Of a DNA stretch of 33,374 nt, positions 1 through 33,374 are shown piece after piece; the stretch's first letter is position 1, and each line of letters begins with the position of its first letter. The DNA is from a virus. A program made the position numbers and the translations under genes. Under the pieces are notes generated by a model that saw only the letters and a list, made by a program, of their open reading frames with translations, made no database searches and was not told the origin of the DNA. Location of the stretch: IMG/VR virus record IMGVR_UViG_3300035703_000286, positions 1 to 33,374 of that record; one strand, 5' to 3'.

Positions 1-77
1 AAATACTTCAATACGAAAAGTATGATCCCGTCCGTGAAAAACTCCTCGCTATCGCTGATGAGCTTGAATCTCAATAG
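1..77 (+). CDS. C-terminal end of an unknown protein (5' partial)
   Basis: The third reading frame is open from the left edge to a TAG at 75-77 and encodes about 24 residues ending in DELESQ. The sequence is charged and looks helical (several Glu, Lys and Leu at helix-like spacing). The start and the function lie outside the window. A bidirectional-looking terminator hairpin follows at once, which fits the end of a rightward transcription unit. Confidence 0.5.
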   Translation, partial: ILQYEKYDPVREKLLAIADELESQ

Positions 78-97
78 CCATCTTCACTATTGTCTAA

Positions 98-298
98 TTA
101 AAAGGCTCCATCAGGAGCCTTTTCTTTCACCCAAGTATGATCTCCAGGAATAGGCTCCATCCCCACAGACCACGTATCAAAATCATCTTCATTGCGAGGA
201 TCATAAACTTCTTCACTTGGTGGAATATAAACTTCTCCCCTGCTAAGCCATCGCGCAAGACGTTCGCGTTCCTGTTCAGAAGACAATTTCCTTTCCAT
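98..298 (-). CDS. Small hypothetical protein, 66 aa
   Basis: A leftward frame starts at ATG (298) and stops at TAA (98-100). The product is polar, rich in Glu, Asp, Arg and Pro, with no membrane segment, and I do not recognise the family. Its last codons lie inside the terminator hairpin at 100-124, so the stem also encodes the C-terminus. A second leftward-reading hairpin at 335-358 lies just upstream. No Shine-Dalgarno sequence is visible, which is common in this window. It faces opposite to the neighbouring genes, so its reality rests only on the intact frame and the snug terminator. Confidence 0.45.
   Translation of the reverse strand: MERKLSSEQERERLARWLSRGEVYIPPSEEVYDPRNEDDFDTWSVGMEPIPGDHTWVKEKAPDGAF
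100..124. terminator. Bidirectional intrinsic terminator
   Basis: The inverted repeat AAAAGGCTCC-ATCA-GGAGCCTTTT has a 10-bp stem and a 4-base loop, with A-tract and T-tract on its flanks. It can end the rightward gene stopping at 77 and the leftward gene stopping at 98. Confidence 0.8.
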
Positions 299-334
299 GG
301 AAAACCAGCTAATCTTCTATAGCTTATCTAGGCA

Positions 335-358
335 AAAGAAAAGGGGGCCAAAGCCCCC
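335..358 (-). terminator. Leftward intrinsic terminator
   Basis: GGGGGC-CAAA-GCCCCC (343-358) is preceded on the plus strand by an A-rich run, which becomes a U-tract in a leftward transcript. No leftward protein gene is apparent to its right before about 8,400, so it may end a short unrecognised leftward RNA. Confidence 0.6.
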
Positions 359-666
359 GTCTCTTTACAGTCTCCGATACTCGAAAAAACAAATAGGGGA
401 AAACTCCTCGCCTAGAAGGGCGGCGTGCCTCTCAGGAGAATGACTAGCTCCTTGGCGAAGCTATACAGCATCACCCACGCCACCGTCAAGCGTTCACCCT
501 CACGGCCCGCCTTACGACAGGAGAAGCAATTAAGCCTCTAGAACCGACTGCTCACAAACTGTAACACATGCTGCTGCTCACGACGGCATGCTTGACAGGC
601 ATGGCACAATGGTAAGACCGTTGTCCGCGAGGGCGATGGGCCTCTCTAGTTCTTTTCACCATTTTG
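359..666. other. Intergenic stretch without a convincing gene
   Basis: About 300 bases between the leftward terminator and the RlpA-like gene. I see no supported ORF. A TTGACA at 592-597 resembles a -35 box, but no good -10 lies at the expected distance. The region may hold the promoter for the rightward gene run and, because of the leftward terminator at its left end, possibly a short leftward RNA. Confidence 0.4.
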
Positions 667-1023
667 ATGCTTTCACGATTTCTTCTTTCTCTGCTCCTTC
701 TGACTCCTACCATCCCTGCCCATGCTGCGTCAAGGCAATGCGGCGAAGCCTCGCACTATGGCATGGGAGATGGCTACCACGGCCAACGTACTGCTAGTGG
801 CGTCAGGTTTGATGCCTACGGTTCCATTGCTGCTCATCCATGGCTTCCATTTGGCACACGCCTTCTCGTGACAAACCGTGACAATGGAAGGCAAACAGTG
901 GTGACGGTCAATGATCGCGGCCCATACTACGGCGGACGCATTCTTGACTTGTCCTACGGCAGTTTTTCAAGACTTGCTTCGCCCGGGCAAGGAACTGCCC
1001 GCATTTGCTTCTCTCGCTTGTGA
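667..1023 (+). CDS. Secreted RlpA-like double-psi beta-barrel protein
   Basis: 118 aa with a clear Sec signal peptide (basic start, Leu-rich core, AHA before the probable cleavage site near residue 20). The rest is an RlpA-like double-psi beta-barrel domain: GEASHYG near the start, then TASG, AAHPWLPFGT and the hallmark VNDRGPY segment carrying the catalytic-type Asp, then RILDLS. RlpA proteins cleave peptidoglycan lacking stem peptides, so a role in lysis or wall passage is plausible here; that role is inference. ATG 667 is preferred over the adjacent TTG at 664. Its stop overlaps the next start (TGATG at 1021-1025), suggesting coupled translation with another exported small protein. Confidence 0.85.
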   Translation: MLSRFLLSLLLLTPTIPAHAASRQCGEASHYGMGDGYHGQRTASGVRFDAYGSIAAHPWLPFGTRLLVTNRDNGRQTVVTVNDRGPYYGGRILDLSYGSFSRLASPGQGTARICFSRL

Positions 1024-1220
1024 TGACCATGCTTCGTAACGTGGCTTCTTTCGCGCTGTTTTCTTGCGCTTTTGGCATTGGTGTTTTTGCCATTGTCGCG
1101 GCTCCTCAGGCAATGCCAAACCAAGCAGGCTTGACAGAATGCCTAAAGCTCCATCCAGAGCGCTATTGCCGCATTGCCAACGGCTTCCGCGTGGATCCTC
1201 TTGACAACGCAGTTCAATAG
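1023..1220 (+). CDS. Small exported or membrane-anchored protein, 65 aa
   Basis: Starts at ATG 1023, overlapping the stop of the RlpA-like gene. The N-terminal 30 residues form one hydrophobic segment (signal peptide or anchor) ending in small residues near VAAPQA. The remainder has two Cys (ECLKLHPERYC) that could form a disulfide outside the membrane. No family is recognised. Coupling to an RlpA-like gene suggests both act at the cell envelope, perhaps in lysis. A terminator follows at 1243-1275. Confidence 0.55.
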   Translation: MTMLRNVASFALFSCAFGIGVFAIVAAPQAMPNQAGLTECLKLHPERYCRIANGFRVDPLDNAVQ

Positions 1221-1242
1221 CCCTATTGTCCCCATGGCAGCA

Positions 1243-1275
1243 AAAGGGCTCCGAAAGGAGCCTTTCCTTCTTTTA
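1243..1275 (+). terminator. Intrinsic terminator
   Basis: GGCTCC-GAAA-GGAGCC stem (1247-1262) with a stable GAAA loop, followed by a T-rich tract (1263-1275). It ends the RlpA/small-protein unit and lies only about 20 bases before the next start. Confidence 0.8.
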
Positions 1276-1293
1276 CCAGCGATGGTTCCTCCA

Positions 1294-1533
1294 ATGACTC
1301 AAACGCCTTTCCTGACACGCTCTCAACGTGCCATTGCCCGCATGGTCAAAAATGCAGGCTATGAACTAACCAGCTATTCTCAGAATGATCGCCTTGCTGC
1401 TCGCGCTAAGCTTTTGGCCGTTGTTTCTAAAGCGCCTGATCATGCCCCAGCGAGCAAACCAAACAAGCGTACAAAAGCTTATTTCCGTACACTAGCTGAC
1501 AGCATGGAAGATCACGTCTGGCGCTATTTGTAA
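1294..1533 (+). CDS. Hypothetical basic protein, 79 aa
   Basis: The start is taken as ATG 1294 (context TTCCTCCAATGAC), because the open frame upstream runs through the terminator; ATG 1282 is an alternative. The product is basic (many Lys/Arg), with a helical N-terminal half (SQRAIARMVKNAGYEL) and a Pro/Lys linker before a second helix ending DHVWRYL. No family is recognised. Its stop overlaps the next start (TAATG), so it is likely co-translated with the HicA-like gene. Confidence 0.55.
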   Translation: MTQTPFLTRSQRAIARMVKNAGYELTSYSQNDRLAARAKLLAVVSKAPDHAPASKPNKRTKAYFRTLADSMEDHVWRYL

Positions 1534-1724
1534 TGGCATTAAAGGACAATAGACGCGCATTGCTCGATCTTGTTAAAAAGCATGGTTTTGTTCTTCATCG
1601 CAAGAATAAACACTATGTGTTTAAGCATTCTTCTGGCAAGACCCTTGTTTGCAGCACAAGCTGTACTGATTGGCGAGCATTGAAGAATGTTGAGCGAGAC
1701 ATTAAGCGTCTGTTGTCCTCATGA
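1533..1724 (+). CDS. HicA-like small protein
   Basis: 63 aa with the alpha-beta-beta-alpha order of HicA-type mRNA interferases: an N-terminal helix (ALLDLVKKHG), a hairpin with the conserved-looking His (KNKHYVFKH), then a strand and a C-terminal helix (ALKNVERDIKRLL). HicA toxins have a double-stranded-RNA-binding-like fold with a catalytic His in this hairpin. No HicB-like antitoxin is adjacent; the next gene looks like a small beta-rich protein instead. It could therefore be a domesticated RNA-binding protein rather than a toxin. It overlaps the next gene by ATGA (1721-1724). Confidence 0.5.
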   Translation: MALKDNRRALLDLVKKHGFVLHRKNKHYVFKHSSGKTLVCSTSCTDWRALKNVERDIKRLLSS

Positions 1725-1924
1725 AATTTTCCGTTGGCACCATTGTCGATTTGTACGACTTTGGTTTTAAACAATGGAGAGGAGAATATATTATTACAAA
1801 AGTTATTCCTGAAACTGGCTTATACAAAATCAAGAATACAAAAACAAACAGTCAACAATTCGTCAAGGAAAAAGCCTTGCGAATAGGACGTCTCAAGCCT
1901 TTCCGTATTGAGAGCCTCCATTGA
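1721..1924 (+). CDS. Small basic beta-rich protein, 67 aa
   Basis: Starts in an ATGA overlap with the HicA-like gene. The sequence alternates hydrophobic and polar residues (VGTIVDLYDFG, GEYIITKVIPETGLYKIKN), suggesting an SH3-like or KOW-like small barrel, and ends with a basic tail. This fold is a guess from the strand pattern; no family is recognised. Tight coupling to the HicA-like gene makes a joint function possible. Confidence 0.55.
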   Translation: MKFSVGTIVDLYDFGFKQWRGEYIITKVIPETGLYKIKNTKTNSQQFVKEKALRIGRLKPFRIESLH

Positions 1925-2007
1925 TTGTTACGAAATGCAACAGGCCCAATTTCCGGGGTTTTTCTCCTGTATTGTTCTCTAGTCGTCAGGCAGCGATGCC
2001 TCCTCTC

Positions 2008-2286
2008 ATGGACAAAACCGCTCTCATTAAGCAGTTCATCTTCAATGCTGGCAGCAGTATTGTCAGCGTGCAATTCATCAAGGCTGATGGCTCTGTTCGT
2101 AGCCTTCAATTCAATCCTCGCGACAGCAAGGAAATTAAAGGCACTGGTACTGCCATTAAAAAGCCTTCTATTGTCCGTTGCCGCGATTTTTCTATTGCTC
2201 GTAGCGTAGGTGAAGGTGCCTGGCGTTCCTTTGATTGCGAGCGTGTGATTAGCGTCAAAGCAAACGGCCAATCCATTTCCTTCTGA
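2008..2286 (+). CDS. Small protein resembling the WYL_2/DUF2693 Sm-like family
   Basis: Start chosen at ATG 2008 (92 aa); ATG 1996 is an alternative. The pattern SVQFIKADGSVRSLQF near the N-terminus, then CRDFSI and a final GAWRSFDCERVISVKANG, resembles the phage and bacterial small Sm-like/SH3 beta-barrel family WYL_2 (DUF2693), whose role is unknown. The match is by eye to the DGS.R and aWRsf.....vis motifs. It follows the 67-aa gene after about 80 bases without an obvious ribosome-binding site. Confidence 0.6.
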   Translation: MDKTALIKQFIFNAGSSIVSVQFIKADGSVRSLQFNPRDSKEIKGTGTAIKKPSIVRCRDFSIARSVGEGAWRSFDCERVISVKANGQSISF

Positions 2287-2289
2287 ACA

Positions 2290-2526
2290 ATGTTTCACAA
2301 AGTCGTTGAAGGCTGGAAAGCAGATCCTTATCTAGCCAAGATCGAAGCAGACCGCCAAGCACAACACTCTGGATATGGCGTCAGACAATTCCTCTGTGCC
2401 GATGGTTCCCAAAAGTGGGAAGCTTACGGTTGGGAACGCATCACTGAACTCCAGATTCACGACACTTCCTACGGCATCTTTGACCATAAATGGGAAGCTG
2501 AACAGTATTTCAACAACATTCTCTGA
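2290..2526 (+). CDS. Hypothetical protein, 78 aa
   Basis: Begins three bases after the previous stop, at ATG 2290. The product is rich in aromatic residues (Trp, Tyr, Phe) with a central DGSQKWEAYGWERI stretch that looks like beta strands, and a C-terminal helix (EAEQYFNNIL). No membrane segment or known motif is seen. It is probably co-transcribed with the genes on both sides; the next start follows two bases after its stop. Confidence 0.55.
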   Translation: MFHKVVEGWKADPYLAKIEADRQAQHSGYGVRQFLCADGSQKWEAYGWERITELQIHDTSYGIFDHKWEAEQYFNNIL

Positions 2527-2528
2527 TC

Positions 2529-2903
2529 ATGCCTTTCTTCATTGCAACTGCCCTGCCCGAATTGCCTCCCATGGTTCAGCAAGAGCCAGCAAAGAATCGT
2601 CAGCAAGAAATCCTAGAGAAAATCATGCAGCAAGCTCCTGCTGCTGCTGAGCGCCCCTTTGGCGACTGCACGTACCAATGGGGACAATGGAAGCTAGCAA
2701 GTGATGGCGTGCGCACCACACTGCGCTCCTGCAAAGGAGAATCTGCTCAAACTCCTTCCTACATCGCCGTGAGCTGCCCGCTCCTGCAAGTGAACACCAC
2801 GGAAGCTGGCAAATGGAATGGCTGGCGCAGTCCCATTGCCAAAGCTGCAAAACCAGGCGAAGCCATGATGGTGGCCACGCTCTGTGCCAATGTCACGCAA
2901 TAG
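2529..2903 (+). CDS. Hypothetical protein, 124 aa
   Basis: ATG 2529. The N-terminal 45 residues are Gln/Pro/Ala-rich and look disordered or helical (EILEKIMQQAPAAAE). The rest looks like a small beta domain with four Cys (FGDCTYQWG, LRSCKG, VSCPLL, TLCANV). The even Cys count could mean disulfides or a metal site. No signal peptide is evident. It is the last gene before the terminator at 2925-2950. Confidence 0.55.
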   Translation: MPFFIATALPELPPMVQQEPAKNRQQEILEKIMQQAPAAAERPFGDCTYQWGQWKLASDGVRTTLRSCKGESAQTPSYIAVSCPLLQVNTTEAGKWNGWRSPIAKAAKPGEAMMVATLCANVTQ

Positions 2904-2924
2904 GGCTTCGTAAAGCTTTGTAAC

Positions 2925-2950
2925 AAGGGGGCCATCAGGCCCCTTCCTTT
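2925..2950 (+). terminator. Intrinsic terminator
   Basis: AAGGGGGCC-ATCA-GGCCCCTT stem with one bulged G, followed by the pyrimidine-rich TCCTTT. It closes the run 1294-2903. Confidence 0.7.
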
Positions 2951-2999
2951 GGTATTCTTCTCTCATCGGGCGCGAGCTCGTCCTTTCTTCTTTCCTCCA

Positions 3000-3236
3000 A
3001 TGACCTTCTCTCCTGAATTCAAAGAAAATCTTCTGTGGGACGTGGCTCGTTTCATGGTTGATAGCAAGCCTGGCGATATCCTCGCTTTGCCTGCTGCTTC
3101 ATTCTTGGTAAAAGCCCCTAACGGAGAACTAGCCCTCACTCGCACTACTGGCATGGCATTTTCCCATCTTTGGGAGCCCACTAGCGATAAGATCGTTTCC
3201 ATTGTTGAGCGCTGGGCAAAGGAGACAGTTTCGTGA
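3000..3236 (+). CDS. Hypothetical protein, 78 aa
   Basis: Start taken at ATG 3000 (same TCCTCCAATGAC context as the gene at 1294) because the frame upstream overlaps the terminator leader. It contains an N-terminal helical segment (FKENLLWDVARFMVD), a likely strand pair (ASFLVKAPNGELALTRT) and a C-terminal helix. No family is recognised. It overlaps the next gene by GTGA at 3233-3236. Confidence 0.55.
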   Translation: MTFSPEFKENLLWDVARFMVDSKPGDILALPAASFLVKAPNGELALTRTTGMAFSHLWEPTSDKIVSIVERWAKETVS

Positions 3237-3415
3237 CCACGATCAGTGTTATTGCCATTTCAAAGAAAGGCAAAAGCCGCATTGGTACCAAACTCACCAC
3301 TGCCATTGTTGAGCAGGATCATCACGATAAGCTTTTCGTAGCGTGGCCTGAATTAAATCAATGCAGATGGATTAAAAAGGAAAACGATCCTGATTTTCGC
3401 ATTGTTGAGAACTGA
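3233..3415 (+). CDS. Small hypothetical protein, 60 aa
   Basis: GTG start overlapping the preceding TGA. The product is basic and beta-patterned (ISVIAISKKGKSRIGTKLTTAIVEQD), ending CRWIKKENDPDFRIVEN. It may be another small barrel, but nothing specific is recognised. It lies in an unbroken small-gene run with short gaps. Confidence 0.5.
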   Translation: MTTISVIAISKKGKSRIGTKLTTAIVEQDHHDKLFVAWPELNQCRWIKKENDPDFRIVEN

Positions 3416-3418
3416 ATC

Positions 3419-3763
3419 ATGATGAATCAAGAAATCAAAAAGCGCTGGATCGAAGCTCTTCGCTCTGGAGAGTATCAACAGGGAAAAGAAAGTCTTTTCC
3501 ATCGCGGTAAATTCTGTTGCTTAGGCGTGCTCACTGATCTCTACATTAAAGAGCATGGTCTTCAATGGAAGCAAGATTCTGCGGATCTGTGGAGCTTTGA
3601 AGAAGAAGGAGGAACTCTTCTCCCTCGATCAGTGCAAAAATGGGCTGACCTTGACGTTCCTAATCCTACGATTTTGGGCAACAGAGCTACAGATCACAAC
3701 GATAACTACAACGCAAGCTTTGATGATATTGCTAACTACATTGAAGAAGACAAGGAGCTTTGA
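3419..3763 (+). CDS. Conserved phage protein of unknown function, 114 aa
   Basis: ATG 3419 (a second ATG follows directly). The motif order matches a family widespread in phages and some bacteria: an N-terminal helix WIEALRSGEYQQGK, then FCCLGVLTDLY, LLPRSVQKWADL, and a C-terminal ASFDDIANYIEE. I know no function for this family. The paired Cys in FCCLGVL is a constant feature as I recall it. It lies in the small-gene run, with the next start three bases beyond the stop. Confidence 0.7.
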   Translation: MMNQEIKKRWIEALRSGEYQQGKESLFHRGKFCCLGVLTDLYIKEHGLQWKQDSADLWSFEEEGGTLLPRSVQKWADLDVPNPTILGNRATDHNDNYNASFDDIANYIEEDKEL

Positions 3764-3765
3764 TC

Positions 3766-3993
3766 ATGCCTTATTCTCTCATTATTGATGATGAATGGGG
3801 CGTTCCATACGCCCTCAAGACTTTTGAAACCATTCAAGACGTGCATGATGAAATTAGGACAATGGATGAAGCATTAGACGATGTGGGGCCAGGTGCTGCC
3901 TACGCTATTCGCTGCATTATTGATCAGCTCAAAGAAATTGTCCACGAGGCTGAAGAAGAGCCTGAAACTATTCTTGATCGCCCTGCTTTCTGA
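3766..3993 (+). CDS. Acidic hypothetical protein, 75 aa
   Basis: ATG 3766 is preferred to the overlapping TTG at 3760. The product is strongly acidic and helical (DVHDEIRTMDEALDDVG, IDQLKEIVHEAEEEPE). Its acid charge and small size resemble many phage inhibitor or DNA-mimic proteins, but that is only an analogy. No family is recognised. Confidence 0.55.
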   Translation: MPYSLIIDDEWGVPYALKTFETIQDVHDEIRTMDEALDDVGPGAAYAIRCIIDQLKEIVHEAEEEPETILDRPAF

Positions 3994-3996
3994 ACC

Positions 3997-4296
3997 ATGT
4001 TGACCATTTCCACTTATCAAGACAACGGCCCGTATTTCCCTCCCACTAAAGGCCGCTATCAAGCGGCCCGCTTGAGAGACCTTCTCTTCCACGTCAGGCA
4101 AGCGATGGAGGATAGGGAGGACACTATTGCCATCTTTGACCCACAAGACAATTGCAAAGCTATCTGGCGCAGGGATGTTGAAGGCCACATAGACAGCGCT
4201 GGTGATGCCATCATTGATCATGAAGGCTATGAGCTGATGCGCCCTGATATCAAGGAACAATGGTTATGGAAGAGGCTTCAGGAGGTAATGAAATAA
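3997..4296 (+). CDS. Hypothetical protein, 99 aa
   Basis: ATG 3997, three bases after the previous stop. It is mixed alpha/beta: an N-terminal Tyr/Pro-rich part, a central helix (ARLRDLLFHVRQAMED), then TIAIFDPQDNCKAIW, which looks like a strand-turn-strand. Its last codons contain AGGAGG, the best Shine-Dalgarno in the area, serving the next gene. It overlaps that gene by TAATG at 4294-4298. Confidence 0.55.
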   Translation: MLTISTYQDNGPYFPPTKGRYQAARLRDLLFHVRQAMEDREDTIAIFDPQDNCKAIWRRDVEGHIDSAGDAIIDHEGYELMRPDIKEQWLWKRLQEVMK

Positions 4297-4706
4297 TGGG
4301 CACTAATTACTATCTGCACGCTCCTAAGTGTTTTCATTGCGGCAAAGAAGAAGAACCTCCTTTGCATCTTGGCAAAAGCTCTTATGGCTGGTGCTTTAGC
4401 CTCCACGTCTATCCAGAAGATGGTATCAACAATTGGCAACAACTATGGAGCCGCATTGATTATTTAACGCAAAATCATCACTATGAAATAAGAGATGAAT
4501 ATGGAGGCTTTGTTGATAACGGAGAATTCTTCTCCATTGTCTGGGACAGGAGCGGCAAGCCTGATAGGCTTTTCGACAAACAATGGCTAAGGGATAACTA
4601 CGCAGAAATAGGGCCTTACGGTCTTGCCAGACATGCTTTACTTGTAGGGCATTGCATAGGCCATGGTAAAGGGCCTTTTGATTACATCATTGGAGAATTC
4701 TCTTGA
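4296..4706 (+). CDS. Conserved phage protein with zinc-ribbon-like start, 136 aa
   Basis: The start is fixed at ATG 4296 by the AGGAGG sequence about 10 bases upstream. It begins MGTNYYLH and has a CFHCG pair followed by LHLGKSSYGWCFSLHVYP; I recall this arrangement from a family of small phage proteins of unknown function. The CxxC could bind zinc with other Cys or His (CIGHGKG near the C-terminus). The middle is aromatic and polar with no enzyme motif. It overlaps the DUF3293 gene by TTGA. Confidence 0.65.
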   Translation: MGTNYYLHAPKCFHCGKEEEPPLHLGKSSYGWCFSLHVYPEDGINNWQQLWSRIDYLTQNHHYEIRDEYGGFVDNGEFFSIVWDRSGKPDRLFDKQWLRDNYAEIGPYGLARHALLVGHCIGHGKGPFDYIIGEFS

Positions 4707-5053
4707 ACAAAAAGCTTCGCCAAGCCTTTGAAAGCACCATCCTTCTTTCTTCGGGCTCCCCATGGGAGCCTTCTTCTTTGCCTTGTTTTGTTATCTCTGC
4801 TTGCTGCCCCTACAGTCTGCCCTTTGACTCTGCCCGTGACTCTGCTCTTCACCACGAAATGAAAGGCTGGCTGGAGCTACTAGGCGCATCTCATGAGGAG
4901 ATCATCGGGCAATCGCCTGACGGAGCTTGGCAAGAGCCTTGCTGGGCTATTTATGGCATCACAGAAGGACAAGCGAAGCGCTTGGGCAGGCTTTATCAGC
5001 AATGGGCAGTGTTTCGCTTTGATGAGCAGGGGAGAACAGTATTGGCTTGTTGA
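4703..5053 (+). CDS. DUF3293 family protein
   Basis: TTG start overlapping the previous stop (TTGA); no other start leaves the domain intact. The 116 aa match the DUF3293 pattern: FVISACCPYS near residue 30, an early Asn/Ser-rich turn, a helix (HHEMKGWLELLG), the WQEPCWAIYGI segment, and a final helix-strand pair (AKRLGRLYQQWAVFRFD). The family's function is unknown, although members occur in phages and bacteria. It is the last gene of the leftmost small-gene run, closed by the terminator at 5062-5083. Confidence 0.75.
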   Translation: MNKKLRQAFESTILLSSGSPWEPSSLPCFVISACCPYSLPFDSARDSALHHEMKGWLELLGASHEEIIGQSPDGAWQEPCWAIYGITEGQAKRLGRLYQQWAVFRFDEQGRTVLAC

Positions 5054-5061
5054 AAGCAAAG

Positions 5062-5083
5062 AAGCCGCCCTAAGGCGGCTTTT
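5062..5083 (+). terminator. Intrinsic terminator
   Basis: AAGCCGCC-CTAA-GGCGGCTT with an 8-bp perfect stem and following TT, nine bases after the DUF3293 stop. Confidence 0.8.
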
Positions 5084-5127
5084 GATGGTTATGGTTGGAA
5101 AGGAATCGCTAGCCTTGTATTGGATCC

Positions 5128-5197
5128 GGCCAAGGTTGTATCAGAAAAAATTGGAACTGGCCAAGGTCGTATCAGACCCGGCCAGAGTTCTATCAGG
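5128..5197. repeat. Three imperfect 18-base direct repeats (GGCCAAGGTTGTATCAGA type)
   Basis: Copies at 5128-5145, 5159-5176 and 5180-5197; the third is the most divergent (GGCCAGAGTTCTATCAGG). Spacing is irregular (31 and 21 bases). They begin about 45 bases after the terminator and open the gene-free region. Candidate protein-binding sites. Confidence 0.7.
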
Positions 5198-5266
5198 CTT
5201 ATTTTATACCATTTCATCACATCATCATATCATCACACTGCCGTTATATGCGCATACAGACATGAA

Positions 5267-5298
5267 TAGTACAGGCGTACTATAGTACAGGCATACTA
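5267..5298. promoter_or_regulatory. Two abutting palindromic 16-mers, operator-like
   Basis: TAGTACAGGCGTACTA (5267-5282) is a perfect 6-bp inverted repeat around AGGC. TAGTACAGGCATACTA (5283-5298) follows directly with one arm mismatch. Adjacent dyads of this size are typical binding sites for dimeric repressors or replication initiators. Confidence 0.65.
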
Positions 5299-5346
5299 GC
5301 CCGAGGCGAGGGCGATTCCCCGGTTCTTCGATGGGGAATAGGGAGA

Positions 5347-5405
5347 ATATACCCTACCTAGCGGCCGTAGATATACCCTACCCAACAAGCGTAGATATAC
5401 CCTAC
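5347..5405. repeat. Three ATATACCCTAC direct repeats, 24-base period
   Basis: Exact copies at 5347-5357, 5371-5381 and 5395-5405, each start 24 bases after the last. The last two share the longer core GTAGATATACCCTAC. Regular spacing suggests an array of binding sites rather than chance. Confidence 0.75.
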
Positions 5406-5540
5406 TGGTGACGGCCTTAGGAGAGGCTTACTTGTGGCCGTGCTAAGTGAGGCTCACTTGTGGCCGTGCTAGGTGTCTCCTACTGGTGGCGGCCTTAAAA
5501 GTAAGCCACTGGTGGCGTGCTGATTCCACTTGCCTACTGG
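5402..5540. repeat. Degenerate TACTGGTGGCGGCCTTA / ACTTGTGGCCGTGCTA repeats
   Basis: Two nearly identical 23-base units at 5423-5445 and 5449-5471 (one difference) are flanked by related CTACTGGTGACGGCCTTA (5402-5419) and CTACTGGTGGCGGCCTTA (5480-5497), and a further diverged copy near 5507-5523. Each contains the core (C/T)ACT(T/G)GTGRC. The arrangement looks like a decayed tandem array. Confidence 0.65.
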
Positions 5541-5541
5541 C

Positions 5542-5620
5542 GCGATTCTGCCGAGCTTCAGTGAGACTAACTGCCGCGTGTGGCTGCCTACTCTCGCTAG
5601 TGCGATTCTGCCGCGATCGC
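5542..5620. repeat. GCGATTCTGCCG repeat pair and one HIP1 octamer
   Basis: GCGATTCTGCCG occurs at 5542-5553 and 5602-5613. The second copy runs directly into GCGATCGC at 5613-5620, the highly iterated palindrome (HIP1) overrepresented in many cyanobacterial genomes. One copy proves little by itself but fits a cyanobacterial host. Confidence 0.5.
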
Positions 5621-5665
5621 CTACGCTTATCGTTCCGCCATGTTTGTGCTGCCTACTGCCTGGCG

Positions 5666-5761
5666 CTAGTTGAGCCCTACCGCGAGGCACTAGTTGAGCC
5701 CTACTGTTTAGCGCTAGTTCTCTCTCACTGTTTAGCGCTAGTTGAGCCCTACTGTTTAGCC
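5666..5761. repeat. Four-copy tandem repeat, exact 24-base period
   Basis: CTAGTTGAGCCCTAC occurs at 5666-5680, 5690-5704 and 5738-5752, with a variant (CTAGTTCTCTCTCAC) at 5714-5728. The linker between units is mostly TGTTTAGCG. A partial fifth unit continues after 5761. Because 24 is a multiple of three, long frames cross the array on both strands and encode repetitive peptides, which I regard as spurious. Confidence 0.85.
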
Positions 5762-6112
5762 CTAAGTGTAGATATTTCAATACGTAACGCCGCTGGCAGT
5801 TATGGCGCTTCCAATGGTATGGGCGCTGATTGTTGCGGATTGTTGCAACGGTTGACCGTTTGGCGGGAGAGATGGCACGCGTGTGCGTGCGATCGTCTCT
5901 CTGCTGAGCACTGCGCGCAGTCTCTCCCTTTTGATAAGCCTGGCTTGTCATTTCGCTGCGGATCGGGCACTGATAAGCGTAGGCGCTTATGACCCGCCAA
6001 ACCAGCGCTGACTGATCGCCCGTGCTTATCGCAGGTGCTTTGCCCCTTTGCAAACGCTTGTGGGGCCTGTAGTGTTCCCTCAGAACCTTGAAAACCGAAA
6101 AGCAACGACACC
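5762..6112. other. Non-coding stretch with GATAAGC sites and a dyad
   Basis: No convincing gene. ATAAGCG-TAGG-CGCTTAT (5973-5990) is a perfect 7-bp dyad. Its half-site GATAAGC also occurs at 5933-5939 and 5972-5978, and inverted as GCTTATC at 6024-6030 and 5625-5631. These could be operator or origin-type sites. The two long frames here (plus strand 5447-5992, minus strand 5469-6053) have no recognisable protein character. Confidence 0.5.
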
Positions 6113-6224
6113 GAACGCCGCAAGCGTTCGCGCGCGGGCCCTTTGTGGTCGCCGTGATGGCGCGGGGTCAACTCCCGCCACGCGCTTTGCCGGTTTTGTG
6201 CCGGCCCTTCCCTCTCTTTTATCT
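6113..6224 (+). promoter_or_regulatory. GC-rich structured leader of the Ser/Leu-rich gene trio
   Basis: Several short stems lie between 6113 and the ATG at 6225: GAACGC-CGCAA-GCGTTC (6113-6129), a GCGGG/CCCGC arm around GTCAACT (about 6160-6180), and a CCGG...CCGG pair just before the coding region. The second looks superficially like a tRNA T-arm, but no complete cloverleaf fits. It is likely a folded 5' untranslated region; its role is unknown. Confidence 0.35.
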
Positions 6225-6977
6225 ATGGCTACCCTCTCGCACACTGCGGCGCTCCTCCTCTCCTCCCTGGAGACTGCTGAGCGCTCTAGCGGTTCTCCCT
6301 TCCTCCGTCTCTCCTCCTCTGCCCCTAGCTGGGCATCCTCTGTCATTAGAGAAGCCCACTTAAACGAGCTTCCAAACGATTCTCGTTATGAGCTCATCCG
6401 TGATGCTCTCTCGGCTCTCTCTGATGGCGCCTTCTCTGATGAGGAGGAGGCTATTGACTCGATTGATGAGCTCTCTCTCGATCTCGTGCCACACAGAACC
6501 ACGGAGCTTCTCCAGTGGTTCGCTGATTACGCAAGCCGTCTCTCCTCCTGCGATGAGGCTCTAGAAAGTGGCCGCATCTCTGAGCTCTCCTCCTATGAGC
6601 TTCTCTCTGAGGGATTCCGCGTGGGAGCTGAGGAGATGCTCTCCTCGCTTATCTCCTCTCTAGAGGAGGAGCGTCTCTCAGTGTTCAACCCTGACACTGA
6701 CAGTCAGCTCCTCTTAGGTGACTCTCACGGAATCTATATCCCCAAGCGCTGGGCTGATGAGCTGGAGGATGAGGAGGAGGCAGAGTCCTACTCCGTCTCC
6801 TGGGAGGATGTCCTCATCTGTCAAGCCGGCCCAGAATCTGAGAGCTACTGGGAAGCATGGGATGCAATCCTCAGAGATGCTCTCTGGAATGAAAACGGAG
6901 AGGATTGGTGCCTCCTGCAGAACGGCGATCTCTGGGCCGTTCGCTCTGATGTAGAGATTCCTGAGGATGCATTCTGA
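6225..6977 (+). CDS. Ser/Leu/Glu-rich acidic protein with extreme CTC/GAG codon bias, 250 aa
   Basis: ATG 6225, first Met in frame after the structured leader. The first 35 residues are Ser/Ala/Leu-rich. The middle is helical and very acidic (DEEEAIDSIDELSLDL; LEDEEEAESYSVSWEDV). The C-terminal part has a more protein-like motif, YWEAWDAILRDA followed by LLQNGDLWAV, which I have seen in uncharacterised phage proteins. Codons are drawn strongly from CTC, TCC, TCT and GAG, unlike all other genes in the window. The stop overlaps the next start (TGATG). Function unknown. Confidence 0.7.
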   Translation: MATLSHTAALLLSSLETAERSSGSPFLRLSSSAPSWASSVIREAHLNELPNDSRYELIRDALSALSDGAFSDEEEAIDSIDELSLDLVPHRTTELLQWFADYASRLSSCDEALESGRISELSSYELLSEGFRVGAEEMLSSLISSLEEERLSVFNPDTDSQLLLGDSHGIYIPKRWADELEDEEEAESYSVSWEDVLICQAGPESESYWEAWDAILRDALWNENGEDWCLLQNGDLWAVRSDVEIPEDAF

Positions 6978-7159
6978 TGAGACGGCTCTCCCTCTCCTCT
7001 CGTGAAGCTCTCTACGTCCTCTGGGCTCTAGAGGAGGCTCTCCTCATCTCAGAGCCTGAGGAGGAGGAGCTCCTCCTCTCTCTCATCTCTCGCTTAAACG
7101 GAGCCGCAGCTCCGTTCTCCTCTGCCTCTGCCTCTCGCTCTCGCTCTCTCTCCTTGTGA
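6977..7159 (+). CDS. Small Ser/Leu/Glu-rich protein, 60 aa
   Basis: ATG 6977 overlaps the preceding TGA. Ser, Leu and Glu make up 35 of 60 residues. The N-terminal two-thirds could form two amphipathic helices (SREALYVLWALEEALLI; EEEELLLSLISRL); the tail is a Ser/Ala/Arg low-complexity stretch. It shares the CTC/GAG word bias of its neighbours. Function unknown; co-translation with the upstream gene is likely. Confidence 0.55.
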   Translation: MRRLSLSSREALYVLWALEEALLISEPEEEELLLSLISRLNGAAAPFSSASASRSRSLSL

Positions 7160-7273
7160 CAACAATCCTCCTCCCACTACGGCCAATTCTGCCGGGAGAG
7201 GCTCTCCCTCCTCTCCCTCCTAGTTGGTCGTCTCCCGCTCCTGTTCTCCCTTCTCTCCCTCGCTTCTCCTCCC
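7160..7273. other. Spacer inside the CTC/GAG-rich block
   Basis: 114 bases with no gene. It carries the same CTCTCC/CTCCTC word bias as the coding parts, so the bias is a property of the DNA and not only of codon choice. It contains GGGAGAGG-CTCTCCC, a short dyad near 7195. Confidence 0.4.
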
Positions 7274-8161
7274 ATGCTTGACGCTCTCTCTTCTCTTTAC
7301 TCTGCCTCTCCTCTCTTTACCATGCTCTCCTCCTCTCTCCTCCTCGATCGCGTTAAGGCTCTCTCTGAACTCTCTGGAGATTGGTTTTTCTATGAGCCTA
7401 GAGAGCGTCTTTTAAACTCCGGCTCTGGCTCTCCTCTGGAGTGGCAGAGCGTCTCGCCAAATGAGGCAGACTCTCTCTCTATGGGAGAGCTCGATTCCTA
7501 CAGCTCCTCTCTCTGCGCTTCTCTCGGTTCCTCTGTAACGAAACTATCCCCAGAGGAGGCAATCCTCCTACTGTGCGAGCGCAAACTCTGGCGGCAGTGT
7601 TCCCTCCTCTGGCTCTCAAACCATTGCACAAGCGGTGATTACTGCGGCGCTCCTCATACGCTCTCTAATTGTCGCGTTTTGCTAGAGGAGTTTGGCGGCT
7701 CTCCTCAGTGCCGTGAAGCTTACGGCTCCCATGGCTCCTCCTCTGTAGCTATAGACCCTCGCTACCTCTCTAATGAGCTCCTAGAGAGTCTCCAGAGCCT
7801 GGAGAGTTATCCCGTCCTGGATGAGAGCGACTGTTCAGAGCTAGAGCTAGAGCTCCAGTGCGAGGCTTGGGAGAGCTGGGCTGAGCGAGAATTCCAACGT
7901 GCTCTAGAGAGCCGTCTTTCCTCTCTCTGTGGTGATGAGACGGCAGAGGAGATTACGGAGAGTCTTGACTCCGATCAGCTCTTCTCCTTGTTTGAGAGCC
8001 TCAGAGAAGAGGCTAACGAGTATTGGGAGAGCCAGAGCTCCCCTGATCAGTGGATCGACGTAGAGAGGGTCACAGAGAAAGTCTCCTCCTCTCTCCTCCT
8101 CTCGCTCCTCTCCTCCTCTGCCTCTGAGGAGCTCTCCCGTCTCCTCTCTCCTCTCCTCTGA
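7274..8161 (+). CDS. Ser/Leu/Glu-rich protein with Cys cluster, 295 aa
   Basis: ATG 7274. The ends are Ser/Leu-rich low complexity. The middle is more protein-like and holds several Cys and His (LLCERKLWRQCSLLW, NHCTSGDYCGAPHTLSNC), which could bind metal. The C-terminal third is acidic and helical (CEAWESWAEREFQRAL; EEANEYWESQ). The YWESQ/WID ending recalls the YWEAWDA motif of the 250-aa protein upstream, hinting at common ancestry, but this is weak. Function unknown. A strong terminator follows at 8186-8216. Confidence 0.65.
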   Translation: MLDALSSLYSASPLFTMLSSSLLLDRVKALSELSGDWFFYEPRERLLNSGSGSPLEWQSVSPNEADSLSMGELDSYSSSLCASLGSSVTKLSPEEAILLLCERKLWRQCSLLWLSNHCTSGDYCGAPHTLSNCRVLLEEFGGSPQCREAYGSHGSSSVAIDPRYLSNELLESLQSLESYPVLDESDCSELELELQCEAWESWAEREFQRALESRLSSLCGDETAEEITESLDSDQLFSLFESLREEANEYWESQSSPDQWIDVERVTEKVSSSLLLSLLSSSASEELSRLLSPLL

Positions 8162-8185
8162 CGCCCATAGGATGACAGCCCCATC

Positions 8186-8216
8186 AGCCCCACCAGTACT
8201 GGTGGGGCTTTTGTTT
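8186..8216 (+). terminator. Strong intrinsic terminator
   Basis: AGCCCCACCAGT directly followed by its exact reverse complement (8186-8209), then TTTTGTTT. This is a 12-bp perfect dyad (GTAC would form the loop), 25 bases after the trio's last stop. Confidence 0.9.
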
Positions 8217-8405
8217 CGCTTGAAAAAGGGATCAATAGCCACATTTGCACTGTAACTGTCAGTATTAAGTTATATTTCAATCCGCAGTGTTAAGCTTTGC
8301 AACAATGCTTGACAAGCTGCAGCGCAGTAGCACGGGCTTTTGTCGTTGCGGGGCTGGGGTATCCCCCTCAAAAAGTGGCGTCATTTTTCATCTAGAAAAT
8401 CGCCT
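8217..8405. other. Intergenic spacer, nothing recognised
   Basis: About 190 bases between the trio terminator and the leftward nuclease gene. Short frames exist but lack start context or protein character. GGGG...CCCC dyads near 8350-8375 might end the leftward gene, without a clear U-tract. Confidence 0.3.
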
Positions 8406-9065
8406 TTATTTGCCAAGGAATGGAACAGAGTCTATGAAATGTTGTTTATCGGGAACTACCACACGTTTTTGTTGAGAGGGGATGAGGAGGGGAATGCATT
8501 GATGAGCGAGGGATTGATCTAGGGAGTCTATATGTTGAATCAGGGGAGCTTTAGCAAGGAACCATTCACCTTCTAGGCGAAGTTCTGCGAATTGCCGATG
8601 AAGATGTAATTCCTGTTTAGGGCTATCCACCTGATTGAGTGCCAGCAAAAAAATTCTGGGAATAGCCGTAAGGAAAGTTTCAAATCGGCCATGAAGGGAA
8701 GATGAATAGCCAATTTTAACAAGAGAAGAATCAACAGGATTGGCAATGTAATAAATAATATGCTGACCAATGACACCATGAATATCGCGTGCATATTTTT
8801 GCCTCCGTTGGCGTTCTTTTTCTTGAGACACTATATTGCCGCTGCGAGATGGGCGAGAATAATTCAAGGCCGCTTGGCGTCGACATGCTTTACAGGCAGA
8901 CTTGAGTCCGTCAGACGTTTTTAAATCTTTTCCAAAAGCAGAGAAAGAAAGAAGAACCTTGCATTGAGAGCAGATCTTCAGTTGCTGAGTGAGGAGATCA
9001 GAATGCGCGAGCATGTTTTGCCTGTAAAGGCCACGATTGTAGCCAAAGCTTTTGACGAGAGACAT
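8406..9065 (-). CDS. Zinc-finger plus GIY-YIG/T5orf172-like nuclease
   Basis: 219 aa on the minus strand from ATG 9065. An N-terminal zinc-knuckle (CSQCKVLL ... CKAC, about residues 33-62) is followed by a basic linker and a GIY-YIG-like domain of the T5orf172/Mug113 type: YYIANPVDSSLVKIGYSS, then RFETFLTAIP, and ELHLHRQFAELRLEGEWF with His and Glu in the usual places. Such genes are mobile homing-type nucleases in phages. It stands alone in reverse orientation between large non-coding spacers and its base use differs sharply from the trio beside it, consistent with independent acquisition. Target unknown. Confidence 0.75.
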   Translation of the reverse strand: MSLVKSFGYNRGLYRQNMLAHSDLLTQQLKICSQCKVLLSFSAFGKDLKTSDGLKSACKACRRQAALNYSRPSRSGNIVSQEKERQRRQKYARDIHGVIGQHIIYYIANPVDSSLVKIGYSSSLHGRFETFLTAIPRIFLLALNQVDSPKQELHLHRQFAELRLEGEWFLAKAPLIQHIDSLDQSLAHQCIPLLIPSQQKRVVVPDKQHFIDSVPFLGK

Positions 9066-9234
9066 TTAATGTCAAGGAAAAGTGGTAGTACCATAAAGCT
9101 AATAGTTGTACGCTGAAAGCAAGCCGAAGGCGCAGCTTGAAGCGTTTCCAGCAATAGACAAGACCAATGGAGACGGCCCTAAGCCGTCGTAATGACGCAC
9201 AAGATCGCGCACTTTCCTTTCCATCGTTCTCAGC
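9066..9234. other. Start of a non-coding spacer with a hairpin
   Basis: Holds the presumed promoter of the leftward nuclease. GACGGC-CCTAA-GCCGTC (9172-9188) is a 6-bp dyad without a T-tract on either side. The gene-free spacer continues to 9661. Confidence 0.35.
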
Positions 9235-9256
9235 AAAAAGGCGGCCTAAAGCCGCC
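9235..9256 (-). terminator. Leftward terminator-like hairpin
   Basis: GGCGGC-CTAAA-GCCGCC (9240-9256) preceded on the plus strand by AAAAA gives a leftward terminator. No leftward protein gene lies close on its right, so what it terminates is unclear. Confidence 0.5.
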
Positions 9257-9362
9257 GTTCAAGCTTTTAAAGATGGTATTGTCCTTAATTTGCCTATTTC
9301 CAGAAGCTACGCATAGCTTGGCCGTGTCATCACATAAGACTGACACAGCTTTTTTGAAATTC

Positions 9363-9436
9363 GCCCCTCGATGGAGAGGCTCCGTCCCTTTGGGGGACTC
9401 CGCTACTAGGACATCGGGGCTGGTCTAGCCTTTTTT
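9363..9436 (+). ncRNA. Candidate structured RNA or complex terminator
   Basis: GCCCCTCGATG (9363) pairs with CATCGGGGC (9412-9420), with one bulged T, enclosing an inner GTCCC-TTTG-GGGGAC hairpin. A run of six T (9431-9436) follows. No ORF of merit overlaps. The shape suits a small RNA ending in its own terminator, but only base pairing supports it. Confidence 0.35.
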
Positions 9437-9661
9437 GTCCGTCACTTCGCGCTTGAGGCGCTCCGTTGGAGGAGAGATGTCCGGGAGGGACTAAGCGGGA
9501 GGAGCCGGGCTTGGCGTGTGCTCCGCTTACGGTAATCGTATCTCGGCCTGTGGGTCAAATGTGGCATTTTCCGTATCATGGTGATACAAAAGCTAAAAAA
9601 TCTTCGCAATTTCTTAGGGATTCATGAGGGTATGGTCGTTTGCTGAAGAATGTATTAAATA
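9437..9661. other. Non-coding spacer, promoter region for rightward genes
   Basis: No ORF is supported. The left half is GC-rich, the right half A+T-rich (around 9560-9660). TATCATGGTGATA (9573-9585) is a small perfect dyad and a possible operator. The stretch probably contains the promoter for the 81-aa gene and the reductase genes. Confidence 0.35.
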
Positions 9662-9907
9662 ATGCATGCACGATTTATAAGAAGAACTAGCGTGGTAAAA
9701 CTACGAGCTATTTCCATGTGGGGAATTCCAGAACGCCAGCCATTTAACTATGGTCCCTATAAGCTTTGGCCATGTTTTAGTAGGCCGGAATTTCAATGGT
9801 TTGCAGCGATAGATGGCAAGCCTTGTTATTTCAAAAGCTTGAACGAAGCGAAGCTGTTTATCAAGGATTTGGTCTCAAACGAGGATGCTGAGAATTTGTG
9901 CGACTAA
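9662..9907 (+). CDS. Hypothetical basic protein, 81 aa
   Basis: ATG 9662. The N-terminus is basic (FIRRTSVVKLR); the centre is aromatic and Pro-rich (WGIPERQPFNYGPYKLWP); the C-terminal part FQWFAAIDGKPCYFKSLNEAKLFIKDL resembles small phage domains with strand-strand-helix order. No family is recognised. It ends just inside an 18-base palindrome at 9906-9923. It lies ahead of the reductase subunits and may share their transcript. Confidence 0.5.
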   Translation: MHARFIRRTSVVKLRAISMWGIPERQPFNYGPYKLWPCFSRPEFQWFAAIDGKPCYFKSLNEAKLFIKDLVSNEDAENLCD

Positions 9908-9923
9908 AGGAAAATTTTCCTTT
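9906..9923. promoter_or_regulatory. Perfect 18-base palindrome
   Basis: AAAGGAAAATTTTCCTTT overlaps the last base of the 81-aa gene's stop. It could be an A+T-rich terminator (T-run at its end) or a protein site. Confidence 0.4.
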
Positions 9924-9963
9924 TCCATCGTCTTGTTTGAGCTAGCCTGCTTAAGTTGATCGC

Positions 9964-9987
9964 GCCCCGCCCAGCGGGGCTTTGTTG
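9964..9987 (+). terminator. Terminator-like hairpin just before the reductase start
   Basis: GCCCCGC-CCA-GCGGGGC followed by TTTGTTGT, ending five bases before the ATG at 9992. If it works as a terminator it would attenuate transcription into the reductase gene. Confidence 0.6.
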
Positions 9988-9991
9988 TCTC

Positions 9992-11443
9992 ATGGGACTT
10001 AAGAAGAAAGCAAAATGCGAACCAATTGCTCGAACAGGACGAGTGCAGGATTGGCTTGACAGTCCCGAGGGTCGCCTCGCAGTGAGCTGCACCACGTTTG
10101 TAGTGGAAGATTCAATGGAAGGACCGGATGGAATTGAGGCGTCGTGGCGTTTTGTTTCCCATGCTCTTCGCAATGCCGCAGGAGCGGCTGTAAACCTTTC
10201 CAAGCTTCGCCCAGAAGGCGAAGACAATGGAAAAGGGCTTGTAGCCAGTGGCCCTGTAAGCTTTGCGACTATTTACAGCAAATTGAACGAGGTATTGCGT
10301 CGTGGCGGTCAATTTCGCAATGGCGCCGTTACTTTGCATCTTGATTATGACCATCCAGATGCAATTAAATTTATCAATGCATCGCGGAGCGAGCTGCCGT
10401 GGGTAAAGCGTTCTTTAACCGTTGATGAGCAATTCTTTGAAAAAGCTTCGTCTGAATTAATCAGCGCATTGCTTAAGGGAATTGGCAATGGAGATATGTG
10501 GCTAACTAAGAAGCGTTTTGATGCAAAGGGGGAGCGTATTTGGCCGAACGTTTGCGAAGAGATTTGGCTGAAGCATCGTGGCACTTGCCTGCTTCAGCAC
10601 GTCAATCTTGGCGCTTGTAATTTTGATAATTTGCAAGGCGCTTTTATTGAAGGCATGCAGCAGTTAGTTGACCTCCATCCCAATACTGGAGTGGGTGACA
10701 CTGGGGAATATCTTCCTCCCACTATTGATAAACAAATTGGCTTGGGTGTGCTGGGCTTAGCCAATTTCCTTGCCATTCATGGCATTAGCTATGAAGACTT
10801 TGGAAAGGCCCTTGAAGCTTATTTGATGGATGATCCTCATCCTTGGTGTCACTATTGGAAAGACATGCCTGCCGGCGAAGCCGTGTGGCAATTAGACCAA
10901 GGCATCCAGAAGGCCGCTGAAATTGCTCGTGAGCATGGCATGGAACGTGCTTTCTGCATTGCTCCCACTGCATCATGCTCCTATCGCTACCTCGACACTC
11001 GCGGCTTTACCACTGCTCCTGAAATTGCTCCTCCCATTGGTCGCATTGTTGACCGGGATTCCGGTACATTTGGCGTGGAGAGTTTTGACTATGGCGAAGT
11101 GGAAATTGCTGCTGAAGTGGGCTGGGGAAATTACAAGCGTGTTGCTGATGGCATTGTTTCTCTTTATCAACGCACTGGTCTTTTCCATGGCTATTCTTTT
11201 AATAGCTGGTCAGACTTGGTAATTTATGACGAAGCATTCCTGCGTGATTGGTTAGAATCTTCTCAGACGAGCCTCTATTACAGCCTGCAAGTCCTGCCTG
11301 ATACTCAGCGTAAGGACGATGCATATGCTGCATTGGACGACGATTTTAAGAGCATGTTTGGCTTGGACGAAGAGTCTGAAGCTGATGGATCTTCTGCGTC
11401 TTGCAATTTAGAGGCTGGCTTTTGCGCTAGTTGCGCTGAATAA
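9992..11443 (+). CDS. nrdA: Class I ribonucleotide reductase alpha subunit, compact phage form
   Basis: Reduces ribonucleotides to deoxyribonucleotides for phage DNA synthesis, with the beta subunit encoded next. At 483 aa it is much shorter than the usual 700-800 and begins at the N-terminal redox Cys (VSC, residue 33), so the ATP-cone and N-terminal helices are absent. Visible landmarks: C199 (RGTC) and C209 (NLGAC) in the active-site region, PTASCSY after residue 325, the class I radical-path Tyr pair Y429-Y430 (LYYSL), and a C-terminal CASC thiol pair (478-481). The expected N-x-C-x-E finger-loop pattern around the catalytic Cys is not intact. Such compact class I enzymes are known in cyanophages. 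ATG 9992 is chosen because the frame upstream is a terminator hairpin. Confidence 0.9.
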   Translation: MGLKKKAKCEPIARTGRVQDWLDSPEGRLAVSCTTFVVEDSMEGPDGIEASWRFVSHALRNAAGAAVNLSKLRPEGEDNGKGLVASGPVSFATIYSKLNEVLRRGGQFRNGAVTLHLDYDHPDAIKFINASRSELPWVKRSLTVDEQFFEKASSELISALLKGIGNGDMWLTKKRFDAKGERIWPNVCEEIWLKHRGTCLLQHVNLGACNFDNLQGAFIEGMQQLVDLHPNTGVGDTGEYLPPTIDKQIGLGVLGLANFLAIHGISYEDFGKALEAYLMDDPHPWCHYWKDMPAGEAVWQLDQGIQKAAEIAREHGMERAFCIAPTASCSYRYLDTRGFTTAPEIAPPIGRIVDRDSGTFGVESFDYGEVEIAAEVGWGNYKRVADGIVSLYQRTGLFHGYSFNSWSDLVIYDEAFLRDWLESSQTSLYYSLQVLPDTQRKDDAYAALDDDFKSMFGLDEESEADGSSASCNLEAGFCASCAE

Positions 11444-11448
11444 AAAAA

Positions 11449-11475
11449 AGAAGGGGCCTAGAGCCCCCTTTCTCC
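11449..11475 (+). terminator. Intrinsic terminator between reductase subunits
   Basis: AAGGGGC-CTAGA-GCCCCCTTTCT stem with one unpaired C and a T-rich 3' side, between the alpha stop and the beta start. It may set the ratio of the two subunits by partial read-through. Confidence 0.65.
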
Positions 11476-11501
11476 TCACACACCTGCACGATACTACGAC
11501 C

Positions 11502-12239
11502 ATGAACGCTGTCAAGAGCCCCTATCTGTCCATGATTGCTAAGAAGCGTCCTTGGCAGGCCGTGCCTGTTAGCAAGGGAAAGCTTAAGGAAGGTGGCGAG
11601 GACACGATTTACAATCTGCTGGCTCTGCGTCATCTGGAACTGCCTGTGAAGGACTTTCTGCAGCAGGGACTAGAGCGTGATCTTCCTGCTACGCCTGGCG
11701 TAGTCGAGGCGTTGCGTCATAATCAAGACGATGAGCAGCGGCATGATGAGGCACTGAACTATGTCACGGCTGCCCATGGCACCAATGAAAAGGCCGAAAA
11801 GGAAGTGGCGAACATCCTTAAGGCATGGCAAGAGCATCCTGCCCACCCCATTTTGAAAGCAGCCATTCTTGAGCGGAGTATTTTCTTTGTTGCATTGCCG
11901 TTTTTCCGTTTCAATGGAGATATTGGCATTCGTACTGTGGCGGCTGATATTAGTCGGGACGAGATTACGCACGTAGGCGTGCATAGCCTTGTCGCTCGTG
12001 AGCTTGGCGAAACCGCTGGTCAGAGCTTGAACAAACTGCGTCGGGCCACTGCATTGTGGGCTTTTGATGCGCTGCAAGCCAGTAATGACAAATGGCTGAA
12101 CAAGGATTTCTGGCTGCGCCAGAGTGATAGCTTGTTTGAGAAGGGCAAGGCAGAAGAGCTGAATGATACAGCTCGCAGCAGAATGCCCAGTTTTTTCGAG
12201 GCTGCTAACAATGACTTGCCCCAGTACGGGCGGGCATGA
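11502..12239 (+). CDS. nrdB: Class I ribonucleotide reductase beta subunit, compact form
   Basis: Ferritin-like dimetal protein that generates the radical for the alpha subunit. At 245 aa it is shorter than the usual 320-380. Metal-ligand signatures are visible: ExxH in DDEQRHDEAL, a second Glu in AILERSIFF, and ExxH in RDEITHVGVH. The residue four after the first His, normally the radical Tyr (position 122 in Escherichia coli), is Leu here, so a stable Tyr radical at that place is not possible. This points to a metal-based radical or another subclass; which one cannot be told from sequence. It pairs with the compact alpha subunit upstream. Confidence 0.85.
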   Translation: MNAVKSPYLSMIAKKRPWQAVPVSKGKLKEGGEDTIYNLLALRHLELPVKDFLQQGLERDLPATPGVVEALRHNQDDEQRHDEALNYVTAAHGTNEKAEKEVANILKAWQEHPAHPILKAAILERSIFFVALPFFRFNGDIGIRTVAADISRDEITHVGVHSLVARELGETAGQSLNKLRRATALWAFDALQASNDKWLNKDFWLRQSDSLFEKGKAEELNDTARSRMPSFFEAANNDLPQYGRA

Positions 12240-12422
12240 TATAGTTAGTGGGTTCCCGCTCTGCTTTGCATCGGGCTGATAGAGTCCAAGCCTCTGTTCG
12301 TCCTTGAGGCGCTTTACGCTTGGACCATCCATTCCCCTCCATGCTTAGCTCCCAGACGGGGACCATTTTCCCGACGTCAGGAAAATGGTTTCCAGGGATG
12401 ATGCACAAACAGGAGGGGCCCT
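12240..12422 (+). other. Hairpin-rich non-coding segment
   Basis: No supported gene. Two strong dyads: GTCCAAGC (12284-12291) with GCTTGGAC (12318-12325), enclosing an inner CCTC/GAGG pair, and ACCATTTTCC (12362-12371) with GGAAAATGGT (12380-12389), extendable by four more pairs to 12358-12393. Neither ends in a U-tract. The stretch leads directly into the tRNA-like sequence and may be a structured RNA or a processing leader. Confidence 0.5.
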
Positions 12423-12491
12423 GACGGTTAAGTGTTGTGGTACACGTTGGGCAGATAGCCCAGAATGCCAGGTTCGATTCCTGGAGCTGTC
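12423..12491 (+). tRNA. tRNA-like sequence, apparent anticodon GAT (Ile), possibly degenerate
   Basis: The acceptor GACGGTT pairs with AGCTGTC (two G-U pairs). A D-arm GTGT/ACAC has a loop with GG. The anticodon arm TTGGG/CCCAG encloses CAGATAG. The T-arm CCAGG-TTCGATT-CCTGG is perfect. Total is 69 bases before the discriminator. Irregular points: A at position 8, a six-base D-loop, and A instead of T before the anticodon. It could be a divergent or decayed phage tRNA, or a tRNA fragment used as an integration target, although no integrase is visible here. Confidence 0.5.
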
Positions 12492-12520
12492 CTATGATGA
12501 GCCTTCTTCTCCATTGAACT

Positions 12521-12769
12521 ATGTTTAGGCCATCGCCTCGCGCGGCCACGTATGACGTTGGTGAAGATCTGCAAACAGTTCTCAAATATCTTGCGAGAAG
12601 ACTGAATGTAAGCACCGGCACCATCATTGCAATGGGAGTGGCGGCAGTAGAAGAAGCAGCGAAAGTGCAAGGAGAAGATTCCTACGTTATTAACATTGAA
12701 AAAGATGGACATGTGACAGGCTGTAAATTAAGCGCCTATCTTGAGCATGCGCAAAGTAAAAACCAATGA
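12521..12769 (+). CDS. Small protein, possible ribbon-helix-helix type, 82 aa
   Basis: ATG 12521. A basic start (PSPRAATYDV) is followed by two helices, LQTVLKYLARRLNVS and TIIAMGVAAVEEAAK, in the order and length of ribbon-helix-helix or similar DNA-binding proteins. The C-terminal third looks like two strands and a short helix. The family is not recognised and the DNA-binding idea is inference. It overlaps the phosphoesterase gene by ATGA (12766-12769). Confidence 0.5.
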   Translation: MFRPSPRAATYDVGEDLQTVLKYLARRLNVSTGTIIAMGVAAVEEAAKVQGEDSYVINIEKDGHVTGCKLSAYLEHAQSKNQ

Positions 12770-13338
12770 GCGCTTTCATTACGTCAGACACTCACTTTGG
12801 CCATGCGAAAATGATTGATTTCGTGCGTCCCGATGGGGAGTCGTTGCGTCCATTTGCATCGTGCGAAGAAATGGACGAAACAATTATTGAGCGATGGAAC
12901 GCAAAAGTAGGAAAGCGTGATACTGTCTACCATCTTGGCGATGTAGTAATTCCTCGTGCATCGTTAAAGCTTCTTTCTCGTCTCAATGGAAGGAAGATTC
13001 TTATTCGTGGCAACCATGACCAAGGCGCGTTGAAAGACTATTTGCCATATTTTGAAGACGTGCGGGGAGCATTCTTTCATCCTTGTGATAGCACGTTTCC
13101 TGGTGGCTTAATCTTCACGCATGTCCCCGTACATCCATCGTGCCTGTCTGGTTATTACACGGGCAATGTACATGGCCATTTGCATTGCCATCAAATCCTC
13201 ACTAATGACGGGCAAGTAGATAAACGCTATTTCAATGCATGCCTAGAAAGGAACAATTTTTCTCCAGTAGCATTTGAAGATATAAAAGACTTTTTCCGTC
13301 GTGAGCGAGCGTCGAACGTTCAACACGCCCCTGCGTGA
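12766..13338 (+). CDS. Calcineurin-like metallophosphoesterase
   Basis: 190 aa with all metal motifs of the calcineurin-like family in order: SDTHFGH (residues 7-13), LGDVV (about 57-61), RGNHDQ (about 81-86), FTHVPVH (about 121-127) and VHGHLHCH (about 139-146). These bind two metals and hydrolyse phosphate esters or diesters. Small phage enzymes of this kind act on nucleotides, RNA ends or cyclic nucleotides; the substrate here is unknown. It starts in an ATGA overlap and its 3' end overlaps the next frame by 38 bases. Confidence 0.9.
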   Translation: MSAFITSDTHFGHAKMIDFVRPDGESLRPFASCEEMDETIIERWNAKVGKRDTVYHLGDVVIPRASLKLLSRLNGRKILIRGNHDQGALKDYLPYFEDVRGAFFHPCDSTFPGGLIFTHVPVHPSCLSGYYTGNVHGHLHCHQILTNDGQVDKRYFNACLERNNFSPVAFEDIKDFFRRERASNVQHAPA

Positions 13339-13537
13339 ACCGCTCAATCCAATCATTTATCAATCATTGAGAGCCATTGATTGGCACAATGCTCAATTTT
13401 TCCTAACCATGGACCATTGGCATCTTGAAAAAGCTGCCATCATTAGACAGTATGTAACAGAACTAAAGGCTTGGATTTATGCGCAGGAGGAAGCTGTGGA
13501 GAGTGTGGGCAAAGGCTCTAGGGAGCAAGGAGAGTAA
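13301..13537 (+). CDS. Hypothetical protein, 78 aa
   Basis: GTG 13301 starts inside the phosphoesterase gene. The sequence is helical with His and Trp (DWHNAQFFLTMDHWHLEKAAIIRQYV), then a helix TELKAWIYAQEEAVESV and a polar tail. No family is recognised. The long overlap (38 bases) is unusual here, so a later ATG (13409) is an alternative that would give about 42 aa. Confidence 0.45.
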   Translation: MSERRTFNTPLREPLNPIIYQSLRAIDWHNAQFFLTMDHWHLEKAAIIRQYVTELKAWIYAQEEAVESVGKGSREQGE

Positions 13538-13559
13538 TTGTGACAAGGAAGCAGATACA

Positions 13560-13685
13560 GTGGCAATTGTTCGCACGTTTATTTTTGCTTCGTATTTGAT
13601 TACCAATATTGCAATATGCGCTAATGCTTGGCGCCATTGGAATGACAATCAGTGTATCCCACGGGCTACAAAAGAAGGAGGTTAA
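13560..13685 (+). CDS. Possible small membrane protein, 41 aa
   Basis: GTG 13560 gives a short protein with one hydrophobic segment (RTFIFASYLITNIAICANAW) and a polar C-terminus. The frame is open further upstream (13479) over the previous gene. Nothing else supports it; a single-span holin-like or accessory role would be speculation. Confidence 0.3.
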   Translation: MAIVRTFIFASYLITNIAICANAWRHWNDNQCIPRATKEGG

Positions 13686-13696
13686 GTCCTTCAAAT

Positions 13697-13769
13697 ACCC
13701 TTGGCGGGATTCGGACCCGCACTATCGAACTTTTAAGGTTCGGGCCTCTGCCAATTGGGCTACAAGGGC
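13697..13769 (-). tRNA. tRNA-Leu-like, anticodon TAA, short variable loop
   Basis: Read leftward, acceptor GCCCTTG pairs with CAAGGGT (one G-U) and the discriminator is A (13696). D-arm GCC/GGC with a GG-containing loop; anticodon arm CGAAC-CTTAAAA-GTTCG gives T33 and anticodon TAA (13735-13733), reading UUA Leu; variable loop ATAGT; T-arm GCGGG-TCCGAAT-CCCGC. Bacterial tRNA-Leu normally has a long variable arm; this has five bases. C replaces the second T of the T-loop. CCA is not encoded. Confidence 0.8.
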
Positions 13770-13945
13770 TTGAGGAGCGAAGGAGCTGAGGGCAGGGCTT
13801 CAATCCGCCGTTGTACAGCATTTAACCATGGGTCGGCCCATAGCCTTCGATTTATTGTGGCAACGAACAGCATCCCCCGATACTGTCCTTTAAAACGCTG
13901 GCCAGCGTGCTTCGCGAAAGCTTTGAAATCATAACACGATGGCAG
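13770..13945. other. Spacer upstream of the leftward tRNA and downstream of the packaging operon
   Basis: About 175 bases without a supported gene. CCATGGGTCGGCCCATAG (near 13828-13845) includes a GGGTCGGCCC dyad. It may hold the end of the leftward packaging transcript; no canonical terminator with a U-tract is seen. Confidence 0.3.
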
Positions 13946-14188
13946 TCAAGCGTCATATTCTCTTAAGCTTTCACTGCCGTCATGGTCTGACATGTAGTCA
14001 TCGTCAGTGGCGTCCGCTTCCCATGAGCGTTCAAGTTGTTCTTCTGCTTTTAATCGTTTTGCGTGAGCTTTGAGCCTAGGGAGAAGCTTGGGAATATAAA
14101 GGTGTTCTGCGGCAAGAAGCTGAAGGGAAGCCTGCCTATTAGTTGTGCCACTTTCCAAAAGTAATACGAGGAAATTCGTTTCCTCCAT
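13946..14188 (-). CDS. Small acidic-tailed protein downstream of terminase, 80 aa
   Basis: Leftward gene starting at ATG 14188 (a GTG at 14209 would add seven residues). Helical throughout: NFLVLLLESGTTNRQASLQLL, then a basic helix (LLPRLKAHAKRLKAEEQ), then a very acidic tail (ADATDDDYMSDHD). It follows the large terminase gene at about 50 bases. A small-terminase role is conceivable from position and helix content, but there is no family match. Confidence 0.45.
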   Translation of the reverse strand: MEETNFLVLLLESGTTNRQASLQLLAAEHLYIPKLLPRLKAHAKRLKAEEQLERSWEADATDDDYMSDHDGSESLREYDA

Positions 14189-14240
14189 GGTTAATTTGCA
14201 ATAAGTCACTTCATAACAGAACTATTGTTTGAAAATCATA

Positions 14241-15614
14241 CTAGGAGATTAAGCTTTCGATCCAACCAATGTCATCGTCTTTACTTGCAGCAAGAACGGC
14301 ACCAGCCATCGCAAATGCCAAGTCATCAATACCAGTGGCTTTACCACCAGTTACGCTCCATTGTCCACTTGGCTTATAAACCACTGTTAGATTCTTGAGC
14401 TGCATGATTGCCTTTTCGTGGCGATAGATATTAATTTGCCCCGCATTAAAAAGCTCTCGCATTTTGCTGAAAGCTTTCATTTTTGAGCTGACAGTCCAAG
14501 TGAGTTCCGTGATAGGAAGGTCACTGGCCAAGCTTTGAATGGTCCCAGCGCTATTGAACTGGTCCATCACGATTGTGTCAAAAACATATAGGCGATGTTG
14601 TTCCTTAATCCAATCTTCCACTGCATTGATATTAACTTCCATCCTTCCGTTGATTTCAAAATCAGCTACGAACGAATGGAACTTATCCACGACGAGAGTG
14701 CCGTTTTCGTAGTGAACAATGCAAGCAGTGTAGTCGTCACGGCCAACGCCACCACGGGCGGGGTCAAGGGCAAGGACATAAGCTCCTTGGAATTCAGGAC
14801 GTGGTGGTAATGCTGCGCGGCGATCATCAATACAAGCATCAATTACATCACTGGCTACCAGGGCCGAAAGATTGTTAGCAAATTGAGCGCCGTATTCAAC
14901 GGCAAACTTGTCAGGATCACGTTGTCTTTCGGCATCAAGGAAATCCTGCGAAATGTGGGGATTCATCACCCAAGTAGGATGATTCTCTGCTGCCATAAAT
15001 GGGAACCTTCCCGAAGATGCCTCTTTGAAATGCTCCCAAAAAAGACCTTGTCCTAACCATGGCGACGAAAGTTCGAGAATCCTCCCTTTCCCACCAAACT
15101 GAGCAATGGCAGGCGATAGCGCATCGTAGATACCTCTGCCTCCGCTATTTGCATCGCCCTCAGTGGCAAAAGCTAGCTCATCAAAGACCGCTCCTGCACA
15201 AGCAAGGCCACGAGCAGCACGACCAGATGTAGGAACGGCTTTGAACACGCATCCATTGCTAATCTCAATGAGATCCGCTGTTTCTCGGACAATTTCTTGC
15301 GCAAAAGGACTATCAAGAATTAATTGGCGAATATTATTTAGCGCAATCCGAGCCTGGTCTTGCGAGTTGGCTACAGCAACGATATAAAATTTTTCCCCTT
15401 TTCTAACCTTTCTTCTATAGTCCTCTTCTAGAACGAAACACATATAGACGCACGCCACTGCAGCCATGAGCGTTTTACCGCTACGTCTGCCCAGCGCCCA
15501 GATTGCATTTGAAATACCAGGACTAAAAAACCTGTCTAGTATTTGCGCCTGCATTGGATAAAGCTCTAACTTAAGCGCATGTTTTGCAAAATCTGAACAT
15601 GAAATTGTGCTCAT
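14241..15614 (-). CDS. terL: Terminase large subunit
   Basis: 457-aa packaging motor and nuclease. The ATPase domain has Walker A GRRSGKT (about residues 42-48), a downstream coupling region and Walker B with catalytic Glu in AVFDELAF (about 137-144). The RNase H-like nuclease domain shows the acidic residues in LALDPARGG (first Asp), IVMDQFNS (second Asp) and GIDDLAFAMA near the C-terminus (third). Length and order are normal for the family. It is read leftward, opposite to the portal and capsid genes. Its start overlaps the stop of the GIY-YIG gene by ATGA. Confidence 0.95.
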   Translation of the reverse strand: MSTISCSDFAKHALKLELYPMQAQILDRFFSPGISNAIWALGRRSGKTLMAAVACVYMCFVLEEDYRRKVRKGEKFYIVAVANSQDQARIALNNIRQLILDSPFAQEIVRETADLIEISNGCVFKAVPTSGRAARGLACAGAVFDELAFATEGDANSGGRGIYDALSPAIAQFGGKGRILELSSPWLGQGLFWEHFKEASSGRFPFMAAENHPTWVMNPHISQDFLDAERQRDPDKFAVEYGAQFANNLSALVASDVIDACIDDRRAALPPRPEFQGAYVLALDPARGGVGRDDYTACIVHYENGTLVVDKFHSFVADFEINGRMEVNINAVEDWIKEQHRLYVFDTIVMDQFNSAGTIQSLASDLPITELTWTVSSKMKAFSKMRELFNAGQINIYRHEKAIMQLKNLTVVYKPSGQWSVTGGKATGIDDLAFAMAGAVLAASKDDDIGWIESLIS

Positions 15615-16231
15615 TTCAGGACCTCCGCAATACTAATTTGCCATCCCTGATAATGTTCGCGCTCGCCCTTTAATAACCTAGACAAAGACCTGCGGCAAAG
15701 CTTGTATTGACAACAAAAGTCACGAAGGCTTTCCGTCATGTAAACATTTTTATCTTTGTCTATAAGCTGATACAAATATTTAGCCTTGCGTGCCCGCATA
15801 ATTCCCAGTGTTCTCTGAGAATGCTTCTTCGCATAGTTTGGGTTTCCAGATCCCTTTCTCGCCTCGGAGTATTTCTGACGAGTTGCATCAGAATGTTTGC
15901 CACCTAAAAACCTTGGACTCGATACGGTGCTTCCGCGCACTCCATCTCCTCCATCTGTCATATTCCAAAGCATGCCGGTGCCCTTGTCAATGCGTCCATA
16001 ATGGGCAATATAGAAAACTTCCCATGCATACGCATCGTCTTCTGTTAAATTTTGACGAAGAAGAACAATGCGAGAAGGGTCACTGGGCTTTAATGCCCTA
16101 CGTCCAATGTTGGACCAGGCACGATTGCCGCATCCTTTGCCAATGTAATAAGGGCTTAGGCGCTTACCATTAGGTGAATCTTTTTCACGCAGGAAAGCAT
16201 AAACATAAAAGCGCTGAGAGTCTTTCGTCAT
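15611..16231 (-). CDS. GIY-YIG endonuclease with NUMOD-type tail
   Basis: 206 aa. An N-terminal GIY-YIG domain (YVYAFL ... YYIGKGCGNRAW, residues about 9-37), the metal-binding Glu in AYAWEVFYIAHYG, and NMTDGGDG at the domain end. A NUMOD3-like segment (GKHSDATRQKYSEARKGSGNP) and a NUMOD1-like helix-turn-helix (ESLRDFCCQYKLCRRSLSRLL) follow for DNA binding. This is homing endonuclease architecture. It is joined by ATGA overlaps to genes on both sides, so it behaves as a fixed member of the packaging operon and not a loose insert. Confidence 0.9.
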   Translation of the reverse strand: MTKDSQRFYVYAFLREKDSPNGKRLSPYYIGKGCGNRAWSNIGRRALKPSDPSRIVLLRQNLTEDDAYAWEVFYIAHYGRIDKGTGMLWNMTDGGDGVRGSTVSSPRFLGGKHSDATRQKYSEARKGSGNPNYAKKHSQRTLGIMRARKAKYLYQLIDKDKNVYMTESLRDFCCQYKLCRRSLSRLLKGEREHYQGWQISIAEVLK

Positions 16232-16737
16232 AACGCCTTTAGAGTGCTTAAAGATAATAGCTCGGTCTTAGGAACGAAATAGGCAGGGCGACCACCCGCT
16301 GGATCTTTCTTCCATTGTTCCTTCATCGCATCATTGGCCCGTATCCAGCCATGGATGAGCGTAATGCGATGTTGAATTGTGACAAGCACCAATATCTTAT
16401 CCGGACTTTCATCTAGTTGCACTATTAAATCGTAGTAATGCCTGGAACGAGTTTTGACGTCAATATTGGGAGGAAGATCAAAAGAGCCGCGCTGTGCTTC
16501 TGTTTCTTGATAAAGCTGGTCTTCCATTCCAAGCATTACTGCCACTGCCATTTCTCCTGCGGCGCCGAGCATGTGATAGCGAAGAGCCAGTTCCCCCTTT
16601 TCTGCCTTTTCCCCACCATTGTTTCGGCTTTTTCTGCATTGCTGCTCGTTAATAGCCTGCCTGCGAAAGGCTTCAGCGCGAGCACGTTGTCGCTGGTCGG
16701 GAGTGAAAGCAAAAGTGAGAGGCATTAACCAGTCCAT
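16228..16737 (-). CDS. Predicted PD-(D/E)XK-like nuclease fold protein, first gene of packaging operon
   Basis: 169 aa from ATG 16737. A basic helical start (RQRARAEAFRRQ) precedes GAAGEMAVAVMLG, then FDLPPNIDVKTRSRHYYDLIVQLDE and ILVLVTIQHR. The series Glu (in GEMAVA), Asp, and DVKTR with a D-x-K core fits the PD-(D/E)XK nuclease arrangement. The C-terminal half has GWIRANDAM and PAGGRPAYFVP, which I recall from phage proteins near terminases. A role in processing DNA during packaging or in degrading host DNA is plausible. The assignment is by motif only. Confidence 0.6.
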   Translation of the reverse strand: MDWLMPLTFAFTPDQRQRARAEAFRRQAINEQQCRKSRNNGGEKAEKGELALRYHMLGAAGEMAVAVMLGMEDQLYQETEAQRGSFDLPPNIDVKTRSRHYYDLIVQLDESPDKILVLVTIQHRITLIHGWIRANDAMKEQWKKDPAGGRPAYFVPKTELLSLSTLKAL

Positions 16738-16811
16738 AATGGCCAGCTTCTACGACCAATGTATCCAGGAATTAGACTGAAAGCAATACAACATAGCCAT
16801 TAGCATTCGTT
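16738..16811. promoter_or_regulatory. Divergent promoter region between packaging and head genes
   Basis: This 74-base gap separates leftward packaging genes from rightward head genes and so must hold or lie next to both promoters. No clear -35/-10 pair can be assigned by eye. Confidence 0.35.
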
Positions 16812-18899
16812 ATGGAAGGCGAAGCAATTGATTTAGGGCATGCCACTGCTGGGGGCATTCGCGCGGACGGCCTTCAAAACGTGCTGATTGGCATGGGCAC
16901 TGGTCGGGACAAGGCGCAATACACTAAAACCACTGCCACTGTCTTCCTTGCCCAAGAAGAACTGGAAAATCTCTATGGCGAATGGCTTCCCCGCCGCATT
17001 GTTGATATCTACGCAGACCAGGCCACGAGAAAGGGCTTTAAAGTGTTGTTTGGTGGTGATGGTGTAAGAGCCGAGGAAGTACAAGGCATTGAGCAAACGA
17101 TTGAAGACCTCTACATTCTCGAACACCTCAACCTCGCAGCCAAGAACTCCCGCCTTTACGGGGGTGCTTGTCTACTTCTTTTTATTGACGATGGGCGTCC
17201 CGCTTACATGCCTGTCGATAAACGCAACATACGTCGTATCGAAGAAATTGAATGCCTTGATCGTTGGCAAATTGCCCCAGTTATCAACGAAGAAAACTTA
17301 TACGACTATTCAAAAGCCACTTATTATCAGATCATCTCTGGAGATTTAATTAACGAGCCCACGCTTTCCTATATTCACAAAGATAGGATTTTGCGGTTTG
17401 ATGGTGATTGGTTGCCTTATCGCGTGAGGCAGCGTAACTATGGATGGGGCATGAGCAGTTTGCAAACTGTTTATGACAGCTTCCGTCATTATTGGACTGG
17501 CCTTAATTCTGCTGCCACTCTCCTCACTGAATTTGATATTTTTGTTCATAAAGTGAGGGGCTTGGCGGCGATGCTTGCCGCTGGTAAAGAAAGCTCCATT
17601 CGTGACCGTTTGCAAGTGAATGATATGAGCAAGAGCATTTATCGCGGCTATGCGATTGACGCTGAAAAAGAAGAGCTGGAATTTATTAGTCGTAATTTCG
17701 GGGGCATTGGAGAAATCCTTGAAAAGCTGCGCGTAGATATTATTGGCGCCAGCAAAATTCCTCACACTGTGTTATTTGGTGAAAGCCCGAGCGGACTTGG
17801 CTCTACGGGGCGCAGTGAAGAGCGTGATTTCGCCAAGATGCTTTCTGATTATCAAAGCGTCCATTTCAAACGTCCAATGAAGAAGCTGATGGAATACATC
17901 ATGCTGAGCAAGGAAGGTCCAACAAAGGGAGAAATGCCCGATTCATGGCGCATTGCGTTCAATCCATTGTTCGAGCTTAACGAGCGCGAAATGGCCGACG
18001 TAAGGGCTCGCGTAGCGGCTGTAGATGGTCGTTACATCCAACTAGGTGTCCTTACGCCTAAGGAAGTGGCAGATGCCCGTTACGGCGGTTCTGAGTGGAG
18101 CATGGAACTTACGCTCGATCCGTCAGTGGAACGCGCCAATGAGATGCCCACTCCAGAAATGAGTGGAGCCACCCCTAATCGGGGTGGTTTGGCAGTACCG
18201 CCTGGTGGTCGCGATCCAATGAACGAAGAGAATGGCACTCTTCCTATGGATGGAAGCAGGGAGGTAGAAGATAGCGCTGCCGGTCTTTTCTTGCCTCGCG
18301 ATTTAGAGAAAATTCGTGGCGACGTAACGTTCACTGACAAGGAGCTTCATTCTCGTGCAGTGAGCGCTGCAAAGGCTAAGTTCAAAGTATGGCCATCTGC
18401 TTATGCAAGTGGCTATGTCGTGCAACAGTACAAGCAAATGTACAAGAAAAAGCATGGTTCATTGAGCGGAGCTTTTAAGAGCGATGAAGGTGAGTTGCAC
18501 GCCGATGATCTTGATAAATGGTTCAAGGAAAAATGGGTGAGGATTGGCGCTAACGGCGAAATTCTTGGGCCTTGCGGTGCTCGTGAAGAAAAAGAAGGCA
18601 AACCCAAGTGTCTTCCTCAGGCAAAAGCTCAAGCCATGAGCAAAGAAGAGCGTCAAACCATTGTGCGTCGTAAGCGTGCAGCAGATCCCGATCCCGAGCG
18701 GAAAGGACCAGCAAAAATGGTCAGCAGCAAAACAGACGCAATTGAACCATTGAAAACCAGCGGTCTTATTCTTGCTGATATTGATGAGGCTTCTCTCATT
18801 GATGAAGAGGACATTTCTGCTGCATTGAATCAATGGAAAGAAGAAGCGCCTGAGCGCTTCAAAGATATTCTGGAGGCAGGGGATGTCCAGCCTCAATGA
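16812..18899 (+). CDS. Portal protein (DUF1073 type) with C-terminal DUF5872-like domain
   Basis: 695 aa. Residues about 20-430 match the DUF1073 portal family: an N-terminal YGEWLPRRIVDIYADQATRKGF segment split by helices, SRLYGGACLL, FDGDWLPYR, GWGMSSLQ, and a conserved HTVLFGESPSGLGSTGRSE loop. Portals form the dodecameric ring through which DNA enters. A Gly/Pro-rich linker follows. Residues about 503-640 add a cyanophage-type domain: FKVWPSAYASGYVVQQY, KWFKEKWVRI, ILGPCGAREEKEGKPKCLP and MSKEERQTIVRRKRAA, resembling DUF5872. Its role on the portal is unknown. Its end overlaps the minor head gene by 17 bases. Confidence 0.9.
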   Translation: MEGEAIDLGHATAGGIRADGLQNVLIGMGTGRDKAQYTKTTATVFLAQEELENLYGEWLPRRIVDIYADQATRKGFKVLFGGDGVRAEEVQGIEQTIEDLYILEHLNLAAKNSRLYGGACLLLFIDDGRPAYMPVDKRNIRRIEEIECLDRWQIAPVINEENLYDYSKATYYQIISGDLINEPTLSYIHKDRILRFDGDWLPYRVRQRNYGWGMSSLQTVYDSFRHYWTGLNSAATLLTEFDIFVHKVRGLAAMLAAGKESSIRDRLQVNDMSKSIYRGYAIDAEKEELEFISRNFGGIGEILEKLRVDIIGASKIPHTVLFGESPSGLGSTGRSEERDFAKMLSDYQSVHFKRPMKKLMEYIMLSKEGPTKGEMPDSWRIAFNPLFELNEREMADVRARVAAVDGRYIQLGVLTPKEVADARYGGSEWSMELTLDPSVERANEMPTPEMSGATPNRGGLAVPPGGRDPMNEENGTLPMDGSREVEDSAAGLFLPRDLEKIRGDVTFTDKELHSRAVSAAKAKFKVWPSAYASGYVVQQYKQMYKKKHGSLSGAFKSDEGELHADDLDKWFKEKWVRIGANGEILGPCGAREEKEGKPKCLPQAKAQAMSKEERQTIVRRKRAADPDPERKGPAKMVSSKTDAIEPLKTSGLILADIDEASLIDEEDISAALNQWKEEAPERFKDILEAGDVQPQ

Positions 18900-19563
18900 T
18901 CTCTCTCAATTTTCTGAAGCCATTGTTCGTTTTGATGAATCATCCTGGCGTTACGACCCTATCAGTGGTCGGTATCGCGGCGCTAATGGACGCTTTCTCA
19001 GCGCTCGCGCAGTGGAAGCACTGGTGGATGGTCGAATTAATAAGCTTGGCGCTGAGCTACGGCGTTTTACACGTATGCTTAGCACTGGTGATATCACGCT
19101 GGACCAATGGCAAGGAAGCGTAAGGGAAGCGCTTAAGCTTGTCCACGTACAAGCAGCAATCATCGGCAATGGTGGACGAGAAACCATGCGGGCAAGCGAC
19201 TGGGGGCGCATCGGGCAGCGTCTCCGTGTGGAATATGCTTACTTACAGGGCTTTGCTCGCGATCTTTTGGATGGCCGCGTTTCTAGTGCCATGGCTCTTG
19301 CTCGTATCGGGCTGTATGCTCAGAGCGTGCGAGGTAGTTTTTGGGAAGGCGCCAGTATTCGTCAAGAAAAGCAAGGCTACTCTCTAATGAGACGCATCCT
19401 TGATTCCCAGGCGAAGCATTGCCAAGATTGCCTTGACTATGCGGCTCGTGGCATGGTCCCCATTGGAAGCTTGCCTCTTCCTGGACAGCGCTGCGCATGC
19501 CGTGCTAACTGCCGATGCACCGTAAAATACTTCCGACAGCAAGCGCCGACTGTGGCAGTTTGA
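18883..19563 (+). CDS. Minor head protein (Mu gpF / SPP1 gp7-like)
   Basis: 226 aa; starts inside the portal gene with a GGAGG sequence upstream. The N-terminal half is helical. The C-terminal part has a Cys-rich signature of the phage Mu F head-morphogenesis domain: AKHCQDCLDYAARGMVPIGS, then LPLPGQRCACRANCRCTVKY. Such proteins sit inside the head near the portal and are ejected or help assembly. The position right after portal is standard for the family. Confidence 0.8.
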   Translation: MSSLNDLSQFSEAIVRFDESSWRYDPISGRYRGANGRFLSARAVEALVDGRINKLGAELRRFTRMLSTGDITLDQWQGSVREALKLVHVQAAIIGNGGRETMRASDWGRIGQRLRVEYAYLQGFARDLLDGRVSSAMALARIGLYAQSVRGSFWEGASIRQEKQGYSLMRRILDSQAKHCQDCLDYAARGMVPIGSLPLPGQRCACRANCRCTVKYFRQQAPTVAV

Positions 19564-19564
19564 G

Positions 19565-20287
19565 ATGGACGTTTTAGTTGGCAGCACGGGTCTCATTGGA
19601 CAAGTGCTTCGTGAGGCGCATGAGTTTGGCGCCTGCTTCCATTCCAAAAACATTCACGAGGCTCCACTGCTTAAGGAGCCCATTGAAAGGCTGTACTTGG
19701 CTTGCATGCCAGCGGAGAAATGGAAAGCAAACGCTGCGCCGCTGGACGACTTTGATAATATGAACAGCATCATTCAAAACATCCGACATCTTCCAAGCCC
19801 AGCGGAAGTCATTATTTATTCAACGATTGACGTGCATGGGCAAACAGCGTATTATGCAGACGGCACGCCTGAAATTTTTGCTATTGACTACGGCACCAAT
19901 CGCTACATCTTTGAAATGCTCGTGAAGGCGGCATTCCATGATTCAGTGGTGACAATCATTCGCCTTCCTGCATTGTTTCATCGCCTTATTAAAAAGAATA
20001 TTCTGTTTGACCTATTAACGAACAACAATGTGGAAAAGATTAATATCAATTCTGCTTATCAATGGTATTGTTTAGATGATTTATGGAAGGACACAAAAAA
20101 GGCAATCAGTGGTACTACTAATCAATTTTTCCCTGCTCCCATTGAAACCGCTGAAATTATTCGGCGCTTCTTCCCCGAAGCAAATGTAAGCACTGGTCCT
20201 CGTATTGAATACAACATCGGACCACATACGACAACAAGGCATGAGACGATGAAGAAGCTGGAGGCTTTTGTCAATGCTTGGAATTAG
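19565..20287 (+). CDS. NAD-dependent epimerase/dehydratase-like protein (extended SDR)
   Basis: 240 aa. N-terminal Rossmann motif GSTGLIGQ (residues 6-13), a mid-domain IIYSTIDVHG strand carrying the Ser/Thr position, and YGTNRYIFE, which matches the SDR Tyr-x-x-x-Lys site but with Arg in place of Lys. Families of this kind change sugar nucleotides. The Lys-to-Arg change may mean altered or lost catalysis. It starts two bases after the minor head gene, opening a sugar cassette that interrupts the head genes. The 3' end overlaps the next gene by 14 bases. Confidence 0.7.
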   Translation: MDVLVGSTGLIGQVLREAHEFGACFHSKNIHEAPLLKEPIERLYLACMPAEKWKANAAPLDDFDNMNSIIQNIRHLPSPAEVIIYSTIDVHGQTAYYADGTPEIFAIDYGTNRYIFEMLVKAAFHDSVVTIIRLPALFHRLIKKNILFDLLTNNNVEKININSAYQWYCLDDLWKDTKKAISGTTNQFFPAPIETAEIIRRFFPEANVSTGPRIEYNIGPHTTTRHETMKKLEAFVNAWN

Positions 20288-21014
20288 CGCTATTGGCTGG
20301 AAGGATGAAGAAGAGGAGCAAATTTTAAGCGCGAATGCTGGAGCATTTAACGTGCTAGAAATTATTCCTGCACGCATCTTCGCTCAAGACAAAGACTACG
20401 CCGACATTGCGAAAAAATATCGCGAAAGCTATGGACTTTGGGCCTATTCGGCGCAGGCTTTATTCTTTCAAAGTAACGTGCAAAGCTTTGAAGACACTGC
20501 TGCAGTGTCCGAGCATTTGCTAAAAGTGATTAGCCTTGGCTCCCTCATGGGAATCAAGCGTTTCGTGCTGGGAAGCCCCGGCTTGAGAAAGGGAAGCCCT
20601 TCCTGCTTGATGAATGTTCTGAAGCGCATGGATGCAGTGTTGGACGCAAATGGAGCCATTCTTTGCATTGAGCCTGTAGCAAAATGCTATGGAGGCTCCT
20701 ATTTCTTTACGGTTAATGAGATTGTGAATCACATTGATTTTTGCTGCCTCAAGAATGTTAAGACAATGCTTGACACCAATAACGCTTGGCTTCAAGGCGA
20801 TAGCCCTAAAAAGCTACTAAACCATTATTGGCCATACATTGCTCATGTGCATATCAGCGACACGGACAACGGGCCACTGCTAAACAAATACGAGCACAAA
20901 CAGATCAAAGCAATGCTTGATGGCATTAACTATGAAGGCGCGATTGTGCGCGAGCTATTTCAGGCGAAAAAGAATATGCGCGACTATCCGCTATTCCGCA
21001 GTATTTACGCTTGA
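20274..21014 (+). CDS. Sugar phosphate isomerase/epimerase-like TIM-barrel protein
   Basis: 246 aa from ATG 20274. Resembles the xylose isomerase-like TIM-barrel superfamily (AP endonuclease 2 fold): an early LGISAIGW strand, a middle strand CIEPVAK with metal-type Glu, MLDTNNAW with Asp, HVHISDTD with His/Asp, and a final strand AIVRELF with Glu. These are the expected positions for a dimetal sugar isomerase or epimerase. It is probably co-translated with the SDR gene. Substrate unknown. Confidence 0.7.
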   Translation: MLGISAIGWKDEEEEQILSANAGAFNVLEIIPARIFAQDKDYADIAKKYRESYGLWAYSAQALFFQSNVQSFEDTAAVSEHLLKVISLGSLMGIKRFVLGSPGLRKGSPSCLMNVLKRMDAVLDANGAILCIEPVAKCYGGSYFFTVNEIVNHIDFCCLKNVKTMLDTNNAWLQGDSPKKLLNHYWPYIAHVHISDTDNGPLLNKYEHKQIKAMLDGINYEGAIVRELFQAKKNMRDYPLFRSIYA

Positions 21015-21982
21015 AATATGGCTTCTTTTGCCATCTGTTCGATGGCATAGATGCCTTGAATTTTCCCCGTATAAAAGGATAGCAAATTATCTTGTTGCTT
21101 AAAAACGGGAGTGCGTTGAGCGCTAGCATTTTTGCATTTTGCTTTAATTGATACCACAAGGAATGCGTATTTAAAATAATCATGAAACTCGGACCAATAG
21201 CGCACCACATGATCCTCAATTAGCTGACGCTTTTCTTTCATTTGGCCGTAGTTTTTGCTGAAACAATTTGTTTCTTTTTGCTCAATAACGCCAAGCTTTA
21301 CGTGGCTTAGCGAGAACATCGAAGATCCGTATGGATAAATGGAAAACAGTTCGCCATCAATAAAGGTGAGCGCTCCGAATGGGGGCGTCTTAGTGGGACG
21401 ATAAACAAACATTGCCACTGCTTCAAAATAGTCCCCATCAAGAATTGGCAGCAGGGAATTGTTCGTGCAATCAATGACAAAATCATAATCTCGCTTCAAT
21501 AAGGTAAGTGAATTATCGTTAATCTCCTCCTGTTTCACGATGGGGGCCAATAGTTCATCAAAGTAATTGCCAGCGGCAGTTGGAGAAATATATTTCTCGA
21601 TAGTATGCAGAAGTAGTGAAGAATGATTAAGAAAACTTGCATCAGCTTCCACGTGTGGCCAATCTTTGAAAATAAGTCGAATGGTTTCTGCGTCTAGCAG
21701 GCTTTCATCTTCTGACACTGCATAGAAATTGTTTTGAATGCTCTCTGTTAGATGACCATAGTCAAGCATGAACCGCTCAAACGTATTTTTGCACAACATG
21801 CGCGTGGCATGATTCCTGGCATAGTGATAGCCGTAATGCAAACGGTTTTGATTGATCAATGACGCCTCAGAAATAAGTATTTCATTGCGCTCAAACAATG
21901 TCACATCAGCTTCGCCCATTAAGCGCGAAGCCAAATGGCATCCAGTCCACCCACCACCAACAATTGCAATTTTGAGCGCCAT
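21005..21982 (-). CDS. FAD-dependent oxidoreductase-like protein
   Basis: 325 aa, leftward. The N-terminus is a clear dinucleotide-binding fold: KIAIVGGGWTGCHLASRL, then a strand ending VTLFERNE whose Glu would hold the ribose. NQNRLHYGYHYARN follows, typical of DAO/UDP-galactopyranose mutase-like flavoproteins acting on sugars. The C-terminus has YTGKIQGIYAIEQM, similar to a closing FAD contact. The 3' end overlaps the converging rightward gene by 10 bases. With glycosyltransferases nearby, a sugar-modifying role is likely, but the reaction is unknown. Confidence 0.75.
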   Translation of the reverse strand: MALKIAIVGGGWTGCHLASRLMGEADVTLFERNEILISEASLINQNRLHYGYHYARNHATRMLCKNTFERFMLDYGHLTESIQNNFYAVSEDESLLDAETIRLIFKDWPHVEADASFLNHSSLLLHTIEKYISPTAAGNYFDELLAPIVKQEEINDNSLTLLKRDYDFVIDCTNNSLLPILDGDYFEAVAMFVYRPTKTPPFGALTFIDGELFSIYPYGSSMFSLSHVKLGVIEQKETNCFSKNYGQMKEKRQLIEDHVVRYWSEFHDYFKYAFLVVSIKAKCKNASAQRTPVFKQQDNLLSFYTGKIQGIYAIEQMAKEAIFQA

Positions 21983-22671
21983 TAAATATCAATGCAAAGC
22001 GTTGGCTGCACTCCTTGCCAGTTTGATTTGGCTTTAAACAGGTCCAACTGTGGAAAGTATTCTATGCGACGAGGCATGCCGGTTCCATAGACATCCGCAT
22101 GCCCTTGATAATTCCATTCATCGGCGCCATGCTTATCGGGGTGGTAAAGGCCAGTTGGCGAGTCCTGCAGCTTCCAGAGCATGTAGTCCTCATTAGGCAC
22201 TCCCCATTGCTTCCATGCTTGCAATGCCTGTGGAGAGCTGTCCATATTCTTAATCGCCGTGAGGCGATCTTTATGGCGCATGAGATAGTTCATGCTGTAA
22301 AGGCCGATGCTCATTGATGGCGTGTGCTTCATCGCCACTTTCTCAAAAGCTTCTGGCGGGTCGTAGACGAGGCTTTTAAATGCTGGCCCCGCAATGCATG
22401 TGTCATGAAGCAGGAACCAAAACGGGCTTGTGAGATTGTGTTCGACAATTTCAATGAGGGGCGTATATTCAAAAGAGTTTTGTGGCGTGCAGATCATTGG
22501 GACATCGCCATAGTGATCAATGCGCCAATCTTCTCGTCCACCATTGACAATCAAAATTTCGTTGGTGCCAATACCAGCGCGAGTTAGGGAAGGGATGATT
22601 GTCTTAAGCGTATGGGCGGCGAACTTATTACAGGTGCTAATGCAAAAACGCACAGAAGATGGTGGCAGCAT
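21982..22671 (-). CDS. Glycosyltransferase-like protein (GT-A type, tentative)
   Basis: 229 aa, leftward, immediately upstream of the oxidoreductase (one-base overlap). It opens with VRFCISTCNKFAAHTLKTIIPSL and EILIVNGGRED, the strand-helix-strand of GT-A enzymes, and has FWFLLHDTCIAGP, which could be the DxD-like site (HDT). NEDYMLWKLQDSPTGLYHPDKHG in the C-terminal half resembles acceptor-side regions. A classical DxD is not seen, so activity is uncertain. Confidence 0.55.
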   Translation of the reverse strand: MLPPSSVRFCISTCNKFAAHTLKTIIPSLTRAGIGTNEILIVNGGREDWRIDHYGDVPMICTPQNSFEYTPLIEIVEHNLTSPFWFLLHDTCIAGPAFKSLVYDPPEAFEKVAMKHTPSMSIGLYSMNYLMRHKDRLTAIKNMDSSPQALQAWKQWGVPNEDYMLWKLQDSPTGLYHPDKHGADEWNYQGHADVYGTGMPRRIEYFPQLDLFKAKSNWQGVQPTLCIDI

Positions 22672-22733
22672 GATTTTCCCCGTGTGCCGTCAGTATAGAA
22701 GCTGTTTATGATGACGAAGATTTATAGGCAGTT
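22672..22733. promoter_or_regulatory. Divergent intergenic region in the sugar cassette
   Basis: 62 bases between the leftward glycosyltransferase-like gene and the rightward GT4 gene. It must serve both directions. No clear promoter can be named. Confidence 0.3.
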
Positions 22734-23957
22734 ATGGCACGTATTCTTTACTGCGGTGACACTGGAGTGCAAACGGGGTTTGGAAGAGTGGCGGAATATC
22801 TCATTCCAGCTCTTGCCAAAGAGCATGAAGTGCATGCACTTGCAGTCAACTGGCACGGCGACCCCTCAGAAATGCAGCAGCATTGCAAAATGTGGCCTGC
22901 AATGGCGCATGGCCAAGATCCGTTTGGCTCTCATCGTATTTCGTCCGTTATTCAAGCCGTCAAGCCTGATCTGGTGTGGGTGACAAACGATATTTGGATT
23001 GCCATCAATTTATGGCAACAGGCGAAGCCGTTCAAGGAGAAGATGGGCTTCAAATGGTTTGTCTACACTCCCATTGATTCCTACGGTCTATTTCCGGAGC
23101 TGAAAGCTCAAATGGAAGAATGGGACGGTCTTGCCACTTATACGCAATTCGCCGAAAAAGAACTGCGCTTGATGGGCTACGACAAGCCCATTGATATTAT
23201 CGGCCATGGCACTGACTTCGAGAAATTCTTTCCGCTCGACAAGCAACAATGCAGGAAAGAGCTTGGCGTACCAGAAGACGTGTTTATTGTTTTTAATGGC
23301 AATCGCAATCAGCCTCGCAAGCGAATTGACCTCACACTGAAAGCATTCATCAAATTTGCCAAGGACAAAGACGATGCACGTCTATGGTTGAACATGGGCA
23401 GCAAAGATTTGGGATGGGAAGTCATTCCCTTGTTTAAGCGCATTGCTCGCGACGAAGGTTTCGATGCAACAAGTAAGCTCATCTTGACAAGCCCCCATTT
23501 CTCTGTGGATAATTGCCTGACCATTGAGCAGCTCAACAAGGTGTATAACGCTGCTGATATTGGCATCAACACTTGCATTGGTGAAGGGTGGGGCCTAGTT
23601 AATAGCGAGCATGGTTCCGTTGGCGTGGCTCAAGTTGTGCCTGATCATACAAGCTTGGCTGAAATCTTCGATGAAGTGCCTCGTATTCAATGCAACGCCT
23701 CTGAGACTGACCGCAATTATGGTCTTGAGCGTCTGCTTCCTGATCCTGAGAGTGCTGCAGAAATCTTGTCGTATTACTACGAAAACCGCGATGCCCTAAA
23801 GAAAGATGGGCAATGGTGCTACAAGCGTCTGCGCGAAGAGTCGTTCACTTGGCCTTATATTCAGCAACAGCTTCTTGACGTGGTAGAACGCACTCTTAAT
23901 GCAAAACCGCCCGCTCCTGAATTTAAAGGTTTTGGCACTCCCGCAAAAATTGTTTGA
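22734..23957 (+). CDS. Glycosyltransferase family 4-like (GT-B)
   Basis: 407 aa. N-terminal GTGRVAEYL-type loop (here QTGFGRVAEYLIPALA) for acceptor or phosphate contact; a middle switch FIVFNGNRNQPRKRIDL, the standard start of the donor domain; then EGWGLVNSEHGSVGVAQVV, the E-x7-E donor site (about residues 284-302). This is a retaining GT4 enzyme that moves a sugar from a nucleotide donor, probably onto a polysaccharide or glycolipid. Length is normal. Confidence 0.9.
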   Translation: MARILYCGDTGVQTGFGRVAEYLIPALAKEHEVHALAVNWHGDPSEMQQHCKMWPAMAHGQDPFGSHRISSVIQAVKPDLVWVTNDIWIAINLWQQAKPFKEKMGFKWFVYTPIDSYGLFPELKAQMEEWDGLATYTQFAEKELRLMGYDKPIDIIGHGTDFEKFFPLDKQQCRKELGVPEDVFIVFNGNRNQPRKRIDLTLKAFIKFAKDKDDARLWLNMGSKDLGWEVIPLFKRIARDEGFDATSKLILTSPHFSVDNCLTIEQLNKVYNAADIGINTCIGEGWGLVNSEHGSVGVAQVVPDHTSLAEIFDEVPRIQCNASETDRNYGLERLLPDPESAAEILSYYYENRDALKKDGQWCYKRLREESFTWPYIQQQLLDVVERTLNAKPPAPEFKGFGTPAKIV

Positions 23958-23959
23958 TC

Positions 23960-24676
23960 ATGCACATCTCTCAAATCTTTCTGTCTAACGATCCATCGGA
24001 AGAGCTTAGTCCTTTTCTGAAACATGCTACTGGCACCATTGATGCTTGTTTTCCTGAAGCAGAGCACAAGATTTATAGCAACGAGGAACTACGTTCTTTC
24101 ATCGCTGATAACTATGGGGAAGAAGTGGTCTGGGCGTATGACACGCTCAAGCCTTTCTCTTATAAAGCAGATCTCGGTCGATTCTGTTTATTGAATAAGC
24201 TTGGTGGCTGGTACTTTGATATCGGCGTGAGGGCGTTTAACGCCGTTGATCTCGGACCACGAATTAAGTTCTTGGCATTTCGTGATATTCAGCGCTTTAG
24301 CTATACGAGTTGGGCATGTGCCACGACAGTGCTTTATTCCCAGCCAAATAATCCTGCACTGCAAACCGCCATTGAAATGATCGTGGCAAATTGCATTGAA
24401 CAGTACTATGGCATCACTCCATTGTGCCCCACTGGTCCCACGCTGCTTGGGAAAGCTTTGGCAGCAAATGGCAGTCAAGCCGATTTTATCTATGGCGACT
24501 ACCTTGAGCTAACGCCTACACACGGCCAAAAGAATAGGGCCTTTGTGCTCCCCGATGGCACGATCATGGCGTGGAGTAAGCCTGCTGGTGGCGGCGACTT
24601 GACTGGGCTTGGCGCTAAGGGCGTCAACAATTACAATGAGCTGTGGCAGGCCCGCAAGGTGTATAGCGATGGTTGA
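23960..24676 (+). CDS. GT32-type glycosyltransferase (DxD sugar-binding family)
   Basis: 238 aa from ATG 23960 (TTG 23954 is in frame). It has the family pattern YKADLGRFCLLNKLGGWYFDIGV: the A-D-x-x-R helix followed by GGxYxD. The last Asp pairs with another acidic residue in most members; here FDIGV replaces DxD, leaving one Asp. A CPTGPTLLGKAL segment near residue 155 corresponds to the GP loop of the family. Such enzymes act in capsule or O-antigen synthesis. The TGA overlaps the next ATG by eight bases. Confidence 0.8.
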   Translation: MHISQIFLSNDPSEELSPFLKHATGTIDACFPEAEHKIYSNEELRSFIADNYGEEVVWAYDTLKPFSYKADLGRFCLLNKLGGWYFDIGVRAFNAVDLGPRIKFLAFRDIQRFSYTSWACATTVLYSQPNNPALQTAIEMIVANCIEQYYGITPLCPTGPTLLGKALAANGSQADFIYGDYLELTPTHGQKNRAFVLPDGTIMAWSKPAGGGDLTGLGAKGVNNYNELWQARKVYSDG

Positions 24677-25379
24677 TAGCACCATTTATGCCGTGTGCAT
24701 TCCAGGCGAGAAGGTGCGGTACACGGCAAAGTCTCGCATTGTTCCCATCATGGGAGGAAGCTATGCGCTGAGCAAGGAAGAGCGCGAAAGTCTTCGTGCT
24801 GAAGGCTACGTTTTTGATGATGAAAATGCTGCGCTTTCTCCCTTCAACAATCGCTGGGGAGAACTTTCTTGCGTGCATTGGATGATTAACAATGCAAAAG
24901 AGCCCAATCTTGGTAATGCGCAGTATCGACGTAATTGGTTAGAGCCAGAAGAAGAATGGTATTGTCCAGAAACTTTGTACGTACCAGAACCGGCTCAGTT
25001 TTCTTGCACGCTTGAGCAACAGTTCTATGGTGGTCATTCTGCCTTTAATGCGCCAGTAATCACTCGCAAATTAGCAGACGAGGGTAAATGGATTTTTACG
25101 CGCGAGGAAATTGATAAAATTTGGGCGCAATCTTCCTTTATTGGCTGCAATATGGCACGCGGACCCAGGCAGTCTTATTTACGCTTGATGACAACATTGT
25201 TTGCTGGACTTGTCCCAATTTGGCGTGAAAACAAAGAGCATTTTCTTTCCATTGAAGGCTACGACAAGCGTGCAATTGCTTTCATTGCTGAACGCTTGAT
25301 TACTGGTATGGTCCTATGTAGGGATAGAATTTTACCGGGCGTAAAAATTGCTACGGCTCCGATAGGATTTATTAATTAA
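24669..25379 (+). CDS. DUF4422-like capsule glycosyltransferase, tentative
   Basis: 236 aa from ATG 24669; the frame is open further upstream but overlaps the GT32 gene. Features that recall DUF4422 are a central ELSCVHWMINNAKEPNLGNAQYRRNW segment split by turns, FSCTLEQQFYGGHSAFN, and CNMARGPRQSYLRLM. Members are glycosyltransferase-like enzymes in surface polysaccharide clusters. It is the last gene of the cassette before head genes resume. Confidence 0.55.
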   Translation: MVDSTIYAVCIPGEKVRYTAKSRIVPIMGGSYALSKEERESLRAEGYVFDDENAALSPFNNRWGELSCVHWMINNAKEPNLGNAQYRRNWLEPEEEWYCPETLYVPEPAQFSCTLEQQFYGGHSAFNAPVITRKLADEGKWIFTREEIDKIWAQSSFIGCNMARGPRQSYLRLMTTLFAGLVPIWRENKEHFLSIEGYDKRAIAFIAERLITGMVLCRDRILPGVKIATAPIGFIN

Positions 25380-25397
25380 TTGCGCTTACTTTGGACC

Positions 25398-25658
25398 ATG
25401 ACTACGAAAGAAAAGCAAGCAAAAGTTGCGCGTGTCTTGCGCGAATTCAAGGCTGGTACGCTTAAAAGCAGCAGTGGCGAAAAAATTAAAGACAGAAAGC
25501 GTGCAATTGCCATTGCTCTTTCGGAAGCTGGCATGAGCCGTCAAGGGAAGAGTGACGCCTACTGGGATAATTATTTTATGACTCTCATTGGAGAAGAGGA
25601 GAAAGAAGGGGAAGAGGAGGAAGAAATGGAGGACGGCTCTTGTGGAAAAAAGCGCTGA
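25398..25658 (+). CDS. DUF6496-like basic/acidic protein, zero-frame product
   Basis: 86 aa from ATG 25398. The core KQAKVARVLREFKAGTLKSSSG, DRKRAIAIALSEAGMS is the DUF6496 pattern seen in phages and bacteria (function unknown, possibly DNA-binding). It continues with an acidic stretch (EEKEGEEEEEMEDG). It ends by TGA at 25656-25658, four bases past an A AAA AAG heptamer that could send some ribosomes into the next frame. If so, a 202-aa fusion with the following ORF is also made. Confidence 0.75.
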   Translation: MTTKEKQAKVARVLREFKAGTLKSSSGEKIKDRKRAIAIALSEAGMSRQGKSDAYWDNYFMTLIGEEEKEGEEEEEMEDGSCGKKR

Positions 25659-25685
25659 GGGGCGATGCTGAAAGCTTTGCCCCTC
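25628..25685 (+). promoter_or_regulatory. Candidate programmed -1 frameshift signal
   Basis: Three parts in order: GGAGGA (25628-25633), heptamer A AAA AAG in the zero frame (25646-25652, codons GGA AAA AAG), and a perfect 7-bp stem GAGGGGC (25657-25663)/GCCCCTC (25679-25685) four bases on. This layout matches the Escherichia coli dnaX frameshift signal. The next ORF is exactly in the -1 frame and has no good start of its own. Confidence 0.6.
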
Positions 25686-26005
25686 CTGCCGCTGTGCGAT
25701 CTGCTGCCCGTCGTGGCCTAGAGCTACGCAAGAAACATGGGAAAGGAGGTTTGACGACGCAAGAAGCGGGCAAGCAGGGCATTGGCAGTGGCGTTGCTCG
25801 TGCAGGCGATTTAGCTGGTGGCAGCAAGATTAGCTTTGCCACGATCAAACGCATGTCTGCATTTTTCTCTCGTCACGAAAAGAATAAGAGTGGCGGCGAA
25901 GATGATGCTGGTTACATTGCTTGGCTTCTATGGGGCGGCGACGCTGGTAGGGCATGGGCCAATCGCATTATTAAGATGGTGGAAAGTCGCAAGAAAGACT
26001 CATGA
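25640..26005 (+). CDS. Conserved cyanophage head-region protein, probably read by -1 frameshift
   Basis: The frame opens upstream and has only TTG 25640 as a possible early start. The sequence FAPPAAVRSAARRGLELRKK, TTQEAGKQGIGSGVARAGDLAGG, TIKRMSAFFSRHEKN and AWLLWGGDAGRAW forms a compact domain that I recall as common in cyanophages beside portal or protease genes; function unknown. The conserved part begins a few codons after the slippery site, so a frameshift fusion with the DUF6496-like gene explains both the missing start and the frame. Alternatively a TTG start gives 121 aa. It overlaps the next gene by ATGA. Confidence 0.65.
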   Translation: MWKKALRGDAESFAPPAAVRSAARRGLELRKKHGKGGLTTQEAGKQGIGSGVARAGDLAGGSKISFATIKRMSAFFSRHEKNKSGGEDDAGYIAWLLWGGDAGRAWANRIIKMVESRKKDS

Positions 26006-26313
26006 GCGAATACGTACGCGTCATTGAGGAAGAAGATGAAGGTATTGGCGTGATGAAGGCTCTGGCCATTTTGTCGGCGCACGAACATCGCAATACTTCC
26101 CTCTGGCGACTTGTTGAGCAGCAGCATTTCAAGAATGGCCGTTTAGAGGAAACGCATATTTTCGTGGAGAATCACTACGAAAAGCCAGACGAGCATTTTA
26201 CGCCCATCAAAATGCTTGTCTTCGAGGCTGAAGCCATTGCGAAATCCTACGTGATGAGCGGCATTGAAGACCAGCTTCTCGACTTGCAGGACGATGATGA
26301 CGATGAGGATTGA
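26002..26313 (+). CDS. Hypothetical acidic protein, 103 aa
   Basis: ATG 26002 in an ATGA overlap. A helical middle (MKALAILSAHEHRNTSLWRLVEQQHF), then ETHIFVENHYEKPDEHF and a helix EAEAIAKSYVMSGIEDQLLDL ending in an Asp/Glu tail. No family is recognised. Its place in the head module suggests a small assembly or internal protein, by position only. Confidence 0.55.
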   Translation: MSEYVRVIEEEDEGIGVMKALAILSAHEHRNTSLWRLVEQQHFKNGRLEETHIFVENHYEKPDEHFTPIKMLVFEAEAIAKSYVMSGIEDQLLDLQDDDDDED

Positions 26314-26350
26314 TTATTTGTTTTCCTGATAAATGCCTGTTATCAAGAAT
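26314..26350. terminator. Weak bidirectional hairpin between converging genes
   Basis: CTGATAA-ATGCCTG-TTATCAA (26326-26346) lies between the converging ends of the acidic-protein gene and the XRE gene. The stem is A+T-rich with T-rich flanks (TTATTTGTTTT), so it may terminate both. Confidence 0.45.
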
Positions 26351-26626
26351 TCAACTAATCTTCGCAATGAACGATGGGTAGCCCATTAACCACAGCACAC
26401 TGATTCCATAGAGACCACTAAGTGTGCGAATTTGCACGCAATCTGGCGGAGCAGTTCCTTTTTCAATGCGGCAATAGGAACTTTGGCTAATGTGCAGCTC
26501 TTTTGCCACGTCATGTTGAGTGAGCCCGGCATTAAGTCGGGCCTCCTTAATACGGCTTGCAATAAGAATACGTGCTTCCTGGTGGGGAAGTTTAAGAGCG
26601 TCTGTCGTGCTACGTGCCAAGAACAT
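26351..26626 (-). CDS. XRE/Cro-C1-type helix-turn-helix regulator
   Basis: 91 aa, leftward from ATG 26626 (a GTG at 26629 is also possible). A clear five-helix HTH_XRE domain: IASRIKEARLNAGLTQHDVAKELHIS split over two helices, then QSSYCRIEKGTAPPDCVQIRTLSGLYGISVLWLMG. It is a DNA-binding repressor-type protein placed divergently from the protease/scaffold gene, with direct repeats in between. It may control the head genes or itself. Such placement within a structural module is unusual. Confidence 0.85.
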   Translation of the reverse strand: MFLARSTTDALKLPHQEARILIASRIKEARLNAGLTQHDVAKELHISQSSYCRIEKGTAPPDCVQIRTLSGLYGISVLWLMGYPSFIAKIS

Positions 26627-26657
26627 CACAAGAATTTATTCCGTTTTGCATAAGCTC

Positions 26658-26690
26658 ATAAAGTATAACATTTGCTTCTTGATAAAGTAT
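26658..26690. promoter_or_regulatory. Pair of ATAAAGTAT direct repeats, candidate operator
   Basis: ATAAAGTAT at 26658-26666 and 26682-26690, 24 bases apart, in the 62-base divergent gap between the XRE gene and the protease gene. TATAAC at 26664-26669 could be a rightward -10 box. The second copy overlaps the protease gene's first ATG. A binding site for the XRE protein is a reasonable guess. Confidence 0.5.
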
Positions 26691-27888
26691 GAATATGAGC
26701 ACCATTTCCTGCCGATACGATTTCTCTCCTATCGAGAAATACGAACTCACGCCGGAAGGTTATCTTCGGGCATGGGCTTCTATCGCGCGCACTGGCATCC
26801 AACACTACACAGATAGTGATGGTTCCATTCGTCGCGAATATCGTCCTGAAACAGAAGTGGCGTCTCCCGATAGTCTTGCTTCGTTTGCGGGCAAGGCCAT
26901 CACTTCAGAGCATCCGCCTGTGCTTCTCGATTCCGAGAATACTAAAGACTATCAAGTGGGCTTTAGTGGCACTGAAGTGGTGTACGACAATGGTTTCGTC
27001 AAGGCAGTGATGACTATCACTGACGAAGACACCATCAAGCGCATCATGAAAGGCGATGCTCGTGAGGTAAGCGCGGGCTATAGGGTGAATTATGATCCTA
27101 CGCCTGGCGTTACAGAAAACGGCGAACATTACGATGGAGTCCAAAAGGAAATCATCGGCAATCACATCGCTGTTGTCCGCCGGGGCCGCGCAGGCCCGCA
27201 AGTGAAGCTCCATCTTGATCGCCAAGATGCTGCTGACCCATCTTTGATCTCTAACGGAGGAGACCATCTAATGACTGCCAAAGTCAATTTTGATGGCGCC
27301 GAGTTTGAAGTGACGGAGAGCGTTGCTCTTGCGATCACTAAAGAACGCGAAGACGCCAAGATGTCCTTCGAGGACATGAAGAAAAAGTACGACGAGCTGC
27401 AAGCCGCCGCTGATTCCATGAAGTCCGAAATGGATGCCATGGAAAAAGAAATGAAGGGCAAGTGCGATTCCGCTGAGGGTCGTGCTGATGCTCTGGCTGA
27501 GCAAATCGAAGAACTGAAGACCGAACTGGCTGCTGCTCAAGAAATCAACCTTGATTCCATGGTTGAAGAGCGTGTGGCTCTCATCGAGAAAGCCAAGCCT
27601 GTTCTCGATAGTGCCTATGCATTCGCCGGCAAAACTGCTCGCGAAGTGATGGTTGATTCCATCAAAGCAGTGCGTGGTGATGATCTTGATCTTTCTGAGA
27701 AGAGCGATGACTACGTGCAGGCAATGTTCGACACTCTCTCTGAGGGTCGTTCTGACTCTGCCACCACTGATGAGCTGCGTAAAGCCGTAGCTTCCATTGC
27801 TTCTCCTGTTTCTGCACCTTCGTCCTACATGGACATGCTGCAGAATGCTTGGAAGAAGCCCCTTTCCATCTCCAAGGAGGCTAAGTAA
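26689..27888 (+). CDS. Prohead protease-scaffold fusion (DUF2213 type)
   Basis: 399 aa (ATG 26689; ATG 26695 also possible). Residues about 1-185 match DUF2213 phage proteases: ITSEHPPVLLDSE with the catalytic-type His, GDAREVSAGYRV with the Ser, and NHIAVVRRGRAGP. Residues about 220-300 form a long coiled coil (EDMKKKYDELQAAADSMK, EMDAMEKEMKG, EQIEELKTELAAA) that would be the scaffold; the C-terminus is helical. The protein would guide capsid assembly and then cleave itself. A ribosome site for the next gene lies in its last codons (AAGGAGG). Confidence 0.85.
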   Translation: MNMSTISCRYDFSPIEKYELTPEGYLRAWASIARTGIQHYTDSDGSIRREYRPETEVASPDSLASFAGKAITSEHPPVLLDSENTKDYQVGFSGTEVVYDNGFVKAVMTITDEDTIKRIMKGDAREVSAGYRVNYDPTPGVTENGEHYDGVQKEIIGNHIAVVRRGRAGPQVKLHLDRQDAADPSLISNGGDHLMTAKVNFDGAEFEVTESVALAITKEREDAKMSFEDMKKKYDELQAAADSMKSEMDAMEKEMKGKCDSAEGRADALAEQIEELKTELAAAQEINLDSMVEERVALIEKAKPVLDSAYAFAGKTAREVMVDSIKAVRGDDLDLSEKSDDYVQAMFDTLSEGRSDSATTDELRKAVASIASPVSAPSSYMDMLQNAWKKPLSISKEAK

Positions 27889-27890
27889 TC

Positions 27891-28451
27891 ATGGCCGTAA
27901 CTTTCTCTGCTTCGGGCACTGCCTCCGCTGGTGGCGTGCAACAGAGCTACGCTCTGGAGCACACTGCACTGCTGGAAGGTCAACTGTCCGATATTCGCGA
28001 CAACACCATTGGCACCTACATCAACGAAACCGGCGCTGTGCTGCCTTTCGGTAATGTGGTTGTGTACAACACTGCTGGTACCGCTGCTAATTCTGCTGCT
28101 ACCATTTCTGGCGCTTCTGACACTGTTCAAGGCGTGAACGTTCTCACCTACGTTGACGAAACTGCTCTTGATTCCAATAGCCGTCCTGGCGTGAAGAATC
28201 AGCAAGTACTGAACGTTGCCAATGAAGGTGCAGTGGCTGTCTATGTGACTGGCGCTGTTACTCCCACTTCGCCTGTTCGCGTGCTGTATTCCGCTAGCGG
28301 CACTGGCAAGGCTGGTCAATTCTCGCATGCTTTTGCCTCTGGCAAAACTGTTCGCCTTGCAGGCGCTCGTTTCCTGACTTCGACTACTGGCAGCGGTCTT
28401 GCAATTCTGGAGCTGAATGGCCCCAGCTTTACTCTTTCCGCTGATTCTTGA
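27891..28451 (+). CDS. Capsid decoration/head structural protein
   Basis: 186 aa with AAGGAGG about 10 bases before ATG 27891, one of the strongest ribosome sites here, fitting a protein made in quantity. Rich in Ala, Gly, Ser, Thr and Val, low in charge, with a strand pattern throughout (GAVLPFGNVVVYNTAG, VKNQQVLNVANEGAVAVYV). Position between protease and major capsid is typical of decoration proteins or head fibres. The family is not recognised exactly. Confidence 0.65.
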   Translation: MAVTFSASGTASAGGVQQSYALEHTALLEGQLSDIRDNTIGTYINETGAVLPFGNVVVYNTAGTAANSAATISGASDTVQGVNVLTYVDETALDSNSRPGVKNQQVLNVANEGAVAVYVTGAVTPTSPVRVLYSASGTGKAGQFSHAFASGKTVRLAGARFLTSTTGSGLAILELNGPSFTLSADS

Positions 28452-28466
28452 TAGGAGGCCCTAACA

Positions 28467-29375
28467 ATGTCTGAATTCCGTATGGATGACGCGGGTCTGT
28501 TCCTTGAGCGTCAGCTTGAGTACATCCGCCCCCAAGTGTTTGAAGTGCAGTATGCGGATATTAAATATCCGACCATTCTGCCTGTTACTAGCGAAGCTGG
28601 CCCCGGCGCCCAGACCTTCACCTATCGCATCATGGACTCCACTGGTGAGTTCAAACTGATTGCTGATGCTGCTGATGATCTGCCCCGTGCCGACATCAGT
28701 CAAGTCGAGAAGAGCATCAACATCCGCTCTTTCGGTGGTTCTTTCGGTTACACCGTGCAGGAACTGCGTGCTGCTCAAATGGCCAACATCGCTCTGGAGC
28801 AGCGCCGTGCTGCTGCCGTGCGTCGTGCCTATGAGGAGAAAGTGGAAGAAGTGGCTCTGTTCGGTGAGAGCACCGTGGGCCTGTCTGGTTTCTTCAACAA
28901 CTCCACTGTTGACGTTGTTGCTGCTGATAAGTGGTTCACCGGTAGCGGCACCACTGCTCAGGAAATGCTTGAGCTGCTGAACTATGGCGTGACCGCCATT
29001 ATCAACGGTTCCAAGATAAAGGAACAGCCCGACACCATCCTCATGGCCTATGAGGACTATAACAAGGTGAGCACCACTCGCAACTCCGACTCTTCGGACT
29101 TGACCGTGCTGGAATACTTCCTGCGCACCAACCCCTACATCCGTAACGTTGAGCCTATCAACCAACTGGATGCCGATAACAGCGTGCTGAATACCAACCG
29201 CATGGTTGTGTACAAGCGTGATCCCGAGAAAGTGCAACTGCACATTCCTCAGCCGCTGGAACTCTTCCCGCCCCAACAGCGCGGCCTTGAGTTCATTGTT
29301 CCCGCTCATGCTCGTGTTGGTGGCGTGGCTCTGTACTATCCCAAGAGCGTTATCTACGTTCAAGCTTCGAGCTGA
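28467..29375 (+). CDS. Major capsid protein (DUF2184 type, HK97 fold)
   Basis: 302 aa with AGGAGG (28454-28459) seven bases before ATG. Matches the DUF2184 capsid family: an N-terminal arm FLERQLEYIRPQVFEVQYADIKYPTILP split by a turn, GAQTFTYRIMDSTG, IRSFGGSFGYTVQELRAAQM, RRAYEEKVEEVALFG, and a C-terminal IVPAHARVGGVALYYPKSVIY. It forms the icosahedral shell. A separate scaffold/protease upstream agrees. Codon choice favours CTG, GTG and CGT, suggesting high expression. Confidence 0.9.
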   Translation: MSEFRMDDAGLFLERQLEYIRPQVFEVQYADIKYPTILPVTSEAGPGAQTFTYRIMDSTGEFKLIADAADDLPRADISQVEKSINIRSFGGSFGYTVQELRAAQMANIALEQRRAAAVRRAYEEKVEEVALFGESTVGLSGFFNNSTVDVVAADKWFTGSGTTAQEMLELLNYGVTAIINGSKIKEQPDTILMAYEDYNKVSTTRNSDSSDLTVLEYFLRTNPYIRNVEPINQLDADNSVLNTNRMVVYKRDPEKVQLHIPQPLELFPPQQRGLEFIVPAHARVGGVALYYPKSVIYVQASS

Positions 29376-29430
29376 GGATAGTTAGTCAAGAGAGGGGCGT
29401 TAAGCTATGGACAATTGTTTCTTTTGAACA

Positions 29431-29817
29431 ATGCTCATTGCTTATCGTCCCGAACTTGAGAACCCGCCCCGTGAAGGCGGGTTTGGCATTATTACGCAAA
29501 CAGGCTTGATTCAACTCACGCCTGGTCTTAATCAAGATATTCCAGAGCATCAATGGAAAGTGGCCCGCGAAAATAAGGCAGTCAAACGTCTTATGAACAT
29601 TGGAGCCATCGAAGAAGTGCGTGAGCAGATCATGGTGGAAGACATTCCTCAAGATGTGCAAACGCTTTCTCAAATGCCATTGGTAGAAGCCATCCGCATG
29701 ATTGAACTCATTCATGACCCGGATCAGTTGAATGGCTGGAAAAAGATTGAAGGTCGCGTGCGCGTGCGTAATGCCATCAATAAGCGCATTGAAAACATCC
29801 GTATTGGGAAAGCCTAA
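29431..29817 (+). CDS. Head protein of unknown function, 128 aa
   Basis: ATG 29431. An N-terminal strand region (GGFGIITQTGLIQLTPG) is followed by helices (EHQWKVARENKAVKRLMN, VEAIRMIELIHD, RNAINKRIENIR). It stands between major capsid and the DUF4054 connector, where head-closure or small accessory proteins usually sit. No family is recognised. The stop is two bases from the next start. Confidence 0.6.
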   Translation: MLIAYRPELENPPREGGFGIITQTGLIQLTPGLNQDIPEHQWKVARENKAVKRLMNIGAIEEVREQIMVEDIPQDVQTLSQMPLVEAIRMIELIHDPDQLNGWKKIEGRVRVRNAINKRIENIRIGKA

Positions 29818-29819
29818 TT

Positions 29820-30131
29820 ATGGCAGTCACTTATGCGAGTTTTCTTGAACGCTTTCCCGAATTCACTCCTCATCCATCGGGCATTGTAAACGGCGCCATT
29901 TCTGAAGCCACTTACGATGCCTCCGCAGATGTATTTGGGGAGCAAACTGATAGGGCAGTCAAGTTTCTTGCCGCTCATATCATTGCCATTCAACTTGCAC
30001 AAATGGGCATTCAAATTGGTGCCACCGATGGCAAGGTTTATGGTGAGGGGCTAGATGCCACTCAATACGGTCAAGAGTTCAAGCGTATGCTGAATCTTCT
30101 TCCTTCCTCTTCTGTTGGTTTCGTTGTATGA
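29820..30131 (+). CDS. DUF4054-like head-tail connector
   Basis: 103 aa with the family pattern: YASFLERFPEF at the start, a central helix pair (VFGEQTDRAVKFLAAHIIAIQLAQMG), then a Gly-rich loop and GLDATQYGQEFKRMLN near the end. DUF4054 proteins are adaptor-type connectors that bind the portal. Overlap ATGA with the next gene agrees with a connector operon. Confidence 0.75.
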   Translation: MAVTYASFLERFPEFTPHPSGIVNGAISEATYDASADVFGEQTDRAVKFLAAHIIAIQLAQMGIQIGATDGKVYGEGLDATQYGQEFKRMLNLLPSSSVGFVV

Positions 30132-30517
30132 GCAATTTCCTGGAGCCACTTGCCAATTCCACGCTGGCATGGTCGGTGGCTTCGGGCTATGCACTGGATA
30201 GCGAAACTGGCAATTACGTGGCCGTTGCAACTGGCGTTACTTACTACGCAACGTTAAGACAAAAGCGTAATCCTCAGTATGATTACTTGCTTGGCGCAGA
30301 TCAGACGGCCGTTTACATGGAAGGCCGCCTCACTTCTCCACTTACGCTTTCTGGCGTAACGCCTGGTGATTCTGCGCGAGCAACAATCAATGGGAGAGAA
30401 GGACGTTTCGAACTATTGCCAAACGAAGAAATTGCTATTCATTATTGGCAATTCTTGGGCACGCCAATTAGGGGAATTTTTAGACTAATTGGCAAAGGAA
30501 GCGTTGACAATGCTTGA
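30128..30517 (+). CDS. Head-closure/connector-like protein, 129 aa
   Basis: ATGA overlap with the DUF4054 gene. All-beta pattern (GVTYYATLRQKRNPQYDYL, YMEGRLTSPLTLSGV, IHYWQFLGTPIRGIFRLIG) similar to small barrel stoppers that close the head after packaging. The role is drawn from position and fold impression only. A palindrome overlaps its stop. Confidence 0.5.
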   Translation: MSNFLEPLANSTLAWSVASGYALDSETGNYVAVATGVTYYATLRQKRNPQYDYLLGADQTAVYMEGRLTSPLTLSGVTPGDSARATINGREGRFELLPNEEIAIHYWQFLGTPIRGIFRLIGKGSVDNA

Positions 30518-30528
30518 TTAAATCAAGC
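30512..30528. promoter_or_regulatory. 17-base palindrome at the end of the connector gene
   Basis: GCTTGATT-A-AATCAAGC spans the TGA stop (30515-30517). Only later is the DNA T-rich (TTCTTTTCTTCC, from 30544), so terminator function is uncertain; it may be a processing site ahead of the tail-tube gene. Confidence 0.4.
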
Positions 30529-30574
30529 CTTCGCCGCTTAATCATTCTTTTCTTCCATTGCTGAGGTTTTTCTC

Positions 30575-31153
30575 ATGCTCTACCATCCCACTGAACTGGT
30601 GAAGAGCCAAGACGTGATTGTGCGCGTTGGCTCGATCAACGGCACGGCACGTCCTGTCATCACCCAGAGCGGCGCTACCTTCACCGTGAGCGGCGCTCCC
30701 ACTCTTTACACTCTGCAAGCTGCCACTACGGCTTCTGTTGCTTTTAACGATGGCAACCAAGAATTCTACCTGCTTGGTGGCGGCGGCTTCGCTGATAGCG
30801 TGATCGTTACTAGCCAAGCCACTGCTTCCATCACTTCCTATTTCCAGAAGGACGTTGATGGCACCACTTTCCTGCCCAATAGCTTCGACGAAGCATTCCA
30901 AGTGATTAGCTCGGCTCGTTACGACAAGAACGCCGAAGTGTACGTGGAAATCAACAAGCAGCTTGGCGCTTCTGGTACCACTTACTACTATGATCGCGTG
31001 GCTTATGTGGGTCGCGTGATGAACTACAACGAGAGCTATCCTGCTGACAATCTCGTGGAATGCACCTTCGATCTGATTAGTCGCGGTCGCATTGGCATTC
31101 ACCAGAATGCTGAGAACACTGGCTCGCTCATCCCTTCGGCTCCTAATAGCTGA
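30575..31153 (+). CDS. Major tail tube protein (probable)
   Basis: 192 aa from ATG 30575. Low-charge, beta-rich composition with abundant Ser, Thr, Gly and Val, and a late strand pair YYYDRVAYVGRVMNYNESYP, DNLVECTFDLISRGRIGIH, typical of tail tube subunits. High-expression codons (CTG, GTG, ACC) match the major capsid gene. It stands among connector and chaperone genes and is followed by a strong terminator. A tail sheath gene is not seen, favouring a non-contractile tail. Confidence 0.65.
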   Translation: MLYHPTELVKSQDVIVRVGSINGTARPVITQSGATFTVSGAPTLYTLQAATTASVAFNDGNQEFYLLGGGGFADSVIVTSQATASITSYFQKDVDGTTFLPNSFDEAFQVISSARYDKNAEVYVEINKQLGASGTTYYYDRVAYVGRVMNYNESYPADNLVECTFDLISRGRIGIHQNAENTGSLIPSAPNS

Positions 31154-31178
31154 TTCATCTTTCCATCGTTCTTTGCTA

Positions 31179-31206
31179 GCCTCTCCTTACGGAGAGGCTT
31201 TTTATT
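31179..31206 (+). terminator. Strong intrinsic terminator abutting the next start codon
   Basis: GCCTCTCC-TTAC-GGAGAGGC with an 8-bp perfect stem, then TTTTTATT. The T-tract runs directly into the GTG start at 31207. Confidence 0.85.
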
Positions 31207-31617
31207 GTGAACATTGCACAGCTTCGGGAAGTTGTTACTGAACTACTATCTGCATCGCCCAATTTAATTGGCACTTATACGCTGCCAAACAATTCAACTA
31301 TTCCTGCTGTATATGTAGTGGGCAGGCAAAGTGTTCCCAATGAATGGAAGGTGAAAGGGCTCGAAGTGACAATGCGAGAGTTTCCTCAGTTGAATCCCCG
31401 CTCTCCATTGGGAGGTGCTGTGAAGGTGAACCAGATATGGGAAGTAGTGCTCACGCAGTTCACGCCTAATAGCGGCACGCTTGCCAGTGCAATGGACAGG
31501 ATGGTTAGACGTTTTCCTGATGCCACGCCACGATATTTTCCCGGAGACGATATTGCCTATGAGCGCTGTCGCTTCATGGTGCCCGATATGATTCTGCGCA
31601 ATCTGATAGCACCATGA
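31207..31617 (+). CDS. Tail terminator/completion-like protein
   Basis: 136 aa from GTG 31207. An N-terminal helix (LREVVTELLSASPN), then TYTLPNNSTIPAVYVVGRQ and a later VNQIWEVVLTQFT strand and a helix SAMDRMVRRFP; this alpha-beta order is like tail terminator (gpU/gp17-type) proteins. The terminator immediately before the start is odd. It overlaps the next gene by ATGA. Confidence 0.5.
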   Translation: MNIAQLREVVTELLSASPNLIGTYTLPNNSTIPAVYVVGRQSVPNEWKVKGLEVTMREFPQLNPRSPLGGAVKVNQIWEVVLTQFTPNSGTLASAMDRMVRRFPDATPRYFPGDDIAYERCRFMVPDMILRNLIAP

Positions 31618-32081
31618 GCGGAATTATTGTCGGCGGCTCGTTCAGCAATCCAAATAACTTAGCGGCAAAACTCGCGAAGGCTTTTGAGGAGTGGACAAGA
31701 GAAGATATTCAGAAAGATTATTGGGACGAGCAATTTAGAGACATGGGCCGATGGGAATATGGAAGGGAAACGCGCAGAAAAAATGGCGATTTAATTAGCG
31801 AAGGTCGTCGCGATATTTACGACCTTGGTGCTCTGTACAAAAGCGGCTTGGATAGTTTCAATGTGAGCCTAGGTAGTTCTACGATTGTCGCATCGTGGAC
31901 CTGGGACGCTGTCAATCCCAAGAATGGCTATCACTATGCAGTTGATGTGCATGAAGGACTGGGAACAAGCGCTGGTTATCCTCGACAATGGACAGACGAG
32001 CTTGCTTCGCCTGCGTTGTTTGAAGGAAGCGATGTACAGTTAGCATTGAAACGCCGAATTAAATTTGCATTTAGTGCATGA
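31614..32081 (+). CDS. HK97 gp10-like neck/tail completion protein
   Basis: 155 aa, ATGA overlap. Has helices at the start (LAAKLAKAFEEWTRED), YDLGALYKSGLDSF in the middle, and HYAVDVHEGLGTSAGYPRQW, similar to the gp10-type neck proteins with the conserved Y-A..V-H-G-pattern. Its place beside the tail terminator-like gene agrees. Not certain. Confidence 0.5.
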   Translation: MSGIIVGGSFSNPNNLAAKLAKAFEEWTREDIQKDYWDEQFRDMGRWEYGRETRRKNGDLISEGRRDIYDLGALYKSGLDSFNVSLGSSTIVASWTWDAVNPKNGYHYAVDVHEGLGTSAGYPRQWTDELASPALFEGSDVQLALKRRIKFAFSA

Positions 32082-32335
32082 ATATTGACTATCTATGGAG
32101 CGAAGACCGCTCTGTTCATGCCATTAATAATCAGCTCGACGGAGCGTCCATGGAGGTGGGCATCCTCTGTCTTATTTCTTGTCGAGACGAGACCATTAGA
32201 ATAAGCAACGAAAATCATTCATTGCTTGTTGAAGTGCCTAAAGAATTTCGCTCTAGCAGCGAAAGGGTGAAGGTGTTCAACGCATTGTTAAACGTTCTTG
32301 ATCATGAGCAAATACAGCTTCCTTCTGCAGACTAA
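32078..32335 (+). CDS. Hypothetical protein, 85 aa
   Basis: ATGA overlap at its start; its last 32 bases overlap the tail chaperone gene. It begins MNIDYLWSEDRS and has a strand region (MEVGILCLISC, ETIRISNENHSLLVEV) and a C-terminal helix (SERVKVFNALLNVL). No family is recognised. Confidence 0.5.
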   Translation: MNIDYLWSEDRSVHAINNQLDGASMEVGILCLISCRDETIRISNENHSLLVEVPKEFRSSSERVKVFNALLNVLDHEQIQLPSAD

Positions 32336-32840
32336 AGCCGAAGATTATTTTGAGCTTCTTCCTGAAATTCGCATGAAGAAATATGGTGGCTGGCTTGTCG
32401 CTGAAGCAATTGAACAGGAAGAAATTAGTAAGTTGCAAAGCCAAGCTACTATTAGGGCTGTGCAACTGGCTAAGCGCATTGCCACTGCAAAGAATATTCC
32501 TCTTGACGAAGCTTTCGGCTTGCTTCAAGGCGGCGGTGGTTCCATTACCGAAGCTGAACTTCTCTCGGAATATACTGAGGAAACGCTGAGCATGATCACC
32601 AGTGGCTCTTCAGTGGAGAGCACTAACGCCCGCATGGTCACTGCTTTCATCCGCTCTCGCGGTCAAGGTTTGATTGATGGCGAATGGCAAGATCTTGCCG
32701 ACTGGGAATTGGATGATACCAAAAATCTTCCTCGCAAAGCCATTGCGAAAGTGGTTGAGTTTATTGCCGAAGAGCAAAACGCTGAGACGCAGGAGGCAGT
32801 GGCAGCAAAAAAAGCGACGAAGAGGAATGGTCCTCAGTAG
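32304..32840 (+). CDS. Tail assembly chaperone, zero-frame product (gpG-like)
   Basis: 178 aa from ATG 32304 (TTG 32298 is the longer option). Helical and charged, with LLPEIRMKKYGGWLVAEAIE near the start and GQGLIDGEWQDLADWELDD later, ending in a Lys/Ala tail. A gene of this size just before a probable tape measure gene, with a second frame directly following in the -1 register, is the hallmark of the lambda gpG/gpGT tail chaperone pair. It ends by TAG at 32838-32840. A frameshift at A AAA AAA would instead give a 325-aa fusion. Confidence 0.7.
   Translation: MSKYSFLLQTKAEDYFELLPEIRMKKYGGWLVAEAIEQEEISKLQSQATIRAVQLAKRIATAKNIPLDEAFGLLQGGGGSITEAELLSEYTEETLSMITSGSSVESTNARMVTAFIRSRGQGLIDGEWQDLADWELDDTKNLPRKAIAKVVEFIAEEQNAETQEAVAAKKATKRNGPQ
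32791..32835 (+). promoter_or_regulatory. Candidate programmed -1 frameshift signal in tail chaperones
   Basis: AGGAGG (32791-32796), ten bases, A AAA AAA in the zero frame (32807-32813, codons GCA AAA AAA), eight bases, then stem GAGGA (32822-32826)/TCCTC (32831-32835) with loop ATGG. After -1 slippage the frame reads through without a stop into the next ORF. Confidence 0.75.
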
Positions 32841-32845
32841 CCGAA

Positions 32846-33280
32846 ATGCTGGAAGCGCGAGCGCGCAACCAGCTTAAAAACTTAACGGATTGGAACGAAC
32901 TTTATTTCCGACTTTCCGCATCAGATTTTAATGACAGGCGATGGCATGCAGATCAATTTGGTTTGCAGCCATTGTCTGATATTAAGCGTGCGTTGAAATA
33001 CCTTGATAAACATGACATAGCAAAATATAATGTCCAGAGCGTTGCCATCGCCAAGCTTGGTACGATGGCGGCTGGCATGATGGCGGGACGGAAGTCCAAG
33101 GTGAAGCCAGAAGATTTCTTGCCATTTGATACCAAGGCAATCAAGAAAGATACAGGTGTTACGGATGCTAGTTTGATCGTCTTCCAGCGCTTAATGAAGA
33201 CAAGGAGGATGGACGGAAGAATTATTGCTTTACTGGCGGATGATTTGAAAGCTTTTGCTGGGCGTAATCAGGATCAATGA
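32846..33280 (+). CDS. Tail assembly chaperone second frame (T part of gpGT)
   Basis: 144 aa from ATG 32846, but the same frame is open back to the slippery site at 32813, so it is likely read mainly as the C-terminal half of a fusion. Helical, with LKNLTDWNELYFRLSASDFN, FGLQPLSDIKRALKYLDKHD and PFDTKAIKKDTGV. The ATG lies five bases past the zero-frame stop without a good ribosome site, so stand-alone re-initiation is the alternative. Lambda gpGT-type fusions recruit the tape measure and tube proteins. Confidence 0.65.
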   Translation: MLEARARNQLKNLTDWNELYFRLSASDFNDRRWHADQFGLQPLSDIKRALKYLDKHDIAKYNVQSVAIAKLGTMAAGMMAGRKSKVKPEDFLPFDTKAIKKDTGVTDASLIVFQRLMKTRRMDGRIIALLADDLKAFAGRNQDQ

Positions 33281-33313
33281 TTATAGAATGAAGACAATAA
33301 CGAGCAGTTGAAG

Positions 33314-33374
33314 ATGGCAGGTCAAAATGCTGATATGACCCTTAAAGTGGGTCTTGACCTTAATTTCTTCAGAC
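33314..33374 (+). CDS. Start of probable tail tape measure protein (3' partial)
   Basis: ATG 33314 opens a frame running off the right edge with 20 codons visible: MAGQNADMTLKVGLDLNFFR. The phrase MTLKVGLDLNFF resembles the first lines of tape measure proteins, and the position after the chaperone pair is where that gene lies in nearly all tailed phages. AGTTGAAG upstream gives only a weak ribosome site. The rest is outside the window. Confidence 0.6.
   Translation, partial: MAGQNADMTLKVGLDLNFFR

Follow-up and report, generated by a model that had tools for sequence, protein, structure and literature searches.

Why should a few adjacent phage genes be spelled almost wholly in the same two or three short words? 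The question is raised by positions 6225-8161 of a viral contig of 33,374 nucleotides (IMG/VR record IMGVR_UViG_3300035703_000286, positions 1 to 33,374); we refer to this whole stretch as the window. An earlier note, made from the sequence alone, described a three-gene block there that is rich in CTC, TCC, and GAG, and suggested a selected DNA motif, an RNA-level role, or a low-complexity protein family as the cause. The finding is stranger than first described: the spelling, which we call a dialect, is independent of the genes that are written in it, and a second dialect is used at the same site. We are nearly certain of this phenomenon, namely that a swappable cassette keeps to a word dialect whatever genes it carries and that another dialect exists at that same site.

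The block contains 207 CTC and 95 GAG (8.1 and 3.3 times the rest of the window), and by the same comparison CTCCTC (40 occurrences) is enriched 62-fold, CTCTCC (22) 55-fold, and GAGGAG (15) 18-fold. The sum of 302 CTC and GAG words compares with a mean of 54 (standard deviation 7.4, maximum 70) in other 1937-bp stretches of the window. Both words are abundant on the same strand, as the earlier note stated, if unequally so: the ratio is about 2:1 here and 3-5:1 in the type-2 blocks described below. Relative to the rest of the genomes, the fraction of leucines encoded by CTC rises from 0.17 to 0.65, of glutamates encoded by GAG from 0.39 to 0.90, and of serines encoded by TCC or TCT from 0.36 to 0.72. 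The encoded proteins are 16% serine, 16% leucine, and 12.5% glutamate, and the 60-residue product does contain 35 of these residues, as had been counted. The bias sets in near the first ATG, which is about 200 bases in from the left border of the exchanged cassette (below), and stops before a strong terminator-like hairpin, much as first described. The last 60 bases of the block are indeed enriched, with 15 overlapping CTC rather than 16. The features of the block are as follows.

6210-8161, plus strand: extent of the CTC/GAG dialect, from k-mer counts and the density profile
6225-6977, plus strand: P1, 250 amino acids; C-terminal domain similar to phrog_21544, a domain common to many phages
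6977-7159, plus strand: P2, 60 amino acids, with the pattern LSxxEAxxxLWALExAL..EPEEEELL, conserved in all type-1 blocks
7156-7281, plus strand: PP, a proline-rich ORF of 41 amino acids with a GTG start and a TGA end; conserved RPxLPGEALPPLPP
7274-8161, plus strand: P3, 295 amino acids, similar to phrog_3906; relatives in actinophages and Tunturi_5
8186-8209, plus strand: terminator-like hairpin of 10 pairs, then a T-rich tail, which ends the unit

The block is thus four predicted genes, not three. Positions 7160-7273 had been taken for spacer DNA saturated with both kinds of word; this stretch holds 16 CTC, contains neither GAGGAG nor GAGAGC, and belongs to the small conserved gene PP, whose ORF overlaps the stop codon of P2 and the start codon of P3. 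The PP motif is found with small variation in three related phages (L003, L005, and L019), and in L006 PP is fused to P2. The AlphaFold model of P1 had no match in the PDB, and a fold search with P3 had none either; only uncharacterised phage proteins resemble P3. The models of both proteins are mostly ordered, and invariant alignment columns are scattered along both. PADLOC matched no known defence family, Rfam matched only a tRNA, and we found no sigma-70 promoter-like site for the block; the terminator-like hairpin is present.

The window is a fragment of an S-CBS4-like cyanophage: its portal protein is 64% identical to that of Synechococcus phage S-CBS4, and gene order is shared. The block lies between small early genes on one side and ribonucleotide reductase genes on the other, in the following surroundings.

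5347-5764, no strand: direct-repeat array with short units, upstream of the slot
5970-5990, no strand: imperfect palindrome CTGATAAGCGTAGGCGCTTAT (GATAAG...CTTATC), read directly
6018-8277, no strand: exchanged cassette, from blastn of the sister phage L179 against the window
8406-9065, minus strand: endonuclease VII-like / T5orf172 endonuclease, a candidate homing endonuclease at the slot border (Pfam and PHROG matches)
9956-11443, plus strand: ribonucleotide reductase large subunit, the right-hand landmark of the slot

The sister phage L179, whose reductase beta subunit is 100% identical, has ordinary genes where the window has 6018-8277: positions 3979-6017 and 8278-8398 align at 87-90%, and nothing aligns in between. 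As with morons, then, the cassette is present or absent between close relatives at a single site with conserved flanks. (In L179, at 4461-5985 and 6499-7476 (minus strand), ordinary genes occupy the slot and a transposase-like ORF follows farther right.) Among 30 contigs in which the slot is covered, which were picked by reductase similarity and not at random, one has the CTC/GAG dialect (dialect A), five have the second dialect (dialect B), and 24 have neither. G007 and G008 (both about 75 kb; G007 has a 127-base end repeat) each contain exactly one such block. To judge from these comparisons, the block is an accessory early-region cassette of S-CBS4-like cyanophages that is swapped as a unit in a variable slot.

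We discarded S-CBS4 itself as a block-free control. Its record (NC_016766.1, "complete genome") ends inside the gene that corresponds to about 4.2 kb of the window and restarts just before the reductase, so that about 5.5 kb matching 4.2-9.7 kb of the window, including the slot, are absent from the record. Because it is broken exactly at the slot, the record says nothing about the presence or absence of the block. In G001, G007, G008, and S-CBS4, the GC skew changes sign at the slot, from negative to positive, with gene direction unchanged, which might mark a replication landmark. We also noticed that the reductase beta gene of G001 (55208-55924, L075) has one in-frame TGA in its matched stretch.

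If the bias were incidental to this isolate, homologues of its proteins should turn up in ordinary codons. We found relatives of P1, P2, and P3 in at least 11 further contigs (type-1 blocks), and every full-length P1 homologue that we found, down to 52% identity, is in DNA of the CTC/GAG dialect, with 60-91 CTC and 39-62 GAG per kb of matched sequence. Where nothing but the C-terminal domain of P1 is shared, the phages use ordinary words (0-29 CTC and 0-41 GAG per kb), and P3 relatives at about 30% identity (in L007 and Tunturi_5) are spelled ordinarily as well. The arrangement of the block varies: in L003 P2 follows P3, the L019 block contains an additional gene (P4) as an insertion, P1 of L023 has two additional genes before it, and in L002 the small gene is lost and P3 is only 58% identical although P1 is 94% identical. 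The inserted genes of L019 and L023 are also CTC-rich, but the L023 pair, taken by itself, does not pass the codon-permutation test described below. One type-1 block (L095, 4580-4748 / L106, 7487-7600) has a P3 that seems to be rearranged, as a fragment of P3 matches in reverse orientation where the contig ends. We rejected a host or plasmid origin, as there were no relatives of P1 or P3 in 84,980 genomes and no DNA-level likeness to the block in plasmids or cultured phages.

When we scanned viral contigs for the dialect pattern instead of for a protein, we found blocks without any P1, P2, or P3 (L098, L111, L102, L107, L109, L114, and later L196). These type-2 blocks comprise up to 4.5 kb of CTC/GAG words, and they encode GP88 (PF17338) as the main gene, along with some eight small proteins and a further small, membrane-like one that L023 and L024 have too. 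Three of these phages have portal proteins that are 70-94% identical to the window's, and their blocks are at the same place. The trinucleotide profiles of the two non-homologous gene sets correlate at 0.73, and with control genes at only 0.18. Because gene sets without P1-P3 are spelled in the same words, the dialect does not come from any one protein family. The second dialect (CTG/CAG with GCC/GGC, in GC-rich blocks) occupies the same slot, and its main gene is also GP88. The dialect-B protein is 51% identical, and leucine that is CTC in one dialect is CTG in the other. The GP88 of cultured phages has ordinary spelling; the window has no GP88. That GP88 exists in other spellings, including the second dialect, supports rather than refutes a word-level cause.

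To separate words from codons, we shuffled synonymous codons within each gene, which holds the protein and the codon counts constant. Out-of-frame CTC and GAG were in excess in 13 of 13 contigs (z = 7.9-13.1, versus 2.2 for control genes), and the excess is present in both out-of-frame phases. By the same test, dialect-B genes are depleted of CTC and GAG (z = -4.0) and enriched in their own words (z = +10.0; control, 1.3). Density is maintained while positions turn over: down to about 52% protein identity the relatives keep the density of words, and P1 of the window and of L023 each have 60 CTC, of which 27 are at common positions. Synonymous sites inside the words are nevertheless conserved. 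Four-fold degenerate C is conserved at 0.90 inside words versus 0.60 outside, and the last base of serine TCC at 0.99 if TC follows versus 0.53 otherwise. Four-fold C in the structural and reductase genes of these phages is conserved at 0.47 inside versus 0.56 outside words, so the in-word conservation is peculiar to the block. The block's proteins are under ordinary purifying selection too, as four-fold sites are only 0.49 identical at 86% protein identity. Given the excess beyond codon counts, the sharing of words by unrelated genes, and the second dialect, we conclude that selection targets nucleotide words, not codons and not a single protein family. The selected motif that the earlier note listed among its explanations, taken as a nucleotide word, is thus supported.

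Several other causes were weighed against such selection. That a low-complexity Ser/Leu/Glu-rich protein family simply yields the words agrees with the amino acid composition, but the same three proteins (P1-P3) with the codon use of the phage's other genes would contain 94.6 ± 8.5 CTC and GAG, not the 284 observed; unrelated proteins carry the same words, the block's protein families are spelled ordinarily elsewhere, and the P1 and P3 models are mostly ordered, with scattered invariant columns. We give this explanation, another of those in the earlier note, almost no weight. Adaptation of codons or codon pairs to the tRNA pool during infection would account for the preference for Leu CTC, Glu GAG, and Ser TCC/TCT, but it does not explain an excess that persists in both out-of-frame phases with codon counts fixed, or the words in untranslated leaders and junctions, and the phage's own tRNAs (Ile-GAT and Leu-TAA) do not read the dialect codons; it is improbable. 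A small set of words might also serve to evade host restriction, which the earlier note had listed, or CRISPR; the lack of CTCGAG in the pooled type-1 blocks (0 versus 43.6 expected) would fit this. However, CTCGAG is avoided genome-wide (0-1 versus 4-8 expected), which makes it a separate trait and led us to drop its absence as a part of the dialect; type-2 blocks do not avoid it (18 versus 13), GAGCTC is plentiful (9 in the window's block), and the pattern of the block is one of enrichment, not of site depletion confined to the block. Restriction escape is a very improbable cause of the dialect. A further explanation is that the words are functionless, either because mutation or gene conversion confined to the slot homogenises them or because the cassettes came repeatedly from a donor replicon with such a composition throughout its DNA. 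Low-entropy tandem arrays that differ between phages do adjoin the block, two dialects at one slot would be natural for a drifting process, and a strongly context-dependent mutation process could mimic part of the evidence. But such a process does not predict the conservation of in-word synonymous sites or of words that span codon boundaries, nor the convergence of two unrelated sets of genes on a single dialect, nor the non-dialect DNA inside the same cassette. P1 alignments have almost no gaps down to 57% identity; slippage therefore does not drive the pattern, and we rejected an origin from simple-sequence DNA, for which length changes between relatives should be seen. No donor was found in the 84,980 genomes, plasmids, or cultured phages. 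We consider this explanation unlikely.

Are the selected words then read on DNA or on RNA? DNA reading, double- or single-stranded, could involve sites for a recombinase or homing enzyme, a primase that recognises trinucleotides, a modification enzyme, or packaging, and a high density along the cassette would ease priming, recombination, or marking. In keeping with this, coding DNA is enriched in each word as well as in its reverse complement, the cassette is swapped between phages with an endonuclease at its border, the differences in order and content (L002 without the small gene, L003 with P2 elsewhere, L019 with P4 in addition) look as if segments had been joined at words, and the GC skew turns at the slot in G001, G007, and G008. 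However, the dialect tracks the apparent transcription unit and not the recombination borders, intergenic DNA is strongly strand-biased, and about 150 sites per kb is far above any priming need. Because the block is missing from most sister phages, an essential role as an origin or in packaging is unlikely, and we set that candidate aside. Overall, reading on DNA is doubtful. Reading on RNA fits better because CTC greatly exceeds GAG between genes (126 versus 27 per kb in type-2 blocks) and because the dialect spans from the leader to the terminator-like hairpin; these patterns somewhat favour the RNA-level role that had been raised before, whose probability we would put a little under even. 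Against it, GAG is enriched out of frame in coding DNA, and a reader that recognises only CUC would have no use for GAG; most sister phages have no dialect in the slot; and word scores in coding DNA are symmetric between the strands (0.82), which could suggest double-stranded DNA. Control genes are similarly symmetric (0.5-0.75), and we dropped symmetry as evidence for a DNA reader. RNA structure was rejected as the driver: predicted folding is only slightly better than in trinucleotide-preserving shuffles, so words rather than structure seem to matter.

Our best explanation, held tentatively and at somewhat less than an even chance, is a cassette whose word density is read on the transcript. 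Regardless of the encoded proteins, the transcription unit in its entirety, with its leader, its junctions, and each of the three frames of its coding sequence, would be under purifying selection for the density of CTC and GAG (along with TCT, AGA, and overlapping forms). The words would be a density signal bound by a cognate factor, from phage or host, that binds or processes RNA and sets the fate of the messenger, by its stability, translation, or placement; different dialects would suit different readers. RRM-type RNA-binding proteins, which act in RNA fate in cyanobacteria (PMC9333190, PMC11500504), would be natural candidates for the reader. More broadly, the chances are nearly even that dialects form an information layer atop the genetic code that does not depend on the proteins encoded, in which a cognate factor reads dense trinucleotides along the cassette's transcript and at least two dialects can spell the same genes.

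How does the block compare to known systems? Morons have foreign base composition, and like morons and other accessory slots the block consists of genes that are unusual in composition and can be swapped at a fixed place, with an Endo VII-type endonuclease adjoining. We know of no moron that is held to a word dialect by a synonymous-site constraint common to unrelated genes. A cyanophage example of an accessory slot with a free-standing homing endonuclease is F-CphI of S-PM2 (PMC6083498). HIP1 (GCGATCGC) is the highly iterated palindrome of cyanobacterial genomes (PMC4390886), and it has a single site in the window, outside the block. HIP1 and the block are alike in that a short word is in excess of codon and composition expectation, in coding as well as non-coding DNA from the same host group, at positions that are not fixed. 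In contrast, HIP1 is a single palindromic octamer that occurs throughout the host genomes and has a link to methyltransferases, whereas non-palindromic trinucleotides saturate a single phage cassette of 2-4.5 kb, one per genome. Chi, DNA uptake sequences, and KOPS are also orientation-biased short words enriched beyond codon use, but they are about 8-12 bases long and genome-wide, while the words of the block have 3 bases, occur about 150 times per kb, and are confined to one apparent transcription unit. We found no such phenomenon in the open-access literature, and to our knowledge no described signal (codon bias, uptake words, Chi, HIP1, or restriction avoidance) behaves likewise. The constraint is strong enough to reshape both synonymous choice and amino acid composition, yet it is confined to one cassette, is common to unrelated genes, and comes in two versions at one site. 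A reader of the words, if found, would reveal a new way for a phage to mark some of its own genes.

We also made several observations on the surrounding DNA. CTCGAG is nearly absent, and TCGA is below expectation, from the window and from the whole contigs G001, G004, and G007; this genome-wide shortage is probably restriction avoidance. In L102, L098, L111, and L196, a hairpin (such as GGAGGCC..GGCCTCC) precedes many type-2 genes, and a pyrimidine tract lies directly before the ATG, where a Shine-Dalgarno sequence is not evident. The type-1 relatives that we read have repeat arrays at the same place as the window's, with different units. Short tandem repeats border the slot in the window and in L005 (6270-6465), L006 (8510-8850 and 10975-11225), and L003 (9600-9790 and 11990-12118), and the repeat units are entirely different in each phage (CTTAACC, GTTAGTGAGGTTCACCGC, GGCGCCGATCGCCCT, and others). 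Variant forms of the GATAAG...CTTATC palindrome lie upstream of several type-1 blocks, including those of L021, L005, and L019, and this palindrome is possibly an operator or promoter element.
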